Of a stretch of 64,000 nt of DNA, positions 1-64,000 are shown one piece after another. The notes under the pieces are model-generated. The model saw nothing but the letters and a program-made list of their open reading frames with translations, searched no databases and was not told the DNA's origin. The stretch is from IMG/VR virus record IMGVR_UViG_3300043409_002481, positions 1 through 64,000 of that record. The stretch is one strand, 5' to 3'. Made by a program: the position numbers and the translations under genes. The stretch is from a virus. Position 1 is the first letter of the stretch. Each line of letters begins with the position of its first letter.

Positions 1-77
1 AGTACATCAAAAAATGTCGCGCCGCAGGTGACATTATCGAGCTAGAAGGTGAAAACCTTAGATATGGGATTGGGTAG
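1..77 (+). CDS. C-terminal end of an unidentified protein, cut by window edge
   Basis: An open frame runs from the left edge (codons in phase with base 3) to a TAG at 75-77. The visible tail reads like the end of a real protein (KKCRAAGDIIELEGENL, then RYGIG). The next gene starts two bases later. Too little is present to identify the family. Confidence 0.5.
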   Translation, partial: YIKKCRAAGDIIELEGENLRYGIG

Positions 78-78
78 C

Positions 79-552
79 ATGAACACCGATCAACTCTTAA
101 CCCATACTCGAAACTTGCTTGCATCACACGGTAAACCTGATGCAAGCGGTTACACGGGCGATCGCCGCATTGTATGGATTGGAGAACAGCCAAGATTTAC
201 AACTGATGTAGCCACGATACCCGCGTATCAGGACGCATATATTAAGGCGATCGCTACTGAGTTAAATCCAAAGCATGAGTTCATCCTCGTTGCGGGTGGT
301 GACTCAATCATCAAACCTCACAGAGATGCGACATTTGCTCATCCTGATGCAGTCTCTATTAACTTAGGCGGTAATGCTTATTTTGAGAGTGAGGACGGCG
401 ATCGCTTATTACGTCATGGCGATGTGACTAAGTTTAACTGCAAGCGATTGCACTCTGTATCTAAGGCTGATAGCGATCGCATTGTGATTGTAATTTGGCA
501 ACGCAACCCAAAATGGGTAGAGAAAAAATTTAAGCAAGGTGTATTGTTTTGA
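79..552 (+). CDS. 2OG-Fe(II) oxygenase-like protein (AlkB-like fold)
   Basis: This 157-residue protein carries the iron triad of 2-oxoglutarate/Fe(II) dioxygenases: HxD at H81-R-D83 (KPHRDATF), a distal His at H125 (KRLHSV) and the 2OG-binding Arg at R134 (SDRIVIVIW). Such enzymes oxidise nucleic-acid bases or proteins; AlkB-type members repair alkylated DNA. The substrate here is unknown. I chose ATG 79, just after the previous stop; an in-frame GTG at 49 would add ten residues but overlaps the upstream gene. The motifs are seen; the family is recognised from spacing; the repair role is inference. Confidence 0.68.
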   Translation: MNTDQLLTHTRNLLASHGKPDASGYTGDRRIVWIGEQPRFTTDVATIPAYQDAYIKAIATELNPKHEFILVAGGDSIIKPHRDATFAHPDAVSINLGGNAYFESEDGDRLLRHGDVTKFNCKRLHSVSKADSDRIVIVIWQRNPKWVEKKFKQGVLF

Positions 553-717
553 GTCAGCAATTAATCAATTTACTAGAAGCAAGTATTTCTGTGTAAATCG
601 AAAATAAAAGATACATCTTGATCACTGCTTTAACCATGAAAGGCGCTTTTCAAGTGCAATGCGAGTCTTATATAAGTTTAGATAATGGATTTGAAGGTCT
701 TTTAAAACTAATTAACA

Positions 718-927
718 ATGCCTAAATCACGTACCGCAATCTATCGCGATTGCTATCTAAAACGCACAGCACACATAGAGCGGCGTATATGCCCTCTATG
801 TGGCAAACGAGTCTACTCTAAGCTACGAGATATATGTCAGGCTTGCTGGCTTAAGACTGATGACGGTAGGGAGTATATGAGATTGAAACAAATTGAAGGT
901 AGGAGTAAGAGAAATCATGAGCAATAA
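718..927 (+). CDS. small four-cysteine zinc-finger protein
   Basis: Sixty-nine residues, very basic, with CPLCGK and CQACWLK pairs forming a likely zinc ribbon. It is clearly paralogous to the minus-strand protein at 15811-16026: both start MPKSR, share YLKRTA and share CxACWLKTDDG.xYMRLKQ. The following gene overlaps it by 11 bases. Function is unknown; nucleic-acid binding is likely from charge and zinc finger. Confidence 0.72.
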   Translation: MPKSRTAIYRDCYLKRTAHIERRICPLCGKRVYSKLRDICQACWLKTDDGREYMRLKQIEGRSKRNHEQ

Positions 928-1126
928 CACTAACAAATCGACTGAAGTACATGAAGAGTTTTGGGACTTAGCCGATGAATGGGGTTTAAGCATTTTGACA
1001 ATAAGCCAAGTGACAAGCGCCCCGATCAAAGTATTACTGAGTTGGCGGGACAACGGAACTACTCCAAAATCCGCGCTAAACGATTTAAACAAGTTTTTAG
1101 ATAGAGCAGGTTCATACCATGAATAA
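917..1126 (+). CDS. small helix-turn-helix-like hypothetical protein
   Basis: The best start is ATG 917, eleven bases inside the previous gene and preceded by a purine-rich stretch. The 69-residue product has a predicted helical centre (ISQVTSAPIKVLLSWRDNG) that resembles the recognition region of small phage regulators. No firm family. It overlaps the next ORF by 8 bases, so the genes are probably translationally coupled. Confidence 0.55.
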   Translation: MSNNTNKSTEVHEEFWDLADEWGLSILTISQVTSAPIKVLLSWRDNGTTPKSALNDLNKFLDRAGSYHE

Positions 1127-1214
1127 CACTGAAGACTACAAGCGCGATTTACAGGCTTTTATGTCTAAGTATTATCCAAATATGCAGCCCATTTATCCAG
1201 AGTTCGTATGCTAA
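1119..1214 (+). CDS. 31-residue hypothetical protein
   Basis: ATG 1119 to TAA 1214, overlapping both neighbours (8 bases upstream, 7 bases downstream). The product begins MNNTEDYKRDLQAFMSKYYP. Its position in an unbroken chain of overlapping starts is the main argument that it is translated. No function can be given. Confidence 0.4.
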   Translation: MNNTEDYKRDLQAFMSKYYPNMQPIYPEFVC

Positions 1215-1840
1215 AGATTCAATACCCCATCGATGCAGTACCAGAAAACTCCGCAAACGGGCGCGGATTGTGGAAGCTACATCAAGCAGAAAAAAAACAG
1301 CAAAGGGAATCAGGAAAAGCTAAAACCTTTTTTGATTGGGACAAAAAATCACAGCTTAGGATCAGTTTACATAAGTTTGCGGCTCGTAATGTACCCATGG
1401 ACAGCGATGGATTAGCTAATGCTTTTAAGCCTATTCGTGATGGCATTGTTGATGGGTTAAACGAGTACTTTAATCAAAGCCCAAAATTTAAAGATGGTAA
1501 CGAGAGCTTATTCTTTTTTCAGTATTCGCAAAGCAAGGCTACTGAACCAGTATTTGCAGATACGATCATAGTGACGATTGATTTAATGTCTGATGATTCG
1601 CCTTACAAAGGTGACACAGCGATCGTGAAGCGATGGGGATACAATCCTGTACTCTTCGACAAAGCCTCACTCATCGCCACATTAGGCGAAATACGCGCCG
1701 CTAGGATTAATGAGATAGTTGCAGAGCTTAAGTGGTCAAAATCTGGGACTAAGAAAGTAGATAAGCTTAAATTAGAGTTAGCTAAAACTCAGAAAGCGAT
1801 CGCGCATTGTGTGGCTGAAACCGTGTTTGGAGTTAAGTAA
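1208..1840 (+). CDS. RusA-like Holliday-junction resolvase
   Basis: 210 residues. The segment MDSDGLANAFKPIRDGIVDG (residues 64-83) matches the catalytic strand and helix of phage RusA-type endonucleases, where acidic residues (D65, D67) and a lysine (K74) bind metal and phosphate, followed by an RDxIxDxL helix. A later FFFQYSQ matches the family's core strand. RusA enzymes cut four-way junctions made during recombination or replication, and phages often carry them before packaging. Family assignment is by motif only; the C-terminal basic helix is unassigned. Confidence 0.58.
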   Translation: MLKIQYPIDAVPENSANGRGLWKLHQAEKKQQRESGKAKTFFDWDKKSQLRISLHKFAARNVPMDSDGLANAFKPIRDGIVDGLNEYFNQSPKFKDGNESLFFFQYSQSKATEPVFADTIIVTIDLMSDDSPYKGDTAIVKRWGYNPVLFDKASLIATLGEIRAARINEIVAELKWSKSGTKKVDKLKLELAKTQKAIAHCVAETVFGVK

Positions 1841-1842
1841 TA

Positions 1843-1913
1843 TCCAAGAGGTAGGAATCGAACCTACATAGTCCCTTCCCATGAAGGTCGCGTAGCCATT
1901 TCGCTACTCTCGG
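1843..1913 (-). tRNA. tRNA-like gene, possible tRNA-Pro(UGG)
   Basis: Read on the minus strand, a 7-bp acceptor (CCGAGAG with CTCTTGG, one G-T pair), a D arm (GCG...CGC, GG in the loop), and a perfect T arm (GTAGG, loop TTCGATT, CCTAC) fold as a 71-nt tRNA. The best anticodon loop is CATGGGA, giving TGG with G37 as in proline tRNAs, but position 33 is A instead of the nearly universal U and the anticodon stem has only four pairs. CCA is not encoded. Functional status is uncertain; a covariance-model tRNA search would decide. Confidence 0.55.
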
Positions 1914-1928
1914 TTAAGGCGATCGCGT

Positions 1929-2037
1929 TTAAATAGTAGGATTTGAACCTACGAGCATGGAAGTATTGAGTCTCTAGCCTCACTTTCACACCTAAACTAG
2001 TTTAGCATTTGCCCTGAATCTCTCTGCCATACCTAAA
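1929..2037 (-). tRNA. degenerate class II tRNA-like sequence
   Basis: On the minus strand a perfect T arm (GTAGG, loop TTCAAAT, CCTAC; plus-strand 1936-1952) is preceded by a D-arm-like stretch and a 14-base palindrome CTAAACTAGTTTAG in the anticodon position, with a long variable region. A Leu(UAG) reading is possible, but position 33 is not U, the acceptor pairs poorly and the variable arm is too long. Most likely a decayed tRNA, lying beside the better one at 1843. Confidence 0.28.
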
Positions 2038-2085
2038 GGCGATCGCATCTACAATATTAGCATTAATCTTTATCAACTCCCCATC

Positions 2086-2598
2086 GTGAAAACGTCGTTA
2101 CAACTCCGCACCGCAATACTAGAGGCAATACCTGAACTCATTGGTATTCGCTATTTTGGGTCAATAGTTCAACCCAGTATCTTGATGCTCCCAGATCCTG
2201 ATCTAGAAGATGGGGGATTAACTCTACCAGCAATCATTGATGGGAACGTGGTCAAATATCAGGGCGTAGAAGTAGTTGTATATCGACACAGAGTACTTGA
2301 CACATTTGCGCCTATGCTGAACTCAGAGGTGGATTTTAGAGCTAAGTCATGGATACTACTTAAGGATCATGGCAATCTTGATAACTTTAGCCTTACCCAA
2401 ATAAACGCATATAGAGATGCAGCAGGGCTTGATCCGATTGCTGAACAGAATCTAAGCGAGGGTTTATCACTAGCGGCGGCGAAAGTTGCTAAGCTTATGG
2501 ATTTATACAAGCAGCTAGCACCGCCATCGACAAAGCCAGATCAAGCGCCGCTACTGGATAGCATTATTTTTGAGTTTGATTATGCGGGTTGGATGTAG
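2086..2598 (+). CDS. hypothetical phage protein (possible neck/head-tail protein)
   Basis: 170 residues from a GTG start. No recognised domain; the middle (VVKYQGVEVVVYRHRV) looks like a beta region and the C-terminal third is helical. The last six codons lie inside a 45-bp tandem duplication, so the sequence coding for DYAGWM is repeated just after the stop. Assignment to structural genes is a guess from the genes that follow 5.2 kb. Confidence 0.5.
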   Translation: MKTSLQLRTAILEAIPELIGIRYFGSIVQPSILMLPDPDLEDGGLTLPAIIDGNVVKYQGVEVVVYRHRVLDTFAPMLNSEVDFRAKSWILLKDHGNLDNFSLTQINAYRDAAGLDPIAEQNLSEGLSLAAAKVAKLMDLYKQLAPPSTKPDQAPLLDSIIFEFDYAGWM

Positions 2599-2664
2599 TT
2601 TGTAACGAAATGTAAATAGTTTGATTATGCGGGTTGGATGTAGTTTGTAACGAAATGTAAATAG
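2575..2664 (+). repeat. 45-bp perfect tandem duplication
   Basis: Two identical 45-bp units, 2575-2619 and 2620-2664. The first covers the end of the preceding gene and its TAG; the second is non-coding. The duplication ends just before the promoter at 2678. Confidence 0.95.
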
Positions 2665-2677
2665 TTTGCTTACCCTG

Positions 2678-2707
2678 TTGACATCTTTTGTTTAGTGATG
2701 ATATCTT
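2678..2707 (+). promoter_or_regulatory. sigma70-type promoter, twin of 3889
   Basis: TTGACA at 2678-2683 and TATCTT at 2702-2707, spacing 18. The spacer and -10 are almost identical to those at 3889-3918 (TTTAGTGATGATAT shared). It would drive the gene starting at 2743. Confidence 0.7.
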
Positions 2708-2742
2708 TAGTACATCAAGAAAACACAAAGGAGCAAACGACC

Positions 2743-3042
2743 ATGACTGTTATCCAATTCGATCTATTTGGCGAAGACGAAGAAACTACTGAACTCAGCA
2801 CTATCTTGATCGAAACCGCAGAACAATTAGAAGCTTTCTGGACTAGTGTTTGTGGCAAGTCTGAAGAGCAAATCGCTTATGACAATGCCAAACAAGCTTG
2901 GGATGATTACTACCCTATCTGGACTAAAGCCCAAAACGACTACTATCAAAAAGACGCGATTTCTAAAGCTGAGTTTTTGGCAGCAAAAGCCATTTTTACG
3001 GAATTGGACAAAGCGTATAACGATGCTTGCAACGCTTTTTAA
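2743..3042 (+). CDS. hypothetical acidic small protein
   Basis: Start ATG 2743 is fixed by a strong AAAGGAG ribosome site nine bases upstream. The 99-residue product is acidic and helical, with many Trp/Tyr (KQAWDDYYPIW). It is the first gene after the promoter at 2678. No family recognised; an early-expressed host-takeover role would fit but is inference. Confidence 0.65.
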   Translation: MTVIQFDLFGEDEETTELSTILIETAEQLEAFWTSVCGKSEEQIAYDNAKQAWDDYYPIWTKAQNDYYQKDAISKAEFLAAKAIFTELDKAYNDACNAF

Positions 3043-3052
3043 TATTACACAT

Positions 3053-3074
3053 CAGGGGCTTAACCGCCCCCCTG
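3053..3074 (+). promoter_or_regulatory. intergenic GC hairpin
   Basis: GGGGC (3055-3059) pairs with GCCCC (3066-3070) around TTAACC. The surrounding sequence CATCAGGGGCTTAACCGCCC recurs at 3322-3341. There is no U tract, so it looks like an RNA stabiliser or processing site rather than a terminator. Confidence 0.6.
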
Positions 3075-3109
3075 TCAATCAACCAATCAACTAACAAAGA
3101 CTAACGACC

Positions 3110-3307
3110 ATGTTTACTCAAACTATTACACCAGAATTGATTCAATCTCTCTCTTACTATAGCATCTGCAAACTTAGCGATTGTTTGATGATTGCTAACC
3201 CCCGTCAAGTTAATTTACGTGGAACGATAACTCTTGATGAGTTTGGAAATTACATAGATTCTGATGCTGAATACTATGCCTCTTTTATTGGGCAATGGGT
3301 TAAATAA
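3110..3307 (+). CDS. hypothetical 65-residue protein
   Basis: ATG 3110 after a GACTAACGACC leader. The product begins MFTQTITPELIQSLSYYSIC and ends in an acidic aromatic tail (DAEYYASFIGQW). No known domain. It sits between two copies of the same intergenic hairpin in the early operon. Confidence 0.55.
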   Translation: MFTQTITPELIQSLSYYSICKLSDCLMIANPRQVNLRGTITLDEFGNYIDSDAEYYASFIGQWVK

Positions 3308-3323
3308 CCCCACTCGCACACAT

Positions 3324-3343
3324 CAGGGGCTTAACCGCCCCTC
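3324..3343 (+). promoter_or_regulatory. intergenic GC hairpin, second copy
   Basis: GGGGC at 3326-3330 pairs with GCCCC at 3337-3341, with the same TTAACC loop as the copy at 3055. It lies between a stop codon and the next ribosome site. Confidence 0.6.
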
Positions 3344-3370
3344 TCTCAACCAACCAACTAAGGTAACGAC

Positions 3371-3598
3371 ATGCAAGCACTATTTATGATCCAAGCGTTC
3401 CTACAACGCTATGCCGAATTACATCCTGACAATATTGATGGCAAGATCGGCGAAGAGTATATTTTCTATTTGTGGACTAACGACATTCTCTCAGTACGCA
3501 TGGCTGATGAGGGTTACGAGTACTCATGGCAGTCAGACGGCATTTGGTACGCATTGGAAAGTGTAAGTAAGTTAAAGGAGTTGCTAAGCCATGCCTAA
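3371..3598 (+). CDS. hypothetical 75-residue protein
   Basis: ATG 3371 follows GGTAACGAC. The acidic product (MQALFMIQAFLQRYAELHPD at the start) has no recognised domain. It overlaps the next gene by 8 bases, so the two are coupled. Confidence 0.58.
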   Translation: MQALFMIQAFLQRYAELHPDNIDGKIGEEYIFYLWTNDILSVRMADEGYEYSWQSDGIWYALESVSKLKELLSHA

Positions 3599-3839
3599 CC
3601 CTGAATGCCCCTACTGCCATAAACCGATGTGCTTCAACTGCACAAAACCATCAGGCGCAAAACAATATCGCTGTAGGCGTGGTTGTCTTACCACTGAAGG
3701 GAAAACCGTAACCGTGACTGACAGCGATCGCAAACGTGGAGGTCAAACGATAGGTACAGAGCCTATGACTCAGCGCGAATATGACTTACGCTATCGCTTG
3801 GCACATCCTAAGAAGTATAAGGAGGTGCATAAGTATTAG
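3591..3839 (+). CDS. zinc-ribbon protein
   Basis: 82 residues with CPYCHKPM, CFNC and CRRGC, the spacing of a zinc ribbon like those in transposase accessory and transcription proteins, followed by a basic tail (RYRLAHPKKYKEVHKY). Probably binds nucleic acid. Coupled to the preceding gene by overlap. Confidence 0.65.
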   Translation: MPNPECPYCHKPMCFNCTKPSGAKQYRCRRGCLTTEGKTVTVTDSDRKRGGQTIGTEPMTQREYDLRYRLAHPKKYKEVHKY

Positions 3840-3888
3840 CCAAAATCAAAGGATAAGTAGCTAATTGTAAACAAATATTACAAATAGC

Positions 3889-3918
3889 TTGCCATCTTTT
3901 ATTTAGTGATGATATATT
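3889..3918 (+). promoter_or_regulatory. sigma70-type promoter, twin of 2678
   Basis: TTGCCA at 3889-3894 and TATATT at 3913-3918, spacing 18, with a spacer nearly identical to that at 2678-2707. It precedes the gene starting at 3953. Confidence 0.65.
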
Positions 3919-3952
3919 GATTACACCAACAAAACAACAAAGGAGAAAGCAA

Positions 3953-4432
3953 TTGACTACTCACCCTCAATCACCATTGATTACACCCCGCACAGGTAAG
4001 CATATATCCCCAGAGGTTAAAACAGAGATTATTGGCTTTGTTGCAACTCAAGGCAATATCGATCTTCCAATGATCGCCCAACATTTACTAGATATAGAAA
4101 TCGGTTCCACGCTCAACAGTAACGAAGATTTAGCTCTTGAGGCGCTTTACCAACTCGGTCTAATGACCCGCTTTACTGACAACGAAAAAGCGATCCTCAA
4201 AGGTGCTAGAGACAATGCATATGCCGATGCTTTTGATGGTGAGCTACCTTGGGTATTCGCTGTTATTAATGAGTCTGGCTTAGATCCGAAATCTGCTAGA
4301 GAGGTGATTGCTAGTTTGGTCAAGAAGGGGATTGTCGCTATTGAAGATTATAAGGGCAAAGGTCACGCTGATGACATGATTTTAGTAGTGACGGATCACG
4401 GATTGGCAGTTGCTAAGCATACAAAATTTTAA
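3953..4432 (+). CDS. winged-helix-like regulatory protein
   Basis: The start is TTG 3953, chosen because AAAGGAG lies seven bases upstream; an earlier in-frame TTG at 3917 falls inside the -10 box. The 159-residue product is helical, and its C-terminal part (ASLVKKGIVAIEDYKGKG then ILVVTDHGLAVA) resembles the helix-wing end of winged-helix proteins. Likely an early regulator; target unknown. Confidence 0.6.
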   Translation: MTTHPQSPLITPRTGKHISPEVKTEIIGFVATQGNIDLPMIAQHLLDIEIGSTLNSNEDLALEALYQLGLMTRFTDNEKAILKGARDNAYADAFDGELPWVFAVINESGLDPKSAREVIASLVKKGIVAIEDYKGKGHADDMILVVTDHGLAVAKHTKF

Positions 4433-4490
4433 CCACCACCCGCGCAAACGAGGGAGTAGCGCCCCTCTCAAAACTAACAAGGTAACAACA

Positions 4491-4790
4491 ACGCAAACAC
4501 AAATTAACTGCCATTTCGCACACGCATGGGACAGCGAAACTCACCCCGATCTAGCTGACAGGAAAGCAGCGATCGCACTAGCTAAAAGCTTAGCTCCCAA
4601 TGTCAAGAGCTTTGAGTATAACGGTAGCCAATCAAATGGCTTTGAGTTCTACTTTACAGAGATTGTGACTGTGACAGTGGACTTTGAAGATGGCGACTGT
4701 CTCGCAGACTTTGATGAGGTGCAGAATGCACAGCCACTTATCGCAGGTGGAGAAATGACAACGGCTCGTAGGGCGAAAAACAATGCTTAA
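4491..4790 (+). CDS. hypothetical protein with uncertain, possibly ACG, start
   Basis: The frame is open from 4410 to a TAA at 4790. By analogy with neighbouring genes (hairpin, then AACTAACAAGGTAAC, then ATG) the start should fall at 4491, where the codon is ACG. A TTG at 4410 lies within the previous gene and lacks a ribosome site. The product (about 99 residues) has an acidic C-terminal half (VTVDFEDGDCLADFDEV). It overlaps the next gene by 8 bases. Confidence 0.5.
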   Translation, partial: TQTQINCHFAHAWDSETHPDLADRKAAIALAKSLAPNVKSFEYNGSQSNGFEFYFTEIVTVTVDFEDGDCLADFDEVQNAQPLIAGGEMTTARRAKNNA

Positions 4791-5115
4791 CACAAAACAA
4801 ATACGTTCGTATGTCAAGCCAATCGGGAAATACATTCATAGAGGTGCTTTATTCCAATTATGTTTGGATTTGAATAGTGTTTGGGGCTTAGCCAGTTATT
4901 CAAACAAGCAAATTAGAACAGAATTAAAATTTCTATGCAAAAACTGGAAAGCCATCCTTAAATACAATAGATTGGATGAAGACAATGTTTTGTATCAAGG
5001 TAAATGGCGAAAAGTGATTAGGCATTTTATTGGTTACTTTGGCAAAGAATTACCAATTACAGAAGAACAATTTAATATTTTTCTAGACAAGCATCCAACG
5101 AGATTTGCAAAATAA
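4783..5115 (+). CDS. hypothetical basic protein
   Basis: 110 residues, strongly basic and aromatic (MLNTKQIRSYVKPIGKYIHR at the start). It is the last gene of the operon, overlapping its upstream neighbour by 8 bases and followed at once by a strong terminator. No family recognised. Confidence 0.6.
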   Translation: MLNTKQIRSYVKPIGKYIHRGALFQLCLDLNSVWGLASYSNKQIRTELKFLCKNWKAILKYNRLDEDNVLYQGKWRKVIRHFIGYFGKELPITEEQFNIFLDKHPTRFAK

Positions 5116-5117
5116 CC

Positions 5118-5160
5118 AAACAAAAAAGCGCTTACCATAGAGTTAGCGCTTTTTTTGTTG
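5118..5160 (+). terminator. rho-independent terminator
   Basis: AAAAAAGCGCT (5122-5132) pairs with AGCGCTTTTTTT (5145 onward) around a 12-base loop. It closes the operon ending at 5115. Confidence 0.88.
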
Positions 5161-5165
5161 CCATC

Positions 5166-5324
5166 ATGCTTAAATTCACCAACGCAAAACCAGTACACAA
5201 AATTGAGGTGATTAAATCTCATGATCAATTTTTAGTACAAATAACTTTAAAGCCGCCTACTCTATTCGCTGCTGTGTCAGGACTAGGGATAAAAGCTCTG
5301 GGATGGAAAACCTATAATGCTTAA
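5166..5324 (+). CDS. small hypothetical protein of the structural module
   Basis: ATG 5166 to TAA 5324, 52 residues, beginning MLKFTNAKPVHKIEVIKSHD and ending GWKTYNA. It overlaps the tail-completion gene by 8 bases (AATGCTTAA), which argues for coupled translation. No known function. Confidence 0.5.
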   Translation: MLKFTNAKPVHKIEVIKSHDQFLVQITLKPPTLFAAVSGLGIKALGWKTYNA

Positions 5325-5733
5325 ATTTACCCTACCTACCACCCCGATCGCCGCTAAGCTCCTATCCAAGTTGCAAAACATAGAGCCTGTAATTAAATCT
5401 GTCAGCGCCGATCATGTGATTGCTCTGCAAGATAATATTATTCGTGAGGGAGGCGATCCTGATACGGGCGCGGCGTGGAAAACGCTCTCATCTAAGTATG
5501 TTGCCCATAAGAAGATGATCGGGGCGTTTATAACCATCCTCAGAAATACCGATAAAATGCGTAAAGGGATAACGGTAATCAGTAACGATGGTAAGAGCTA
5601 TCGGATCAGCGTTGTGGGAGATGCAAAAAAGTACTTTGCGTATGCTAATGAGGCTAGGCGGTTTTTGGGTATGAGTCCAGAGACTAAGGATCGGGCTAAA
5701 ATGGCATTGAGTAAACATTTGAAGGGTAAGTAG
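5317..5733 (+). CDS. phage virion morphogenesis / tail completion protein
   Basis: 138 residues matching the layout of Mu/P2-type tail completion (gpS, gpG-like) proteins: EGGDPDTGAAWKTLSSKY near residues 48-65, then ILRNTDKMRKGI, then a beta segment SYRISVVGDAKKYFAYANEA and a helical end. These proteins cap the tail or join it to the head. The start overlaps the upstream small gene. Confidence 0.7.
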   Translation: MLKFTLPTTPIAAKLLSKLQNIEPVIKSVSADHVIALQDNIIREGGDPDTGAAWKTLSSKYVAHKKMIGAFITILRNTDKMRKGITVISNDGKSYRISVVGDAKKYFAYANEARRFLGMSPETKDRAKMALSKHLKGK

Positions 5734-5739
5734 AAAACA

Positions 5740-6093
5740 ATGAAATTACTGAATAGAGAAGAATTTTTAAAGCTGCCAGAAGGTACACTTTACTCTGAAT
5801 ATGATCCTTACGTTTTTGGTGATATTCGAGTTAAAGGAGTATCTGGAGAGGGTAATAATGTTTATGCTTTAGATTTAATCGGTCTTTCTTCTGTCGGATT
5901 TAATGATTTCAATGAAGCCGCCAATGCTTTTGGGGAAACTAAACAAGGTGACTTGGATTTTGACTGCTATTGCAGAGATAATATTTTAGAGGATCAATTG
6001 TTTGCGGTCTTCGAGGCTAAAGAGTTAAGCGAGATTACAAAGATTTTGCAAACCGCTATGAGATTAGCAATCAACAGCGAGAAGGTGTTATGA
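5740..6093 (+). CDS. hypothetical structural-module protein
   Basis: 117 residues, acidic, beginning MKLLNREEFLKLPEGTLYSE, with an aromatic/acidic core and a C-terminal helix. It overlaps the next gene by four bases (ATGA). No family recognised. Confidence 0.55.
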   Translation: MKLLNREEFLKLPEGTLYSEYDPYVFGDIRVKGVSGEGNNVYALDLIGLSSVGFNDFNEAANAFGETKQGDLDFDCYCRDNILEDQLFAVFEAKELSEITKILQTAMRLAINSEKVL

Positions 6094-6278
6094 AAATAAC
6101 AGTTAGAGCCTACAGCAAAGACGATTACTACAAAGACATATTAGAGATGAGCGATCGCCAAGTTTGGATGAGTGATGTGCGGGTGACTAACAACCCATCC
6201 ACTGGCATTGGTGGAATTATATCGCCTCAAGATTTCCCAGAGATGGTTAAGTTTGAAGTTTTTGTGGAACAGGATTAA
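6090..6278 (+). CDS. small hypothetical protein
   Basis: 62 residues, start overlapping the previous stop (ATGA). Pattern is mixed alpha/beta (VWMSDVRVTNNPSTGIGG). Two bases separate its stop from the next ATG, so it is part of the same operon. Confidence 0.5.
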   Translation: MKITVRAYSKDDYYKDILEMSDRQVWMSDVRVTNNPSTGIGGIISPQDFPEMVKFEVFVEQD

Positions 6279-6280
6279 TT

Positions 6281-6691
6281 ATGCAACTCCCTAACCTCAT
6301 CCCCCCATTTGCGCCCAAAAATAGCGATGGCAGTTACAAATATAACTGCAAGTTTTGGGTACGAAATAGCGTAAGCACTGGCACTACTAACGCGCTAGGC
6401 AATCCTGTATTAGATAGCGATACGAGAGCGGTACAGGGCTGGGCGGTACGTGAGACTAATCCTCAACTACTTGAGACGATCGGCGCTAGTGTAGAAGAAA
6501 CACCAATCAAAATTTGGATTCAAGATCCTAAATGCTTACCCGCAAACTTTGCATCGTTCAACAATGTGCGATGTGAGTTAGATTTAGGCGTGTTGCGTGT
6601 TGGTTTATTGCGTCCTGTACCTATGGCTCATCCGTTTGTGCCTAGTAACTTTCAGTTTGTTATTGGAGCTTTCAAAGGAGTTAACTCATGA
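6281..6691 (+). CDS. hypothetical head-tail/tail protein
   Basis: 136 residues with a beta-rich pattern (KFWVRNSVSTGTTNALGNPV; RCELDLGVLRVGLLRPVPM). Order in the module (after tail completion, before tail tube) matches minor head-tail joining proteins, but no signature is present. Confidence 0.5.
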   Translation: MQLPNLIPPFAPKNSDGSYKYNCKFWVRNSVSTGTTNALGNPVLDSDTRAVQGWAVRETNPQLLETIGASVEETPIKIWIQDPKCLPANFASFNNVRCELDLGVLRVGLLRPVPMAHPFVPSNFQFVIGAFKGVNS

Positions 6692-7071
6692 ATATTACAG
6701 TAATAGAACAAAGCTATAAAAACTCTCGATTGCTAAAAGTGGCAGTGCGAACAGATAAACCCGTAGTATTGCCGATGGGCACATCGTTAATATTTAAACA
6801 ATATCCCTTGGCGAAGAAATCGCTTAAATATTTTGAGCAAAAGATCGAGGCGGCAACTAATTTATTTCTATCAGAGTCAGTCGGAATAGTTGTTACACTG
6901 ACTGAATCAATCACTTTAGATAGTGGTAATCTTTTTTTGCCTATAGCCCCTAATCACCCAGAAATACCTTGTGAGTATATCTGCTCAAATAGTTTAGATT
7001 TACTTGATATGGATATTTCGTTTGAGCAAGCTATGCAATGCTCACAGATGGCTGGTTTACTTAGATCGTAA
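6688..7071 (+). CDS. hypothetical structural-module protein
   Basis: 127 residues, overlapping the previous gene by four bases. Begins MNITVIEQSYKNSRLLKVAV; beta-rich, with a hydrophobic middle. Function unknown. Confidence 0.5.
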   Translation: MNITVIEQSYKNSRLLKVAVRTDKPVVLPMGTSLIFKQYPLAKKSLKYFEQKIEAATNLFLSESVGIVVTLTESITLDSGNLFLPIAPNHPEIPCEYICSNSLDLLDMDISFEQAMQCSQMAGLLRS

Positions 7072-7075
7072 AATC

Positions 7076-7354
7076 ATGAAAAAATATCTACTACTCCCCT
7101 TCCTGTTTTTTGCCATCCCATCCCCCGCGATCGCAAACGAGCCGATTAACTATCCAGCCAACTTTATCGAATGGCGCGGCGTGGTCTACAACCTCGATCA
7201 TTTAGCTGGTACAGGTGTGCAAGTGATCGTCACAGTACAAGAGCAAAAGCCTGTTGAGAAAAGTGCGAAGCCCTTTGACGCGAATATGGAACGGGTAAAA
7301 TTCGAGAATGCTCGGAATCTGCTTTTGATTGAACAACTCGGGAATACAAGATAA
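7076..7354 (+). CDS. secreted small protein with signal peptide
   Basis: ATG 7076 begins MKKYLLLPFLFFAIPSPAIA, a clear Sec signal peptide with an AIA cleavage motif before NEP. The 92-residue protein therefore probably acts in the periplasm or envelope. The rest is unassigned. It interrupts the tail gene run and may be a moron gene. Confidence 0.65.
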   Translation: MKKYLLLPFLFFAIPSPAIANEPINYPANFIEWRGVVYNLDHLAGTGVQVIVTVQEQKPVEKSAKPFDANMERVKFENARNLLLIEQLGNTR

Positions 7355-7358
7355 AAAT

Positions 7359-7748
7359 ATGGCTGTGACATTACAATCAACATCTTTCGATAGTAACGGA
7401 AAACCAAAACACTTAATGAGTAAAGATGGCTCTTTAAGTGTTGATGGGATTAGTTGCACTGTTTCTGAGTTTGAAATTAGGGCATCTACGCAATCAATCA
7501 CCGCTTACAAGGCGGTAATTAAAGCGGATGAACGACAAGAAAATATTACTCTGTGCGCTTACATCAAAAATGATTTACAACGTTTACAGAGTGTTTTTAT
7601 TGCAGGATCTAACCCGTTTACAATTACTTCGGGTGATTATATTTTCAGGTGTTTGAGAGCAGTTTTAAGTTGCGGAGAAAAATGTTTTGAGATTGAAATT
7701 GAAGGAGCGTTTTTTATCAATCTCAATAGTGATATAATGCGTGAGTGA
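7359..7748 (+). CDS. hypothetical tail-module protein
   Basis: Start ATG 7359, four bases after the previous stop. 129 residues, beta-rich (GSLSVDGISCTVSEFEIRAS; DYIFRCLRAVLSC). Last gene before a strong terminator. No family recognised. Confidence 0.55.
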   Translation: MAVTLQSTSFDSNGKPKHLMSKDGSLSVDGISCTVSEFEIRASTQSITAYKAVIKADERQENITLCAYIKNDLQRLQSVFIAGSNPFTITSGDYIFRCLRAVLSCGEKCFEIEIEGAFFINLNSDIMRE

Positions 7749-7786
7749 ATGCGTCTTGTGTTTACCCTTTGTTAGTTTGTTGACTT

Positions 7787-7834
7787 AGCAGTTTGTCGTC
7801 CTGTGTTTCAGATGGACGACAAACTGCTTTTTTA
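7787..7834 (+). terminator. rho-independent terminator, long stem
   Basis: AGCAGTTTGTCGTCC (7787-7801) pairs perfectly with GGACGACAAACTGCT (7814-7828) and is followed by a T run. It ends the rightward unit and also separates it from convergent minus-strand genes. Confidence 0.92.
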
Positions 7835-7838
7835 TTGA

Positions 7839-8039
7839 TTAAATTTGTGGCGATACTTTACCAGCATCAACACAGTTGTAATTAACTTTAAATGACCAAA
7901 TATCAAGTTTGATATTTGCGATCGCCATTTCGCAATAAGTTTGATTTTCCATAGGAATAACAGCGATCGCTCTTGCATCATAGCTATAGGTTTGAATTAC
8001 TAAAAACCAAATAGTCAAAATACTGCAAATTAATTTCAT
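7839..8039 (-). CDS. small secreted or membrane-anchored protein
   Basis: 66 residues starting MKLICSILTIWFLVIQTYSY, an N-terminal hydrophobic segment that fits a signal peptide or anchor; four cysteines in total. GAGAGG lies just upstream of the start. With the gene at 8041 it forms a short minus-strand unit inside the plus-strand tail module, a moron-like arrangement. Confidence 0.5.
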   Translation of the reverse strand: MKLICSILTIWFLVIQTYSYDARAIAVIPMENQTYCEMAIANIKLDIWSFKVNYNCVDAGKVSPQI

Positions 8040-8040
8040 C

Positions 8041-8268
8041 TCAACCTCTCCTTAAATTTAAATAATCTCGATTACTGCCATGATTTGGGCGCGGCTCTTG
8101 CTGTGATTTCGCTAGAGTAGCGCGAATAGTCTCATCTATAGCCCAATAGATCGGTGTTGTGTTTTGTCCATCTTTTTCATGATCTGGCATAAGTTCAAGT
8201 AACTTTTCAAGCTTTGCAGAGCCAATCCTGATTTTAATTACTATCACGCTAGGCTCTAAGCTTGCCAT
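8041..8268 (-). CDS. small hypothetical protein
   Basis: 75 residues; begins MASLEPSVIVIKIRIGSAKL and ends in a basic tail. The N-terminal beta strand followed by helices could be a ribbon-helix-helix regulator, but this is weak. It is the first gene of the short minus unit. Confidence 0.45.
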   Translation of the reverse strand: MASLEPSVIVIKIRIGSAKLEKLLELMPDHEKDGQNTTPIYWAIDETIRATLAKSQQEPRPNHGSNRDYLNLRRG

Positions 8269-8271
8269 AGT

Positions 8272-8293
8272 CCCTATTGAGTCCCTATTGAGT
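8272..8293. repeat. 11-bp tandem repeat
   Basis: AGTCCCTATTG occurs twice in tandem, followed by a diverged AGTGCCTAATC, immediately upstream of the minus-strand gene ending at 8268. Confidence 0.75.
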
Positions 8294-8326
8294 GCCTAAT
8301 CTAAATTATAGCTATTTATTGATGCA

Positions 8327-8352
8327 ATCCTAGAGGGTAAAGTATCTAGGAT
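8327..8352 (+). promoter_or_regulatory. inverted repeat in tail-tube leader
   Basis: ATCCTAGA (8327-8334) and TCTAGGAT (8345-8352) form a perfect dyad ending nine bases before ATG 8361. It could be an RNA hairpin controlling translation or an operator. Confidence 0.5.
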
Positions 8353-8360
8353 TAAAAGTC

Positions 8361-9140
8361 ATGGCTGAGAAGCTAACAACATTTGAGACGGGCAACGGTG
8401 CAAAGGTTGAAATCGTGCCTCTAGGATTAGGCGATACAGCCTATCCTGAACGCATCACAATTACAGCTACCGATCCGTCAATCAAGAACGCTGCTACTGT
8501 CGTTTGTTCGGCTAGCTGTGCAGTATCTGGTCAAACCCTTAAATTACCATCTGGAACTGCTTTACCATTTACCGACCCCGTAACTGGTGCGATCGTAATG
8601 GTGACACTGGATGCAGCCGTAAGCGTTGCGCTTTCAACTGGTAGCGGACCATATACTGGCACTTTTACCGCTAACGTTGTACAAAATCACCTAGCAGTGG
8701 CTGACAACAGCACTTCCAGTAACTTTATCCCTCTCGGAGCGCGTTCAACTGCTACAGCGACAATCACTCTAAGCGATGAACAATTGCGAACCTTTGACTC
8801 AACTCTGTTCGACCAAGGTCAAGTAGTTGGTGCGGCTGGTGAGTTTAGCTGTGATGGTGTATTTAGCTCTATCGATGCTGGACTAAATACTGTTGCGAAC
8901 CTAACTAAGGGCGCGACTGATATTGACGGTACAACCGTAATTTCTACCCCTGGGAATTACATGTGGGTAGTTGTTACTACCCCACCCCCTGCGGCTGGTT
9001 ACACATCGGGCTTGGTTATTCGTGCAATTTGCTACTGTACCGATTTAACGATTGACGTACAAGCTGGGGCGATTTCTAAACAGGCGCTACCTTTCAAGGC
9101 TAACGGTACTGTCTACACAGACGCGGCAATCGTAACTTAA
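8361..9140 (+). CDS. major tail (tube) protein
   Basis: 259 residues, beta-rich with Ser/Thr/Ala, no charged helices, as expected for a tail tube subunit. The assignment rests on position: two genes later come the tail assembly chaperone with its frameshift, then the tape measure, the fixed order in siphophages. The central part contains a repeated-motif-like insertion (AATVVCSASCAVSGQTLKLP) that may be an Ig-like add-on. Confidence 0.65.
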   Translation: MAEKLTTFETGNGAKVEIVPLGLGDTAYPERITITATDPSIKNAATVVCSASCAVSGQTLKLPSGTALPFTDPVTGAIVMVTLDAAVSVALSTGSGPYTGTFTANVVQNHLAVADNSTSSNFIPLGARSTATATITLSDEQLRTFDSTLFDQGQVVGAAGEFSCDGVFSSIDAGLNTVANLTKGATDIDGTTVISTPGNYMWVVVTTPPPAAGYTSGLVIRAICYCTDLTIDVQAGAISKQALPFKANGTVYTDAAIVT

Positions 9141-9352
9141 TGCATGAATATCTGATCTCTCCTAAAGTCTACGCAATAGGCTGCAAGCTAGACGGTAAGC
9201 AGCTTATTGCCGAAATGCTTTATTTGAAGGAAGAGTTTCTGCAAGACACGAAAGTGGATTTATACAGTGGCGATCGCGTTTTGGTTGCCACTGTATTAAT
9301 CCCTAAAACAGATATCAATACCCATACAAATATCACTTTGCAAATATGCTAA
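9140..9352 (+). CDS. small tail-module protein
   Basis: 70 residues; ATG overlaps the last base of the preceding stop codon. Beta-rich (VDLYSGDRVLVATVLIP). It overlaps the chaperone gene by seven bases. Function unknown. Confidence 0.55.
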   Translation: MHEYLISPKVYAIGCKLDGKQLIAEMLYLKEEFLQDTKVDLYSGDRVLVATVLIPKTDINTHTNITLQIC

Positions 9353-9801
9353 TTTTTGAGATTGAGCAAAAGCCAAAATATAAACCTGTAACCGTCTTTG
9401 GTGTTGAAATCCCATTACTAGGGGAGCTAACTGTAGATGAAGTGATTGCAGTCGATAAAGCGATCGCTGTTGACATTAGCTCAACCAGTGCCAACACTGA
9501 ATGGAAAATCGTACAGGTATCAGCATGGCTAGCAGCTCGATTATCTGTAAGCCGTGAAGAAATTACAGCACAGCTCAAAAAGTCAATACCTTTAATCGAG
9601 GCTTTGTGGCTAACCTTTGTCTCAGAGCGTGAGGGAATTACAGAAAGCTATGAACTTGATGAACCTGTGACGGAGGGAAAGGAAGACGATCCAACCGTAC
9701 CGTTAAAGACATCGAAGAAGAATGGAACGCGATCTACCTCAAACTCACATCAAGTAGCTTTGCTCCAAAATTCAGAGATGGATTTGGACAGCAACGAATA
9801 A
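9346..9801 (+). CDS. tail assembly chaperone, G-type product
   Basis: 151 residues with an N-terminal globular part (KPVTVFGVEIPLLGELTVDE) and a polar tail. In phage lambda the equivalent G protein coats the tape measure before tube polymerisation. A slippery heptamer GGGAAAG at 9675-9681, in phase as G-GGA-AAG, allows a -1 shift into the frame ending at 10094. Confidence 0.75.
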   Translation: MLIFEIEQKPKYKPVTVFGVEIPLLGELTVDEVIAVDKAIAVDISSTSANTEWKIVQVSAWLAARLSVSREEITAQLKKSIPLIEALWLTFVSEREGITESYELDEPVTEGKEDDPTVPLKTSKKNGTRSTSNSHQVALLQNSEMDLDSNE

Positions 9802-10094
9802 GTGTAATCAGATCGCATCTTGCTTATATCAATGAGCAAGAGTTACAGCGATCGACTGAGTTAGAGGTGATTGCAGCGCGAAACACCCTAGCTACTGGTG
9901 ATTTTAAAGACCGTGAGAAAGCATTCCGATCGCTTACTCCATCATTACAAGCATTACGTAGATCGCAAGCTAAAAAGCGGATGAGTGTTGGCTTTGCTAA
10001 GAAATTCGCAAAGCTATTTAAAGAGGGCAAGATTCCGAATTGGGTAGTTGAGATTTGCGATTTTGAGACGATTGAATTATTAGCGGGTGATTGA
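9346..10094 (+). CDS. tail assembly chaperone, GT-type -1 frameshift product
   Basis: After 112 codons (9346-9681) a -1 slip at GGGAAAG continues from base 9681 through VKDIEEEWNAIYLKLTSSSF and KKRMSVGFAKKFAKLFKEGK to a TGA at 10092-10094, about 249 residues in all. The downstream frame has no good start of its own. The heptamer is the same as lambda's G/GT signal. The T extension is thought to recruit tube protein to the tape measure. Confidence 0.75.
9675..9681 (+). promoter_or_regulatory. -1 programmed frameshift slippery heptamer
   Basis: GGGAAAG in the phase G-GGA-AAG of the chaperone frame; same heptamer as lambda G/GT. Confidence 0.78.
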
Positions 10095-10095
10095 T

Positions 10096-13000
10096 ATGGC
10101 TGATGAGAATTATGCAATAAGAGTGAGTTTTGATGGCATCGACAAAGCGATCGGTGACATCAAAACTTTGCAATCCGCGATCGGTAATATCAAAGCACCC
10201 GTTTTAAATTTGGGCGGTGCGGAATCATCCAAAATTGCTGAGGCATCTCTCAAAAAACTACAGCTAGAAGTTGATGCACTAGAAGCAAAGAAAGCGCAAA
10301 GCGCTGCTAACGATCTGAATCGTGCTAACCAAGTAGCAGCTAAGCAAGAGGCTAATGGCGCAAAATTACTAGCTCAACTTGAGAGACAGGAAGCAGTTAG
10401 CCAAAGGCGATTAACCCAAGGCAATGTAAATGGCAATAATGCTGAAGATAAAGTCGCTGTTCGCAATGCCAAGATTTATGAGGAGCAAATCAGATTAAAG
10501 CAGCAATTAAATGCTATTCAAAACACAGCTTTTAGTGATGCTGACAGAGCTAGAGCGGAGGCTTTTGCTAACTCAATCAATAAAGTTAATGTTGAGAAAA
10601 TCAACAAAGAATTTGCAGCGACAAATGTCGGTACTCGTACCTTTATCGGCAATATGCAAGATGCGAGCGCACAGCTCCAAGTGCTTGCAGGTAAGCTAAA
10701 CGAGATTAAAGGTAGCGCACAAACAGCATTTTTAGAGCTAGATACTGCCAGAAAGAAATTATCAACAATCAGCGATGACGCTAACGGGCTTGTAAAAGCT
10801 TTAGCTAATGTTGCCAAGGAAAACGCAAACCAAGCCACTACAGCTCAATTAGCAGGGGCTGCGTATGAAGTTCAATCGGCTGGCTTTGCCAAAACTGCTG
10901 ACACGACCAAGATCCTCGAAGCATCATTAAGAGGCTCTGTTGGTGGATTTTCTGACGTAACTACAGTATCCAAGGCGGCAATTTCTGTACTCAATGCTTA
11001 TGGATTGGGGGCAGATCAGGCGGCTGCTACCATCGATAAATTTACAGCCGTTCAACAATCTGGTTTGATTACGGTTGACCAGTATGCTTCGCAGATCTCG
11101 CGAGTCGCTCCTGTAGCGGCGGCGGCGGGTGTATCGTTGGATCAACTCAATGGATTTATTGCCACTGCGACAGCTTCTGGTGTGCCTGTTGAATCTACAT
11201 TTAGCGGACTAAGACAAGCTTTAGCATCGACAATCAAGCCATCGGCACAAGCCACCGAAGAAGCGAAAAGATTAGGCATTCAGTTTGATGCGACTGCATT
11301 GAGAACCAAGGGGCTTAATGGTATTCTTGCTGATGTTAAAAACTCAGGACTGGCTACTGGCGACTCATTCAGTAAGCTATTTGGCAGTATTGAAGCTGTA
11401 GCAGCAATTCAACCAGCTATTAATGATTTAGGTAAGCTAGAAGCAAATATCAAGGCAAGCGGCGAAAGTGCAGGACTAACCGATAAGAACTTTAACAAAG
11501 CAAAATCATCTCTTAAAGGATTTGCTAACGAAGCTCAGGACGCACTTGCAACTTTGGGCGAAAGGATTAACCAGACCGCAAACTTTAACCCATTGGTATT
11601 AAGTGCGAGAGCTTTGGTTTCAGCTTTTCAGGCATTACCAGAACCAGCTCAAAACATTATTGCGATCGTCGTAGGATTGGGTGCTAGTTTTGTAGCGATT
11701 TCGGCTGCAATTACTGGTACTTTAGCAGTCGTCACCCCGACGATCGCTGCTTTTAAATTACTAGCAGGGGCAATCGTTGAGAAGACTGTTGCAGAAAATG
11801 CATCAGTAGCAGCTACCACAAGGTCAACGGCTGCTGTTGTTTCTCAAGGTGTTGCACAAGGCGCGACAGCCATCAAAACTAAAGCTAGCGCGATCGCGAC
11901 TGGCTTATATAGCCTTGCTACCACAAAGGTTACGGGTGATTTAATTCTAACTAATGCCCAATTAGCGATCAAGAATGTGCAACTAGGGTTGGTTGCTGCT
12001 AAGACAGCGATCGCCACAGGCGCGACGGCTTTATATTCTGGTGCTACGAATATACTTACGGGATCGTTAACGGCTGCTACAGGGGCGGCTAGTGCTTTGA
12101 TTATCCCTTTAGGTTTAGCGGCTGCCGCTGCTGGTGTTTTGTTCGCACAAATCAAAGCAAACCAGATCGCTGAATCGTTGGATGCACTTAACGCGACAGG
12201 TGTAGGCGTAAAAACTTTAGGTGATGAAGCAATTAGATCTGCTACCAAGGCTCAAACATTTAGTAACCAATTAAAAGGACTAACTGCTGATGGTAAAAAA
12301 GCCAGTGAGCAGCAAATCACTGACGCAAAAAATCTAGTAAAAGCCAATGAAGAAAGATTAAAGGCGATCGCTGAGCAAGAAAATAAAATCAAACAAGGTG
12401 GCGCGATTGATGAGACTAAAGGCACTCGCGAAGCTCAGCTATTAGATCTTAAGCAATCAGAAAATGCTTTAAAAGGACAAAACGACACACTCAAGGAGCA
12501 AATCAAATTAAATGAAACTAATGCAACTGCATCGGCAAAATTTGGGGCGGCTGCACAAGTAAATACCGAGGAACTCAAAAAACAAGCGATCGCACTAAAG
12601 GAAACCCAAAACCAAGACGCTGAAAAAGGTATCAAGCGCTCCTTTGATGATGGCAAGGCTAAACGCGATCGCGAGAATGCTGATGCAATCAAAGCAATCG
12701 AAGAGAAAAATGCACTCGCTAAAGGTGAACTAGATCGCAAGCAAGCGCTAGAAACTGAAGCGCTGAAAGAACGTCAAACCCTAGCTCTACAAGACAAGCA
12801 AAGGGCTTTTGATGAGACTCAGAACGCTAAAAAACTACAACTTGAAGATGCTCTTGACGCTAAAAAACGTGCAAATGAGGAGAAACTTAACGCGCTTAAA
12901 CAAGCATTTGACGATAAGCAAAACGCGCTCAAGGAGCAACGAGCAGAGAAGCAACGCAAAGATGATGAGGCATTTGCTAAGGCGCGTTCAGAACGTGATA

Positions 13001-14091
13001 AACAAGCATCTGAGGCTTTATCAGGTGCTAAGCAACTAATCAGTAACGAAGGTACGATCGCCACTGCCAAACCAGAAGATCGGGCTAAGATTGCGGCGCA
13101 ACTTGAAGAAGAAAACCGCATCAGAGCGCAGGCGGCGCAACAAGGTCAAGGCGGTGTGCAAAGTCAAGAGCAGTTAGTTGCACAAGCCAAGCAAATCGCG
13201 CAAGTATCAGCGATCGCCACGGGTGAAGAGCAGAAAAAAGTACAGCTTGCATTAGATGAGTTGGAGAAAGCAAATAAAGCTAAGCAAGCTGAAATTGATA
13301 AAGCTGAGGATGCAAAACGTACTGAAGAAAAACGAGCTAGTGACAAAGCTTTTGAAGCTGAGCTAAATGCGTCTAAACTCGCTTTCGATGCTGAGCAAAA
13401 CACCGCAAAACTCAACTTTGAGAACACTGTACTCAAACCTGAAAAACAAAAAATCGAAGCTGAGTTACAAGCGAGTAAATTAGCCTTTGAACGTGGCGAA
13501 TTAGCAGCGCTCAAAACACAGCAAGCAGCCGATGAACGGGCGCTTAAACTACAACAAACTAACGAGGATTTAGCAGCTAAGAAAGCGGCTGACGCTGAGT
13601 TAGAGTCGATTAAGCTAGCTCAAAAAGAGAAAGAGTTAGCACTAGATCGCGCCTTTGAAGATGCAAAGATTGAACGTGAGAGAGCATTTAAGGAGCAACA
13701 AAGGGCGCTAGACAAAGCATCTGCAATCGAGATACAGCAAATCCTTGGTAAGTCTGCACAGCAAATTATTAGCGCTTTGACATTGGCAACTAAAGGTGGT
13801 ACATCACTTAGCGCCGCTACTGGTGTTGGTGCTCCTAAACTTCCGTCATTTAGTGAAGGTGTTACCAATTTTAAAGGCGGTTTAGCTTTGGTGCATCAAG
13901 GCGAAGCGCTAGTAAATTTACCTAGAGGATCAGACGTTATTCCTGCCAATCAAACCAAGCAGATCATGAATAATAATTCGGGCGGTAACAAAACCTATAA
14001 CGTAAATGTGACGACTGGCGGCGGCGATCCTACTGAGATCGCCTTGCAGATTCAGAGAGAGATGGCGCGATCGGCGGCGTTGAGTAGTTAA
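10096..14091 (+). CDS. tail tape measure protein
   Basis: 1,331 residues from ATG 10096 (just after the chaperone stop). Order: helical N-terminus; a PhageMin_Tail-type domain around residues 255-440 (DVTTVSKAAISVLNAYGLGA; GLITVDQYASQISRVAPVAA); two hydrophobic segments near 520-555 and 665-690; a long charged coiled coil near 850-1220 rich in Ala, Lys, Glu; and a C-terminal GLALVHQGEALVNLPRGSDV motif usual in tape measures. The protein sets tail length and helps DNA cross the membrane. Confidence 0.93.
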   Translation: MADENYAIRVSFDGIDKAIGDIKTLQSAIGNIKAPVLNLGGAESSKIAEASLKKLQLEVDALEAKKAQSAANDLNRANQVAAKQEANGAKLLAQLERQEAVSQRRLTQGNVNGNNAEDKVAVRNAKIYEEQIRLKQQLNAIQNTAFSDADRARAEAFANSINKVNVEKINKEFAATNVGTRTFIGNMQDASAQLQVLAGKLNEIKGSAQTAFLELDTARKKLSTISDDANGLVKALANVAKENANQATTAQLAGAAYEVQSAGFAKTADTTKILEASLRGSVGGFSDVTTVSKAAISVLNAYGLGADQAAATIDKFTAVQQSGLITVDQYASQISRVAPVAAAAGVSLDQLNGFIATATASGVPVESTFSGLRQALASTIKPSAQATEEAKRLGIQFDATALRTKGLNGILADVKNSGLATGDSFSKLFGSIEAVAAIQPAINDLGKLEANIKASGESAGLTDKNFNKAKSSLKGFANEAQDALATLGERINQTANFNPLVLSARALVSAFQALPEPAQNIIAIVVGLGASFVAISAAITGTLAVVTPTIAAFKLLAGAIVEKTVAENASVAATTRSTAAVVSQGVAQGATAIKTKASAIATGLYSLATTKVTGDLILTNAQLAIKNVQLGLVAAKTAIATGATALYSGATNILTGSLTAATGAASALIIPLGLAAAAAGVLFAQIKANQIAESLDALNATGVGVKTLGDEAIRSATKAQTFSNQLKGLTADGKKASEQQITDAKNLVKANEERLKAIAEQENKIKQGGAIDETKGTREAQLLDLKQSENALKGQNDTLKEQIKLNETNATASAKFGAAAQVNTEELKKQAIALKETQNQDAEKGIKRSFDDGKAKRDRENADAIKAIEEKNALAKGELDRKQALETEALKERQTLALQDKQRAFDETQNAKKLQLEDALDAKKRANEEKLNALKQAFDDKQNALKEQRAEKQRKDDEAFAKARSERDKQASEALSGAKQLISNEGTIATAKPEDRAKIAAQLEEENRIRAQAAQQGQGGVQSQEQLVAQAKQIAQVSAIATGEEQKKVQLALDELEKANKAKQAEIDKAEDAKRTEEKRASDKAFEAELNASKLAFDAEQNTAKLNFENTVLKPEKQKIEAELQASKLAFERGELAALKTQQAADERALKLQQTNEDLAAKKAADAELESIKLAQKEKELALDRAFEDAKIERERAFKEQQRALDKASAIEIQQILGKSAQQIISALTLATKGGTSLSAATGVGAPKLPSFSEGVTNFKGGLALVHQGEALVNLPRGSDVIPANQTKQIMNNNSGGNKTYNVNVTTGGGDPTEIALQIQREMARSAALSS

Positions 14092-14116
14092 AATATCTAA
14101 AAGCTAAGGTGAAGCG

Positions 14117-14425
14117 ATGACAACTTTTAATCTACAACTCGAAGATAAAATCTACAAAATCGATCTGTATCCAGAAGTGCGAGTTGCTATAACCCGTCAC
14201 ATGGTGCAGCTATACACAGAGTTTTGCGCTGTGAATCCTAATAAGCCAGTGACCTTTGATGAGTATCTAGATTTTGTAGCAACGCAGTCACATCCCGAAA
14301 ATCATAGCCAAATAGTTGAGGCTGAAGTTATAAGCGACGATGAGATTAATATTTTGTGCGACCAAATGCGGCGCAAAGATAAGATGATCGATGCATTGCT
14401 AGAGGCGATCGGTAAGATGAAGTGA
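14117..14425 (+). CDS. hypothetical tail-module protein
   Basis: 102 residues, acidic, begins MTTFNLQLEDKIYKIDLYPE; follows the tape measure by 25 bases with a GGTGAAGCG leader. Ends with a helical DQMRRKDKMIDALLEAIGK. No family recognised. Confidence 0.58.
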   Translation: MTTFNLQLEDKIYKIDLYPEVRVAITRHMVQLYTEFCAVNPNKPVTFDEYLDFVATQSHPENHSQIVEAEVISDDEINILCDQMRRKDKMIDALLEAIGKMK

Positions 14426-14428
14426 TAT

Positions 14429-14629
14429 CTAAATACTAAACAGAGTTGAGAGATCTATAACTTTCCCTAATCTATTTAGACAACCTTTGCGACCTCGACT
14501 GATAACAATTTGGCAACACCTTGTATAATGCAAATCCTTATTAGATACAGGTATATGCCGATTGCGATCGGCTGATAAGGAGATATTACCGTTAGTCTCT
14601 TCAGCGCCGCAAATATCGCAAACTTGCAT
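14429..14629 (-). CDS. small zinc-binding protein (CDICG motif)
   Basis: 66 residues starting MQVCDICGAEETNGNIS, with later Cys residues (TRCCQIV, KGCLNRL) and a basic C-terminal half, a layout seen in small phage zinc-ribbon or HNH-like fragments. No clear ribosome site. It lies convergent with the gene ending at 14425. Confidence 0.4.
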   Translation of the reverse strand: MQVCDICGAEETNGNISLSADRNRHIPVSNKDLHYTRCCQIVISRGRKGCLNRLGKVIDLSTLFSI

Positions 14630-14694
14630 AATCTTGTTTTGATAGGTTAGTTAATTATTGCAAGTATCTCGCAGGATTTTGTATAGGAAATTAC

Positions 14695-14734
14695 GCAACA
14701 AAAAAGCCGATCAAGCGATCGGCTTTTTTGTTGC
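14695..14734. terminator. bidirectional rho-independent terminator
   Basis: GCAACAAAAAAGCCGATC pairs perfectly with GATCGGCTTTTTTGTTGC around a four-base loop, with A and T runs at both feet. Confidence 0.92.
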
Positions 14735-14787
14735 AAGGGGTGACTCACCGCTAAGAATAGGGTTTAACCTTGCATGGTTATTTTAGC

Positions 14788-14937
14788 TTAATCCCGAATT
14801 AACTTATGCTCTAATTCTGGATAATGCTTACGGATTGCTTGCTTTGTGAATTGTGTTGTATCAATGGGGAACGGATTATATACTTTGGGTTTGGGATCTG
14901 CCCTTGGTAGTATTTGCGTGATGTCGAATTGTTCCAT
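14788..14937 (-). CDS. 49-residue protein with PKPKV/YPEL motifs
   Basis: ATG 14937 to TAA 14788, four bases after the Rha gene stop on the minus strand. It resembles the small protein at 30386-30550: both have DITxxL near the start, a PKPKV stretch, then A(I/V)(R/E)(K/R)(H/Y)YPEL near the end. The pair appears next to Rha-type regulators in both places. Function unknown. Confidence 0.6.
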   Translation of the reverse strand: MEQFDITQILPRADPKPKVYNPFPIDTTQFTKQAIRKHYPELEHKLIRD

Positions 14938-14941
14938 GATG

Positions 14942-15724
14942 TTAACCGATTAACATCTGCCAATTTTTAACATCGCGCAAATAAGCGATCGCCTTGTCAG
15001 AACATTCCGATGGCACATAATCGGTAATGATTTTACGAGGTGCAGAGCCTAGTAAACTTTCACCTGTCTGAGCTTCAATTGCTTCTAAAACCTCTTTAAC
15101 GGCTTTACCTGTCTTAAAAGTAATCCCATAGCGTGATTTCATGTAGTCTTTGAGTTGAGCGCACGTTTGACCAATGTATTTAACTTGTTGCCCGTCGCGA
15201 TCGTCAAAGACTTCGATTGTCGGTTTCTCAATCTCGACTACTGCATCAGATTTACCCTCTAGCATCAAAGCAATAGGCAACCCATGAAGCGCGATTCTGT
15301 TATCTTGCCTTGTTGACCATTCAAGCATCAGACGCATATTCTCGTTGGCAAGTTCAAGCTCACGGATACGATCGTTTTGTTTTGGGATAACAGCCCTGAT
15401 AATTTGCTTAGCTTCAGAAAAAGCAGCTACTAAATCTAATTTGCAATCAACAACAGCATCAGTATTTTTACTGAATGTCATCAAAGTAGTAGCCTGATTT
15501 TCTGTGAGTAGTGCATATTTCTCAGGACGACCGCCCTGACTACCTTCTATGGGTTTATCGATTTCAAATCGCACAACCCCAAAACGATCTTCGATCCTTG
15601 TCTGGTAACGTTTTAGAGTCTTCATGAAACTCTGATGCTCAATATTTAATCTCGCAGCAATCAAACGGGAATCTACAACTAGATCACCGTTTTGCTCAGT
15701 AACTTGTAAACTTGAATTAGACAT
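14942..15724 (-). CDS. Rha-family phage regulatory protein
   Basis: 260 residues. The N-terminal 110 residues match the pRha domain (VDSRLIAARLNIEHQSFMKT; GRPEKYALLTENQATTLMTF), found in phage regulators that interfere with growth or act as antirepressors. A central helix precedes a C-terminal domain with similarity to KilA-C/antirepressor DNA-binding ends. The first 60 residues are shared with the protein at 31854-32342, whose C-terminus is different. Leftward operon with 14788. Confidence 0.75.
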   Translation of the reverse strand: MSNSSLQVTEQNGDLVVDSRLIAARLNIEHQSFMKTLKRYQTRIEDRFGVVRFEIDKPIEGSQGGRPEKYALLTENQATTLMTFSKNTDAVVDCKLDLVAAFSEAKQIIRAVIPKQNDRIRELELANENMRLMLEWSTRQDNRIALHGLPIALMLEGKSDAVVEIEKPTIEVFDDRDGQQVKYIGQTCAQLKDYMKSRYGITFKTGKAVKEVLEAIEAQTGESLLGSAPRKIITDYVPSECSDKAIAYLRDVKNWQMLIG

Positions 15725-15810
15725 ATAGCCTCGCTATTAGGTTATGTGGATAGCTTGCGTGATAACAAGCTGTAGGCGATTACTGTGATAAAGGTAGTCG
15801 CCTTAATATT

Positions 15811-16026
15811 TTAGCATTTTTCAGCTTTTATCTTAGCTCTTGACTCTGCTTGCTTTAGTCGCATGTATTGCTTGCCATCATCCGTTTTAAGCCAACAGGC
15901 GCGGCAAATAGTGAGAGGCGAGTCTGATCTGAGTTGGCGATCGCATTGCGTACAGTAGTAGCGTGGTTTGTCTGCTGTACGCTTTAGATAGGCGGCGCGA
16001 TCTATTTCGGCGCGTGATTTAGGCAT
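15811..16026 (-). CDS. small four-cysteine zinc-finger protein, paralogue of 718-927
   Basis: From the MPKSR start the protein has 71 residues with CTQCDRQ and CRACWLKTDDG pairs. Start at 16026 is chosen because the paralogue begins with the same MPKSR; an in-frame ATG at 16041 is possible. It overlaps the end of the upstream gene. Probably binds nucleic acid. Confidence 0.68.
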   Translation of the reverse strand: MPKSRAEIDRAAYLKRTADKPRYYCTQCDRQLRSDSPLTICRACWLKTDDGKQYMRLKQAESRAKIKAEKC

Positions 16027-16237
16027 TTTTACTTTGCCCATGTAAAAGTTTTTGATTGATTTCTACATATTCCAACTCAGAAATAAATTCTGGGTTGTCG
16101 GTTTTATAGTCTGGAAGTAAATTAATCAATTCAGCGATTGCATTACAGTAATGTTGATCGCTAGAGCAAGGGGCGCAATCTGCTTTTATTCTCATTAAAA
16201 GCAGATTGTTTAAAACTTTAAGCAGAGATTTGTGCAT
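16019..16237 (-). CDS. hypothetical 72-residue protein
   Basis: Begins MHKSLLKVLNNLLLMRIKAD, contains CAPCSSDQHYC, and is mostly helical. It overlaps both neighbours (20 bases upstream, 8 bases downstream), so it is part of the leftward unit starting at 16508. Function unknown. Confidence 0.55.
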   Translation of the reverse strand: MHKSLLKVLNNLLLMRIKADCAPCSSDQHYCNAIAELINLLPDYKTDNPEFISELEYVEINQKLLHGQSKNA

Positions 16238-16508
16238 ATTTAGCGCTCTTTGCGATTTCAGTAATTAGTAAATTAGCTGCGGGGCTGCAATCAGTAATTT
16301 TTAGTAGTCTTTTCAAAGCTCTATAAGTTCTAGCTACAACCTTGCCAGACTCATCGCGAAAACTTCTACCTACTCCAATGAGCTTGCTGTCTGGGGTGAA
16401 AGAGAATGCTTGCAATGTTTCGTCATGCTCTTGAGGTGTAGCACCCGTAGATACATAAATAAAATGACCGTTTTTTTGGAAGCAATATTCAACTTGTAAT
16501 GTTTTCAT
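16218..16508 (-). CDS. hypothetical 96-residue protein, first gene of leftward unit
   Basis: Begins MKTLQVEYCFQKNGHFIYVS, mixed alpha/beta with a basic middle (RTYRALKRLLK). It directly follows the promoter/operator at 16525-16571, whose twin controls the gene at 39559. No family recognised. Confidence 0.6.
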   Translation of the reverse strand: MKTLQVEYCFQKNGHFIYVSTGATPQEHDETLQAFSFTPDSKLIGVGRSFRDESGKVVARTYRALKRLLKITDCSPAANLLITEIAKSAKYAQISA

Positions 16509-16524
16509 TGTCTTTTGCCTTGCA

Positions 16525-16571
16525 TGTTTAACTCAATGATCTATTATTGATCGATATCCTGTATTTGTCAA
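16525..16571 (-). promoter_or_regulatory. promoter with 29-bp operator, copy 1
   Basis: On the minus strand TTGACA (16566-16571), 17-bp spacer, AATAAT (16543-16548). Bases 16525-16553 are identical, in reverse orientation, to 39525-39553. The core CAATAATAGATCATTG is an imperfect dyad overlapping the -10 box, as a repressor site would. Confidence 0.75.
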
Positions 16572-16775
16572 CTACTATTTACAACTAATTTAGACACAAA
16601 AAAGACGACCTTGCGATCGCCTTCAAATTCTCAAAAAATCATTACAAATCCACAAATCAAAAAACAATCGGCTTTTTAGTTCGCTCCTTAGAATCTAGGT
16701 CAGTCGAAATTTAACGCGATCAAAATGTAGCATAGATTGATGTGCGATAATTAATCAAAATCCCTTGACTTACTC

Positions 16776-17405
16776 ATGGCAAAGTACTGGCTAGACACTG
16801 AATTTATTGAAGACGGCAAAACTATAGATTTGATTTCTATCGGTATTGTTTGCGAAGATGGGCGCAAATATTACGCGATTAATAGTTGGTGTGACTTTTC
16901 CAAGGCTAGTCAGTGGGTCAAGGAAAATGTTATAGCCAAATTACCTGATTCATTTGTTAATCCTCAAACCGCATCACCGTCAGAAGTTGAGGGAATGTTT
17001 TACTGGAAGGATAAACCGACGATCGCTAAAGAAGTCGCTGAGTTTTTTGAGTGCATTGGCAATCCAGAGTCAATTATTGATGATGGCTTATACCCTCGCT
17101 TTATGCGATGGCTAGGGTTTTCAAGTGTAGGAATTAAATTAAAATATCACTGGGAATGCGCAGAAAAGCCCGAAATTTGGGCTTACTATGCAGATTATGA
17201 TTGGGTCGTATTCTGTCAACTTTTTGGCGCAATGATGGATTTACCCAAAGGATTCCCCATGTATTGCCGTGATATTAAACAAGAATGCGATCGCCTTGGT
17301 AATCCTAAATTACCAGAGCAAGGCAAGGGTGAACACGATGCCTTAGCTGATGCTCTTTGGAATAAACAAGCTTATGAATTTTTGCAAGGTGTAGTGGTAA
17401 AGTAA
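16776..17405 (+). CDS. 3'-5' exonuclease, RNase-T/DEDD-like
   Basis: 209 residues. LDTEFIEDG at the start supplies D7 and E9; ADYDWVVF supplies D140/D142; EHDALADALW supplies H187 and D192, the DEDDh arrangement of polyadenylate-specific 3'-exoribonuclease AS-like proteins. It would degrade RNA or single-stranded DNA from the 3' end. Its stop overlaps the start of the next tail gene by one base, so it rides in the tail operon. Confidence 0.8.
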   Translation: MAKYWLDTEFIEDGKTIDLISIGIVCEDGRKYYAINSWCDFSKASQWVKENVIAKLPDSFVNPQTASPSEVEGMFYWKDKPTIAKEVAEFFECIGNPESIIDDGLYPRFMRWLGFSSVGIKLKYHWECAEKPEIWAYYADYDWVVFCQLFGAMMDLPKGFPMYCRDIKQECDRLGNPKLPEQGKGEHDALADALWNKQAYEFLQGVVVK

Positions 17406-18139
17406 TGGCTGCAGGCGATCTCACACTCGTATATTTTGGGCGTAGCTATACCTTTACATTTAGTGGTAGCGCCATAACCCCATCGACGCAAGTATTTGCG
17501 GTTGACGATATCGTGCGCTTTACCACCACAGGCACATTACCAACGGGATTAGCGTTAAACACTAGCTATTATGTCGCGAGTGTAGGCGCAACGATTACCG
17601 TATCAGCTACGCAGGGGGGATCGGCTATAAGTCTTAGCGGTGGCAGTGGTACGCACTCGATTCGCGTTTACCTGAGTGTGGTATTTAGGAATTTTAGCTC
17701 TGATTCTCCACCGCCCCGCCAAAGTTCTCGACTATCAGGAAATGGGACTTTTAGCGTAAATGGTGCTTTTGTTGATACGGGCATAAGCTTTGAAGATCCT
17801 CAGCAATATAATATTCAGTCAAAAGTATCTATTGCTGATGCGCTAAAGCTTAAAGCGATGTGGACTACTGCTAATAATATAAGGCGCGAAGCTCAAGTGC
17901 TAACGGGTTCGCCATACTTAGAATTGATTGATGAAATTACTTTATATTTTGAGGAAGGGAAAACATCAGCAACCAAAACGCGATCATCTGTTGGCACTCC
18001 CTTTCAGCAAAATGGCGGTGTAAATTATTACCCTAAGCTGCAAGTAAAAATGCCAATCGAGCCAACGTTTAGCCCAGATACTGGCGTTGGTAATGTGATG
18101 GCGGTGTTTGAATTACAGGAAACGGGGGTTAAAATATGA
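17405..18139 (+). CDS. tail protein with inserted beta domain
   Basis: 244 residues. Residues roughly 30-85 (DDIVRFTTTGTLPTGLALNT; GTHSIRV) are a small beta domain found inserted in many phage virion proteins. The rest (FEDPQQYNIQSKVSIADALK) looks like a distal-tail or baseplate component. Position after the tape measure supports this. It overlaps the next gene by four bases. Confidence 0.6.
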   Translation: MAAGDLTLVYFGRSYTFTFSGSAITPSTQVFAVDDIVRFTTTGTLPTGLALNTSYYVASVGATITVSATQGGSAISLSGGSGTHSIRVYLSVVFRNFSSDSPPPRQSSRLSGNGTFSVNGAFVDTGISFEDPQQYNIQSKVSIADALKLKAMWTTANNIRREAQVLTGSPYLELIDEITLYFEEGKTSATKTRSSVGTPFQQNGGVNYYPKLQVKMPIEPTFSPDTGVGNVMAVFELQETGVKI

Positions 18140-20154
18140 CCGTTAATCTAAGCTCTCGCAATTTTTCTTTAACGATTGCTGGAGTAGATCGCACATCAGA
18201 ACTCGATTCCATCACCCTCTCGCAACCATCAACATTAGAGCAGCGTCATGCACCAACTACAGGATCGATAACTTTAACTTTTAACCCTCTCAGATATAAC
18301 GAATTTATAACTATTGGCAATCCTACAACAGCAGCTAATTGGGCGGTAGAGGCGGCTGTAGTTTATCAAGTTGCTAATGATTCAGGAACGCTCGTTAATT
18401 ATTTTACTGGCTTTATCCTCAAGGAGCCATCACCGCCAAATATAGGCTTTAACGAGGGGACATTACAGATTGATGTTGGTGATATCCTTGCTTATCAAAG
18501 TCAACGCACAGTCGATCGCGATGTCTCTGGCGTAACGATTGGTACTAATACCGATCGCGACGAGATTGTGGTTAGAGTGCTGGAAGATGCGGGAATTACA
18601 GCTCACTCTATCCCCTCACTTGGATACCCATTCAATACACCAATCCAAAAAACAGGCGGATCGCCTATTAAGTTTGTAGGCGATTTAGTAGGAGCCGATC
18701 GCCATGTGCTTTACTGCAATGCATCAGGCACGGTAATAGCGTCGCCTATTGATTTAGCTGCTACAGCGATCGCTACCCTCACAATTGGGCAAGATGAGGA
18801 AAAGTTTCCCCCTGTTGATGGCTCTTCTATTCCCACGGTTACAGAGCTTACGATTTCGGGTGTAGTGCAAGAGCCTGACCAAGGCGAATACCCGATCCTG
18901 TCGGTTTTAGAGCGCTATATAACTTATCGATCATTAGGGTTTTCTGCCGAATATCGAGTGCTAGTGAATCGCACGACAGAGGATATTCAGTCTGAAAATT
19001 ACAAAGCTTCTTATTCGGAAATACATTATTCTGTGATTGAAGCCGATCTGTTGCAAGGATTTGTACTGAGAGAGGGGGATTACTTTGCAATAAATTTACA
19101 AGAAGAGTTTACAGAATTTGATTTGCTTTTTAGGCTTAAACGAAAAACTTTAAAAAGATATTTAAGATTTAGCGTTGTTTCTAATTTAGTTGAAGTCAGT
19201 TTTCTAACTCCATTTTTAGAAAGCTATAGAGAGGTTGAAGAATACGAATACAACGAAGAGACAGGCGCGATTGCGGAAATTAAAACCACTATTTTTTATG
19301 GTGAGGTCACAACCACTAGCGTGAGTGCTAGCCTTACCTTGAACACCATAACCCGCACTGCATATCAGAAAAATGGAACTTTTTGGGCTAAAACAGTAAC
19401 CACGGAGCTGAACATTCAACCGCCTGACGTGTTTGCTGGTAACGAACGGAGGAATATAACAATTAATGGCGCTGTATTTCCTGTTGTAGGCTGCGTGGAT
19501 AATTTACAGCCTACAACAGAAGAAAGCACAAGTGTAATAGAGACTAAAAACGACAGCTCAACCCGCCCACCATCAATCACCTATAGCGAGGCAGTAAAAA
19601 CCAGAAACAAAGAAGTATCAGCAACAGTAACCGCAATCCCTTTAGCTGGTGTGCCTAGCAAAGAGAAACACGAGCCTCTAACTGTGGATTGGCTAACTAG
19701 CGATGCGCAAGCTCTTGAGTATGGACAATTAGAGATAGTGCTGATTAATGGGCGCAAACAATGCCGATTTATGGTCACAGCATTGACTGATGTCCTCTTA
19801 ACTTTGCGCCCTCGCAGTAGAATTGATATTGTTTTTAACGGGATTTTGTACAGGTGCTTAGCAGATGCGATTACATTTAGTCAAGATTTGACTAAGCGAA
19901 GCATCGGCTTTATGTGCGATGTCATCTCGACTAGCCCTGCTGATACGCCTAGCACGGTTTATCGTCCTGTTACTCCAATACTCTCTCTAAGAGGAGCTAT
20001 AACTATTGATGCGATCGCTTCGGGAGAATTTACTCAATCCTTTGATGTTGGCACGATCATTATTGATGCTGTTGTCAATGGAGTATTAGCGGTACAAGGT
20101 CAGATTGATGGTGAAATCACTATTGATGTAATCACTTTTGGAATATTAAATTAG
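18136..20154 (+). CDS. baseplate hub / tail-associated protein
   Basis: 672 residues, large and beta-rich, in the position of the baseplate hub or tail-tip protein. The first half contains LTIAGVDRTSELDSITLSQP and a VGDILAYQSQRTV region typical of hub-like proteins; the last 60 residues hold two related stretches (ITIDAIASGEF; ITIDVITFGIL). No catalytic domain is visible. Name is by position and composition. Confidence 0.65.
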   Translation: MTVNLSSRNFSLTIAGVDRTSELDSITLSQPSTLEQRHAPTTGSITLTFNPLRYNEFITIGNPTTAANWAVEAAVVYQVANDSGTLVNYFTGFILKEPSPPNIGFNEGTLQIDVGDILAYQSQRTVDRDVSGVTIGTNTDRDEIVVRVLEDAGITAHSIPSLGYPFNTPIQKTGGSPIKFVGDLVGADRHVLYCNASGTVIASPIDLAATAIATLTIGQDEEKFPPVDGSSIPTVTELTISGVVQEPDQGEYPILSVLERYITYRSLGFSAEYRVLVNRTTEDIQSENYKASYSEIHYSVIEADLLQGFVLREGDYFAINLQEEFTEFDLLFRLKRKTLKRYLRFSVVSNLVEVSFLTPFLESYREVEEYEYNEETGAIAEIKTTIFYGEVTTTSVSASLTLNTITRTAYQKNGTFWAKTVTTELNIQPPDVFAGNERRNITINGAVFPVVGCVDNLQPTTEESTSVIETKNDSSTRPPSITYSEAVKTRNKEVSATVTAIPLAGVPSKEKHEPLTVDWLTSDAQALEYGQLEIVLINGRKQCRFMVTALTDVLLTLRPRSRIDIVFNGILYRCLADAITFSQDLTKRSIGFMCDVISTSPADTPSTVYRPVTPILSLRGAITIDAIASGEFTQSFDVGTIIIDAVVNGVLAVQGQIDGEITIDVITFGILN

Positions 20155-20164
20155 GAGAATCAAA

Positions 20165-20548
20165 ATGGGACATGGCAACGCATTTGGAGATGATCAGGCG
20201 CAAAACATTCAGATAGCGATCGATCAAGGAACGGGCGCTGGTAAACTCAAGATTTATACCGCGGCTTTTGCAACCTTATTGGTCAATTTTACATTACCAG
20301 ATCCTTGCGCTCCCTCAGTCGTGACTAACTCAAAAAAGATAGTCTTTAATGCCATCACGCCTGTAAATGCGGCGGCATCAGGCACGGCAGCAGCCTATCG
20401 ATTGACCGATAGCGACGACGTAACTATTTATGAGCAAGATAATCAAGTAGGGGTAAATGGCAGTGGTAGACAGCTAATTATGAATACTACAACAATTACT
20501 TCTGGTGTACCTCAAAACGTTGTTAGCCTTGAAATTGGCTATGCATAA
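20165..20548 (+). CDS. minor tail protein
   Basis: 127 residues, Gly/Ala/Thr-rich beta protein beginning MGHGNAFGDDQAQNIQIAID. AGGAG lies eight bases upstream. It shares one base with the next start. Possibly a fibre or tail-tip decoration protein. Confidence 0.55.
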   Translation: MGHGNAFGDDQAQNIQIAIDQGTGAGKLKIYTAAFATLLVNFTLPDPCAPSVVTNSKKIVFNAITPVNAAASGTAAAYRLTDSDDVTIYEQDNQVGVNGSGRQLIMNTTTITSGVPQNVVSLEIGYA

Positions 20549-21840
20549 TGGATAATCTCACCCCAGCCCAAAAAGTACGATTACAACTTGAGAAACAAAT
20601 AACTCAAGATGCGATCGCTCGCGCGAGAAGGATTAATCGCGAATCAACTTCTATTTTGCCTACCTTCATGGGCGCTGATGGGAAAATCAAGAGGATTGGG
20701 CATGGTGAGCAAAGAACTGCGATCGCCACTAACTTGTTTTACAGCGAAGGAGAAGAAATGCGCCCTATCCCCGTTAGAGGTGGTTTGCCAATGGTGGATA
20801 ATAAACCTTTAATAGCTCCTAGCCTAGTTCCTATTCCTGTCGTATTAGCTGGTTTACCAATCAAAATACTGCTTCAAAATGGTAGTGATCTTTATATTGG
20901 AGGCGATCGCGATCCTGAGCAAATATACACAATCCCTAGTGGCAGATTTTTAAGTAATTCTTCGATAAAATCTACGGGATTAGCATCTAATGATTATGTT
21001 GTTAATTTTGTATTGAGTCCTGTTTCAGGGAATCTTTATGATTTTTGTTCTATAAAGAACGGCGTTTTTAGTAGTCGCGAAGTTGACTTGACTTGGACAT
21101 TTACTGCTGATGTCCTGAACTCTTCTGGCGATATAGTTACAGAAAGTTTTGACGGCTCTGGGCTTCAAGTCTCTACTTATTTTGATAATGATTTTTGCTT
21201 TATCGTCAACACAGTATTTTATTCGCTGGAAAATCAAGATATTGACGGGAACGTAATTGGATACAAGGATTCTCAGCTTTTTGCTAAAAGTCGATACGTT
21301 GATGTAAGAAACAATCTAAACGCCGATATAGATGAATTATCGGTGACACTAGCAGACAATGGGATAACGTCTAGCTTTGCATCACCATTAACACTACCGC
21401 TTAACCAAACTAAACGAGTTGATGGGCAAATAGTAATATTTGCACAAGATGACGGCTCTGGCGGATTTCTTCTTAGCGGTGGTACTAGCGATATTCTTTA
21501 TTCGACTGGTATAGATAATAATTCGGTGATATTTCAAAGTTATTTAAATAATACTATCCAATTATTTACGGGTGCAGCGCTAGATCTGACATCAAGCTAT
21601 CCTTCTTCGGTCATAAATCCGCCTAGTTATACTCTAAATGTTTTTGATGTTTTCCGAATCAATTTAATCGATAGCAGTAAATTCACTTTAATCAAAGAGC
21701 TAAAGCCTGACGGGACTGCTGATGTTTATGTAGCTAATTTAGGAGCGAATATTATTTATCAACCTTTACAGACAGTTGATTACACAACTTTTAACGAGAC
21801 TTACACTTTACTTTGTGCAACATCTTATACACCGCAATGA
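20548..21840 (+). CDS. large tail-tip/fibre-like protein
   Basis: 430 residues. A short helical N-terminus (KVRLQLEKQITQDAIARARR) is followed by a long beta-rich region with Asn/Asp/Ser/Tyr, as in host-contact tail proteins. No enzymatic motif. It overlaps the next gene by four bases (ATGA). Confidence 0.6.
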   Translation: MDNLTPAQKVRLQLEKQITQDAIARARRINRESTSILPTFMGADGKIKRIGHGEQRTAIATNLFYSEGEEMRPIPVRGGLPMVDNKPLIAPSLVPIPVVLAGLPIKILLQNGSDLYIGGDRDPEQIYTIPSGRFLSNSSIKSTGLASNDYVVNFVLSPVSGNLYDFCSIKNGVFSSREVDLTWTFTADVLNSSGDIVTESFDGSGLQVSTYFDNDFCFIVNTVFYSLENQDIDGNVIGYKDSQLFAKSRYVDVRNNLNADIDELSVTLADNGITSSFASPLTLPLNQTKRVDGQIVIFAQDDGSGGFLLSGGTSDILYSTGIDNNSVIFQSYLNNTIQLFTGAALDLTSSYPSSVINPPSYTLNVFDVFRINLIDSSKFTLIKELKPDGTADVYVANLGANIIYQPLQTVDYTTFNETYTLLCATSYTPQ

Positions 21841-22100
21841 GTACTTCAGAAACCATTCAAACCATTTTATCTCGCGCTTACACGCAAAGCATTGTGGCAA
21901 TGCGTATTCGTCTCACCCAAGACGATAATCAACAAACTTTTAGTGCTACTTATCTAGGAGCAAACAAAGTCCAGCTTGCTAATGGCGATATTCGACCAGC
22001 TCAAAATCAAGGCACAAAAGAGGTAGCAATAGGCGAGTCTGTGACAGTCATTTTCCCATTGCATTCTGGGATTGGGTTTTATACGAGTAAGATTTTTTGA
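21837..22100 (+). CDS. small tail-module protein
   Basis: ATG 21837 overlaps the previous TGA. 87 residues; the second half (ATYLGANKVQLANGDIRPAQ; GESVTVIFP) looks like an OB or SH3-like beta barrel, seen in small baseplate proteins. Assignment is tentative. Confidence 0.58.
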   Translation: MSTSETIQTILSRAYTQSIVAMRIRLTQDDNQQTFSATYLGANKVQLANGDIRPAQNQGTKEVAIGESVTVIFPLHSGIGFYTSKIF

Positions 22101-22206
22101 ACAAAAAAGCCCATGATGCATATTCAGGATAGATATTCTTGGAGATCGCCAGCTCAGAGGCTCCAGCTACAACACCCAAAACGGTTAGCCATTGTGTAGA
22201 GTTCAT
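22048..22206 (-). CDS. possible small membrane protein on the opposite strand
   Basis: ATG 22206 with AAGGA about eight bases upstream reads 52 residues beginning MNSTQWLTVLGVVAGASELA. It has one hydrophobic segment. It overlaps the end of the plus-strand gene by 53 bases. Good ribosome site but isolated orientation; it may be real or chance. Confidence 0.35.
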   Translation of the reverse strand: MNSTQWLTVLGVVAGASELAISKNIYPEYASWAFLFKKSYSYKTQSQNAMGK

Positions 22207-22263
22207 TTGAAATTCCTTGAAAAAGTGTCATAATCATTCTAATACTTTCTTCCTGTTTCAATA

Positions 22264-23016
22264 ATGAAATCTTATATTGTTGTGGCTACATCACAGCCAC
22301 AATCTCAGCCTCAGCCTAATGGCTTACCCTCGCAAGGGATAGATCCTTTGTTTATCTATATAGCTGGGCTTCTAACTACTGGACTCGCAGGATTTGGGGC
22401 GTTTTTACTCAAAGCTGGCAATAGTGATGTGGTATCAAAAACTGTTGCGGCAAAAATTAATCAAAAACAAGCGGAAACCAATGCAGAGGTTGCTGAGAAG
22501 CTTACTGATATTAATATTGAGAAGCAAATAGAAGAAAGCCGTATCGATCAAGCAGTAGCACTCGCGGAAATCGCGAAAGCTGGGGTAAGCCATTCGGCTG
22601 ATACAACTAATTATTTACTCAGATTGGCTGAAGGGGCTTTAAACTCATCGGCTGCTAACGCTCAATCAACACAGGCATTATCAAGGGCTAGCGAATCGCA
22701 AGTACAAGCAACTGAAGACTTGATCAAAGCCACGACACACAACAGCGAAGCTTTAAAAGCCCTAAAAGAGGCAATAGAGGCAGTCCCAAAAGAGACAGCC
22801 TCTATACTAGAAATCCATGCAGCGGAATCAAGAATTGCTTTAGATAATATTGATCGTAGGATTGAGGAAAGCAATCAAATCAAGCATGAAGGTTACGAGC
22901 GAATCGAGAAAATTATCCACATAGCAGAAACCCGCATCATCGAACAATACACAGGTACGATCGCCCAGTTGCGGGTTGAGATAAAGGATTTAGAGAAAGT
23001 GGTTAAAGGTCAATAA
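22264..23016 (+). CDS. membrane-anchored coiled-coil protein
   Basis: 250 residues: proline/glutamine-rich start, one transmembrane helix near residues 28-48 (PLFIYIAGLLTTGLAGFGAF), then an almost unbroken coiled coil to the end. This last gene of the tail unit could be a lysis (spanin or holin-like) or injection protein; no signature decides. The layout is seen; the role is inference. Confidence 0.6.
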   Translation: MKSYIVVATSQPQSQPQPNGLPSQGIDPLFIYIAGLLTTGLAGFGAFLLKAGNSDVVSKTVAAKINQKQAETNAEVAEKLTDINIEKQIEESRIDQAVALAEIAKAGVSHSADTTNYLLRLAEGALNSSAANAQSTQALSRASESQVQATEDLIKATTHNSEALKALKEAIEAVPKETASILEIHAAESRIALDNIDRRIEESNQIKHEGYERIEKIIHIAETRIIEQYTGTIAQLRVEIKDLEKVVKGQ

Positions 23017-23038
23017 AACGCAAATACTAGGATGCTGC

Positions 23039-23737
23039 TCATAACTCAATAGATTGGCTAGGATCGAGCTTACAGATAGCATCGTAAATGACGCGCTTAA
23101 TCAGGGTTAGAGCGCCGCCCCATTTCTGGATTGGTACTGATTCCCATGCTTTCAGCATACGCATAATGCTTGTTAGCTCTGATAGGCGATCGCTTTCGGA
23201 GCGAGTGAGGTTGTCTTCTAGGATTTGAGTCTGTTGATATAGCTTTTTATATTCAATCGTGCTACCTCTCAGAGCCGCGTCTCTTCCATCGATCTGGACT
23301 TTGGCATCAGAACTAACAGTCTCTAAAGCTTCTCGCAGTCTTTCGATTTCTTTGTTCTTAGTGGTTAATTCTGCACATGCGGAATAAGCACCATCACAAA
23401 TTGCCTTCCAATTTGTGATTTGATGCCTCAACTCATCGCACTCATTTAACGCCAATTTAAGGCTGTGCTGTAACGCGATTGTGGGATCGGGAATGGGGAG
23501 AAGGAATTCAGCTAACTTATCAGCACAGTACGCAGAGAAATCAATATCACTAGCATTGCTAATATCTGTTACAAACGCACCAACAAGCCAAAATTCATCA
23601 CAATACTGCGATGCTGTAAAAAGCCCAGATTCTCCACCGCGTTCTAATGTTAATTTCACAGGAATTGATTGCCCTTCCTTCAAAATTCTGTCAGCTAATT
23701 TGTAATCTGTACTAAATTGATAATATTGGTTATTCAT
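23039..23737 (-). CDS. coiled-coil hypothetical protein
   Basis: About 232 residues (an ATG nine bases further upstream is also possible). The N-terminal part is mixed; residues 95-190 form a coiled coil (KNKEIERLREALETVSSDAK). Last gene of the leftward FtsK-like cluster. It overlaps the upstream gene's stop region. Function unknown. Confidence 0.6.
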   Translation of the reverse strand: MNNQYYQFSTDYKLADRILKEGQSIPVKLTLERGGESGLFTASQYCDEFWLVGAFVTDISNASDIDFSAYCADKLAEFLLPIPDPTIALQHSLKLALNECDELRHQITNWKAICDGAYSACAELTTKNKEIERLREALETVSSDAKVQIDGRDAALRGSTIEYKKLYQQTQILEDNLTRSESDRLSELTSIMRMLKAWESVPIQKWGGALTLIKRVIYDAICKLDPSQSIEL

Positions 23738-23942
23738 AATATTCATCCATAGTTTGTTTATACCAAGTCCTATCCAATCGCTCGACCATGCTCACCGCAT
23801 AGCAGCGGCGCAACCACGCGATCTTAATCTCTCTCAATCTGCGATCGCGGTATTCAATCTGCGAGTCCACAAATCGCGCATACCAGCGGCAAATAAAAGC
23901 GAAGACGATTAAGGAGATCGGGATTAAAAGTAAATTAGTCAT
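23730..23942 (-). CDS. small single-span membrane protein
   Basis: 70 residues; MTNLLLIPISLIVFAFICRW is one membrane span, followed by a very basic cytoplasmic tail (RDRRLREIKIAWLRR). It overlaps both neighbours by a few bases. It is one of several small membrane proteins surrounding the FtsK-like motor. Confidence 0.65.
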   Translation of the reverse strand: MTNLLLIPISLIVFAFICRWYARFVDSQIEYRDRRLREIKIAWLRRCYAVSMVERLDRTWYKQTMDEYYE

Positions 23943-24091
23943 AGCAGCTCCAAATAGTATCGATCGGTTTTCTTGTGGTAGTAATAATGGCTAGATTTTG
24001 GCTTTATTACTATGTTTTGCGGGTTTGGGATTTCCTGTAATTGGAGATAAAGTTTTGATGCTAGTGATCGCGTTAAGGGCGCTTCTGTCAT
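23939..24091 (-). CDS. 50-residue hypothetical protein
   Basis: ATG 24091, five bases after the upstream stop, to TGA overlapping the next ATG (ATGA at 23939-23942). Product begins MTEAPLTRSLASKLYLQLQE and ends in a Tyr/His/Lys-rich segment. Tight spacing on both sides supports translation. Confidence 0.5.
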   Translation of the reverse strand: MTEAPLTRSLASKLYLQLQEIPNPQNIVIKPKSSHYYYHKKTDRYYLELL

Positions 24092-24096
24092 ATTTT

Positions 24097-24561
24097 TTAC
24101 GCGGCTTCAACTTGCGACAATTCAGGCAAGGGGAATAGATTTAAGTCCCCTTGCACTGGCAACGAATTATAAAAATCATCCCATTCAGCGATCGCAAAAT
24201 CGCTTAACGCTTCAATCAAATCAGAGTTGCGCTCTACGATTTGATGCGGTAATGAGGGGAAAGATATAGACATTTCACCGCAAGATTCATCATTAAACTT
24301 GAGAGAGAAATTTAACTTGCAAGGCTCTTTAAATTCATCGTAATCAAAAGAGATTTGATTAACGACAAAATCACAGGTTAGCTCTAAAGGGTAATGCCTC
24401 TCAATCAATCCATTTAGGAATTTTTCAACCTCATCAGCCAATGCATCAGAATTAAAGATAAGCCTCTCATGCGTTACCTTTTGGCTGTTGTGGTCAAGGT
24501 AAGAGATCTTAGTTATCAATTTCTCTTTGTCAAATTTAATAGCTGTTAAACGTCGTTTCAT
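24097..24561 (-). CDS. hypothetical acidic protein
   Basis: 154 residues beginning MKRRLTAIKFDKEKLITKIS, mixed alpha/beta and acidic. It lies 13 bases downstream of the FtsK-like gene with an AGGAG site (GGAGTAAACACC). No known family. Confidence 0.58.
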   Translation of the reverse strand: MKRRLTAIKFDKEKLITKISYLDHNSQKVTHERLIFNSDALADEVEKFLNGLIERHYPLELTCDFVVNQISFDYDEFKEPCKLNFSLKFNDESCGEMSISFPSLPHQIVERNSDLIEALSDFAIAEWDDFYNSLPVQGDLNLFPLPELSQVEAA

Positions 24562-24574
24562 GGTGTTTACTCCT

Positions 24575-26257
24575 TTAAATAATTTTCCTTGCTTCTAGTC
24601 CATTTCTTCCAGCGCTTCGAGTTTCCACATAGCCTTGCTCCTCTAAATACTGAAGATAGTTTTGTACTTCAGAGATCGGCGTTTTATTCCTTTTTAGGTC
24701 AGTGATTGACTCACGAATATGATTATCGCGCTCCCATCCCCTACCATTTAGAAAGTCAACAATTTTTAAAAATATTGGCTCTCTATCTTGCAGAAAATCA
24801 AAGTCAGAGTTATCAACAATCTCGCCAGATTTAACCGTGATTGTGTTGGATGGCTCTGCTAAATCATCAAGGGAGTAGACAGGATCGCCCTTGGTTAACT
24901 TCGCAAAGTCGCTAGGTTCGCAAAGCAAAGACTGTAAGCGATCGCCATTAAAAAATAGATCGCCACGTCCTAGCAAATCGCGTCCATCGTAAGGGACTTT
25001 ACCGAGTAAACACTCAGTATCGCCTTCTTCAAGTACCTTCAAAAGTGCTCTAGCTGGTAGATTAGAGCGAATCTTTTTATCGATCACATCAACAGCTTTT
25101 TGGGTAACGATACCCTCAGAGATTCCAGAAGCCCTAGCCATTTGACCTAATCGAATATTAATATTCATGATTTCAGCCCATTGCGCCTTACCCTCCTTAT
25201 CCTCTCCACAGGCAGATTTAAGATCGCCGTATTCGTCATTTAAGAAGAAAATACGTGGCAACTGCTCAGATTTAGAAACCCTTGCATTGTATTGATCAAT
25301 ATTTTCAACCTTATACTCTGCAAACAGCGCATAGCGCCGCATCATTTCAGCTATCAGCCATCTACCAATTAAAATTACTTCTTCAGGTGTGTGGATAATT
25401 GGGATTAGCAAATTAGCACAATCCTCAAAAGCAAAAAACGATACCCGTTTAGGATCGCAAATTACCACTAAGAACTCTTGAGGCGATCGCCCAATCAATA
25501 GCGACAATAATAAGCTCTGTAGCCATACAGACTTACCCGATCCTGTAGTTCCAGCCGCTAGGATGTGGCAAGTCTCAGGATGCGATAAATCAATAGATAC
25601 GAGTTTATTGTTAATATCAACACCGATCGCCGCTTCTACTTTTTGACTAGATTTCCAGTAGTCAGAAAATCTAGCAATTTGGCGATCGCTGCGAGGGGTA
25701 TCAATGGCGATCGCACCTTTACTGATAGAGATAATAGGCGGCGAATCAAGGGCTAACTCTAGGTGTAATTCCTTGCCAATCCCTAGCACTTTTTGCGCTG
25801 TGCAATTAGTAGGTTTTACCAATGTGCGAACAAACGATGGAGATTTTAATTCACCAGCAAAATCACACTCTAACTTTTGGTTGTATAGCGCTCTTAGAAT
25901 CGGATGCGATGGAACTGGCTTAACTTGCTCTGCTTGCATCAAAGTTACTTCACGCTTAGGCGGCGCATAGGATACCGCTAAATGATTAGATAAGCCCTCA
26001 TTAGCTCGATTAACAACACTTAGATGGTTTTCACTGGCTAAACTTTGATTAAGTCTTGAGAGCTTAAAACATGTTGCTGTAGCTGCTAATTGAGAGATAA
26101 AGATAAAGCCCTTTGCGAAATCATTGGACTGAAATGGAATAGATAGGAATAGCAAGAAAGCGATAAATGAACTCGAAAGGCTCCCATAGTGAGAATAGCG
26201 CTGAGTAATAAGTACTAGCGCTACCTGTGATACATGGAAATCTTTTGTTAAGTTCAA
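24575..26257 (-). CDS. FtsK/SpoIIIE/TraB-like DNA translocase
   Basis: 560 residues. Two hydrophobic segments near residues 29-63; then the FtsK motor: IGVDINNKLVSIDL, Walker A AAGTTGSGKSV (GTTGSGKS at 236-243), VICDPKRVSF, EMMRRY, and Walker B RIFFLNDEYGDL (335-346). The C-terminal 65 residues (ILKI...ISEVQNYLQYLEEQGYV) look like a winged helix. FtsK-family motors pump double-stranded DNA; in Streptomyces plasmids a similar protein, TraB, transfers DNA alone. Here it is flanked by small membrane proteins. Motor assignment is strong; the role is inference. Confidence 0.85.
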   Translation of the reverse strand: MNLTKDFHVSQVALVLITQRYSHYGSLSSSFIAFLLFLSIPFQSNDFAKGFIFISQLAATATCFKLSRLNQSLASENHLSVVNRANEGLSNHLAVSYAPPKREVTLMQAEQVKPVPSHPILRALYNQKLECDFAGELKSPSFVRTLVKPTNCTAQKVLGIGKELHLELALDSPPIISISKGAIAIDTPRSDRQIARFSDYWKSSQKVEAAIGVDINNKLVSIDLSHPETCHILAAGTTGSGKSVWLQSLLLSLLIGRSPQEFLVVICDPKRVSFFAFEDCANLLIPIIHTPEEVILIGRWLIAEMMRRYALFAEYKVENIDQYNARVSKSEQLPRIFFLNDEYGDLKSACGEDKEGKAQWAEIMNINIRLGQMARASGISEGIVTQKAVDVIDKKIRSNLPARALLKVLEEGDTECLLGKVPYDGRDLLGRGDLFFNGDRLQSLLCEPSDFAKLTKGDPVYSLDDLAEPSNTITVKSGEIVDNSDFDFLQDREPIFLKIVDFLNGRGWERDNHIRESITDLKRNKTPISEVQNYLQYLEEQGYVETRSAGRNGLEARKII

Positions 26258-26562
26258 TGCCCTGCTCTCAATGCTTTTTCTAATTTGTGGTTAGCAGCTT
26301 TTAATCCTTCATCTGATACAGATCTAAGCTGCACATCGCTTTTAAATCCAGATTTATCCAGTAATTCACGATGCTTGTCTTCTAGTTGTTTGCGAGATTC
26401 CGAAACCTCTACTACTGCAACTTTAGGTTTGAGATAAGTCTCGTAAGCCCAACTACCAGCAAGCCAAGCAGCAGACAAAACACAAGAACTCATGGCGACT
26501 AAAAAGGCTGTGCCAATTGCTCTGACATGATTAAGGTTGTGTCTGTGATGAGTTGTAGCCAT
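26254..26562 (-). CDS. membrane protein with coiled-coil tail
   Basis: 102 residues; one membrane segment near 16-38 (GTAFLVAMSSCVLSAAWLAG) and a charged helix after it. Its stop overlaps the FtsK-like start by four bases, so the two are coupled and may interact. Confidence 0.65.
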   Translation of the reverse strand: MATTHHRHNLNHVRAIGTAFLVAMSSCVLSAAWLAGSWAYETYLKPKVAVVEVSESRKQLEDKHRELLDKSGFKSDVQLRSVSDEGLKAANHKLEKALRAGH

Positions 26563-26713
26563 CTCGAATATCTCGCAATAATTGATTCTTTTTAAACGCA
26601 GATTTAGATTCCAAAATTTGCTCTGGTTGCGAGTTTAGGATGTAAGCTGCAAAGCCCAAATATCCTAAACTCGCAATAGTTAAAGCCGCTGAGACAATCT
26701 CTTTAATCTTCAT
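26531..26713 (-). CDS. small single-span membrane protein
   Basis: 60 residues; ALTIASLGYLGFAAYIL is the membrane segment, followed by a polar tail. It overlaps both neighbours (32 and 11 bases), part of the coupled cluster. Confidence 0.6.
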   Translation of the reverse strand: MKIKEIVSAALTIASLGYLGFAAYILNSQPEQILESKSAFKKNQLLRDIRDGYNSSQTQP

Positions 26714-26816
26714 GCTCTTGGCAATACTTATCTTGATATTCGTCGGAATCCCAATTTTTGGGAATGCTAATCAAAGCCCCAAAAGCTTGCAGGATTGCAT
26801 TGATAAGCCTGCTCAT
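26703..26816 (-). CDS. 37-residue hypothetical protein
   Basis: ATG 26816 overlaps the upstream TGA (ATGA) and its TAA overlaps the next start. Product begins MSRLINAILQAFGALISIPK, amphipathic, with an acidic end. Supported by tight coupling only. Confidence 0.45.
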   Translation of the reverse strand: MSRLINAILQAFGALISIPKNWDSDEYQDKYCQEHED

Positions 26817-26992
26817 TTTGCCCTCTGTATTTGTGCGGATGTAGGGATAGCAACGAATGCGACAACAATTGAGACGCTTAAAATCGCGCCACAGATAACA
26901 AGCAAGGCAAGCATCACAATGATCTGATCTTTCTTTTGTAGTCGTCGGATCAGATCTTCGGTAGGAAGCGAGGCTAGATCAGGTGATGTCAT
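26813..26992 (-). CDS. small single-span membrane protein
   Basis: 59 residues from ATG 26992 (a second ATG is three bases upstream). IIVMLALLVICGAILSVSIV is one membrane span. Overlaps neighbours on both sides. Confidence 0.6.
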   Translation of the reverse strand: MTSPDLASLPTEDLIRRLQKKDQIIVMLALLVICGAILSVSIVVAFVAIPTSAQIQRAK

Positions 26993-27122
26993 CATTATTT
27001 TTCTTGCCTCTAAAAAGTAAAATTGGAATCATAATAACTCCAGCGATCGCAGCCGAGATGACGGCGAAAGGCTTGGCGATCGGATTGTGAATTGCGCCAT
27101 CTGATTCTTGGCTGCATCTCAT
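26979..27122 (-). CDS. 47-residue single-span membrane protein
   Basis: ATG 27122 overlaps the upstream stop by one base (TAATG). Product starts MRCSQESDGAIHNPIAKPFA, then a membrane segment (VISAAIAGVIMIPILLF) and a charged end. One of four or five small membrane proteins in the cluster. Confidence 0.55.
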   Translation of the reverse strand: MRCSQESDGAIHNPIAKPFAVISAAIAGVIMIPILLFRGKKNNDDIT

Positions 27123-27589
27123 TATTTCAGCGCCCCTAAAGCCTTAAGCTTTGCTTCAACTTCATCCAATTCTGAGAGCTGCTCATCAGTAGCTTCAGAG
27201 CTTTTCTCTAATGCCACTAACTCATCGAATCGGGCTGTAAGTGCTTCGATTTCTGTAGGATTAGGCTCAACAGGGGAAGATGGAATGCACAAGAGCATAG
27301 GCGTATGACTCAGAGCGATCGGACTGTAGTTTTTCGACAAATTGGTAAAAAAATCAGGATCGATCTTTGGCTCTTCTAACGCACTATCGAACTCATCGCG
27401 CCATGCTTCAAATTTAATTCGTTGCACAACTGATCGGGCTTTATTGCGTTGATGGGTGTAAATCATCTCAAGACTACCTTCTAAGCCCTCAATAACGGGG
27501 ATAGAGGTACTATTTGCATCTTGAGATGGCTTATCTTGAGATGCTTGATCAGCTTTTACTTCAGCTTTGGTCTTGTATTGAGTGTTCAT
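27122..27589 (-). CDS. hypothetical acidic protein of FtsK cluster
   Basis: 155 residues, Gln/Ser/Asp-rich start, helical acidic C-terminus (EQLSELDEVEAKLKALGALK). Overlaps the upstream regulator gene by four bases (ATGA). No recognised family. Confidence 0.58.
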   Translation of the reverse strand: MNTQYKTKAEVKADQASQDKPSQDANSTSIPVIEGLEGSLEMIYTHQRNKARSVVQRIKFEAWRDEFDSALEEPKIDPDFFTNLSKNYSPIALSHTPMLLCIPSSPVEPNPTEIEALTARFDELVALEKSSEATDEQLSELDEVEAKLKALGALK

Positions 27590-27828
27590 AATGATCTTAA
27601 GATCCTTGCTATTTTTGTAGTATTTCTATTTCTCGAAGCGCCAAACGCTCTAGCAGCCTTGATTTGAGCGTTCTCAAGAATAATCTTTAACTCACTCTTT
27701 GTATAAGGTGGGTTGCCGACTCCTGAAAAAACTAAATCGCGCCATCTTTCAAATGTTTTTTGATTTAGTCCGTATGCCCTAATTATCTGCTGAACGCTAA
27801 GCTGTACCTCTGTTTGCGGGTGCGTCAT
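27586..27828 (-). CDS. helix-turn-helix regulator, first gene of FtsK cluster
   Basis: 80 residues. VQQIIRAYGLNQKTFERWRD is a plausible helix-turn-helix; the C-terminus is basic (AARAFGASRNRNTTKIARIL). It faces the ribbon-helix-helix gene at 27924 across a palindrome, so it may regulate the cluster. Two copies of ATG-ACG-TAA lie directly upstream of its start. Confidence 0.6.
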   Translation of the reverse strand: MTHPQTEVQLSVQQIIRAYGLNQKTFERWRDLVFSGVGNPPYTKSELKIILENAQIKAARAFGASRNRNTTKIARILRSL

Positions 27829-27858
27829 GGCTTACGTCATGGCTTACGTCATGGCTTA
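27823..27858. repeat. triple 12-bp tandem repeat with minimal upstream ORFs
   Basis: CGTCATGGCTTA occurs three times in tandem. On the minus strand each copy supplies an ATG; the first two read ATG-ACG-TAA, the third is the start of the 27828 gene. Confidence 0.9.
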
Positions 27859-27860
27859 TA

Positions 27861-27874
27861 CTACAGCGCTGTAG
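27861..27874. promoter_or_regulatory. 14-bp perfect palindrome, probable operator
   Basis: CTACAGCGCTGTAG between the divergent genes at 27828 (minus) and 27924 (plus). Position and symmetry fit an operator bound by the ribbon-helix-helix or helix-turn-helix product. Confidence 0.65.
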
Positions 27875-27923
27875 CAAATAACGTCAAGTGCTATATTTAT
27901 ATTTGTTTCTTAAGTGGTAATTT

Positions 27924-28166
27924 ATGGCAGGGCAACCTCGCAACATTAGGATCGATGATGATATCTATAGTGCGCTTATTCAGTGTGTAGCGGCGCGTAA
28001 TGCTAGGTTTGAAGCTGATGGCAGTAAAGAGCGAATCACTATTATTGATTTAATAAATGAGTCTTTGCGGTTACAGATGCCTATACATGTTTGGGATAAG
28101 CTAAATAATCGCGTGACCAAATTAGAGCAACAAGTAAGCAATATTGAGGAGAGATTAGACAAATAA
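27924..28166 (+). CDS. ribbon-helix-helix DNA-binding protein
   Basis: 80 residues: strand RNIRIDDDIYSALIQC, helices ending IIDLINESLRLQ, then a short coiled coil (VTKLEQQVSNIEERLDK). This is the layout of Arc/CopG-type dimeric repressors. Divergent from the FtsK-like cluster with a palindrome between them. Confidence 0.68.
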   Translation: MAGQPRNIRIDDDIYSALIQCVAARNARFEADGSKERITIIDLINESLRLQMPIHVWDKLNNRVTKLEQQVSNIEERLDK

Positions 28167-28168
28167 AA

Positions 28169-28202
28169 AAGGCGGATCGCTGTAGGGAGTGCGATCCGCC
28201 TT
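28169..28202 (-). terminator. hairpin, terminator-like on the minus strand
   Basis: AAGGCGGATCGC pairs with GCGATCCGCCTT around ten bases. The T run lies on the minus-strand side, but the stem also follows the plus-strand gene ending at 28166. Confidence 0.65.
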
Positions 28203-28275
28203 CACATCAAGAAAGTAACAAGTAACAAAGGTAACAATGCTCTTTTAGTATAGCTTTTAAATTTAAAAATAAAAC

Positions 28276-28476
28276 ATGCAACTACAATTAACCGAATATC
28301 AAGTACAAGAGTCTTACCCCGCTCTGCTAGCAAATACCCATGATGTGCGATCGCTGAAAGGCTGTCACAATTGCAGATTTAATAATTGGCGACTCTGCAC
28401 TAAAGTACCGTCTAGGGATAGCGCTAGTTTTTATGCTGCGAACGATTGCCATGATTGGCAAAACAAAAGTACTTAA
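28276..28476 (+). CDS. small four-cysteine protein
   Basis: 66 residues; C30-x2-C33, C41 and C58 (GCHNCRFNNWRLC; NDCHDW) could bind zinc. Related in style to the Cys proteins at 40886 and 46614. No family recognised. Confidence 0.6.
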   Translation: MQLQLTEYQVQESYPALLANTHDVRSLKGCHNCRFNNWRLCTKVPSRDSASFYAANDCHDWQNKST

Positions 28477-28551
28477 AAGCTAATCTTGATTTTAACCATC
28501 GCGATTACTCAAAGCTTTGCGCTGTATAGAAAAAGTGCTTAAACGCTAATC
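28467..28551. repeat. 19-bp direct repeats
   Basis: AAGTACTTAAAAGCTAATC (28467-28485) and AAGTGCTTAAACGCTAATC (28533-28551) differ at two positions and lie 66 bp apart, across the end of the 28276 gene and the gap after it. Confidence 0.65.
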
Positions 28552-28596
28552 GGTAAAAAGCGAATATTTGCGGATATAGCCAAATGACGGTCAAAT

Positions 28597-28639
28597 AAAA
28601 AAAAGAACTGCTCAAATAATTTGAGCAGTTCTTTTTTTT
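28597..28639. terminator. bidirectional rho-independent terminator
   Basis: Eight A residues plus GAACTGCTCAAAT pair with ATTTGAGCAGTTC plus eight T residues. It ends the leftward unit whose last gene stops at 28638. Confidence 0.93.
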
Positions 28640-29126
28640 ATATTTGCTTGAACGGTCTACCACGTTTTACCGTGCCGTCACCGCTCCTGCTTTTCCCGCA
28701 ATGCTTACAGATCCATTGCTGTATGCCTTTGCGTTTGCCGTTGCGTAGCCATTGGTGATCGCATTCTGGGAACTCAAAGAACTCAATCTTAAGACTGAGT
28801 TTTTGAACATATGGCGCAATTACGCGATCGCAATCATTAACTAATAAATCATTGCTGGCTGATGGCTCGATCCCATTACGATAGCTAACCGTAATGTGAG
28901 GTCTGGGCTTGTGGGGAATATTATCAGGCATTAACACAGAGATCGCTTGAATATCCTTATTCCAGATATTAGCGATCGCTGTTGCTTCAAACTCAGTGCC
29001 GACTAGGTGCTTATACTGAATCTTTTCCACATCATAAAACAGGGTGATGTGATGCGGACTGCCGTTTTTGAATATTGGCAGTACTACAAGGGGCGATCGT
29101 AGTACTGCCCAGAGAATACCTTTCAT
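28638..29126 (-). CDS. 2H phosphoesterase-like protein with C-terminal zinc ribbon
   Basis: 162 residues. Two HxT motifs, H26-I-T28 (SPHHITLFY) and H77-I-T79 (RPHITVSY), 51 residues apart, mark the 2H phosphoesterase superfamily, which opens 2',3'-cyclic or cyclic-oligonucleotide phosphodiester bonds. A C-terminal zinc ribbon (C122, H124, C140, C143; WICKHCGK) and a basic tail follow. The domain is shorter than cellular LigT enzymes. Phage members include Acb1, which destroys CBASS signals, and RNA-repair enzymes; which applies here is unknown. Confidence 0.68.
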   Translation of the reverse strand: MKGILWAVLRSPLVVLPIFKNGSPHHITLFYDVEKIQYKHLVGTEFEATAIANIWNKDIQAISVLMPDNIPHKPRPHITVSYRNGIEPSASNDLLVNDCDRVIAPYVQKLSLKIEFFEFPECDHQWLRNGKRKGIQQWICKHCGKSRSGDGTVKRGRPFKQI

Positions 29127-29500
29127 TAAGCTGCTTTTGCTTTACGCGCTAGCATTTTACGGGGGGGGGTAACAACATTCTGCCATAAGCGGCAAATAGC
29201 CTCTTTTTGCCCCGTAATACGGAATAGATCGCGTCCTTCAGCGCCAAATCCAGCGGCGCTACTCCCAATTTTAAAAAGAATTTGGTATTCATTCTCCCGA
29301 TACCAATAAAGGTTTACGGACAGATGTATATTTCCCTCTAGTGAGAGGGAAAACCCATGGCTACCCCAACAATCAGCGAGACTGCTTAGGCTAGCCAACA
29401 GCGCCGCGCTGTTGATGGGACTGCCAACAGCGTTTTTTAAGTCGCGTAATATGCTGTCAGGTAGCATAAATGATTCTGCGTTGTCATAGTTATATCTCAT
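29126..29500 (-). CDS. hypothetical protein upstream of 2H phosphoesterase
   Basis: 124 residues, begins MRYNYDNAESFMLPDSILRD; one helical and one beta region (NIHLSVNLYWYRENEYQILF). Its stop shares a base with the next start, so the two genes are coupled. No family recognised. Confidence 0.55.
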   Translation of the reverse strand: MRYNYDNAESFMLPDSILRDLKNAVGSPINSAALLASLSSLADCWGSHGFSLSLEGNIHLSVNLYWYRENEYQILFKIGSSAAGFGAEGRDLFRITGQKEAICRLWQNVVTPPRKMLARKAKAA

Positions 29501-29542
29501 TTGTTTTGCGCCTCCCAGCGCTTGACTTGCTTATGTAAATTA

Positions 29543-29579
29543 AGTTATCAAGTATTTAACTATTTTGTCAAGCATTTAA
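29543..29579 (-). promoter_or_regulatory. promoter with paired 12-bp direct repeats
   Basis: On the minus strand TTGACA (29566-29571), 17-bp spacer, ATAACT (29543-29548). TCAAGTATTTAA (29548-29559) and TCAAGCATTTAA (29568-29579) are 20 bp apart, two helical turns, and span the promoter, suggesting an activator or repressor pair. Confidence 0.6.
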
Positions 29580-29634
29580 TTAAAATAGTTTTTACTCACT
29601 AACTCGTACTCGCAACGCGCCGCTAATAAAAACA

Positions 29635-29690
29635 AACATCGCAACGCCTGAAAGCCTTGATTCCTCGTTGCGATTTTTATTGTGTTTATA
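29635..29690. terminator. terminator-like hairpin
   Basis: ATCGCAACG pairs with CGTTGCGAT around 19 bases, with T-rich sequence on both sides. It probably ends the long leftward operon whose last gene stops at 29722. Confidence 0.6.
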
Positions 29691-29721
29691 TGTTTTGTTG
29701 GTTGGCGCATAGCGCCGCTAC

Positions 29722-29871
29722 TTATTTCAAATACTCCTTGTTCATCGTTGGATATTTATCCACTGGTACATACTCGATCACGAACTCCTTCCACGGGCGC
29801 GATCGGTATCGCTCAATGGTCGGTGTTGGTGCGATCGCTAGTTCTTTCTTGGGCGCTGATTTTCTAGCCAT
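29722..29871 (-). CDS. 49-residue hypothetical basic protein
   Basis: ATG 29871 overlaps the end of the upstream gene by eight bases. Product begins MARKSAPKKELAIAPTPTIE and ends with an aromatic segment (EFVIEYVPVDKYPTM). Last gene of the leftward operon. Function unknown. Confidence 0.48.
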   Translation of the reverse strand: MARKSAPKKELAIAPTPTIERYRSRPWKEFVIEYVPVDKYPTMNKEYLK

Positions 29872-30034
29872 TTTCCCTGCCAATCAATTCACAAACCAGC
29901 TCTTCATCATCACTGAAGAAAATATTGAGTCTTGTGCCATCAGTAAAATAAATAACGGTAAAGCCATCTTCACCCCGATTGGCAGATTTAATAACTTTAC
30001 CTACAAGCAATTCGTCAACAGTTGGTTTACTCAT
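29864..30034 (-). CDS. 56-residue hypothetical protein
   Basis: ATG 30034 overlaps the upstream TGA (ATGA). Begins MSKPTVDELLVGKVIKSANR, beta-rich (GFTVIYFTDGTRLNIFF), acidic end. Coupled on both sides. Confidence 0.5.
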   Translation of the reverse strand: MSKPTVDELLVGKVIKSANRGEDGFTVIYFTDGTRLNIFFSDDEELVCELIGRENG

Positions 30035-30396
30035 AATATAGACTCCACTTTTTTAATTAGTTCATCCAAAGGATCTCCAATGGATTTTTTGATAACTTTT
30101 CTTGCTACTTCTTCAAATAGTTCTGCACTTATCACGATCATATTGTCGTTAAGTGGTAGGTAAAATTCGATATTTAGCTCTGTGCATCGCTTGGCAAAAA
30201 GATCAAAAGTATTTTCTTCATCAGCCAGCCAAGCGTAATTAACACTTTTAGCATTGATGATCATCACTCTAGACTTCCAGTTGTAAGCACTCCCAACATC
30301 TCTACCTAATCGGCAATCAACTTCACAAGCTAAGCGATCGCCCTGCTGTATCAACTCCCATGCACGTGCATGGTCCTTACTCAGTTCATAAATCAC
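30031..30396 (-). CDS. hypothetical protein (GTG start)
   Basis: 121 residues from GTG 30396, supported by AAGGAG eight bases upstream. Mixed alpha/beta; begins MIYELSKDHARAWELIQQGD. It overlaps both neighbours. No family recognised. Confidence 0.58.
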   Translation of the reverse strand: MIYELSKDHARAWELIQQGDRLACEVDCRLGRDVGSAYNWKSRVMIINAKSVNYAWLADEENTFDLFAKRCTELNIEFYLPLNDNMIVISAELFEEVARKVIKKSIGDPLDELIKKVESIL

Positions 30397-30550
30397 AATC
30401 TCTACTCCTTAACAATTCTGGATAATATCTCTCAACCGCCTTACGCATCCAATCACCTAAATCTGCAAAGGGATCTACTTTTGGCTTAGGCTTAGGCGGA
30501 TCATCGCGGAGTACAACTTTGGTAATGTCAAAGCTCAGTGGTTCGTCCAT
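30386..30550 (-). CDS. 54-residue protein, relative of 14788-14937
   Basis: ATG 30550 to TGA 30386. Begins MDEPLSFDITKVVLRDDPPK; shares the PKPKV stretch and the A-x-x-R-Y-YPEL end with the gene next to the other Rha regulator. Overlaps neighbours on both sides. Confidence 0.55.
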   Translation of the reverse strand: MDEPLSFDITKVVLRDDPPKPKPKVDPFADLGDWMRKAVERYYPELLRSRDCDL

Positions 30551-30623
30551 ACTTTTGCTCCATATCAGCTCTATAACAAAGCTCTCTCATGCGCGATCTC
30601 GTTTCTCGCTCGTGCTCAATCAT
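30528..30623 (-). CDS. 31-residue charged protein
   Basis: ATG 30623 follows the upstream stop by four bases and the end overlaps the next gene. Product begins MIEHERETRSRMRELCYRAD. Reading supported by spacing only. Confidence 0.38.
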   Translation of the reverse strand: MIEHERETRSRMRELCYRADMEQKYGRTTEL

Positions 30624-30627
30624 GTAT

Positions 30628-30834
30628 TCAGCAAACGGGACTTTGAGCGATCGCGATCCATAGCAGGATAGCATCTTTGGGGATTGCATCGCGATCAACT
30701 TTAGTCACGTCAAGAGCAAGAGAGTTTGTGTCGTATTGAGCGACAAATTTAGCATCTTCCCAAGAGTAGGCTTCGTAGTAATTGCGATAACCTTTTTCTC
30801 GATCTTCAACTAGAAAATACTTTGATTTCGGCAT
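30628..30834 (-). CDS. hypothetical 68-residue protein
   Basis: Begins MPKSKYFLVEDREKGYRNYY; aromatic and charged, with a hydrophobic end (AILLWIAIAQSPVC). It follows a HIP1 hairpin in the leftward operon. AAAGGAA precedes the start. Confidence 0.55.
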   Translation of the reverse strand: MPKSKYFLVEDREKGYRNYYEAYSWEDAKFVAQYDTNSLALDVTKVDRDAIPKDAILLWIAIAQSPVC

Positions 30835-30870
30835 GTTATAATTCCTTTCAAGTTACTGAACAGGGTATTT

Positions 30871-30901
30871 ATAAGCGATCGCGTGACATGCGATCGCTTA
30901 T
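30871..30901. terminator. HIP1-paired intergenic hairpin
   Basis: ATAAGCGATCGC pairs perfectly with GCGATCGCTTAT around seven bases, built from two HIP1 octamers, just after the stop of the 30902 gene. No strong T run, so its effect may be partial. Confidence 0.6.
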
Positions 30902-31861
30902 TTAATTTTTAAAGGTTTCCGCTAATCTTTCTGCGCGTTGCAATAAATTAATTTCGCGATCGCCGAACATCTGATAAATGGCATAAGTCACTATCGGATA
31001 ATGAGAGCAAATGTCACAGAAGGCGATCGCCTTGTCACGGTTAAAAGTTCGGGAATGTGGAAGCATAAACCCACTTAAGTGAACTACAGCAAAATGGTTA
31101 GTCCATTGGAGTTTTACAACTTTCAATCCTTCATTTTGATGAAGGACTGGGTAATGCTTTAACTCGCTATTGACAATGACAAACACATCCTGTTTTGCGA
31201 GGCTGGTACAATCGTTTGCAATTAGCCAGTCGCCAATCCAACTTGCGGTTAGCAAATCTTGCTCTGGCGTGTCTATATCTGGCTCCCACCAGCTAGAGCC
31301 GTAGCAGCCAGAATAAAGCGACAATAGCCAATTTACGGCTTGAGTAATCTCTCCCTGATTATCAAGATCATCGTCAAAAACAGGGGCAAAATAAGGATTG
31401 GCATGGATAACGCGATCGCCTACAAACCAAGTAGCATTTATTCTCTCAACACCAAAAATCGACCCGCTAAATTGGTGATGGTATTTGTGATTCTCTAGCG
31501 ATGCTTTTAAGGCGATCGCTGCTTCGCGCCCAATCAGATTAAGCAATGAAAAGAAGGGGTATTTATTCTCTTCCCAATTACTGCGATAAGTACCACTACC
31601 ATTGAGTTCACCGTTATCATCGTAGTAAAGATGTCTGCACAATGGTTCATCACTAGTATGGGTTTCACAAACGTTGCACCATTGGTAATGACTATCGCAA
31701 TCATCACAAATAACGCAGTTTTCAAAATCATAGCTACTGCTTTCGGCTTCAGTGAGTTCACCGCACTGAGAGCATTCTGATGTTAGAGGTATTAGATCAA
31801 AAGCTCTTTGATAAGCAGGACTTAGAGTTATTCTTTGAGAATCACGATTAAATTCAAACAT
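30902..31861 (-). CDS. cysteine-rich N-terminal protein of unknown function
   Basis: 319 residues from ATG 31861 (chosen because it overlaps the previous stop by eight bases). Eight cysteines in residues 30-75 (CSQCGEL, CVICDDC, CNVCE) can form two zinc sites. The rest is alpha/beta with many aromatic residues (YGSSWWEPDIDTPEQDLL). No recognised family; a nucleic-acid-binding or restriction-evasion role is speculative. Confidence 0.6.
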   Translation of the reverse strand: MFEFNRDSQRITLSPAYQRAFDLIPLTSECSQCGELTEAESSSYDFENCVICDDCDSHYQWCNVCETHTSDEPLCRHLYYDDNGELNGSGTYRSNWEENKYPFFSLLNLIGREAAIALKASLENHKYHHQFSGSIFGVERINATWFVGDRVIHANPYFAPVFDDDLDNQGEITQAVNWLLSLYSGCYGSSWWEPDIDTPEQDLLTASWIGDWLIANDCTSLAKQDVFVIVNSELKHYPVLHQNEGLKVVKLQWTNHFAVVHLSGFMLPHSRTFNRDKAIAFCDICSHYPIVTYAIYQMFGDREINLLQRAERLAETFKN

Positions 31862-32342
31862 TAGCGATCGCCTCAACAGTATCTTTAAAAAATGAAATAG
31901 CTTTGTCCATAGTTGCTTGCTCCGATGCCCTGACAAAAGACAGTTTGAGCGATGTAGGGGAACATGGCGCGATCGTTAGTTGGATCTTTTTGGCATGGCA
32001 TAGCAGTATTAGCAAGGTTAGAGATCCACCAAAATAGCCAGTTGTTAATTTACATGGGTAATTTAAATCAATGCGATTACCTTTACCTGTCCAGCCTTTA
32101 TAAGAAACAACATTTTCCCAGTGGTATAACCCCGCATGAGATACTTCTTCGCGAGTGCCGCCTTTAGGCATTTGGACGTTAGAGATTTCAAATCTTATAC
32201 ATCCAAACCTTTGCTCTACCTTAGTTTGATACTTGCGAATCGTTTTGATAAAACTCTTGTGATCAATATCAAGACGATCAGCAATCAAACGAGAATCTAC
32301 AACAAAAACTCTATCAACTTCTATTACAGTCAACTTACTCAT
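31854..32342 (-). CDS. Rha N-terminal domain protein with different C-terminus
   Basis: 162 residues from ATG 32342 (overlaps previous stop, ATGAGTAA). Residues 10-55 match the first part of the Rha protein at 14942 (VDSRLIADRLDIDHKSFIKT; RFGCIRFEI), but after about residue 60 it diverges into a beta-rich domain (GKGNRIDLNYPCKL) found in no neighbour. A domain swap between antirepressor-like genes is the simplest reading. Confidence 0.65.
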   Translation of the reverse strand: MSKLTVIEVDRVFVVDSRLIADRLDIDHKSFIKTIRKYQTKVEQRFGCIRFEISNVQMPKGGTREEVSHAGLYHWENVVSYKGWTGKGNRIDLNYPCKLTTGYFGGSLTLLILLCHAKKIQLTIAPCSPTSLKLSFVRASEQATMDKAISFFKDTVEAIANV

Positions 32343-32838
32343 TAGTTGCAACCTCACCAGCTTTCATAATTGCGTGGTACATTTCAGCAGCTTCCACAAT
32401 TCTATGGAATGTCATATAAATGTATTCTCCTTCGCGCCGCAATGCTTTTAGCTTGTCTAGGTCAGATGCTAAGACAAGCAAGCAAATCTTGCCATTTGGT
32501 TTTGTCTTTCTTACTCTTTTTACTGGTTTAACAAAAACTTTTTTGCCACTAACATTTAACGGTGGCTTAAACCAAGCGATTAAAGCTTTTTCAATTTCTG
32601 GCAACAAATCAGAGCAGCTAACCTCTAACCAAGCGATTGAAGAATCAGGTTGCAAATCTTTGTAATGGTGATGACACTCGGCACTCCACCGACTGCGGGG
32701 ATTTACAGCTCTCCCAATATACTGAATAGATCCGTTGGATATTGCAAAATATATACACGGAGCCGTAGGCAATTTCAAGCGATCTCTAAGTGGTACTGAT
32801 GGCAGTGTAGTTAAATCTAGTGATTCAGGATCGCTCAT
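32335..32838 (-). CDS. GIY-YIG nuclease-like protein
   Basis: 167 residues from ATG 32838 (overlaps the repressor's TGA). APCIYFAI and SIQYIGRAVNPRSRW supply the GIY-like (CIY, 28-30) and YIG (40-42) strands and the catalytic Arg region; a Glu follows in EIEKALIAWF. GIY-YIG enzymes cut DNA in homing, repair and restriction. A central basic stretch (KPVKRVRKTKP) may contact DNA. Confidence 0.68.
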   Translation of the reverse strand: MSDPESLDLTTLPSVPLRDRLKLPTAPCIYFAISNGSIQYIGRAVNPRSRWSAECHHHYKDLQPDSSIAWLEVSCSDLLPEIEKALIAWFKPPLNVSGKKVFVKPVKRVRKTKPNGKICLLVLASDLDKLKALRREGEYIYMTFHRIVEAAEMYHAIMKAGEVATNE

Positions 32839-33035
32839 GATAAAACCTCTAACAAATCTTCTGGCAAACATTCAAACACCTTGCAAAGCTTTGCAACACG
32901 TTCAATAGACTTTCTATTGTTCTTACCTTTCTCCCAATTCTGGAAACCAGCAACAGTCATTCCTAGCTCATCGGCTAGATCTTTTTGAGTCAAACCTTTT
33001 CTTTGCCTAAGCTCTGAAATTTTTGATAAAGCCAT
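32835..33035 (-). CDS. XRE-family (Cro/CI-type) repressor
   Basis: 66 residues from ATG 33035, chosen because GAGGAG lies six bases upstream; an ATG 21 bases earlier is less likely. Residues 15-40 (LTQKDLADELGMTVAGFQNW) are a classic helix-turn-helix. It heads the leftward operon and faces the rightward early operon across a palindromic operator, the layout of a lysogeny switch. Confidence 0.85.
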   Translation of the reverse strand: MALSKISELRQRKGLTQKDLADELGMTVAGFQNWEKGKNNRKSIERVAKLCKVFECLPEDLLEVLS

Positions 33036-33061
33036 ATACTCCTCTGTGTAATTCAATTATC

Positions 33062-33143
33062 AGTAAAGCATAAAAAACTTTATAAGTCAACAAAATATTT
33101 GACTAAAAAACTTATTGACTTATTCAAAATACTATGTAATACT
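33062..33143. promoter_or_regulatory. divergent promoters with palindromic operator
   Basis: Leftward: TTGACT (minus, 33085-33090), 17-bp spacer, TTTACT (33062-33067). Rightward: TTGACT (33115-33120), 16-bp spacer, TAATAC (33137-33142). AGTCAACAAAATATTTGACT (33085-33104) is an imperfect palindrome with AGTCAA/TTGACT arms, and a third TTGACT half-site is the rightward -35. Confidence 0.7.
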
Positions 33144-33167
33144 TGAATTATTGAATCGCAAAACAAA

Positions 33168-33200
33168 AAGCGCGGTCGCCCCTTAACAGCAACCGCGCTT
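33168..33200 (+). promoter_or_regulatory. leader hairpin of early rightward operon
   Basis: AAGCGCGGT (33168-33176) pairs with ACCGCGCTT (33192-33200). It lies about 40 bases upstream of ATG 33240, similar in position to other early-gene hairpins. Confidence 0.6.
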
Positions 33201-33239
33201 AGTACAAAATCTAATTCTCTCTTCTAACGGTATCTTATC

Positions 33240-33701
33240 ATGATCAGTCAAAAAGTTAAAAAGTTCGCAAATGATAACGGGTTTGACTTCTATGTTTCTA
33301 GATTGGGTTACAGCACTACAGCACAAATCACCAATCTCGACGGCTCTGTAAATATCACCCGTTGCAGTAATAACTCTAAATTGGCACTGCAAGCCATCAA
33401 CACTCTAATTGCACAACGCAAGCTTGATGCTAAATCCGATGATGCGATCGTCACTGAATCCGAGCAAGCCATCACCGATCTCTTGCCCCCTACCGTCACC
33501 ATCTGCGAAGTAGAAGCAGAGCAAGCTTATCAAGAGCTTTTACCAGTAGTTGATGAGTGGGAATTGAATCGCCAAGAACGTATCGCGGCACAAGGCACAC
33601 TTACCGCCGATGATTTTCAATCTACCTACTCACCACGCGATAACTACGGTGACAATGCATTTTCGATGAGCATGAGCTATGGTTGCGGAGCATTGATCTA
33701 A
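33240..33701 (+). CDS. first gene of early rightward operon, hypothetical
   Basis: 153 residues, begins MISQKVKKFANDNGFDFYVS; Ala/Asp/Glu/Gln-rich middle and a Ser/Tyr/Asp end. First product after the lysogeny switch, so likely expressed at once after induction. No family recognised. Confidence 0.6.
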   Translation: MISQKVKKFANDNGFDFYVSRLGYSTTAQITNLDGSVNITRCSNNSKLALQAINTLIAQRKLDAKSDDAIVTESEQAITDLLPPTVTICEVEAEQAYQELLPVVDEWELNRQERIAAQGTLTADDFQSTYSPRDNYGDNAFSMSMSYGCGALI

Positions 33702-33847
33702 TGTACAAACCCCTTCAACAAACGCGCTACCAAGGCGCGATCGCCACAATAATCGATACTCTTGGTAACGTCGCAGGATACGATTCTTTGATTAACTGGA
33801 ACGGGATACACAAACCCGTCGCACACGATGAGCTTAAGGAGGTTTAG
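33701..33847 (+). CDS. 48-residue hypothetical protein
   Basis: ATG 33701 shares its first base with the previous stop. Begins MYKPLQQTRYQGAIATIIDT. Its last codons contain AAGGAGG, the ribosome site of the next gene. Confidence 0.5.
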   Translation: MYKPLQQTRYQGAIATIIDTLGNVAGYDSLINWNGIHKPVAHDELKEV

Positions 33848-33849
33848 CA

Positions 33850-34038
33850 ATGGCAGAGTTAGGCGAATTTTGGCGTGATGTCAAAGATGCTCGTAAAGAG
33901 TTCAAAGCACAGCACGGTATCCCCTGCCCTGAGTGCCAACGCTTGCTACCTAAAAGCATTCCCACAATCCTACTACCACAGCAACGATGCAAGGTGGATG
34001 GGTATAGAGATCCAAGGCAACGTATTAACGAGATTTAG
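33850..34038 (+). CDS. small CPEC-motif protein
   Basis: 62 residues with an AAGGAGG site. CPECQRLLP plus a later RCKVDGYRDPRQR may form a partial zinc site of the kind seen in small early phage proteins. Basic end; function unknown. Confidence 0.6.
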   Translation: MAELGEFWRDVKDARKEFKAQHGIPCPECQRLLPKSIPTILLPQQRCKVDGYRDPRQRINEI

Positions 34039-34039
34039 C

Positions 34040-34147
34040 ATGACCCCTTACGACTACTACCATCAACAAATGGTTTACTGGCTGTCTGTCGCGTTCCTAT
34101 CGCCTATTATTTTGGCGATCGCTATTAATATCAATCCACACAGGTGA
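34040..34147 (+). CDS. 35-residue single-span membrane protein
   Basis: ATG 34040 lies one base after the previous stop; TGA overlaps the region of the next start. Product has one membrane segment (VYWLSVAFLSPIILAIAINI). Function unknown. Confidence 0.48.
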   Translation: MTPYDYYHQQMVYWLSVAFLSPIILAIAININPHR

Positions 34148-34152
34148 ACATC

Positions 34153-34491
34153 ATGAGATTAGAAAAAGTTGGAGCCGAATATAAGCGTAAGTTCAATTTA
34201 GGTAACTACGAAGCAGCAGAGATCGGCGCTATCATTTGGGCTAGTTGCGATGAAGGCGATGACATTGGCGAAGTGTTCGACACTTTGTTTGAAGTAGCTA
34301 AAGAGACGGTTAAAATCAATGTACCGCCAAGCTACAAGAAGCACACCCCGGACTATACAGAATCATTTACCAAGTATGGTCAAAAGGTTGACAAATCTGA
34401 GCTTATTGCTTCTATCGCTAATGATTCTGAGTTGGTTGATAATGACAGACTTTTAGATGAATTAGCAGAGGTGGATAATGGAAAAGCTTGA
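34153..34491 (+). CDS. hypothetical acidic early protein
   Basis: 112 residues from ATG 34153, with AGGTGA six bases upstream; a GTG at 34144 is less likely. Helical and acidic (ASCDEGDDIGEVFDTLFEVA). Overlaps the next gene by 14 bases. Confidence 0.58.
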   Translation: MRLEKVGAEYKRKFNLGNYEAAEIGAIIWASCDEGDDIGEVFDTLFEVAKETVKINVPPSYKKHTPDYTESFTKYGQKVDKSELIASIANDSELVDNDRLLDELAEVDNGKA

Positions 34492-34642
34492 TTTACTTGA
34501 CGGTCAATACACCGTTATTTACGATCCCGAAACTGAACTAATCTCTGAGGTTTTGCGGCACGGAGAAAAGTGGAGAACTGTGCATGGCGACAATCTTATT
34601 CATGCTTTATTCTGGAAGGTGTTAGAGTTAAGCAAAAAATAA
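34478..34642 (+). CDS. 54-residue hypothetical protein
   Basis: ATG 34478 within the end of the previous gene. Begins MEKLDLLDGQYTVIYDPETE; mixed alpha/beta, ends LFWKVLELSKK. Function unknown. Confidence 0.48.
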   Translation: MEKLDLLDGQYTVIYDPETELISEVLRHGEKWRTVHGDNLIHALFWKVLELSKK

Positions 34643-34653
34643 CCACCACCGCC

Positions 34654-34671
34654 CCTACAGCGCTTTGTAGG
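34654..34671 (+). promoter_or_regulatory. intergenic hairpin before SSB-like gene
   Basis: CCTACA pairs with TGTAGG around GCGCTT. It sits in the 102-base gap before the next gene. Confidence 0.45.
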
Positions 34672-34744
34672 TTTTGCACCGTAGCGAGTTGCGAGTAAAA
34701 AAGAGCTAAATTAAACGAAATAAAAGACGGAAACAAAAGACATT

Positions 34745-35785
34745 ATGGCTATTCAATTTTCACTAAAAACAATGCCCTTTGCTGCCAATCTTCTTACCCA
34801 AGATGAATGGACACAAGTTGGGTATGGAGAACTAGCAGCTACAGCCGAAATTACGGCTGGTGATTACTCTGAGATCTTCTATGCTATTCTTGCAATCCTT
34901 TGCGGTGCTAACAACAATAAGTACTCAATGGACGAGCTTTTTTCTGAGATTTTCTCAGTTCGCAGCTCCGCGACTGATACTGATCGCCGCTTGGTTGAAG
35001 ACATTTATGGCGGTCGTATCAAAAAGAAAGATGATGAGTTGCTTCTAATCTTTGGTAATCGTCAATTCCCGATCGTTCAGGATGGCGAAAATCTAATCTG
35101 TGGCAATATTACAGGTCGCCTCACTTCCACTCCTAAGAAGGATATAAACGATAAACAATACTATGTCTTGGAATGGTCGCCTAAAGCTTCTTACGAAGAT
35201 AAATCTTTTCGCTACATTATCCCTGTAGCGATCGCTAAGGTTGACGACAAGTTCCCATCAATGGACTTGGATCGACTTGATGACATTGCTGAGAAAAATA
35301 ATCTCATTAATTGGGTTGAAACCGTTGGAGCTGGTGGAAGTTTTTTCAAGGCTTACCAGCTTTTTGAAGGCACTGGCATCCAATCTTTTAAGGTTATAGA
35401 TGTATCTGTCACACCTTCTAATAAGGAAGGTTTTAAGGATAATGTGCTGTTTACTCTTGAAGATGGTCGTAAAGTCAATGCAAACAGCAACGCTCAAACC
35501 TATTTTATTGAACTGAGTGAAGCCGATCGCAAAGCCGCGATCCCTTGCATGTGGACTATCAACAAATACGAAGAGAAAAAGTGTTCTTCATCTGTTGAGT
35601 CTTTAGGTAGGAAGATTGGCTCTACTAAGATTCCTTCATTTGCTAATTTGATAGGCGGCTCTACTGCCGATTTCGAGAAATTGGAAGCAGCGCAAACTAG
35701 AGTAGCTGTAGCACCCGTTGCAGTGATTGAACCTAGTAAGAGCGCTAGTCCTAATGCTGTTGATTTGGATGACCTTCCCTTTTGA
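34745..35785 (+). CDS. SSB-like single-stranded DNA-binding candidate
   Basis: 346 residues. The final residues VDLDDLPF reproduce the acidic C-terminal tip (DDDIPF type) that single-stranded DNA-binding proteins use to recruit partners, preceded by an Ala/Pro/Val linker. The N-terminal 290 residues do not show the usual OB-fold signature and are much longer than normal SSB. Location in the early replication arm supports the role; a recombination mediator is an alternative. Confidence 0.55.
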   Translation: MAIQFSLKTMPFAANLLTQDEWTQVGYGELAATAEITAGDYSEIFYAILAILCGANNNKYSMDELFSEIFSVRSSATDTDRRLVEDIYGGRIKKKDDELLLIFGNRQFPIVQDGENLICGNITGRLTSTPKKDINDKQYYVLEWSPKASYEDKSFRYIIPVAIAKVDDKFPSMDLDRLDDIAEKNNLINWVETVGAGGSFFKAYQLFEGTGIQSFKVIDVSVTPSNKEGFKDNVLFTLEDGRKVNANSNAQTYFIELSEADRKAAIPCMWTINKYEEKKCSSSVESLGRKIGSTKIPSFANLIGGSTADFEKLEAAQTRVAVAPVAVIEPSKSASPNAVDLDDLPF

Positions 35786-35794
35786 TCGCCACTA

Positions 35795-35819
35795 AGAGGG
35801 CGGTATAACACCGCCCTTA
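35795..35819 (+). promoter_or_regulatory. intergenic GC hairpin
   Basis: AGGGCGG (35797-35803) pairs with CCGCCCT (35811-35817) between the SSB-like gene and ATG 35840. No T run. Confidence 0.6.
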
Positions 35820-35839
35820 AACAAACAACAACTAAAACC

Positions 35840-36040
35840 ATGACCAAAGAAGAAGAATTGTGGAATAGATTCAAGGAAATTGAAATAGAGATTTCTCATT
35901 TGAAGTTTATTATTCAAAATCCTATTTCTGAGTATCCCCTACGACCTGACGACATTACCTCTTGGCAAAGCGAAGCCAAAGCCGCTATTGAACACTTAAA
36001 ATTTATCGTTACCAAAACAGATAAATTTGTTAACAGCTAA
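35840..36040 (+). CDS. 66-residue helical protein
   Basis: Begins MTKEEELWNRFKEIEIEISH; nearly all helical. Lies between two intergenic hairpins. Function unknown. Confidence 0.55.
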   Translation: MTKEEELWNRFKEIEIEISHLKFIIQNPISEYPLRPDDITSWQSEAKAAIEHLKFIVTKTDKFVNS

Positions 36041-36051
36041 CTCACACTCAC

Positions 36052-36070
36052 AGGCGGCGCAATGCCGCCT
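36052..36070 (+). promoter_or_regulatory. intergenic GC hairpin
   Basis: AGGCGGC (36052-36058) pairs with GCCGCCT (36064-36070) before ATG 36086. Confidence 0.6.
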
Positions 36071-36085
36071 TAACATTACAACATT

Positions 36086-36349
36086 ATGACTAAAACCTAC
36101 GCAGAAAAAGCCATTGGCGAACTAATGCAAGGCGGCATTATCAAGATTGATGATCACGAATACATCTATCAAGATGGTCAATTCTCTACCAAAGCTATCA
36201 GAATTGAGAATGGTATCGAGTCTGAAGTATGGCTTGGCGGTATGTGCGCTGATATGAGTTTTGAGTACTTCTTACAGTACTGCGAAACTAAAACTTTTGA
36301 CGACATTGTTAAAGATTTTCCGATTAAAATTCCCGCAAAACTACGCTAA
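36086..36349 (+). CDS. hypothetical 87-residue early protein
   Basis: Begins MTKTYAEKAIGELMQGGIIK; the sequence (DDHEYIYQDGQFSTKAIRIE) looks beta-rich. Five bases before the next ATG. Function unknown. Confidence 0.55.
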   Translation: MTKTYAEKAIGELMQGGIIKIDDHEYIYQDGQFSTKAIRIENGIESEVWLGGMCADMSFEYFLQYCETKTFDDIVKDFPIKIPAKLR

Positions 36350-36354
36350 ACATC

Positions 36355-36624
36355 ATGTACCAATTTGAACAAATCATTGACCTGTACGAAGATGAATCCC
36401 ATAATCTTTCGGGATTTATTGCAAGCTATAAGAATCTCGGCACTGAAGCATTGGAAGATATTATCCTGAGCTTTCAAGCGCTTTACCAATCTGGTGATAC
36501 AGATTGCGAAACAAACGCTTTCATTCATCAGGATGATTGGCTTGCATTTAGTCACTGGCAACCAAGCGATCAGTCTGATTTTTTGGCTTACCTCGCTATT
36601 AAGATTGCGATTGCAAGGAGTTGA
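36355..36624 (+). CDS. antirestriction ArdA/DUF-like acidic small protein
   Basis: 89 residues, acidic and aromatic (MYQFEQIIDLYEDESHNLSG; HQDDWLAFSHWQPSDQSDFL). Size and acidity recall DNA-mimic proteins, but no signature is present, so the name is only a suggestion. Downstream AAGGAG serves the next gene. Confidence 0.4.
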   Translation: MYQFEQIIDLYEDESHNLSGFIASYKNLGTEALEDIILSFQALYQSGDTDCETNAFIHQDDWLAFSHWQPSDQSDFLAYLAIKIAIARS

Positions 36625-36626
36625 TT

Positions 36627-36722
36627 ATGTTTCTACTAACAGCGATCGGGTTTTGTCTACTCCTTCTTGGTATGTTCTTGCTCCTGTTTTGGCTTGGCTA
36701 CACTATTGGAAAAAGAAGATGA
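36627..36722 (+). CDS. 31-residue single-span membrane protein
   Basis: ATG 36627 with AAGGAG seven bases upstream; TGA overlaps the next ATG. Almost wholly hydrophobic (MFLLTAIGFCLLLLGMFLLL), ending in basic KRR. Tiny phage membrane proteins of this form are common; role unknown. Confidence 0.55.
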   Translation: MFLLTAIGFCLLLLGMFLLLFWLGYTIGKRR

Positions 36723-37000
36723 TTGACAAGCAATTTAAACTCATCCGCACCATCCGCAAAACAGAAGACGTAACCAAGTACACCGCAAGACTTGATGTAC
36801 TACGCCTCATGATGGAACGCCATCAAAACAGCAATCCCGATTATGATTACGCGATCGTTGACGAACAAGACAACCCCGCCGAATTAGCCGATTTCCTTGA
36901 ATCGGAGCTAGCCCATCCTGTGGCTAAGGCGAAGCGGGTTAAGGAAGAGAAGAAAGAGCAGTACAAAGCTAATGTAGTTAAGAGGTTGAAGCAATGCTAG
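36719..37000 (+). CDS. hypothetical charged protein
   Basis: 93 residues from ATG 36719 (ATGA overlap with the membrane protein gene). Helical, highly charged, Lys-rich end (KRVKEEKKEQYKANVVKRLK). Overlaps the next gene by seven bases. Confidence 0.58.
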   Translation: MIDKQFKLIRTIRKTEDVTKYTARLDVLRLMMERHQNSNPDYDYAIVDEQDNPAELADFLESELAHPVAKAKRVKEEKKEQYKANVVKRLKQC

Positions 37001-37275
37001 ACGTAATTAAAGTCGCCATCACCGCCGCACACATCGCGGCTGCAAAGTATCCCAGTAATTCGCCATTAGCTCTTGCCCTGCGAGAAATTGGCTATGCCGA
37101 TGCTCACGTTACACAGCGCTACGCATATATCGGTAACAAGGTTTATGCACTACCAGAGAATGCGATCGCATCAGAGCGTTGTTTTGATTACTTGGCTAAA
37201 GGCGGATCAACGCAAGGTGAGATTGCTGAGAATATTTTTGCTTATGAGTGCGAGTTGGTGGAGTTGGTGCAGTGA
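36994..37275 (+). CDS. hypothetical 93-residue protein
   Basis: Begins MLDVIKVAITAAHIAAAKYP; alpha-helical, Ala-rich. Coupled to neighbours by overlaps. No family recognised. Confidence 0.58.
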   Translation: MLDVIKVAITAAHIAAAKYPSNSPLALALREIGYADAHVTQRYAYIGNKVYALPENAIASERCFDYLAKGGSTQGEIAENIFAYECELVELVQ

Positions 37276-37337
37276 CTTTAAACGAAGTTTTACAAATCAT
37301 CAAAAAAGCGATAGAAGATGGCACTATAACTATTTAG
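37272..37337 (+). CDS. possible 21-residue protein
   Basis: GTG 37272 overlaps the previous stop (GTGA) with GGAG eight bases upstream. Product begins MTLNEVLQIIKKAIEDGTIT. The DGTIT end resembles NGTITEKD in the next gene, so it may be a relic or a tiny paralogue. Confidence 0.33.
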   Translation: MTLNEVLQIIKKAIEDGTITI

Positions 37338-37350
37338 GAGCGATCGCATC

Positions 37351-37602
37351 ATGAAATCATGGGAACAGAAATCACTCGCAATCATTAACCCAACTGTGCA
37401 TTTATTGCGGAGCGATTGCGAGAACGGGACTATTACAGAGAAAGACTTGCGAAGGATTTTATCTAAAAAATATCCTTTCGGGCAAAGGGTAAACCATCCT
37501 TACAAAATTTGGTGCAAGTGTGTAAATCTTGCGATTGAGGATGTGTTTGCAGCAAAGCAAGAATCGCTAGAACAGCTTCCATTATTTGAGGTTGCGTCAT
37601 GA
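37351..37602 (+). CDS. hypothetical basic protein before methyltransferase
   Basis: 83 residues, begins MKSWEQKSLAIINPTVHLLR, basic. Four-base overlap with the methyltransferase start. Function unknown. Confidence 0.55.
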   Translation: MKSWEQKSLAIINPTVHLLRSDCENGTITEKDLRRILSKKYPFGQRVNHPYKIWCKCVNLAIEDVFAAKQESLEQLPLFEVAS

Positions 37603-38432
37603 GACGGCTCAAAATGATCAGCCTGTTCTCTGGCATAGGCGGATTTGAAGTAGCAGGGGAATGGGTCGGAATTGAAACACTTGAATCGGTTGAAATTAAC
37701 CCATTCTGCCAAAAAGTATTAAAGAAAAACTTTCCAAACACACCAATTTACAACGATGTCACCACATACAAGCCTCCGTCATACTGCGATCTCGTTGTTG
37801 GCGGATCGCCTTGTCAAGACCTTTCAATCGCAGGAGCGCAAAAAGGTATCATTGAAGGCAAACGATCAAGCCTATGGTTTGAGCAGCTACGAATCTACAA
37901 GGAAAGTGGAGCAACTTTCCTTATTTGGGAAAACGTCACAGGAGCTTTTCGCAACGGATTTAGAGAAGTTCTCAGGAGCCTTTCCGAAAGCGGGTACGAT
38001 GCGGAATGGCAAGTTATCAGCGCAGCCGCCCTTGGAGCGCCACACCTTAGAGAGCGAATTTTTCTCATTGCCTACCCCACAAGCTTACAGTTTTCAGCAG
38101 AGCCGCAGACCTGGGCAGACCAAATTGGATGTCAAGCTGCGATCGCTGCTTCCTACCCCTACAGTTTGCGGGAACCACAACCGCAAAGGAGCCAGCAAAA
38201 AAAGCGGAGACGGTCTAGTGACTGCATTGCAAAAGTTGCTCCCTACCCCAGATGCAAACGAAGGGAAGCGAGGAACTTGCTCAATAACAAGATTTCTCAA
38301 CACAAAAAAGCAAACTCATTTAGTGGATTATGTGAAACACAACCTGGGGCTACCTACTGGTCAAGTATTGAACCCCCAATTTGTGGAGTGGATGCAGGCT
38401 TCCCCATAGGGTGGACAGACTTGCAGCTTTAG
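37599..38432 (+). CDS. DNA cytosine-5 methyltransferase, 3' end frameshifted
   Basis: 277 residues as read. Motif I LFSGIGGFE (9-17), catalytic PC at 71-72 in GGSPCQDLS, ENV (111-113) and RERIF motif VIII (151-155) are intact. The usual end appears in another phase as HRVDRLAALGNAIVPQCAVV, ending at TAA 38504-38506. Adding one C to the CCCC run at 38402-38405 joins the frames to give GFPHRVDRLAALGNAIVPQ. The enzyme methylates cytosine, usually to evade restriction. As sequenced, the motif X region is lost. Confidence 0.85.
   Translation: MRRLKMISLFSGIGGFEVAGEWVGIETLESVEINPFCQKVLKKNFPNTPIYNDVTTYKPPSYCDLVVGGSPCQDLSIAGAQKGIIEGKRSSLWFEQLRIYKESGATFLIWENVTGAFRNGFREVLRSLSESGYDAEWQVISAAALGAPHLRERIFLIAYPTSLQFSAEPQTWADQIGCQAAIAASYPYSLREPQPQRSQQKKRRRSSDCIAKVAPYPRCKRREARNLLNNKISQHKKANSFSGLCETQPGATYWSSIEPPICGVDAGFPIGWTDLQL
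37756..38409 (+). CDS. overlapping methyltransferase-associated protein, second frame
   Basis: 217 codons in the +1 frame relative to the methyltransferase, with coding-like content: LFGKTSQELFATDLEKFSGA, FPKAGTMRNGKL, LLPTPTVCGNHNRKG, LNPQFVEWMQ. These phrases recur in phage proteins next to or overlapping cytosine methyltransferases. The same one-base correction at 38402-38405 extends it to FVEWMQASPIGWTDLQL and TAG 38430-38432, so both frames are restored together. The true start is unclear. Function unknown. Confidence 0.6.
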   Translation: MSPHTSLRHTAISLLADRLVKTFQSQERKKVSLKANDQAYGLSSYESTRKVEQLSLFGKTSQELFATDLEKFSGAFPKAGTMRNGKLSAQPPLERHTLESEFFSLPTPQAYSFQQSRRPGQTKLDVKLRSLLPTPTVCGNHNRKGASKKSGDGLVTALQKLLPTPDANEGKRGTCSITRFLNTKKQTHLVDYVKHNLGLPTGQVLNPQFVEWMQASP

Positions 38433-38509
38433 GTAATGCGATCGTACCTCAGTGTGCGGTTGTTCCATTACTTAGAGTTAAATATCTAGCGTCATTGCTC
38501 CAATAAAAA

Positions 38510-38541
38510 TCAGCGATCGCCCCATGACAAGCGATCGCTGA
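38510..38541. terminator. HIP1-paired hairpin
   Basis: TCAGCGATCGC pairs with GCGATCGCTGA around ten bases, directly after the restored methyltransferase stop. No T run. Confidence 0.55.
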
Positions 38542-38577
38542 ATACCCGAAAACTGCATTTCTACCAAGTATTAAACC

Positions 38578-38796
38578 ATGAAACTATTACTAATCACTCT
38601 TGCATTGCTTTCTATATCCACCCCTGCGATCGCACAAGTTAACCGCACCGCTGGCGATCGCGTTTCTAATCTTGGCACTGTATCAGCCAAAAACAATCGC
38701 GAGGCTGCTAAATTGTGCCGCAAAAAGGGCGGTAACGTTGTGATTAAATCTGGTAAAACCTACACATGCACTTATGTGCAGAGGTTAGCAAGATGA
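38578..38796 (+). CDS. secreted small protein with signal peptide
   Basis: 72 residues; MKLLLITLALLSISTPAIAQ is a Sec signal peptide with cleavage after AIA. The mature 50-odd residues are basic with two cysteines. Likely acts in the periplasm. Overlaps the next start. Confidence 0.62.
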   Translation: MKLLLITLALLSISTPAIAQVNRTAGDRVSNLGTVSAKNNREAAKLCRKKGGNVVIKSGKTYTCTYVQRLAR

Positions 38797-39266
38797 TGGA
38801 TTATATTTTTACCCGTCGCGAAGTCTTAGCAGTCACTAAATCTACATCTAATCAGCTTCAGTATTTAGAGCGTAAAGTCTTAATCAACCCCGTTCGTGTA
38901 GAGAAAACTGGTAAACCTACAGTGCTTTACTCTTTGGGGCAAATGATGGCGATCACCCTGAATAAACGGCTTAAAAATATTGACAGTGATTGCGCTACTT
39001 CATTGGTTTATTTTCTAGGAAACTTTAATAAGCCTGTAGATTTTGATTATGCTGGTACATCGCTTTACTGCATAGGTGGTTATGTCAGTTTCGATATTAC
39101 GGATTTAGTGCCAGACATCAAAGCTGTAACCCCTTACACCAAAAACCCAAGTCAGCACATACTCGCTATGGTTCCAGACTTAGGCGAAATCCTAGCAGAA
39201 ATTATCGTCAATGCTAAAAGTTCTGATGTGATTGATTTCGATTCATTTAGAGGTCGTATAAGATGA
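38793..39266 (+). CDS. MerR-type helix-turn-helix protein
   Basis: 157 residues from ATG 38793. FTRREVLAVTKSTSNQLQYL and PTVLYSLGQMMAI match the MerR/excisionase-like helix-turn-helix and wing. The C-terminal 90 residues are unassigned. A transcription regulator is likely. Confidence 0.62.
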   Translation: MMDYIFTRREVLAVTKSTSNQLQYLERKVLINPVRVEKTGKPTVLYSLGQMMAITLNKRLKNIDSDCATSLVYFLGNFNKPVDFDYAGTSLYCIGGYVSFDITDLVPDIKAVTPYTKNPSQHILAMVPDLGEILAEIIVNAKSSDVIDFDSFRGRIR

Positions 39267-39427
39267 CAGACCTAACCCGCCTCTATGCCCTAACCGACGA
39301 AATGAAATACGCCGCCCAAAACAAAGGCTTGGACGAGAAAGCGTTACGGGCGCAACTGATGCAACTACGCAGCAAAATCAACCGCGAATTGGCTGCGATC
39401 GTTGCGGCTAATGCGCGGATTGAGTAA
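39263..39427 (+). CDS. 54-residue helical protein
   Basis: ATG 39263 overlaps the previous stop (ATGA). All helical, begins MTDLTRLYALTDEMKYAAQN. Last gene before a terminator. Confidence 0.55.
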   Translation: MTDLTRLYALTDEMKYAAQNKGLDEKALRAQLMQLRSKINRELAAIVAANARIE

Positions 39428-39449
39428 AATAAACTAACTTCACATTCCC

Positions 39450-39480
39450 CAAGCCGTTGCACCCGTGACGGCTTTTTTTG
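39450..39480 (+). terminator. rho-independent terminator
   Basis: AAGCCGT (39451-39457) pairs with ACGGCTT (39468-39474), then seven T residues. Confidence 0.85.
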
Positions 39481-39505
39481 TGGATAAAATAGTTTGGTTT
39501 TACTA

Positions 39506-39553
39506 TTGACAAAACCTATAGACTCGATCAATAATAGATCATTGAGTTAAACA
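39506..39553 (+). promoter_or_regulatory. promoter with 29-bp operator, copy 2
   Basis: TTGACA (39506-39511), 18-bp spacer, AATAAT (39530-39535). Bases 39525-39553 are identical to the reverse complement of 16525-16553. Drives the gene at 39559. Confidence 0.75.
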
Positions 39554-39558
39554 AGGCG

Positions 39559-39876
39559 ATGACTAATCTGACAAAAGAGAATTACACGGTTGAGTTAAAA
39601 GAACATGTTACTGGGCTGGGAGTTGATAGCCGTAATCGTGAGATCGGTGTTTTAATTGAAAAATTTATATCTATTTTTACTCCCACAGATACTAGCTATG
39701 GGTGGACGAAAAAGGCTGGTACTTACTATGGTTTTAAACCACACTCCACACGCAATAGTCAAACTTATGGGGCTTCCCAAGAGCGTCGCTATTTTAATAC
39801 TCCAGAAGAGAGAGACAAAGCGGTAGCTAAGTATATGAATACTAAATGCAAACGGGAGAAAGCACCTAATGCCTAG
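39559..39876 (+). CDS. hypothetical basic protein under shared operator
   Basis: 105 residues with an AAGG site. Begins MTNLTKENYTVELKEHVTGL, basic end. Overlaps the next gene by eight bases. Function unknown; co-regulated with the 16218-16508 gene by the identical operator. Confidence 0.58.
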   Translation: MTNLTKENYTVELKEHVTGLGVDSRNREIGVLIEKFISIFTPTDTSYGWTKKAGTYYGFKPHSTRNSQTYGASQERRYFNTPEERDKAVAKYMNTKCKREKAPNA

Positions 39877-40174
39877 AGGCGGCGCTCACGGAGGCGGTAG
39901 ACCCAAAATACCGCCCGAAATAAAGGCTAAAACAGTAACCTACTATATAAGCCCTATCCTGATTGATGCGATCGCCGCATCAGGTGAAAATAAATCTCAT
40001 CTAGTCGAAAAAGCTTTGCTCAAGCATTTTGGCATTACTCCTTTGCAATGGGAGATATACACAGTTTGGATTGAATGCGATCGCAGGGTCATCGCAGCAG
40101 CCGAAAAGTTAGGGCGCGATCCTGAGAACGTAAGGCAAGTTGTTGCAAAGGTTGAACGGAAATTAAAAACATAG
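39869..40174 (+). CDS. ribbon-helix-helix-like small regulator
   Basis: 101 residues. After a Gly/Arg start (MPRGGAHGGGRPKIPPEIKA), VTYYISPILIDAIAASGENK and VEKALLKHFG fit a ribbon-helix-helix; the end (AAAEKLGRDPENVRQVVAKV) resembles a helix-turn-helix. Possibly the regulator of its own operon. Confidence 0.52.
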   Translation: MPRGGAHGGGRPKIPPEIKAKTVTYYISPILIDAIAASGENKSHLVEKALLKHFGITPLQWEIYTVWIECDRRVIAAAEKLGRDPENVRQVVAKVERKLKT

Positions 40175-40180
40175 TTTTGA

Positions 40181-40206
40181 GAGCTGCTATCTAAGCAGCT
40201 TTTTTG
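40181..40206 (+). terminator. rho-independent terminator
   Basis: AGCTGC (40182-40187) pairs with GCAGCT (40195-40200), then six T residues. The 200 bases after it hold only a weak promoter (TTTACA near 40342). Confidence 0.82.
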
Positions 40207-40408
40207 TGCTGATTATCCGCAGCCAATTGCTGATTATCAACACCACACATAGAGAATTATCTATGCTTTGCGGGGTTGGGATTATGGATTTGATGCATAT
40301 AGTTTTGCTTATGATAATCGTCAAAATCATTTGGAAGTAATGCTTTACAATTATAGGAATAAGGTATATATTTATATAGTAAGCAAGTAAAACAAAGAGC
40401 TAACTACC

Positions 40409-40636
40409 ATGACTAGTCAAATTAAAGAAATTTTTTCCTATGACGATCTCATTGATGCGATTGAATATTTAGGCGAAACAGGTCGAGTATTTCCCTTTGC
40501 CTCTGGTGGTTCAATTCAATTTCAACGCCATGAAAACAGCGATCGCTTATATGCGGGTCAAGCTGCCGATAATTTTGAATTGAATGATGCTGATATGGAG
40601 CAATTGCATATTGATTTAGTTTCAATTAACCAATAA
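40409..40636 (+). CDS. hypothetical 75-residue acidic protein
   Basis: Begins MTSQIKEIFSYDDLIDAIEY, acidic, mixed alpha/beta. Followed by a HIP1 hairpin. No family recognised. Confidence 0.55.
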   Translation: MTSQIKEIFSYDDLIDAIEYLGETGRVFPFASGGSIQFQRHENSDRLYAGQAADNFELNDADMEQLHIDLVSINQ

Positions 40637-40650
40637 TTCTAACTGATGTT

Positions 40651-40680
40651 TTTAGCGATCGTCATCGCAGCGATCGCTAA
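40651..40680. terminator. HIP1-type hairpin
   Basis: TTAGCGATCG (40652-40661) pairs with CGATCGCTAA (40671-40680) between two genes; no T run. Confidence 0.5.
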
Positions 40681-40709
40681 GTAAATTTATTTAACTAAGG
40701 AGTAAAAAC

Positions 40710-40889
40710 ATGGCAAAGAAAAAGTATGAGGATCGGGTTTTGGTGACTGCATGGGTTGACGAAGACTTGCGGACTCAGGCAAACATCGCAGGGCAACTGC
40801 TCAAGAAGTCTGTAACTGACATGGTGATCGAAGCATTAGAAGCGGCGATCGCTGAAGCAAAAGCTAAGTCTGATGAGGTGGCGGCGTGA
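40710..40889 (+). CDS. ribbon-helix-helix DNA-binding protein
   Basis: 59 residues with AAGGAG nine bases upstream. RVLVTAWVDEDLRTQANIAG then KSVTDMVIEALEAAI is the strand-helix-helix of CopG/Arc repressors. Overlaps the next gene by four bases (GTGA). Confidence 0.68.
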   Translation: MAKKKYEDRVLVTAWVDEDLRTQANIAGQLLKKSVTDMVIEALEAAIAEAKAKSDEVAA

Positions 40890-41101
40890 CTAGTTGTCTT
40901 AAATGCAAGTACTTACAAACCAGAGACGAAATAGATTTGCTGTATCGCATCGGTAAAACCACTTTGTCATGCAGTAATGGTGATGCTGTTTTCGCAGGAT
41001 ACAAGGAATGGGAACGGCTAGATCCCAAGCTCGTGAAAGATTATCCTAAAACTTGTAGACAGTTTGAAAAGACAATTGCGAATAAGGAGCATATAGCATG
41101 A
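40886..41101 (+). CDS. small four-cysteine protein
   Basis: 71 residues from GTG 40886. C4-x2-C7, C29 and a late Cys (CLKCKYL; LSCSNGD; TCRQF) resemble the zinc- or iron-binding pattern at 28276. Overlaps the next ATG by four bases. Confidence 0.6.
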   Translation: MTSCLKCKYLQTRDEIDLLYRIGKTTLSCSNGDAVFAGYKEWERLDPKLVKDYPKTCRQFEKTIANKEHIA

Positions 41102-41300
41102 GATTTTTTACACACGAAATCAATTCACGCAACGATGGCATGAAATCGATCAAAAGATTGATACCATCTTGGAGCAAAAACAAGAGCGTATTGAGCTAAT
41201 CCTAGAGGGCAAACGTAAGACTTTACGCGGTATTGGTTCACCCGCAGACATCGCTCAAGAGCTTTGTGAAGATATTCTTGCTAAAGGCAAGAAAAAATAA
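41098..41300 (+). pseudogene. small gene broken by one-base loss in a T run
   Basis: ATG 41098 reads only 33 residues and stops at 41199. A second frame, without a normal start, continues to TAA 41300 with clear coding quality (WHEIDQKIDTILEQKQERIE; GSPADIAQELCEDILAKG). Adding one T to the six-T run at 41104-41109 fuses them into a 67-residue helical protein beginning MRFFYTRNQFTQRWHE. Mutation or sequencing error. Confidence 0.6.
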
Positions 41301-41303
41301 AGC

Positions 41304-41345
41304 TTACCTACTTTGCATAGAGTTCTATTTATGCAAAGTAGGTAA
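41304..41345. promoter_or_regulatory. 16-bp perfect dyad in intergenic region
   Basis: TTACCTACTTTGCATA (41304-41319) and TATGCAAAGTAGGTAA (41330-41345) are perfect inverted repeats around ten bases, just after the broken gene and about 70 bp before ATG 41417. No T run; could be an operator or RNA structure. Confidence 0.7.
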
Positions 41346-41416
41346 ATGATTATTAAATTAATCGGACTATTTAGAACTATAGAACTATACTTAGAGAGTA
41401 GAAATCAATCAAAACT

Positions 41417-41587
41417 ATGGAAACTCAAACCCAAGAATCAACTATTGAGTGGTATCAAGCCAAGGCGCGACTTCCTAAAAAGTTGCATCAACCAAGCAAG
41501 ATCGCGCTAGCCAAGCTAAATAAATCCTTGGCAGAAGTTTTTGAAGAAGCCCTTGAACGTGTTATTGCTGAAGCAGGGGTACAGTAA
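41417..41587 (+). CDS. 56-residue helical protein upstream of initiator
   Basis: Begins METQTQESTIEWYQAKARLP; the second half (KLNKSLAEVFEEALERVIAE) is a charged helix similar to the ends of ribbon-helix-helix proteins. Its stop abuts the next ATG. Confidence 0.55.
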   Translation: METQTQESTIEWYQAKARLPKKLHQPSKIALAKLNKSLAEVFEEALERVIAEAGVQ

Positions 41588-42550
41588 ATGTCAACACATC
41601 TTTTGTTGAATGAGCGCCCTTTACAGGTTTTGCCGACGCTAGCAGCGATATTTGGGATTAATGAAGCGATCGCAATTCAACAAATTCACTGGGTTATTAC
41701 GATCAAGCATGAACACCAAGACGATAAAACTTTTTACGAAGATTTTATGTGGTGTAAATACACATTAGTTCAATGGGGCGAAAAAATGCCTTGGCTTTCA
41801 GGCTCTAGTATTTTCCGACTTTTCAAAAAGCTTGAAAATGAAGGAATTGTGAAGACCGTTCAACCCTATGCATCAAGCAGAGATCAGACGAAATGGTACA
41901 GGATCGATTATGACGTTTTGCATGTCAGATCGAAAACTGCATCTAGTCAATTTGACGATCTCCCATCTAGTCAAAATGACCAAATCAGATCTAGTCAAAA
42001 TGACTACATGATCAATAGATCTAAAGATCTTAAAAATTTAAATAAAAAACAGAGTTTGCAAGATCAGAAAAAATTACCACCTGAACAAAAAACAGATCCC
42101 CTCTTGGATCTAGGTAAACCTGAATCCGAGGATCTTGAGAAGACCCCCCCCATAGCCCCCCCCGCCGTGCCGCGAAATTATGCTCAAGAGATGAGCGATC
42201 GCTTTAACAACAAAACAAATCGATTTGCTCCTAAAGGTTTAGACTTGCAGGGTTTTGCTAATTGGCACTTAGGCGGTAAGCGCAATAACTGGCATCTAGA
42301 TTTGATTGCGATCGCCAAAGCTCATTTAAAGAAGCATGAAAAGCCTTTTGGTGATGGCGACGCGATTAATTTTATTAACGGTATTTGCATGAAAGAAGAT
42401 TGGGCAAAATTCGAGCTTTTTGCGGATGAAGCTAAAGTCCATCAGCAAAAGTCCCAAGCTCAAACACAGCGATCGCCCGCACCAATACCGCAAGAATTAA
42501 CCGCAACAGCACCCCCCGCACACATTAGAGAGAGATTTAAGACAGCATGA
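41588..42550 (+). CDS. phage replication initiator (O-like/DnaD-like)
   Basis: 320 residues. The N-terminus (LPTLAAIFGINEAIAIQQIH) and SGSSIFRLFKKLENEGIVKT form the winged helix common to phage replication proteins that bind the origin. A low-complexity linker and a C-terminal helical domain (NYAQEMSDRFNNKTNRFAPK; DWAKFELF) follow, likely to load the helicase encoded next. Residues 118-141 repeat SSQxDxxx every eight residues because iterons lie in the DNA. Overlaps dnaB by four bases. Confidence 0.82.
   Translation: MSTHLLLNERPLQVLPTLAAIFGINEAIAIQQIHWVITIKHEHQDDKTFYEDFMWCKYTLVQWGEKMPWLSGSSIFRLFKKLENEGIVKTVQPYASSRDQTKWYRIDYDVLHVRSKTASSQFDDLPSSQNDQIRSSQNDYMINRSKDLKNLNKKQSLQDQKKLPPEQKTDPLLDLGKPESEDLEKTPPIAPPAVPRNYAQEMSDRFNNKTNRFAPKGLDLQGFANWHLGGKRNNWHLDLIAIAKAHLKKHEKPFGDGDAINFINGICMKEDWAKFELFADEAKVHQQKSQAQTQRSPAPIPQELTATAPPAHIRERFKTA
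41941..42004. repeat. three origin iterons inside the initiator gene
   Basis: ATCTAGTCAAAATGAC-type 16-mers at 41941, 41965 and 41989 (first one has TTT for AAA), exact 24-bp period, followed by an AT-rich stretch (about 42005-42070). The same layout marks the lambda origin inside gene O. Confidence 0.8.
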
Positions 42551-43902
42551 ACGATTTAAGCACGCCCGATCTGCTATGTTCTAACGTTTCAGAAATCAAC
42601 GTGGTTGCCACTTTTTTGCAGAGTGGAGACTGGTTACCCCCCCTCACCGCTATACTCACACCTGAAATGTTTTTCAACCACCTTCACGGCGCTATTTTTG
42701 GCATGGCTTTGAAATTGCATCAACAAGGTTGTCAAATAACACCCGAAATCGTCGCTCAAGAGTTGGAAACCAAAAGCCAAATGGCAGGGGCAGGTATTTT
42801 TGATTATCGCGGCAAAATTTATGAGATCATGGAGAGCACGTTTCCAACACCTAGCTGTTTGGAGTATGCCCATTTAATCCGAGATAAATATAAATCTCGC
42901 AAGTATCGCGATTTCTGCAAACAATCGGCTGGACTATTTCAAGAATTGCCAATTGATGAAGCTAAAGAAAAGTTTGAGTCTGGACTTGTAGAGCTATCAA
43001 AAATCAGCTCTAGTGATCATACAGTCCCTCTCTCTAAGCCGATGGCTGATGTGTTTACTGATTTAATGGAAGTCTACGATCGTAAGCAAGCGGGATTAAT
43101 GCATGAAGTACTTTTGCCTACTGGTATTAGAGACTTTGACGCTTTGATCGGTGGTGGAATTGGTGAGGAACAATTCATTACAATCCTTGCTGATACAGGG
43201 ATCGGCAAAACTACCGTACTCAGAAAAATCATCAAAACGGCTGCTTCTTTGGGAGTTCCTACCCTTGAGTTCAGTATTGAAATGAGCGCAGAAAGCATGT
43301 CTCAAAAGATTTACTCAGACTTGGCTCAAATCCCTACAACAGCTTTACGAAATGGCGCGATCCGTGATGACCAATGGGAAAAACTAGCACAAGTTAGAGA
43401 ATCTTATATTGATCTTCCTTCGCTGATTAATGATCAAGTTCGCAACATCGAAGATATAATCTCTATCTCAAGAAATTATTATGCTAAGTATGGAAAGATT
43501 GGCATCATTGCAATCGATTATTTACAGCTAATCGAATCGACTAGGAAGGAATTACAGTATGACGATCGCCGTCGCTTTGTCTATGCTTGCAACGAATTGA
43601 ATGCACTCAAGAAAGAGCTAAAAACTCGCATCATTTTACTATCGCAGATTGGGCGCAACGTAAAAGATAGATCCGATAAACGCCCGACTCTTCACGATGC
43701 TGCTGAGTCTGGAAGGATTGAGCAAACGAGCGACATTTTGATATCCGCTTACCGCGATGAACATTACAACATAGATACTACTGATCGAGGAATCATGGAG
43801 ATATCCGTACTGAAGGGGCGATCGGTTCCTAGAGGGACAGTCAAGGTTTTATTTGATGGTCAATACTCAACTATTCAGGATCTAAAATATGGATCTTTCT
43901 AA
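42547..43902 (+). CDS. dnaB: replicative DNA helicase, DnaB family
   Basis: 451 residues. The N-terminal DnaB domain (SEINVVATFLQSG; NHLHGAIFGMALKLHQQG) is followed by a RecA-like motor: Walker A ADTGIGKTT (215-223), FSIEMSAESM, Walker B IIAIDYLQL (320-328), ILLSQIGRNVKDRSDKRPTL and DAAESGRIEQTSD. The hexamer unwinds DNA at the fork. Directly follows the initiator, and overlaps the next gene by 14 bases. Confidence 0.95.
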   Translation: MNDLSTPDLLCSNVSEINVVATFLQSGDWLPPLTAILTPEMFFNHLHGAIFGMALKLHQQGCQITPEIVAQELETKSQMAGAGIFDYRGKIYEIMESTFPTPSCLEYAHLIRDKYKSRKYRDFCKQSAGLFQELPIDEAKEKFESGLVELSKISSSDHTVPLSKPMADVFTDLMEVYDRKQAGLMHEVLLPTGIRDFDALIGGGIGEEQFITILADTGIGKTTVLRKIIKTAASLGVPTLEFSIEMSAESMSQKIYSDLAQIPTTALRNGAIRDDQWEKLAQVRESYIDLPSLINDQVRNIEDIISISRNYYAKYGKIGIIAIDYLQLIESTRKELQYDDRRRFVYACNELNALKKELKTRIILLSQIGRNVKDRSDKRPTLHDAAESGRIEQTSDILISAYRDEHYNIDTTDRGIMEISVLKGRSVPRGTVKVLFDGQYSTIQDLKYGSF

Positions 43903-44332
43903 ATTTGAATCTGATTTTTCTCCATACATCACCACCAAACAGACAGAATTGGAACTGATCGCCGCATACGTCGGTAAAGATGAAGCCCAAAACATCTTGA
44001 TAACAGCACTGCAGGAAATAGGCGAAATCTCTCCCCCTGTGGTTACTACAACCGCAATGATTAAAGATCCTTACGACTATATTTTATTAGCTGGAAAGCT
44101 AGTAGAAAAGCGTAAAACTTTAGTAAATCAGCGCAAAGAATTAGACAACGAACTCAAACAAAATCTATCTCTACTGGAAAAGAAATTAGGCGAAATCCCA
44201 GTAAGCGATCGCCTTGCTGCTTGGCTCTCTAAGTTCAAATTGCGAACTGGTTCAGAAGTTCAGACTGTTTCCCAAATTGCCGATATCGCCACGATTGAAA
44301 AATTAATTAGCTCTTTAAAATCTTTATTATGA
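43889..44332 (+). CDS. hypothetical helical protein in replication operon
   Basis: 147 residues with a helical core (KLVEKRKTLVNQRKELDNEL) resembling a small coiled-coil scaffold. Overlaps dnaB by 14 bases and the next gene by four. A replication accessory role is inferred from position only. Confidence 0.6.
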   Translation: MDLSKFESDFSPYITTKQTELELIAAYVGKDEAQNILITALQEIGEISPPVVTTTAMIKDPYDYILLAGKLVEKRKTLVNQRKELDNELKQNLSLLEKKLGEIPVSDRLAAWLSKFKLRTGSEVQTVSQIADIATIEKLISSLKSLL

Positions 44333-45462
44333 AACCATCCCTACCCATCTGCATCCCCTCGCTCCCATCACCTGACACCAGCCCCGAAATATGGCGACAA
44401 GTTGCGCCGATCCTAAGTGCGATCGCAGAACGTGAACGCAATGATGAGAACCTATACCCATATGAAAAGATTGCATATAGTGCGCTTTCCTTTGCTACTT
44501 GGAACGCAAATAAAAAGCAATGGAGGACTTTGTGGCAATACCTACTAGATCGGCAAATTGTGCAGATTGGCATGATCGCAACGCCACCGCCAAAACCAAA
44601 AAGCGATCGCCCAAAGACAAAGCCGCCTAAGAATGTTGCGGCAACGCCAAAACCAAAGGCAACTACGAAGAAAAAGCCACGTAAACGGGTACGCAATCGC
44701 AAAAGATTATCTGATCGCAAATCACCAACGTACCTATATGTTTTTGCGTGTTTAAAGCCTTGTCTAAGTGGTTTGCAATTAATCCTGAATCTATACAGCT
44801 TTTTTGCCTACAGTGCCCCGTTATGCCCAAGGCAAAAACCACCGATCGCAATTCGTCCTGATGGTCAACGCATTAAAGCTTTGCTTGCATATAAAACGAG
44901 CAGCGGCGAATATGCGAGTCTAAAAGTGTATCTCCCATCGCTCAAAAAGCGGTACAGAATGAACTCTGATGTTTTGCGTCTTTTACTAGATTGGAGTAAT
45001 CCAATGAGAACTCGCACCAGAAAAAAGGTTGAATCTGACAAAAAGAAGGGAGTCGCTAAGCGGATTATCTCGACTGAGCAGATTAACCAAGTGCTAACAG
45101 ACAAATGGCAAGATGCTGTAACTATCTCTTTTAAGTTAAACGAGCTGTTAGGCGAGAATATTGAGTTAAGGAGGTTATCGAAGCTACTCTACAATCGCTC
45201 CGTAGCAGGTGAGATCTATCGCTACAATCGCGATCACCATGAGATTTCATATTTCTCGAAGGTACAAGCTACTGAGTTTGAGAACGAGTGGATGACCTTA
45301 GAGATGGCTTATCAGCTTGCAGTATCTAGAGGCTGCCCATTTGCTAGACATACATTCAGGAAAACCCATAGATTCGATTACAGCGCTTATGGGTTAGAGT
45401 TTCGCAAAGTCGCCCCTGATAACGAGTGCAGTCTATTACGGTATCGCGATATCCAGCTATAG
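44329..45462 (+). CDS. basic protein of replication operon, function unknown
   Basis: 377 residues. Residues 85-125 are a Pro/Lys/Arg linker (KPKSDRPKTKPPKN; KKKPRKRVRNRKR). Residues about 126-175 are Cys/Leu/Tyr-rich and unlike the rest; neighbouring frames there read more protein-like text (YLIANHQRTYMFLRV; LSKWFAINPESIQLFC), so the stretch may contain compensating frameshifts. The C-terminus (SKLLYNRSVAGEIYRYNRDH) could be a DNA-binding domain. Last gene of the replication operon. Confidence 0.6.
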   Translation: MKPSLPICIPSLPSPDTSPEIWRQVAPILSAIAERERNDENLYPYEKIAYSALSFATWNANKKQWRTLWQYLLDRQIVQIGMIATPPPKPKSDRPKTKPPKNVAATPKPKATTKKKPRKRVRNRKRLSDRKSPTYLYVFACLKPCLSGLQLILNLYSFFAYSAPLCPRQKPPIAIRPDGQRIKALLAYKTSSGEYASLKVYLPSLKKRYRMNSDVLRLLLDWSNPMRTRTRKKVESDKKKGVAKRIISTEQINQVLTDKWQDAVTISFKLNELLGENIELRRLSKLLYNRSVAGEIYRYNRDHHEISYFSKVQATEFENEWMTLEMAYQLAVSRGCPFARHTFRKTHRFDYSAYGLEFRKVAPDNECSLLRYRDIQL

Positions 45463-45597
45463 ATTCAAGTCTATGCTTTGCGGGTTTATTGCGGTAGATA
45501 ACTATGATTAGGGTATTGTATGTTTGTATTGTTTGTACTATTGTGTAAACAGTTGAGAGATTAACGAGTAAATAAGTAAATCAAGGGAGTAAATATT

Positions 45598-45840
45598 ATG
45601 GCTGTTTGGAACTCACTAAAAAATACTGTTGACGAAGCTTTGAGCTTGCCAGAAGGTGGCTTTGCTGCTGACTTTGGCTTCCTTGTAGAGCAATCAGTAA
45701 GCCCTGACATGGTACTTGAAGTTGTGACCGAATTAAAAGAAAAACAAATTGATGTCACGGTTGCAAGCCAATCAGGAATTTTGGTCAAGGCTAAAGAAAA
45801 AGGGTTGCTTGAGAATTGGGCGGCACTAGTTCTGCTTTAA
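45598..45840 (+). CDS. hypothetical 80-residue protein
   Basis: AAGGGAG lies nine bases upstream. Begins MAVWNSLKNTVDEALSLPEG; the end (VTVASQSGILVKAKEKGLLE) suggests a small alpha/beta protein. The 170 bases after it hold no gene, only HIP1 sites. Function unknown. Confidence 0.6.
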   Translation: MAVWNSLKNTVDEALSLPEGGFAADFGFLVEQSVSPDMVLEVVTELKEKQIDVTVASQSGILVKAKEKGLLENWAALVLL

Positions 45841-46010
45841 AGCTCCCCTTCTCTCACTAAGAAGTATCACCTGCGGTCAAGTTGTGAGCGCGATCGCGTC
45901 TAAAAAGATACGTAGACACGTATTGGTAATATATCCCCTTCCCCTACTGGAAGCCACATCACGCGATCAAGGGTAGGCGCGATCGCATTATTAAATTATT
46001 TGGAGAGAGT

Positions 46011-46154
46011 ATGCAATTTCTAACTATTTTTGCAGTTTATATAGGTTGCTATTTGGTATCAGTTGGATGGAATTGGGCATTGATAGCGAGTGGAATATTC
46101 TTTTTAGCTGTCTTATTTGATTGGCTAAAAGATTACGCGAATGCAAACTGGTAA
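46011..46154 (+). CDS. 47-residue two-span membrane protein
   Basis: ATG 46011 with a GGAGAGAG site. Two hydrophobic segments (FLTIFAVYIGCYLVSVGW and ALIASGIFFLAVLFDWL) leave a short polar end. A small holin-like candidate, but nothing proves lysis function. Confidence 0.5.
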   Translation: MQFLTIFAVYIGCYLVSVGWNWALIASGIFFLAVLFDWLKDYANANW

Positions 46155-46159
46155 ATACA

Positions 46160-46432
46160 ATGATTGCAGAATACCTCACAATCTCAGACTTCCGTAAAGC
46201 CCCTACCCGCCTATGTCGCCCCGTGGCGGCTGGTAAAAAAGAGTATATCGTGACCTCTAACGAGTTGCCTATATTCACGGTTGTTAAAGTTAAACCCAAT
46301 ACTCAGGACAAACAGATCGGAGTTGACGCAATGCGAAAAAGCTTATTTGATTTCCAGAATCTATTGGAAGAATATGGAGCTGTAACTCTGACGGCGTATG
46401 GCAAACCACTTGCAAGGTGTGTGAAATTATGA
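46160..46432 (+). CDS. hypothetical protein, weak antitoxin-like pattern
   Basis: 90 residues; EYIVTSNELPIFTVVKVK and the end TAYGKPLARCVK recall the strand and tail of Phd/YefM antitoxins, but no toxin gene is adjacent. Four-base overlap with the next gene. Confidence 0.5.
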   Translation: MIAEYLTISDFRKAPTRLCRPVAAGKKEYIVTSNELPIFTVVKVKPNTQDKQIGVDAMRKSLFDFQNLLEEYGAVTLTAYGKPLARCVKL

Positions 46433-46617
46433 AACCAGAAATCAGACAAGACGCGATCACAGGTACAGAGCAAGCCATTGATAAGATCGTAGAATCGGTA
46501 CGCGATCGCATGGCAGATCACGCAATTGGTAAAACTGTAGTTGATTGCCAAATTAATCAGGACTTGGCTGCGTATCGGATGCTGAAGGAAGAATGGAAGG
46601 AGTTGAAGGGATTATGA
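46429..46617 (+). CDS. 62-residue helical protein
   Basis: ATG 46429 overlaps the previous stop. Begins MKPEIRQDAITGTEQAIDKI; helical. Overlaps the next gene by four bases. Confidence 0.5.
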   Translation: MKPEIRQDAITGTEQAIDKIVESVRDRMADHAIGKTVVDCQINQDLAAYRMLKEEWKELKGL

Positions 46618-46769
46618 GTAAAATTATCGACAAAATCGCAACCACCATGCAAACCTCGCACGATTGCAGCCAGTGCGCTCTTCGCAACTCATGCGATCGC
46701 ACTCCGTTAGAGAATGCATGGCGCGATCAAAATAAACGCTGTAGTTTGTGGAAGGTGTGGAATGGATAA
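46614..46769 (+). CDS. 51-residue cysteine-motif protein
   Basis: ATG 46614 overlaps the previous TGA. CSQCALRNSC plus a late Cys in KRCSLWK could bind zinc. Eight-base overlap with the next gene. Confidence 0.52.
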   Translation: MSKIIDKIATTMQTSHDCSQCALRNSCDRTPLENAWRDQNKRCSLWKVWNG

Positions 46770-46977
46770 GCGATCGTTTTTTGTGAAAGTAGCAGGATTT
46801 GAGGACGCTTTAATATTTGCGGAAACACATGGCAAAGCAAAACTTCAAGTAGCTAGAACATTGAAAGAATGTGGTTACGCAGTTTCTGTTAAAGATGGGT
46901 TTAGTCAGATTAATTCTTGCAAACTCTCTACAGCTGAAACGATGGCAGAATACATGAAAGCCCATACTTGGAGCTAA
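46762..46977 (+). CDS. hypothetical 71-residue protein
   Basis: ATG 46762 within the end of the previous gene. Begins MDKRSFFVKVAGFEDALIFA; ferredoxin-like alpha/beta pattern. Function unknown. Confidence 0.52.
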   Translation: MDKRSFFVKVAGFEDALIFAETHGKAKLQVARTLKECGYAVSVKDGFSQINSCKLSTAETMAEYMKAHTWS

Positions 46978-46981
46978 AAGC

Positions 46982-47155
46982 ATGAGTAACTTATCGCCCG
47001 AAAAAGAATTCACTCACATGATGTTTTGCCAACAAATCCAAAACATCGATCTAGATGCAGCTAAGCAGCTACTCACTGAGCTACATTTGCTGTATTTGGG
47101 GCAGCAAGCAGTATTTGCGAAGATTGCGAAAAATGAGTTTTTAGGAGGTATTTGA
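46982..47155 (+). CDS. nblA: NblA-like phycobilisome degradation protein
   Basis: 57 residues beginning MSNLSPEKEFTHMMFCQQIQ, then DAAKQLLTELHLLYLGQQAV. This fits NblA: an LS-x-E-x-F start, a Q-x(5)-D region, and a second helix ending in small and basic residues, total length near 60. NblA bridges phycobilisomes to Clp proteases; several cyanophages carry it. Followed closely by AGGAGG for the next gene. Assignment is by pattern, not by alignment. Confidence 0.62.
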   Translation: MSNLSPEKEFTHMMFCQQIQNIDLDAAKQLLTELHLLYLGQQAVFAKIAKNEFLGGI

Positions 47156-47157
47156 TT

Positions 47158-47712
47158 GTGATCACTTTACAGCCTAATCTATTCTCAATGTCTTTAGTCG
47201 TTACTGAAGAAGACAAAGACAACGATGAGAACTATACACCAGACCGAATCGTAAAACCATTCCGCGACTTGGTTGGAGGTTTCCACCTTGACGCTTTTTC
47301 ATGCGCTAGAGCTAACGAAATCATCCAAGCTAAACTTTATTTTACAAAAGCCGATGATGCATTTAGTCAGGATTTAACGGAGTTCTACAACAAGTGGTTT
47401 AATCCACCGTATTCAAAGGGCAACATTGACAGGGCTGTAGAGTTAGTTTTGAGCTATGCCCATATTGGGAATAGCTTTTTATTGGTCAACTCAAATACCT
47501 CTAGCAATTGGTTTATAGACGCTCAAAAATATTGTGTATGCCAACTAACTTTTGATCAAAGAATTGAGTTCACAAACCCTAAAAATGATGGGACTAAAAA
47601 AGATTCTGGCAACACCAAAGGGCAGACATTATTTTACCTTGGAGTGGACTACACACCCAAGCAAATCAAGGCTTGCTGTAAGCATCTTGGCAATGTATCG
47701 GTAACTATTTAG
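47158..47712 (+). CDS. DNA N6-adenine methyltransferase, phage Dam family
   Basis: 184 residues from GTG 47158 with AGGAGG nine bases upstream. WFNPPYSKG (NPPY at 82-85) is the catalytic motif of phage DNA N6-adenine methyltransferases; NYTPDRIVKPFRDLVGGFHL and LDAFSCARAN form the usual N-terminal part. It methylates adenines, probably to evade restriction. Together with the cytosine enzyme it gives the phage two modifications. Confidence 0.85.
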   Translation: MITLQPNLFSMSLVVTEEDKDNDENYTPDRIVKPFRDLVGGFHLDAFSCARANEIIQAKLYFTKADDAFSQDLTEFYNKWFNPPYSKGNIDRAVELVLSYAHIGNSFLLVNSNTSSNWFIDAQKYCVCQLTFDQRIEFTNPKNDGTKKDSGNTKGQTLFYLGVDYTPKQIKACCKHLGNVSVTI

Positions 47713-47720
47713 GATCAAAA

Positions 47721-47828
47721 ATGTCAACAACTACACTAATAATAATCATCTTTACGATCGCTCTTTCTCTAGCGAGTCTAGCAATTTCGCTATTCTCAAT
47801 TATTTATTCTTTGAGGATCAAAAAATGA
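47721..47828 (+). CDS. 35-residue single-span membrane protein
   Basis: ATG 47721; mostly hydrophobic (LIIIIFTIALSLASLAISLF), basic end. TGA overlaps the next ATG. Confidence 0.5.
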   Translation: MSTTTLIIIIFTIALSLASLAISLFSIIYSLRIKK

Positions 47829-47995
47829 AATACTACAAAGCAACTACTGGCGAATATTACTCCGCCAAAAATATCCTAGATGCATTGGCAGCAGCTAGAC
47901 ACAAACATCCAAACACGACTCCATCCCTGAAGCTAATTGACAGAGGCGAAATCCCCTCAGACGCAAAAATAATCGAGACTGGCGAAATAATCTAG
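47825..47995 (+). CDS. 56-residue hypothetical protein
   Basis: ATG 47825 (ATGA overlap). Begins MKYYKATTGEYYSAKNILDA; alpha/beta. It converges on the tail protein gene, overlapping its stop by four bases, so this is where the two arms meet. Confidence 0.52.
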   Translation: MKYYKATTGEYYSAKNILDALAAARHKHPNTTPSLKLIDRGEIPSDAKIIETGEII

Positions 47996-48720
47996 CAAGC
48001 CAACAGCATTAATGGTGACGCATTGTACACAGGCGCAGCTAGCGATCGCTTGGGGTAAACCAAAGGATTATGTACTAACCCTGAATAGCCCTGCACAAAT
48101 GAAACAGAGCCGTTTTCTGTCCAGTTATACCCATTGCCCGAATAATCCTTGCTCCTTTGGGCATCGGATGGTGATGGCATGTAGCGGACTAGATTTGCTG
48201 TACGCTGTGGAGTTGATCTCCACATCTGATTGAGTATTTCCGTATTTGTAAGCGCGGCTGAATATTGATAGAGCTGATCTATATTGCCATCCAATTCATA
48301 GGGGAACGCAGCATTTAAAGCTCCTACAATATTTTTCCCTACAGCAGCCCGACCAGTGATATTAGTGCTATTAGTGGCTACAGATACGCCATTTTCGTAA
48401 ACGATTAAGGCAGTTGCAGACTCTCTAACCACTGCCACATGTACCCACACACCAAAGCCAGAAGTGAATGAGGGTTGAATATTATTAGATCCTGCGATCC
48501 CTACATCAATATAGAAATTAGTTGAACTAATCAGAGCAACGTAATCGTAATTATTTAGACTGCCTGTGTCGTTACCGTCTGTTATGCCAAAAAATGACAA
48601 AGCCGCGTCTGGTTGGCTATTGATAAAAAACCATGCCATCAGCGTATATGGCAGGTTGTAATCAATCAGATTCGTTGTTACTTGGAGGTCTTCGCCAGAA
48701 GCGTTTAATAATACAGCCAT
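47992..48720 (-). CDS. tail protein with LamG/concanavalin-like domain
   Basis: 242 residues. The pattern LPYTLMAWFFINSQPDAALS, VHVAVVRESATALIVYENGV and ELDGNIDQLYQYSAALTNTE is that of laminin-G-like sugar-binding domains in phage receptor-binding proteins. The C-terminal 60 residues are unassigned. Likely contacts host surface polysaccharide. Last gene of the leftward fibre module. Confidence 0.75.
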   Translation of the reverse strand: MAVLLNASGEDLQVTTNLIDYNLPYTLMAWFFINSQPDAALSFFGITDGNDTGSLNNYDYVALISSTNFYIDVGIAGSNNIQPSFTSGFGVWVHVAVVRESATALIVYENGVSVATNSTNITGRAAVGKNIVGALNAAFPYELDGNIDQLYQYSAALTNTEILNQMWRSTPQRTANLVRYMPSPSDAQRSKDYSGNGYNWTENGSVSFVQGYSGLVHNPLVYPKRSLAAPVYNASPLMLLAC

Positions 48721-48726
48721 GATTCT

Positions 48727-49218
48727 TTAGCTCGCGTCATAAATTCCAGCCGATAGCAAAGCAACCGTAGCAGCTACATTTGACCCCACACTGATATCTC
48801 GATCTAGGCGGAAAATCACGTATTCCCCTGCTGCAACAGAGTCTCTATTGGTTAGGGTGATAGATATCTCTTTCGGATTGAAGGTAGTCCCTGCAACCGC
48901 TATAGAGCCGCTTGAGTTAGCAGTGTCAAAACTATTACTCGTATCGATATTGATTGCCTCCAAGGAGGCGATCGCCTCAACTTGTACCCGAAATTGCATA
49001 TTACCAGTTGTAGCTGAACAGGCTGTGAGAGCTTTAAAAGTTAAATCGCCTGTGAATAATGGCATCGGCATACAGGCAGAGCGAAGAACCTCTGATACGC
49101 TCTGTCTAAAACCCCATGCACTACGTTCAGCGCCGCCTGTTGCGGTTTTGATGTACACGGGAAAATTTGCGCCAAGTGGCAAGAAAATTTCATTTGGCAG
49201 TGGAAGGATAAGAGCCAT
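48727..49218 (-). CDS. beta-sandwich virion protein
   Basis: 163 residues, Ser/Thr/Ala-rich beta protein (FTGDLTFKALTACSATTGNM; ISITLTNRDSVAAGEYVIFR) resembling jelly-roll spike or decoration proteins. One base overlap with the upstream gene. Confidence 0.6.
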   Translation of the reverse strand: MALILPLPNEIFLPLGANFPVYIKTATGGAERSAWGFRQSVSEVLRSACMPMPLFTGDLTFKALTACSATTGNMQFRVQVEAIASLEAINIDTSNSFDTANSSGSIAVAGTTFNPKEISITLTNRDSVAAGEYVIFRLDRDISVGSNVAATVALLSAGIYDAS

Positions 49219-49757
49219 TACAAAACCCTCCTCAGATTGTATTTTTTGAGTGAAGCGTTAACTGTTGTGCGGTCTTGAACGTTAAGACTAGCTGCTGTAG
49301 CTAAAGCTGCTAACGCAAAGTAAAAACCGTTATCATTAGCAGGGGCGCGAAGTTTAAATACTGAAGAAGAGCCTAATCCAGCTTTGCCAACTCCAAACAA
49401 TCTAAACCCAAGGCTAGGTTTTACATCTATTTGATCCATCAGTAGTCTGCCGATGCGATCGCGATTAGCGTTAGCAGTATCAAAATAATCAGCTAGGAAC
49501 GCTGTAGGATTGCCAACTGCATCTAAATCTAAGGCGACTACTACCCAAGTTTTTGTAGCTGTTTGCGCCTCTAGATCGATGACTGGTGTTCCCTCGTCTA
49601 ATCTCTCTATATCAGGATCGATTGTTGGACGATCACTAATTATTTGAGGTAAATAATATCCATCAACAATCTCTGACCCCGACTCAAGTTTCACCCATTT
49701 CTCGAATGTGCGATCGGGTGTGAGGAGAGCATATATTCCTGTTGTTTCGATAATCAT
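49218..49757 (-). CDS. hypothetical virion-module protein
   Basis: 179 residues from ATG 49757; an upstream extension to 49922 is rejected because it overlaps the neighbour. DGYYLPQIISDRPTIDPDIE and ATKTWVVVALDLDAVG look like tail-fibre assembly or linker proteins. No firm family. Confidence 0.55.
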   Translation of the reverse strand: MIIETTGIYALLTPDRTFEKWVKLESGSEIVDGYYLPQIISDRPTIDPDIERLDEGTPVIDLEAQTATKTWVVVALDLDAVGNPTAFLADYFDTANANRDRIGRLLMDQIDVKPSLGFRLFGVGKAGLGSSSVFKLRAPANDNGFYFALAALATAASLNVQDRTTVNASLKKYNLRRVL

Positions 49758-49803
49758 ATTTTTTTGTCTAAAGGTTAGCCGCCTGACATGACGGCTTTGT
49801 TGA

Positions 49804-50124
49804 TTAAAGTTCAGAAGTAGGCACAAACATTGTTGTAATTTCTCCAGCCATCCGCACATCGTAATCGCCTGTGAGGTAGCGAACAAAATAATCGAGAGGC
49901 AAGACCAATCGAGGACTACCACTTAGCACAATAGAGAATACGCGGATGATATTCTCGCCTGTGGTTTCCACATCAAAAACTTCTTGAGTTTGAGTGTTGT
50001 ACCAACGAGAACACTGATTATATAGAGTGGTTCCTAGGAATGTTTCGATCTCTGAGTAGTTTGAGCCTGTAAATTCCACGTAATCAACAAAGTGATCTCT
50101 ATAACCAGCTCTTACAATTGCCAT
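49804..50124 (-). CDS. hypothetical virion-module protein
   Basis: 106 residues, beta-rich, begins MAIVRAGYRDHFVDYVEFTG. No recognised domain. Lies between fibre genes. Confidence 0.55.
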   Translation of the reverse strand: MAIVRAGYRDHFVDYVEFTGSNYSEIETFLGTTLYNQCSRWYNTQTQEVFDVETTGENIIRVFSIVLSGSPRLVLPLDYFVRYLTGDYDVRMAGEITTMFVPTSEL

Positions 50125-50181
50125 GAGTTTTTGCTCCTATAGTTTTTAGCGTTACACCCGCACTATTCGGGACTGAAAATC

Positions 50182-51084
50182 TTACCAAGATGCAATGCAA
50201 ATATAGCCATCACCGCCTCGACCTCCAGCTCCACCAGTGACACCGCCACCGCCACCGCCACCACCTGAACCTAGTCCAGCCGATCCACCAGCACCACCAA
50301 CACCAGCCGCGCCATTAGAACCGCCGCCTGATCCCCCTGCTGTATAAAATGTGGGGAAAAACGAGGAATAGCCATCAATTCCAGCTCCACCACCAGCAAC
50401 ACCGCCTGAGATTACAGGATAGATACCAGCCGCTGTAATATTTCCCCCTGCGTTATTTGTGTTTGCAGTGGGAGTACTTCCACCACCAGCGCCGCCGCAA
50501 GTAATACTAGTGGCGAATTGAGTAATACTGCCACCAGCAGCACCACCAACAGCACCACCAGCACCGCCGCTCATACCTGCAACTGAGGTAAAAATACCTA
50601 AAGCAATATATGCCGCTTGGGTTGCACCCGATACCGTCTCACCAGCACCAGCCGTACCAGCTACAGCTCCACCACCAGCTACAGCATTACCAGAAGCTAA
50701 AACTACATTATGACTAGCCGCCGCCGCCGCATTGGTTCGCAATATCAGCGATCGTTGCCCAGCCGTGCCTGCTCCGTTAGCTGCACCACCAGCTCCACCA
50801 GCACCAACTTGGATATACAAAAGATCGGGCAATAAAAAAGCTGGTATCAGTAATCGTGCCTGCCCACCTGCACCGCCGCCACCACCGCCTGTTCTACCAG
50901 TACCAGCCGCGCCCGTTGCACCACCAGCACCACCAGCACCAGAGCCGATCGCAAGCATATAAACAAACGTACAACCTTGAGGTTTTACCCAAGCCTGAAA
51001 AGTGGCGTTACCAGTGGCGAAAAACTCTTTAATTTCACCGCCAAAACCGCCTTGTCTTTGAGAAGTTTGGAATCCTGCAAACAT
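50182..51084 (-). CDS. glycine-rich tail adhesin
   Basis: 300 residues with long Gly/Ala-rich runs (GSGAGGAGGATGAAG; GGSAGLGSGGGGGGGGV) alternating with hydrophobic turns. The pattern matches the polyglycine-helix receptor-binding adhesins of T-even-type phages such as S16 gp38. An N-terminal non-glycine part (residues 1-45) may attach it to the fibre. It lies beside other fibre genes, supporting a receptor-binding role. Confidence 0.7.
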   Translation of the reverse strand: MFAGFQTSQRQGGFGGEIKEFFATGNATFQAWVKPQGCTFVYMLAIGSGAGGAGGATGAAGTGRTGGGGGGAGGQARLLIPAFLLPDLLYIQVGAGGAGGAANGAGTAGQRSLILRTNAAAAASHNVVLASGNAVAGGGAVAGTAGAGETVSGATQAAYIALGIFTSVAGMSGGAGGAVGGAAGGSITQFATSITCGGAGGGSTPTANTNNAGGNITAAGIYPVISGGVAGGGAGIDGYSSFFPTFYTAGGSGGGSNGAAGVGGAGGSAGLGSGGGGGGGGVTGGAGGRGGDGYICIASW

Positions 51085-51524
51085 TACAAATCACCGCCCC
51101 ATCCAGTAAAGTACCAACCCAAAGCCGCGCCAACGGTTGTACCTAAACAGACATTTATTTTGTAGCCGTTTGGGAGCATCTTAAATACGGGGAGTACGAA
51201 CTCTTGAATAGCTGCGTTTGCCGAACCTGTAGTAGCTTGCAGAGCTAACTCTGCAAAGAATGAATTATTGGCTGCCGTTGTGTTAGCTGAGCCATTATTA
51301 ACAAAAAATCTAGCCACATTAGCAACGTTATTAGAGCCTGTATGACTAACAGGTTTTACGGTAATAGTTTGGACAAAACCGCCTTCAGCTTCTGCCCCGT
51401 TAGCTGTCCATATTGTTGCTACTGTACCCGTCCCATCGGTAGCTGTATTCGCCGCCGTATTGATGATCGACACCCATTGGACATTAGGTCTGCGACAAAA
51501 GATTGGTGATGTATTTGCTGCCAT
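51084..51524 (-). CDS. beta-rich virion protein
   Basis: 146 residues, Asn/Ala/Thr-rich, begins MAANTSPIFCRRPNVQWVSI. It shares a base with the adhesin gene start. Possibly a decoration or fibre component. Confidence 0.55.
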   Translation of the reverse strand: MAANTSPIFCRRPNVQWVSIINTAANTATDGTGTVATIWTANGAEAEGGFVQTITVKPVSHTGSNNVANVARFFVNNGSANTTAANNSFFAELALQATTGSANAAIQEFVLPVFKMLPNGYKINVCLGTTVGAALGWYFTGWGGDL

Positions 51525-51592
51525 TTGGTTTGCCTTTGATATACTTGATTTGTATTTAATTAGTAATTCTAGAAAAAACTAGTTAAATGTCA

Positions 51593-51656
51593 GGTGTGCT
51601 AGCTCAAGGGAGCGTACTGGTGGACAGTAAGGTAGGTTCGATTCCTAATGCACATC
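51593..51656 (+). other. tRNA-like sequence, probably decayed
   Basis: GGTGTGC (51593-51599) pairs with GCACATC near the 3' end; D-arm GCTC-AAGG-GAGC, an anticodon-arm stem TACT/AGTA and a T arm with TTCGATT follow. The anticodon loop GGTGGAC would read TGG, without U33, and the arm lengths are slightly short. It sits in a gap between minus-strand fibre genes. Confidence 0.4.
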
Positions 51657-51657
51657 A

Positions 51658-52227
51658 TTAAAAAAAGTTAGCTCTTGCCGCTAAAACTGAACCTAAAGCC
51701 AATGGCACGACAGCCGCAGGATAAGCCCCAATCGTCGTACCAATTAGATCCCATTTAGAATCTGTTGAGTTATACCGAAATCCGATATAGTCTTCAGCGC
51801 TCGATCCTGTGGTAGCAGTTGGCAAAGAGAGGGAGCTAGCAGCCTGATAGGCAGTGCCAAAAGAAATCGCCCTTGAAGTGCTACTTGTAATCCTGATTTG
51901 GAGTAATTGTCCATTAGTGGGACTGCCTGTCGGATTAGCGAAAGTAGTCGTTTGAGAGAGGCTAGTAAGTATGCCAAGATCCGTTGTATCGGCGTTTGGG
52001 GTAACAGTGGCTGCATCGGTGAGGGTGACAACTCTCAAAGAGCCGCCCGATCCCCCAACGTTTTCCCATGTTGAACCATTGCTAATTTGCAATACGCCGC
52101 CACTAATTCGCAACGCATCCGCACCAGCACTAGCGGCAGAGATACTTGATTCTGTACCAATGCCGCGCAAAACATTTGATTGATTGTCTAGACCGAATCT
52201 AGCTCTTAGAGGCGTTTGAGTTCCCAT
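51658..52227 (-). CDS. tail fibre-module protein
   Basis: 189 residues, begins MGTQTPLRARFGLDNQSNVL, beta-rich with Gly/Ser/Thr. The start MGT- is shared with the next gene upstream. A fibre-like or collar component. Confidence 0.6.
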   Translation of the reverse strand: MGTQTPLRARFGLDNQSNVLRGIGTESSISAASAGADALRISGGVLQISNGSTWENVGGSGGSLRVVTLTDAATVTPNADTTDLGILTSLSQTTTFANPTGSPTNGQLLQIRITSSTSRAISFGTAYQAASSLSLPTATTGSSAEDYIGFRYNSTDSKWDLIGTTIGAYPAAVVPLALGSVLAARANFF

Positions 52228-52258
52228 AAAGTTCCCTTCCCTTTATAGATTGAATTGA

Positions 52259-53707
52259 TTAAGCAGCGATCGCACGATAAGTCACGCGATACACAGTCAC
52301 CGCGTTTGTTGGAGTCACAAGCAGGCGAAGGTTACCGCCATTAATATCGGTGTTAATCGTGGTTAGCGAAGCACCTGTAAAAATGTCGCCATACTGAGTA
52401 TGAGAAGGAGTTGTCCCATCATGAATCATAGGCACAGTAAGCGTGTGATAGCTCGATCCACTAACAATACTAATATCGGCAATAAGAGATCTGTAAAGAG
52501 TTGCAGAAACAGAGAGCAGAACTTGGTCGGCGGTTGTTGCTGCCGTGGTCAGTGTTGCAGATCCTAGTAAAGCTTGAGCTAGTCCAAGGCTGACGGCTGT
52601 AGGAGTATTGAGTACAGGCGATCCTGTGAAGGTTGGAGTACCGCCACTAAAAATTACAGAGCCAGCCGTCCCACTTTCATCGGTCAAAGCCGCCGCTAAG
52701 TTGGCGCTTGAAGGAGTGGCTAGGAAGGTTGCGATGTTAGCGCCTAAGCCAGATACACCTGTACTGATAGGCAGTCCAGTAGCATTTGTGAGAGTTGCGC
52801 TTGATGGCGTTCCTAACGCACCGTTAAAGGTTGTAAATGCACCAGCCGAGCCGATGGCAACAGCCAAGGCAGTAGCAACACCCGTCCCAAGCCCAGATAT
52901 ACCCGTCGATACGGGTAAGCCTGTTGCATTGGTCAAAGTTCCGCCTGATGGAGTGCCAAGAGCGCCACCATTGACAACTACTGATCCAGCCGTGCCAATA
53001 TTGACCGCTAATGCTGTTGCGACACTAGTTCCAAGCCCACTGACCCCTGTGGCTATGGGCAGCCCTGTAGCATTAGTAAGTGTTCCGCTAGATGGAGTAC
53101 CAAGCGCTCCATTAAAAGTGACAAAAGCACCTGCCGAACCAACGTTTACACCAAGGGCTGTAGCTACGCCTGTACCCATCGTAAGTGCAGAAGCTACCCC
53201 AGATGTCAGGTTTAAAAGCCCTGTCCCCGTTGATCTTTTAAGTAGTTTCCCTGACGTATCAGCAAATAATGCAACTTCATCAACTACTGATGTAGCCGTA
53301 TTTGTCGATGCATCACCACCAGCGCCACCAACAAGAGCAGCACCCGATCGCCTTGAGTAGAATAGGCAGCGCCAATTACCCGATCCTTCGGATACAAACA
53401 AGGCTGTATCACCTGCGGCAGTTGTGATGCTCGCGCTAGTTGGCAGGATTAGCGAAGTTGCGTTATAGGTGAGAGTTAATACACCTGTAAAGGTGACGTT
53501 TCTCCATACGCCAGCCGCGCTAGTGCCAAGCCCTGTAATGCTTGTAGTACCTGTAATCTGTACATAGTTACCAAGCGCCGCCCCTATGTCAGTCGTGGTA
53601 GCTGATGCAATATCAGCACCCTTTGCCATATTTACAGCACGGTCAAAAGTACTGGTTAGATCGGCTCTAATCCCTAACGGAAATCTTGTTGCTACTGGTG
53701 TTCCCAT
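52259..53707 (-). CDS. tail fibre protein with internal repeats
   Basis: 482 residues. Three consecutive repeats of about 47 residues in the middle carry GALGTPSSGTLTNATGLP and SGLGTxVATALAV; these are widespread in phage fibres and form a shaft. The C-terminal 90 residues (TTADQVLLSVSATLYRSLIA) resemble the end of the next protein, 53710-54339. No catalytic residues. Confidence 0.78.
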   Translation of the reverse strand: MGTPVATRFPLGIRADLTSTFDRAVNMAKGADIASATTTDIGAALGNYVQITGTTSITGLGTSAAGVWRNVTFTGVLTLTYNATSLILPTSASITTAAGDTALFVSEGSGNWRCLFYSRRSGAALVGGAGGDASTNTATSVVDEVALFADTSGKLLKRSTGTGLLNLTSGVASALTMGTGVATALGVNVGSAGAFVTFNGALGTPSSGTLTNATGLPIATGVSGLGTSVATALAVNIGTAGSVVVNGGALGTPSGGTLTNATGLPVSTGISGLGTGVATALAVAIGSAGAFTTFNGALGTPSSATLTNATGLPISTGVSGLGANIATFLATPSSANLAAALTDESGTAGSVIFSGGTPTFTGSPVLNTPTAVSLGLAQALLGSATLTTAATTADQVLLSVSATLYRSLIADISIVSGSSYHTLTVPMIHDGTTPSHTQYGDIFTGASLTTINTDINGGNLRLLVTPTNAVTVYRVTYRAIAA

Positions 53708-53709
53708 TT

Positions 53710-54339
53710 CTATACCTCCATAGTGGTTCTAAACACTTTTATTTTTGTATTCGCAGAAACTGGCGTAACCAATAACCGCACATTCGCCCCGTTTAATTCA
53801 AATCTAAAAGTAGCTAGATCGCCACTACTTTTGATGTTTGCGTACTGAGTATATGGAGGCGGATCGAGTCCATTATTTGAAACCAAGATTTCTGAAGCAT
53901 GGGTATCGGAGCCTGAAGAAATTTGGATTAAATATTTAGCAGTGCGATACAAAGTTCCATCAAAGCTATCAACTACTTGATCGGCTGTAGTGCTAGAAGT
54001 AGTTAATTGCGCCCCTGTAATCCTTCCTATATTTGGGATTGAGAGGGTAGCAAAATCAATATTAGTAATCGCAAACGAGCCGCTAGAATTACGCTGTACT
54101 AAGGTGTTTGCTGTATTTAAAGCCGAATAAGCAGCCGTGGCTATTTTGGCTAGAGTTACCGATACAGCATTGATCGCCCAATTAGAACCGCCACTAGATA
54201 CCGTAATATCGCCTTTGTTACCATCGGTTACACCACCACCATTAATCTGAACAGGCGCAGTCTGGATTATTAGAGTCGCCTGATTAGGACGCTCAATAAT
54301 CTGTAACAGTGGCTCTGTGACTTTCAGTATTTGCGTCAT
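53710..54339 (-). CDS. tail fibre-associated protein, C-terminus shared with fibre
   Basis: 209 residues. The end (TTADQVVDSFDGTLYRTAKY; NGANVRLLVTPVSANTKIKV) is clearly related to the C-terminus of the fibre at 52259-53707 (NGGNLRLLVTPTNAVTVYRV). The N-terminus is distinct. Overlaps the next gene upstream by four bases. Confidence 0.68.
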   Translation of the reverse strand: MTQILKVTEPLLQIIERPNQATLIIQTAPVQINGGGVTDGNKGDITVSSGGSNWAINAVSVTLAKIATAAYSALNTANTLVQRNSSGSFAITNIDFATLSIPNIGRITGAQLTTSSTTADQVVDSFDGTLYRTAKYLIQISSGSDTHASEILVSNNGLDPPPYTQYANIKSSGDLATFRFELNGANVRLLVTPVSANTKIKVFRTTMEV

Positions 54340-54701
54340 GGCGACACCACAGGATCAATGACCAAAATCTCTAGCTGAGTTTTAAATGTTGGCACAGGAT
54401 CAGAGATTAAAGATAGAAAGCAATGTCCCACCCATGTACCCGCACTCATAGCTTCGGTTTGAGTGTCGCTAAATTCAAATGTTGCAAGACCATCGTCATA
54501 CCTCGTAATAGTTGGAATCACGATGTTGGTAGAAATCAAAGCAGAGGCGATCGCAAAGTAAATATCGTATAAATCTAAATCCAAATAAACAGGAGCCGCT
54601 AGCGTACCTGTCGCAAAAGTAAATTGATCGCGCCAAGGAAAGCCCTTAAGGATAGGGTTATTCTTAAATTTATTTACGGGTAACGGTTCAGCGCAACTCA
54701 T
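54336..54701 (-). CDS. hypothetical head/neck-module protein
   Basis: 121 residues; begins MSCAEPLPVNKFKNNPILKG, beta-rich, two cysteines. It lies upstream of the fibre genes and may be a neck protein. No family recognised. Confidence 0.52.
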   Translation of the reverse strand: MSCAEPLPVNKFKNNPILKGFPWRDQFTFATGTLAAPVYLDLDLYDIYFAIASALISTNIVIPTITRYDDGLATFEFSDTQTEAMSAGTWVGHCFLSLISDPVPTFKTQLEILVIDPVVSP

Positions 54702-54712
54702 TTATTTATTAA

Positions 54713-54738
54713 AATAGGCGACCTTGCGATCGCCTATT
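54713..54738. terminator. intergenic hairpin
   Basis: AATAGGCGA (54713-54721) pairs with TCGCCTATT (54730-54738), containing a HIP1 half. It separates the 54749 gene from the downstream fibre genes. Confidence 0.5.
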
Positions 54739-54748
54739 CCATTTAGAT

Positions 54749-54946
54749 TTATTCGGGATCTACAGGGACTGCTAACGTAGTAGCCTTAGCCTTTTTCTTA
54801 GGTGCGATCGCTTCTGGTTCGCCCTCAACAATCGGACTTAAATCAGGCGGTGACGTTAGCCATCCGTCTGCAATCCAGCCTTCAACATCATGGTGATGGA
54901 TTCGTCTTAATTCCCCTGTTTTAGGGTGATAAAGATTCATTTTCAT
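54749..54946 (-). CDS. small head-module protein
   Basis: 65 residues from ATG 54946 (beginning MKMNLYHPKTGELRRIHHHD). The GWLTSPPDLSP phrase is typical of small proteins beside capsid genes. C-terminus is Lys/Ala-rich. Possibly a head-closure accessory. Confidence 0.5.
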   Translation of the reverse strand: MKMNLYHPKTGELRRIHHHDVEGWIADGWLTSPPDLSPIVEGEPEAIAPKKKAKATTLAVPVDPE

Positions 54947-54948
54947 GA

Positions 54949-55395
54949 TTAGCAACCAGATGGAACGAGGTATGCACCAAAAGTGAGGTTTCCTGCTGTG
55001 CTGAGTTTGGTAGCTACAATTCGTAAAAACCTTGCATTAGCAAAAGTTTTATTAATTTGTTCGCCGCTCAAGAATACCTCTTGACCATTGAGAGCCGCGC
55101 CAGCCGCTACAGTAGGAGCGATAGAGGCGACTTGACGATAAGTACCGCCAACAGTGTCGCAAACTTCAAGAGATAAAGTCCAGCTAACCGATCCAGCCGA
55201 ATAGCTAGAGTAAGCAGCCTGATTGATGATCACTTTTACCGATTCTTCAGCAGTAAAAGGATATTCAATGGGAGTACCTGTGAAAGTTGAACTAGCAGCA
55301 GCAGCCGTGTAATCGCGCAAAGTAGTAAGAGCGTCAATCTGCGACGTATTCGCAGGACGTGGCAATGTAGATTTGAAAGCGCCTGAGTAGACCAT
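54949..55395 (-). CDS. probable capsid decoration protein
   Basis: 148 residues from ATG 55395, chosen because the earlier possible start lacks a ribosome site. Beta-rich (MVYSGAFKSTLPRPANTSQI; RLRIVATKLSTAGNLTFGAY-like end), adjacent to the capsid gene as decoration proteins usually are. Not confirmed by motif. Confidence 0.55.
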   Translation of the reverse strand: MVYSGAFKSTLPRPANTSQIDALTTLRDYTAAAASSTFTGTPIEYPFTAEESVKVIINQAAYSSYSAGSVSWTLSLEVCDTVGGTYRQVASIAPTVAAGAALNGQEVFLSGEQINKTFANARFLRIVATKLSTAGNLTFGAYLVPSGC

Positions 55396-55464
55396 AATTT
55401 TCTCTTTAATTGGGTTGAAAGCATTGCAAAATATCAATTACGGGAAATCCCATAATTGATATTT

Positions 55465-56418
55465 TTAAGCGACAAAAGCAGCGTCCTTTACACCAGCAAG
55501 GCGAACAAAGGAGCGAGGGTTGTAGGTTGCGAAATTATTGAGCCAATCCATGCGAATCAAGCGCTTGGTTTCGGTTTGCATCTCACCCATGTCGCGCACA
55601 TCGATACCGCCTGTTTGGATACCTGTAAGATCTTCAGGGCTAAACGCAACGACGTAGATCGAAGAGGTTACAGCCGATCCGCCACCGCTTCCAGTTTCTG
55701 CAAAGCCAAGGATTTGATCGCCTTCAGCGTCTTCTTCAATTGCGTACCAAGGAATACCCTTAAATGTAGGAGCTTCTACGCCTACGTCATTTTTGGTCTG
55801 CACAACATAACCAGAAATCGAAGGGTTAGAGATTGCATCTTGGTAGCGCAAAGCCAACTCTAGATTAGAGTAGATACGAAGTTGAGCGCGAGGATTAACA
55901 GGACGTACCTTAGCGATCGCACGACGTAAAGAGCTGAGAGATAAAGCGTCACCGCCTGAAGTACTGCCAGCTTGGATTAGTTGAGTACCGCCTGCACGGG
56001 TTTTAAGCCCTGAAAATTCTTTGGGGTTAGCAGCATGATCGCCATTAAAGAAATCACCATGCCATTTCAATTGCAACGACTTGAGAGCCATCGAAATTTG
56101 AGTGGTCAAGACGTTTTCGCCATACAGCTTTAAGCCAGCCGTATCGATCTTGATTTCGCCACCAGCGATAACCACTTTCTCGATCCGTCTTTCAACTTCA
56201 CCGATATCTGCTGTAAAACCTTCATTGATGGAGCGGTTAGCCATTACAGGAAGTCGCTTTTCTTGTAACCACTCAACGACACCGCCCGCACGTTCTTCAA
56301 ACGTAATTACGTCAAGGATCGGAGAATTACCCGCATACTGCTCGACAATACCAGCCTTTAAGATGTCACCCATCTCACGGGCTTGTTTCGCCATTTCTAA
56401 TAGTGTTAAAGCTGCCAT
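55465..56418 (-). CDS. major capsid protein
   Basis: 317 residues. The N-terminal helix (LLEMAKQAREMGDILKAGIV) and NSPILDVITFEERAGGVVEW, then EGFTADIGEVERRIEKVVIA (the extended beta of an HK97-fold E-loop/A-domain) and GYVVQTKNDVGVEAPTFKGI mark a phage coat protein. Length is normal. Position next to the decoration candidate supports this. Confidence 0.85.
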   Translation of the reverse strand: MAALTLLEMAKQAREMGDILKAGIVEQYAGNSPILDVITFEERAGGVVEWLQEKRLPVMANRSINEGFTADIGEVERRIEKVVIAGGEIKIDTAGLKLYGENVLTTQISMALKSLQLKWHGDFFNGDHAANPKEFSGLKTRAGGTQLIQAGSTSGGDALSLSSLRRAIAKVRPVNPRAQLRIYSNLELALRYQDAISNPSISGYVVQTKNDVGVEAPTFKGIPWYAIEEDAEGDQILGFAETGSGGGSAVTSSIYVVAFSPEDLTGIQTGGIDVRDMGEMQTETKRLIRMDWLNNFATYNPRSFVRLAGVKDAAFVA

Positions 56419-56458
56419 ATTTATGATTCCTAACTTTGAGTGCTTTGCTGTGTAGCGG

Positions 56459-56529
56459 GGGCATCACGCTCAAAGGTAGAAATCACTTCTAATCTTTTCC
56501 GCAATCTTTTATTAATTAGGGCATCACGC
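56459..56529. repeat. 11-bp direct repeats in capsid leader
   Basis: GGGCATCACGC at 56459-56469 and 56519-56529, exactly 60 bp apart, in the gap between the capsid gene (minus) and the portal operon (plus). On the minus strand each can form a small GC hairpin. Confidence 0.65.
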
Positions 56530-56586
56530 CCCATTAACTTGGATTAACCTGATAATATCATATTAATAATTAATGTTGCAAAAGCC

Positions 56587-56949
56587 GTGAAAGTTTTTAT
56601 CGGATGGACAAAAAGCAAAGAAGCGATCGCTACTCATAAATACCCTGAGTCTGGTTTACATCCCAAAGAATTTATTGAATGGGCTTTAACTACGCAGTTT
56701 AGCGAAACAGATCTCATCCTCACCAATTGCCCATCGCTTTTGTTTGCTTTAGCTATAAGGTTTACAGATTCGCTAGAAGCATTTTATGTTTTTGATGATG
56801 GCAACGTACTGCAATTATTGATAGACGATGAAGGCTACTTCATCGAGAATCGCCCCGAAAACTGGGGGGATGAGATACATCAATTAGCATCAGGATCTTA
56901 TGGTGATTTCAAGGAATTTTTTAAATCTGGTACTAGGGAGTTGATCTAA
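56587..56949 (+). CDS. hypothetical protein before portal
   Basis: 120 residues from GTG 56587. ILTNCPSLLFALAIRF and FYVFDDGNVLQLLIDD resemble the end of OLD/AAA-type ATPases, but the ATPase core is absent. It abuts the portal start. Function unknown. Confidence 0.52.
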   Translation: MKVFIGWTKSKEAIATHKYPESGLHPKEFIEWALTTQFSETDLILTNCPSLLFALAIRFTDSLEAFYVFDDGNVLQLLIDDEGYFIENRPENWGDEIHQLASGSYGDFKEFFKSGTRELI

Positions 56950-58572
56950 ATGGCAACAACAGAAACTTTAATCACGCTACAGCCAAATCAATTGCCAGAG
57001 GCGATCGCTAAAGGCTATCGTGGCGGTAATATCCTTGGCGATGACAACAACCCAACATTAAAGAGCATTGCTTATCAAAGACAGCAAGCTAATGTAAGGC
57101 GTTGTATCGATTTCTACGAAGGTCAAAGCGCTTGGATCTATGGCGAAAACCTCGATCAGATTATTGATAATTTGGCAGAAGAGTATCTACCCCTTATGCC
57201 AAGCGAAACACCGAAAGAGTGGTATTTCAGATTAAGGCGATCGCTATTCGTTAACTTCTTTAAACCAGCCGTCAAGATTGTATCTAGCTTGCTAAGTAAA
57301 TGGGTGCTTAGTGGCAATGTACCTGAATCGGTTGTCAATGCATCTAAGAACTTTGACAAGCGCGGCACATCAATTAGAGCATTCTTTCTTGAAGCCGATC
57401 GCATGGCTGTACGTGATGGCTTTGTGGGAGTGCTTACCCTCTATCCTAATTTTGGCGAAATTCCTAATCGAGCCGTAGAACAACAATTGGATTTACGCCC
57501 CTACTCAGTACTAATTCCCCGCCTTGATATTGATATCAAGGATTACGAATACACTAATGACGGATCAGTATTGCTTAAGCATGTGACCATTGATCGTAGT
57601 GAGGTGATTAGCGAAACCCGTTACAAGCAATCGATGAAAAATTATTGCTGGGAATACGAGCTAATCAAGGTACAGGAAGAAGATCGTATTTATTATGCGG
57701 TCATGCGATCGGTAACTTGCATCGAAACTAACGACAAAGGCGAAAAGGAATATATAGAGGTGGAAGCACCCAAACCATTGCTAGACACCAATGGTAAGCC
57801 ATTGAGTCAAATCCCCTTTGTTCTTTACTCAGTAACCAGCGCTAACCCTTGGGATACGATACCGCCGTTGCTTGATTTGCAGCAAAAAAATCATACTTAT
57901 TACCAAGTATCTAGTGATTGGCTTGCAACGGTTCGCAAGATGCAACCCACGGCTGTACGTGAGCATATTGATTTTATTCCTAAAACCTTGTCACCTCTAT
58001 CCACAGGCGGCGCGTCTGTTATCGAGACGGTGATAACTCAGATTGGAGCTGCTAAGGTTTACTATTTGCAAGCTGATGCCAATAGTGTCGCGCCTATGAT
58101 TCAAGCGCTAGACCGATTAGAGGCATTGATTAAGCAGACTGTTTTCAACTTTTTAGGCGAGTCATTTGTCCAACAATCTGCTACTGAGGTAAGCATCAAA
58201 GCAGGGCAAAATGAAGCTGGTTTACAAGAGTATGAGGTCAATAAAGAGTCATTCTCTCAGCAAATTTTCTGTCATTGGGCTATGTGGGAAGGTGAAGACG
58301 TAACCGAGGATCGCGGTACAATTGACGTAGATTTGAGCTTTATTCTTGCCCCTGCGGATGTGAATCTGATTCGCACTATATTTGAGGTGATCAATAAAGG
58401 ACTAACAGAAGAAGCAGCTACCGAGATTTTACACAGGATTAACTTCCTACCAAAAGATCAGAAGATTGTGGCGATCGCTTCACCTGTTGAGATGGTTGCT
58501 AATACTAATCAAAGCCAATCGATAGAGACTGAAGAAGATGATAATGATGACGAATCGGAGTCGGAATCATGA
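56950..58572 (+). CDS. portal protein, DUF4055-type
   Basis: 540 residues. RCIDFYEGQSAWIYGEN, then PFVLYSVTSANPWDTIPPLL and LDLQQKNHTYYQVSSDWLAT, match DUF4055 portal proteins; the C-terminus is very acidic (SIETEEDDNDDESESES). The dodecameric portal is the DNA channel at the capsid vertex. Placed before scaffold on the opposite strand from the capsid gene. Confidence 0.82.
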   Translation: MATTETLITLQPNQLPEAIAKGYRGGNILGDDNNPTLKSIAYQRQQANVRRCIDFYEGQSAWIYGENLDQIIDNLAEEYLPLMPSETPKEWYFRLRRSLFVNFFKPAVKIVSSLLSKWVLSGNVPESVVNASKNFDKRGTSIRAFFLEADRMAVRDGFVGVLTLYPNFGEIPNRAVEQQLDLRPYSVLIPRLDIDIKDYEYTNDGSVLLKHVTIDRSEVISETRYKQSMKNYCWEYELIKVQEEDRIYYAVMRSVTCIETNDKGEKEYIEVEAPKPLLDTNGKPLSQIPFVLYSVTSANPWDTIPPLLDLQQKNHTYYQVSSDWLATVRKMQPTAVREHIDFIPKTLSPLSTGGASVIETVITQIGAAKVYYLQADANSVAPMIQALDRLEALIKQTVFNFLGESFVQQSATEVSIKAGQNEAGLQEYEVNKESFSQQIFCHWAMWEGEDVTEDRGTIDVDLSFILAPADVNLIRTIFEVINKGLTEEAATEILHRINFLPKDQKIVAIASPVEMVANTNQSQSIETEEDDNDDESESES

Positions 58573-58724
58573 GTATCAACGAATCAATAAATCATCAGCT
58601 AATTATTAAAAATGGTTGCGAGTATTTCAAAAACTCACAGCCAGTTACTGATCGCAATCATTTTACTGGTTACATGGTTCGATATTCCCCATCTACTTAT
58701 TTGCCATCAAGGAAACCGTTATGA
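58569..58724 (+). CDS. 51-residue hypothetical protein
   Basis: ATG 58569 overlaps the portal stop and its TGA overlaps the next ATG. Begins MSINESINHQLIIKNGCEYF. Coupling is the main support. Confidence 0.5.
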   Translation: MSINESINHQLIIKNGCEYFKNSQPVTDRNHFTGYMVRYSPSTYLPSRKPL

Positions 58725-59092
58725 CACAAACATGGACAGACAACGATCGCGATCGCATCGTGAAATATCTCAATCTCACACGCGATTACTACGCATTGAT
58801 TGAAAGTACACTTACAACCTATGAAACCACATATGGGGTAAGTGCTATAACTGAGGTACAATCAAAGCTTGATGAACTTGACGCATACAAAACTACTATT
58901 GATGGTCAGATGACCGATGGGAGTATTGGAGTAACATCAGTAGCTGTGACAGGATTTCACAGCTACTCACAAACAGGAGGCTCTAACATTAGAGCTACAA
59001 TGACTTTGTATAAAGGCGATCAGCAATGGCTTATCGACAATTTGCAACTACAGAATTATGCGAGTCTATCAGGTAAACATACTAGAGCTTAA
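58721..59092 (+). CDS. hypothetical head-module protein
   Basis: 123 residues; helical start (RDRIVKYLNLTRDYYALIES) then beta (GVTSVAVTGFHSYSQTGG). Resembles short head-tail or head-closure proteins in size and place. Two bases before the scaffold gene. Confidence 0.55.
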   Translation: MTQTWTDNDRDRIVKYLNLTRDYYALIESTLTTYETTYGVSAITEVQSKLDELDAYKTTIDGQMTDGSIGVTSVAVTGFHSYSQTGGSNIRATMTLYKGDQQWLIDNLQLQNYASLSGKHTRA

Positions 59093-59094
59093 AT

Positions 59095-59841
59095 ATGCGA
59101 TTTAAATATAGAAATTATTTCTGCCAGAACGAAGCAACAGACGGAGATGTGATTGATGTAGATGCATCTAGCGGCGCAACAGATGAGGTGAAACCAGAAC
59201 CAGAAGAAAATGAAACAGTAAAAATCACGCTCAAAAAACTGAGATTGCAAGCCGAAGCAGCAGAGAAAAGAGCGAAACAAGCTGAGGCTCAACTCAAGGA
59301 AAGGGAGCGCTTAGATGAAGAAGAACGCGCAAAACGGACAGGCGATTTCGAGACCTTAAAAGAGCGTTTACTGACCGAAACAGCAGCTAAGGAAACAGCA
59401 GCTAAGAAGCGTGAAGAAGAAGCTTTAGCAAGGCTAGAAGAGAAAGACGCAAAGGTTAAGCAGCAATTTATCAAAAAGGAAATCAAAGCCGCCTTTGCTC
59501 AGGTCTTTAAATCTGAATTTCTTGACGATCTAACCAACAATCCAGCTTACGCTAAGCAGTTGGAAGCGATCGAGAATGAAGATGGTGAGTACGAGGTAAT
59601 TGTGGTTGAGTCCGTCAAAGATCGCACTCAGCGATTCAAGGTAGTGGACAAAAAGACTGTCCCCTTCACGATTGAAGATTGGGCTAACGAGATTGCAGCT
59701 AAAAAGCCGTCGGCAGCAAAGCCACTTAATCGCGCTAGTGGTGACAATATCCCTAATGGCAGTGGCAAACGTCAAACGAGTGATTTTAATCGCACCGCAG
59801 ATCCGATGGACTTGGTGAAGAAGGGTTTAGGACTCAGCTAA
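59095..59841 (+). CDS. capsid scaffolding protein
   Basis: 248 residues, charged coiled coil in the middle (KKLRLQAEAAEKRAKQAEAQ) with an acidic N-terminus and a basic Ser/Asn C-terminus (NGSGKRQTSDFNR), the usual design of phage scaffolds that guide coat assembly and are removed later. Lies downstream of portal. Confidence 0.75.
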   Translation: MRFKYRNYFCQNEATDGDVIDVDASSGATDEVKPEPEENETVKITLKKLRLQAEAAEKRAKQAEAQLKERERLDEEERAKRTGDFETLKERLLTETAAKETAAKKREEEALARLEEKDAKVKQQFIKKEIKAAFAQVFKSEFLDDLTNNPAYAKQLEAIENEDGEYEVIVVESVKDRTQRFKVVDKKTVPFTIEDWANEIAAKKPSAAKPLNRASGDNIPNGSGKRQTSDFNRTADPMDLVKKGLGLS

Positions 59842-59855
59842 TTAGCTAACAAAAT

Positions 59856-59893
59856 CAACAAAAAAGCGCTGTAGTTATGGCGCTTTTTTGTTG
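59856..59893. terminator. bidirectional terminator between scaffold and terminase
   Basis: CAACAAAAAAGCGC pairs with GCGCTTTTTTGTTG around ten bases. Serves the converging scaffold and terminase units. Confidence 0.93.
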
Positions 59894-59895
59894 CG

Positions 59896-61347
59896 TTACA
59901 TAGCTCTACTACTGCCAAAGCTTGATTGACGATTAACAGGAGGCATAGATGCGATCGCATATCGCAAACAGTCGATACCATGTGTCACTTGGTTATCCGC
60001 CTCCTCCTCAGTGATGTTGCCATATTTATCCTTTTTGCGGTGATACGATTGGCACTCTTCAAAAAACTGAGGCAATGTGTCCACAATCTTGATTCGTTCG
60101 TGGTAAAAATCACTGCTCATTAAGTCAATGCCCTTGATAAAATCATTTACCGCGCCCCTGACTTCTGAGCAGTAATTCTTAAATGGCTCTTTAAATATTT
60201 GACCCTCTTTCGGTTTCCATACTCGCAATGATTTGATTGCATCTGGTCTAGATGGGTCACCAAAGGCTCTGTTAACTTGCCACTTCATTGCTAATTTATG
60301 GCACTCGTACAAAAAGTCATCTTCTAATATAGCCTGACCTTGCATTGTCCTAGGTACACGCCACTCATCAACTACAAACCAATGATAAAAGCCATCTTTG
60401 ATAAAGGCGCAAACCACTAAAGCCCTTGGATTTACCGCGCCCCAATCCACTGACAATATGCGATATGCAAACTCATTAGGTAAGTCGCGATCGCTGATGA
60501 TATGCCTAGCGCTTAGCGTCTCAAAGAATTGCCCCTCAAACATCTCAAAAGATGCTTCCATTTCTTGACGGAATAGCCTTGGTGACAAGCTTTGTCTAAG
60601 CAACTCAATGTCTTCTGGCTTGAGGTGTGGATTGTCTACGCTTTTAAATTTAAAAGCTTGCCATACCATCGGATCGGCTATGAGTGCATTTTCGTAAGCA
60701 TCATAGGTATGATTACTTTTACCTTTAGGTGTATAAGTGAATAGCGCTGTACTGCCTTGCGTATCAGATAATGCTGGCTGAATAATTTCAGGGAAAATAC
60801 TAGCTTTCCAGTCTTGCCACTCATCACCGCCAAAATGCCATAGGCGCAAACCACGAGCGCGATCGCCATCACCATCATTCAAACCCATAATCATGAGATC
60901 GGGCATATAGAACTTATACGGATCGGGGTTCTTAAAGGTAATCGTAAACTCTGATTTACTAACATTCTCGACAGCTTTGTGATTGCGTAGGATGTTTTGC
61001 AACTGCTTCCATAGCAGTCGCCTAGCCATAACCAAGGTAGGAGCAGCTAACACTACTACAGGCGGCGACACTGGATTGTATGGCGCACCAATCGCAACGC
61101 GCTCTAGGGCTTTGTATATCTGCAATACAGTTTTACCAAAACGCCGCCCTGACACTGCGATCGTGTATTTGGCGTGGCTATTGGCTATCGTTTGCTGTAA
61201 TGGATGTAACTGTATCTTCTGCTGTTGCGAGTATGTCTGAGAACGGGTTTGTTTCTGAGCTATCTGAGTCTCTACCTTTTCCCAAGCTCTTTCCATCCGA
61301 GCCTGTGTCGCTGGTAAGAGTTCTAGGATCGGTGAGAAGGTAGCCAA
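59896..61347 (-). CDS. terL: terminase large subunit
   Basis: 483 residues. ATPase: Walker A SGRRFGKT (66-73), Walker B HFGGDEW (D175, E176). C-terminal RNase-H-like nuclease begins ILSVDWGAVNP (D301), with later acidic residues (AFGDPSRPDA; VTHGIDCLRYA). It cuts concatemers and pumps DNA into the head. The first 57 codons overlap the small-subunit gene, so its true start may lie a little downstream. Confidence 0.93.
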   Translation of the reverse strand: MATFSPILELLPATQARMERAWEKVETQIAQKQTRSQTYSQQQKIQLHPLQQTIANSHAKYTIAVSGRRFGKTVLQIYKALERVAIGAPYNPVSPPVVVLAAPTLVMARRLLWKQLQNILRNHKAVENVSKSEFTITFKNPDPYKFYMPDLMIMGLNDGDGDRARGLRLWHFGGDEWQDWKASIFPEIIQPALSDTQGSTALFTYTPKGKSNHTYDAYENALIADPMVWQAFKFKSVDNPHLKPEDIELLRQSLSPRLFRQEMEASFEMFEGQFFETLSARHIISDRDLPNEFAYRILSVDWGAVNPRALVVCAFIKDGFYHWFVVDEWRVPRTMQGQAILEDDFLYECHKLAMKWQVNRAFGDPSRPDAIKSLRVWKPKEGQIFKEPFKNYCSEVRGAVNDFIKGIDLMSSDFYHERIKIVDTLPQFFEECQSYHRKKDKYGNITEEEADNQVTHGIDCLRYAIASMPPVNRQSSFGSSRAM

Positions 61348-61789
61348 GTTTTAATGCCTCATTTACGATTTTGTCTGGCGACCATGTATCAAGGTCTAAT
61401 GCTGTCCGTCCGATGCGTTGGATAGTGGATAGAGAGCCAGATAACAGGCTTATATCCTTTGTTGCTAACAGTGTTTTATTAACCTTAGCTTCATTCAAAT
61501 GTCCAATTATCTGCCCTTGTAATGCCCTCGCAACAGTCAAGATATCAGCATCAAACTTAGTTTGCTCCCCTGCTAGGCTTGATACTTTTTCTTGCTTTGA
61601 CTCTTGAGATACACGCCTCAAGAATATCTTAGATTGCTCTACCCATTTGTCTTTTGACGATCTTTGCTGAATATAATTAAGGCTCATCCCATACTTTGTA
61701 GCTAAACTTTGCAAAGATGGGCGTGTATCATCGCTAGGGGCTTCTATATACTCCTTACTAATTTTATCCCAATCATGTTTTGATGCCAT
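61178..61789 (-). CDS. terS: terminase small subunit candidate
   Basis: 203 residues directly upstream of terL. N-terminal ISKEYIEAPSDDTRPSLQSL and KYGMSLNYIQQRSSKDKWVE form a DNA-binding helix-turn-helix; the middle (DISLLSGSLSTIQRIGRTAL) is an oligomerisation helix region. The last 170 bases overlap terL in another frame. It would recognise the packaging site. Confidence 0.75.
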   Translation of the reverse strand: MASKHDWDKISKEYIEAPSDDTRPSLQSLATKYGMSLNYIQQRSSKDKWVEQSKIFLRRVSQESKQEKVSSLAGEQTKFDADILTVARALQGQIIGHLNEAKVNKTLLATKDISLLSGSLSTIQRIGRTALDLDTWSPDKIVNEALKLGYLLTDPRTLTSDTGSDGKSLGKGRDSDSSETNPFSDILATAEDTVTSITANDSQ

Positions 61790-61865
61790 ATCAAGTACTT
61801 GACATTAAACCTTATATTATTTTATCAGCTAGCTTATATTAGCTAATCTAACTAATTTACTGCGA

Positions 61866-62216
61866 TTATCTAGAAGTTCCATATTTCGCAAATTCAGATC
61901 CCGCATCATAAATTTTCCCAGAACCTCCACCCATGCCATTAGTACCAGTAGCGCTTCTAGCATTCACTGTAATCAACCGTTTAGCCTTACCTCGTTCTTG
62001 CTGGGTAGAATTCGGGTTTTTAAGAATAGCTTGATTTTTAGCAATATTACCAGCCGACGCTCCAAACTTAGACTCAACACTACTACGCTGACCTACAGCG
62101 CTACGCTTAGCGCCGCCTCCACCACCGCCTCCCTTCTTGAACCGACCACTCATCTTTGCGGGATCATTACCACCGTAATACTGAACACCGTTGCTATTGT
62201 CTAATGATTCCAACAT
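61866..62216 (-). CDS. basic protein sharing an N-terminal signature with 63442-63801
   Basis: 116 residues from ATG 62216. The start (ESLDNSNGVQYYGGNDPAKM then SGRFKKGG) is almost the same as in 63442-63801; then it diverges into a Gly/Lys/Asn-rich basic end. It overlaps the radical-SAM stop by 23 bases. A precursor-peptide-like leader is one reading; a capsid- or DNA-binding tag is another. Confidence 0.65.
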   Translation of the reverse strand: MLESLDNSNGVQYYGGNDPAKMSGRFKKGGGGGGGAKRSAVGQRSSVESKFGASAGNIAKNQAILKNPNSTQQERGKAKRLITVNARSATGTNGMGGGSGKIYDAGSEFAKYGTSR

Positions 62217-63438
62217 AATCGACCTCATTAATTTCATTATCATCATACTCAATCATAGTATGAGTCCATCCATCCGCGCCATAACATAGTATAGGCAATT
62301 TATCCACATCATCTAACAAATAATTACCATTGCTGTCTACAGCATAGCTGAAAGCAGCTTTGTTGACTGGATGAAAAGGTACGTTATGAGACTTCAAAGA
62401 GCATTTTAAGATTGTCTCAAATGTTGGATTCTTAGGCACTTTAAAACCTAACGCTTTCTCAGGACACATTCTAACATTGCTATCGATATAGTGATAATTT
62501 TGTGATGTAACAAATGTGGGTAGTAATGGAGTAAAGAACTCTACCCATTCCCGTTGCGTGAAAAACTCACGGTTTAACGTAGCACACCGATTAATAAATT
62601 GCTGAACAACTGGGAATAATTTCGGGTACATCTTATAAGCGTCAAAAAAGTTTGAATACTTACCATTAGCAATACTGTAATTCTCTAACCCTATTGAGCT
62701 TGAATATTCACGACACATCTCTACAAATTCTTTCCTGTAAGGATCGCTATGTTTCTTCTTGAGGCAATCACTAATTAAATCTTCGCCTAATAACTTGCGA
62801 TCGCGATCTGACATTACCTTTTTCTGCTTAGTATTGATGTGCAGATTCTCCATCCATGTACCAAACACACCGATCTCTTTTAGCCGATCAAAGAACGGGA
62901 TAGGGTCTAATAACCAGTCAGGCTCGCAAGGGTTACATCCAACGATTACCGTATGACCTTTTGCGATCAAAGCTTCTAATAATTCATAGCGATGCTCTAA
63001 AGGCGGTGCGCTAGGCTCTATGGATTTGCGTGTTTCATCATCAGAGAAAGAGATCGACACATACCAAACACCAATCGGCATAAACTCTAATACCTTTTCC
63101 CATCCTTTACCGCCCTTGGTTTGCACAGAGTAAGGTATACCAAGCTCTGTCATGGTTCCCATAAAAGGAACCATTTGACGATAATTTGAAGCACTAAACG
63201 GGTCTATGTGGTTGCTAACAATTACAGGATAGCCGTCTCTCAGTAAATATCCCTCTATGGTATTTCTATTTTGATAATCAGCTAATAGCCTTGATACGCC
63301 CTTAACGTCAAGTGTACGAGTAGGACTATTAAGATTTGCGAAACAGTAGGCGCAAGCGTGAGCACACCAATTACCGCTTAATTCTAGGGGTGCGGGTATC
63401 TTAAGCAAACCGCCGTAAAGAGGCTTTAATCCATCCAT
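62194..63438 (-). CDS. radical SAM protein, phage type
   Basis: 414 residues. C25-AHA-C29-AY-C32 (NWCAHACAYCFANL) is the CxxxCxxC site for a 4Fe-4S cluster that splits S-adenosylmethionine; PAPLELSGNW precedes it. Later TKGGKGWEKVLEF and SISFSDDETRKSIEPSAPP match the barrel. Such SPL-like proteins occur in phage genomes with unknown substrates. It lies between two small proteins sharing an N-terminal signature, three bases from the upstream one. Confidence 0.82.
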   Translation of the reverse strand: MDGLKPLYGGLLKIPAPLELSGNWCAHACAYCFANLNSPTRTLDVKGVSRLLADYQNRNTIEGYLLRDGYPVIVSNHIDPFSASNYRQMVPFMGTMTELGIPYSVQTKGGKGWEKVLEFMPIGVWYVSISFSDDETRKSIEPSAPPLEHRYELLEALIAKGHTVIVGCNPCEPDWLLDPIPFFDRLKEIGVFGTWMENLHINTKQKKVMSDRDRKLLGEDLISDCLKKKHSDPYRKEFVEMCREYSSSIGLENYSIANGKYSNFFDAYKMYPKLFPVVQQFINRCATLNREFFTQREWVEFFTPLLPTFVTSQNYHYIDSNVRMCPEKALGFKVPKNPTFETILKCSLKSHNVPFHPVNKAAFSYAVDSNGNYLLDDVDKLPILCYGADGWTHTMIEYDDNEINEVDYVGIIRQ

Positions 63439-63441
63439 GTT

Positions 63442-63801
63442 TTATTTAAAAAGGTTGAGTTGTCCTTGCCTTTCAAGTCTAGCGGATTGAATACTAGCAT
63501 TACGAGAAATATCACCTGAAGTCATGGCGCGTTTTTGAAATAGTGTTTTCTCTCCTTTGACGCGAGTATATGCCCGTTTACCCTTCCCTTGTATTGTGGC
63601 AATCGCGATTTTGTTGTTACGAATATCTCTAAGCAATTTACCAGTTTTTTTCTTTATACCTCTTTTGTTTAGACCCTTTACATTCATTAACAGTCGAGTC
63701 CCCCCCCCCGATCCTCCCTTCTTGAACCGACCACTCATCTTCTTAGGATCGTTCCCGCCGTAATACTGAGTACCGTCACTGTTGTCTAGCGATCGCACCA
63801 T
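63442..63801 (-). CDS. basic protein sharing an N-terminal signature with 61866-62216
   Basis: 119 residues from ATG 63801 (in-frame ATG 63810 is possible). Start RSLDNSDGTQYYGGNDPKKM then SGRFKKGG, like the other; the remainder is very basic (GLNKRGIKKKTGKLLRD; RGQLNLFK-like end). At DNA level the signature region has a 29-base identical stretch with the other copy. Function unknown. Confidence 0.65.
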   Translation of the reverse strand: MVRSLDNSDGTQYYGGNDPKKMSGRFKKGGSGGGTRLLMNVKGLNKRGIKKKTGKLLRDIRNNKIAIATIQGKGKRAYTRVKGEKTLFQKRAMTSGDISRNASIQSARLERQGQLNLFK

Positions 63802-63811
63802 AATAATCACC

Positions 63812-64000
63812 TTAGATCTCTTGAGATTCTAGCAGCATTTCAAACGCAGCAGTATCATTTTTTATCCCAATACTTTCCTTATACTCATTCCATCTTTGCA
63901 TAGTGCGACTGCCAACGACAATCGGTATAGGCTGCTTGTTGCCGCCACTGCGATCGCTTGCGTATGCTGGTAAGTCATTATTGTCTGAGAACTTGAGAAA
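63812..64000 (-). CDS. C-terminal end of unidentified protein, cut by window edge
   Basis: The last 62 codons to TAA 63812-63814 are visible (SDRSGGNKQPIPIVVG; TMQRWNEYKESIGI; AFEMLLESQEI). Mixed alpha/beta. The start is beyond 64000. Confidence 0.55.
   Translation of the reverse strand, partial: FLKFSDNNDLPAYASDRSGGNKQPIPIVVGSRTMQRWNEYKESIGIKNDTAAFEMLLESQEI

What the first reader, a model, noticed from the sequence alone, without database searches (positions are those of the whole stretch)
62194..63810. Radical SAM enzyme flanked by two proteins with the same N-terminal signature and different C-termini
Both flanking proteins start with about 26 nearly identical residues (YYGGNDPxKMSGRFKKGG core) and then diverge completely, like a constant leader plus variable core. 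The enzyme between them carries a CxxxCxxC radical-SAM site. That pattern is known from modified-peptide systems, but the setting here is beside the terminase genes. A modification of a virion or host protein directed by the signature is possible.
Basis: partly seen in the sequence, partly recalled or inferred. Interest (0 to 1): 0.72.

Follow-up and report, generated by a model that had tools for sequence, protein, structure and literature searches.

The report
Phage leader-tagged cargo with radical enzyme
Next to their DNA-packaging genes, some phages carry a radical-chemistry enzyme flanked by sets of otherwise unrelated proteins that all begin with the same short tag, which suggests an undescribed way of marking or loading proteins, some of them host-modifying enzymes, during infection.

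Summary
Two basic proteins (119 and 116 aa) flank a 414-aa CxxxCxxC radical SAM enzyme just upstream of TerS/TerL in a 75.7-kb, probably cyanobacterial, virus record. They share 24 of 27 leader residues and diverge afterwards. The leader is under strong protein-level selection (pS 0.64, pN 0.05). The layout recurs with different leaders in unrelated phages and MAGs: TEENLQCG, GTAKGTAKG and MAAxGGHWxK. One Chloroflexi MAG has 11 proteins with near-identical MAAxGGHWxK leaders and essentially unrelated bodies around one enzyme; in a sister array two bodies differ while the leader is kept. Starting from the leader, the enzyme was adjacent in 6/6, 3/3 and 2/2 IMG/VR contigs for three leader types. 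Bodies in relatives include ADP-ribosyltransferase and GNAT domains, typical of virion-delivered effectors. Best reading: the enzyme recognises and modifies the leader, a tag on phage effector cargo. Modification and packaging are inferred, not shown. Rivals are a capsid-loading tag not needing the enzyme, or DNA modification by the enzyme (no thymidylate synthase in 12 records). An enzyme subclade lacks leader proteins, so the link is not universal. It is not a standard RiPP, spore photoproduct lyase or known head protein.

The parts
63812..64000 (-). ParB-like gene (continues to record position 64459), first gene of the cassette
   Evidence: 215-aa ORF in L003; below Pfam threshold itself, but homologues in the same slot hit ParB_N; 66-96% identical in the relatives
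63442..63801 (-). signature protein A, 119 aa, pI 11.3
   Evidence: RBS AAGGTG at 63808-63813; no Pfam/PHROG match
63712..63801 (-). leader of A: MVRSLDNSDGTQYYGGNDPKKMSGRFKKGG
63700..63709 (-). poly-G10 tract at the leader/cargo junction of A, possible slippage site
62194..63438 (-). radical SAM enzyme, 414 aa
   Evidence: Pfam Radical_SAM E=1e-6; AF2 pLDDT 89.8; PDB fold hits PFL-AE, SPL, SuiB, viperin
63343..63366 (-). CxxxCxxC iron-sulfur/SAM site (C25, C29, C32), the only cysteines invariant in 33 homologues
61866..62216 (-). signature protein B, 116 aa, pI 10.3; start overlaps the rSAM 3' end; predicted mostly disordered with one helical hairpin at 48-89
62127..62216 (-). leader of B: MLESLDNSNGVQYYGGNDPAKMSGRFKKGG
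61178..61789 (-). terminase small subunit-like gene
   Evidence: PHROG terminase small subunit hits, weak, best E=1e-4
59896..61347 (-). terminase large subunit
   Evidence: PHROG 2, E=7e-32

Best explanation
This is a leader-tagged cargo module of a phage packaging locus. A phage radical SAM enzyme recognises a short constant N-terminal leader (here SLDNSNGxQYYGGNDPxKMSGRFKKGG) carried by otherwise unrelated proteins and modifies it. The leader, followed by a flexible Gly-rich linker, marks those proteins as a class, most likely effectors or small basic proteins to be loaded with the genome and delivered to the host. Shown by sequence: the shared leader under strong selection; its consistent neighbourhood with this enzyme for three leader types; body replacement under a kept leader; effector-type domains (ART, GNAT) behind leaders in relatives; placement beside the terminase. 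Inferred: that the enzyme acts on the leader (about 0.65), that the tagged proteins are virion-delivered (about 0.5), and the chemistry (unknown).
For: Selection on the leader: pS 0.64, pN 0.049. Leader-to-enzyme co-occurrence 6/6, 3/3 and 2/2 contigs; the L085/L087 enzyme was found only through its leader. The same layout recurs with other leaders: L049 and L033 (TEENLQCG), L058 (GTAKGTAKG), L031, L057, L085 and L126 (GGHW). In L126 eleven tagged genes surround one enzyme: first 10 aa 86% identical, bodies 7% positional identity, only 1 of 55 body pairs homologous. Sister array C429: most bodies are 85-95% identical orthologues, one body replaced and one GNAT body added, leader kept. Cargo domains: ART E=8e-7 (L049) and 9e-12 (L031); GNAT E=2e-5 (C429) and 8e-5 (L058). 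These domain types are typical of virion-delivered polyvalent effectors (PMC5512222), and the L049 ART domain matches a minor head protein PHROG (1e-24). In L007/L009 the portal is only 33% identical and the TerL differs while rSAM (98-99.5%) and leader are kept, so the leader tracks the enzyme, not the head. The model resembles peptide-acting PFL-AE and SuiB as well as other radical SAM enzymes.
Against: A subclade of the enzyme (L041, L046, L048, L050, L059, L060) sits in ParB/terminase neighbourhoods without a leader protein found nearby. The window's own cargo has no recognisable effector domain. L005 lacks signature protein A. No shared modification residue is evident between leader types. 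TerS and ParB travel with the module too. The fold match is equally consistent with SPL or viperin. No biochemical or virion data exist.
Confidence: 0.5

Rival explanations
1. The leader is a capsid-loading tag (like the T4 capsid-targeting sequence or N-terminal loading signals of contractile injection systems), read by a head or packaging protein; the radical SAM enzyme is a co-transferred neighbour with another job.
For: Basic, partly disordered, Gly-rich proteins beside TerS/TerL; ART and GNAT cargo like that of virion-delivered proteins; some enzyme loci lack leaders.
Against: The leader is kept while portal and TerL differ strongly (L007, L009) and rSAM stays 98-99.5% identical; three leader types were found only beside this enzyme; in Chloroflexi leader and enzyme share one genome in 400.
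Confidence: 0.22
2. The enzyme modifies or repairs DNA (spore photoproduct lyase-like, or like Yuavirus thymidine hypermodification), and the leader proteins are unrelated passengers.
For: Weak homology (about 26%) to the Yuavirus 'DNA repair photolyase' that also sits beside TerS, next to a thymidylate synthase; SPL is among the top folds; ParB and methylases are nearby.
Against: No thymidylate synthase in 12 records with this enzyme; only the three cluster cysteines are invariant, so the SPL catalytic Cys is absent; it does not explain selection on the leader or leader-enzyme co-occurrence.
Confidence: 0.13
3. A radical SAM RiPP pathway: the tagged proteins are precursors whose cores are modified and released as a small product.
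For: Adjacent precursor with conserved leader and hypervariable core; several loci have 30-60 aa Gly/Arg-rich ORFs right after the enzyme.
Against: Many cores are full-size proteins including ART (242 and 607 aa) and GNAT enzymes; no RiPP peptidase or exporter seen nearby; no SPASM-type extra cysteines; the conserved part is the tag, not the core.
Confidence: 0.1
4. The constant N-terminus is a conserved DNA segment that serves cassette exchange, not a protein signal.
For: Bodies are swapped under the constant segment.
Against: Synonymous sites in the leader are saturated while the protein is constant: selection is on the peptide.
Confidence: 0.03

Closest known systems
Radical SAM RiPPs (SuiB, SkfB, sactipeptides)
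   Same: Maturase adjacent to genes with a conserved N-terminal leader and variable downstream part; SuiB and SkfB appear among fold hits
   Different: Cores are often full-size proteins; no peptidase or exporter seen; no extra cluster cysteines; phage packaging locus
T4 internal proteins and Alt (capsid-targeting sequence)
   Same: Short conserved N-terminal leader on diverse, basic or ADP-ribosylating proteins near head genes
   Different: T4 has no radical SAM enzyme for this; its leader is cut by the prohead protease; sequences unrelated (T4 details from general knowledge)
Polyvalent phage effectors (PMC5512222)
   Same: Same kinds of domain (ART, GNAT, JAB/RadC, kinases), ParB-like and virion-gene context
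   Different: Here single-domain proteins share a tag instead of being fused into one polypeptide, and a radical SAM enzyme accompanies them
Spore photoproduct lyase and Yuavirus thymidine-hypermodification radical SAM
   Same: Radical SAM core; the Yuavirus enzyme also sits beside TerS
   Different: No SPL catalytic cysteine, no thymidylate synthase; leader-tagged neighbours
Rv2578c family radical SAM proteins (NF038135)
   Same: Best-matching NCBIfam equivalog over the core, residues 25-173
   Different: 28 bits against a cut-off of 430

Membership tests
Radical SAM superfamily | CxxxCxxC cluster motif and partial TIM-barrel core | tested here: met
   C25/C29/C32 invariant in 33 sequences; AF2 model and PDB matches to radical SAM folds
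Radical SAM RiPP | Conserved leader and variable core next to the maturase | tested here: met
Radical SAM RiPP | Short core peptide | tested here: not met
   Bodies of 85-580 aa, some enzyme domains; short ORFs only in some loci
Radical SAM RiPP | SPASM/Twitch auxiliary-cluster cysteines | tested here: not met
   No invariant cysteine outside CxxxCxxC
Radical SAM RiPP | Leader peptidase or exporter in the operon | tested here: inconclusive
   None recognised by eye in the neighbourhoods; not searched systematically
Spore photoproduct lyase | Catalytic cysteine (B. subtilis C141) in addition to the cluster cysteines | tested here: not met
   Only the three cluster cysteines are invariant
Thymidine hypermodification pathway | Phage thymidylate synthase homologue in the same genome | tested here: not met
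   PF00303 absent from 12 records, controls positive; records may be fragments. PF18723 kinase search had no positive control
T4-type internal/ejected proteins | Protein packaged inside the capsid and injected | not testable with these tools
   Needs virion proteomics
T4-type internal/ejected proteins | Leader cleaved by prohead protease | not tested
   No protease search done
Known head protein family | Match of the signature proteins to a head-protein family | tested here: not met
   No Pfam, PHROG or PADLOC match
Polyvalent phage effectors | ART/GNAT/JAB-type effector domain in the tagged proteins | tested here: inconclusive
   Met in relatives L049, L031, L058, C429; JAB only weak (0.03); not met in the window
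Rv2578c radical SAM equivalog | NCBIfam cut-off 430 bits | tested here: not met
   28.1 bits

The most novel reading that the evidence does not exclude
A general phage system in which a radical SAM enzyme installs a modification on an N-terminal address tag, turning unrelated effector proteins into one class of virion-loaded or activated cargo, with arrays of up to 11 exchangeable payloads and, in some phages, poly-G tracts at the tag/payload junction that could switch payloads on and off by slippage.
Probability: 0.35. Interest if true: 0.93.

Novelty: categorically new. Interest (0 to 1): 0.8.

Why it matters
If right, phages use radical chemistry on an address tag to define a cargo class, a principle I found described neither for phage heads nor for radical SAM enzymes. 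The tag would be a bait for finding unknown virion-delivered effectors: the Chloroflexi array alone lists eleven candidates. It would also give a function to an uncharacterised radical SAM group, and a portable tag plus enzyme could be useful for loading proteins into capsids.

Tried and rejected
tblastn of the enzyme and of sigB in cultured phages: no match; plasmids: only weak Rv2578c-type hits. GTAKGTAKG leader search: low complexity, hit an unrelated repeated phage protein without the enzyme, so uninformative. L090 TEENLQCG hit is a chance antisense match. G522 GGHW match lies in an unrelated gene region. First genome-contig scan with close relatives found none. Cyanobacterial genomes: enzyme in 1 of 386, YYGGNDP tag in 0 of 373. 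PF18723 search had no positive control. DNA-cassette explanation for the constant N-terminus rejected by codon analysis. No monophyly for the GGHW enzymes. Literature searches found no description.

Full report
Setting. The window is bases 1-64000 of a 75,699-bp virus record. GCGATCGC-type sites suggest a cyanobacterial host (by eye). The relevant genes lie on the - strand, in transcription order: ParB-like (63812-64459 of the record), sigA (63442-63801), rSAM (62194-63438), sigB (61866-62216), TerS-like (61178-61789), TerL (59896-61347). Spacing is tight: sigA stops 3 nt before the rSAM start, and sigB starts inside the rSAM end with a GAGG upstream.

Observation. The leaders are SLDNSDGTQYYGGNDPKKMSGRFKKGG and SLDNSNGVQYYGGNDPAKMSGRFKKGG, directly at the N-terminus. 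Across 12 copies from the window and six IMG/VR contigs synonymous sites are near saturation (pS 0.64) but pN is 0.049; in L006 the two leaders are identical in protein with 12 synonymous differences. The peptide itself is therefore conserved. Bodies diverge: the rSAM is 97-98% identical between the window and L004, L005, L006 and L007, while the sigA bodies of L006 and L007 are unrelated, that of L004 is shared only in part, and L005 lacks sigA. The proteins are basic (pI 10-11) and match no Pfam, PHROG or PADLOC family. SigB is predicted mostly disordered apart from a helical hairpin.

The enzyme. Radical_SAM E=1e-6, slightly below the Pfam cut-off; Rv2578c-like at 28 bits against a cut-off of 430. 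A profile search gave 33 viral loci, the distant ones at 28-43% identity, and four further relatives in MAGs/genomes. Only the three cluster cysteines are invariant. The AF2 model (pLDDT 89.8) matches PFL-activating enzyme (one entry with a peptide substrate), spore photoproduct lyase, SuiB and viperin over the core, so the fold does not settle the substrate.

The layout recurs. L049: tag xExTEENLQCGFSGTPKGG on an ART-domain protein (E=8e-7) before the enzyme and on a different protein after it; L033: two copies. L058: three GNAT-like proteins with GTAKGTAKG tags around the enzyme. L031: three GGHW-tagged proteins, the third with an ART domain (E=9e-12). L057 and L085 likewise. Several other loci have a 30-60 aa Gly/Arg/Lys-rich ORF right after the enzyme; whether these are coding was not tested. 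ParB-like genes precede and terminase genes follow in most loci (by eye; ParB_N reached E<0.001 in 5 of 10 tested).

The array. In a Chloroflexi MAG contig (L126) eleven genes with MAAxGGHWxK tags surround one enzyme; the first ten residues are 86% identical, bodies 7% by position, and only one of 55 body pairs is homologous. A second array in the same MAG (C429, probably continuing in C493, which holds a truncated enzyme) keeps eight orthologous bodies at 85-95% but has one body replaced and one GNAT body added, tags intact.

Tag-first test. Searching IMG/VR by tag alone: YYGGNDP 6 of 6 related contigs have the enzyme (other YYGGNDP hits are unrelated ORFs), GGHW 3 of 3, TEENLQCG 2 of 2 plus one antisense chance hit. 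The GGHW search found enzymes that the enzyme-first searches had missed. In 400 Chloroflexi genomes the GGHW pattern occurs 24 times in the one MAG with the enzyme and once elsewhere by chance. The contig numbers are small and the six YYGGNDP contigs are close relatives.

Which partner does the tag follow? In L007 and L009 the portal is 33% identical and TerL differs, yet the rSAM is 98-99.5% identical and the tag is kept. TerS (about 81-84%) travels with it, so a TerS partner is not excluded.

Counter-evidence. The tree (many weak forks) contains a subclade of enzymes without tagged neighbours. The window cargo has no known domain. The Yuavirus LKO4 relative (about 26% over the core) also sits beside TerS and near a thymidylate synthase, which keeps a DNA-modification rival alive, but thymidylate synthase is absent from 12 records with this enzyme.

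Mechanism. I infer that the enzyme recognises and modifies the tag, and that tagged proteins are effectors delivered with the genome, because ART and GNAT domains are typical of virion-delivered polyvalent proteins (PMC5512222) and the L049 ART domain matches a minor head protein PHROG. The chemistry, the modified residue and the packaging step are not shown. The rating 'categorically new' refers to the architecture: none of the known systems compared has both a radical SAM enzyme and a shared tag on unrelated full-size proteins. It would fall if the enzyme proved to act on DNA.

Noticed in passing
window 63700-63709; L004 7572 gene offset 95; L085 764 gene offset 35: Runs of 9-10 G sit at the leader/cargo junction of three leader genes; 3 of 7 such runs (8 or more) in the loci examined, 0.08 expected. 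In L085/L087 the following reading frame is shifted. Possible phase variation, but Gly-rich linkers bias towards G runs and two of the genes are homologous.
   Followed up: partly
L053, L054, L055: Relatives of the L049 enzyme with the gene truncated at about residue 115 and continuing into ParB-like sequence; no TEENLQCG leader found in these loci.
   Followed up: partly
L005 6072-7998: Two ParB-like genes in a row and no signature protein A between ParB and the enzyme.
   Followed up: no
L041, L046, L050, L059: Leaderless enzyme loci share a small opposite-strand gene (VGLPPExYxxVxxGxKxxxxTKRNPRKDRYF) directly after the enzyme.
   Followed up: no
L042, L043, L047: A DNA methyltransferase gene sits immediately upstream of the enzyme in place of ParB.
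   Followed up: no
window 37599-38429, 47152-47709; L003 13642-14307: The phage carries methyltransferase genes of C5-cytosine, Dam and N4/N6 type, and a dCTP deaminase-like gene elsewhere in L003 (individual assignments partly by eye).
   Followed up: no
window 29161: A G9 run, the only other G/C homopolymer of 9 or more in the window.
   Followed up: no
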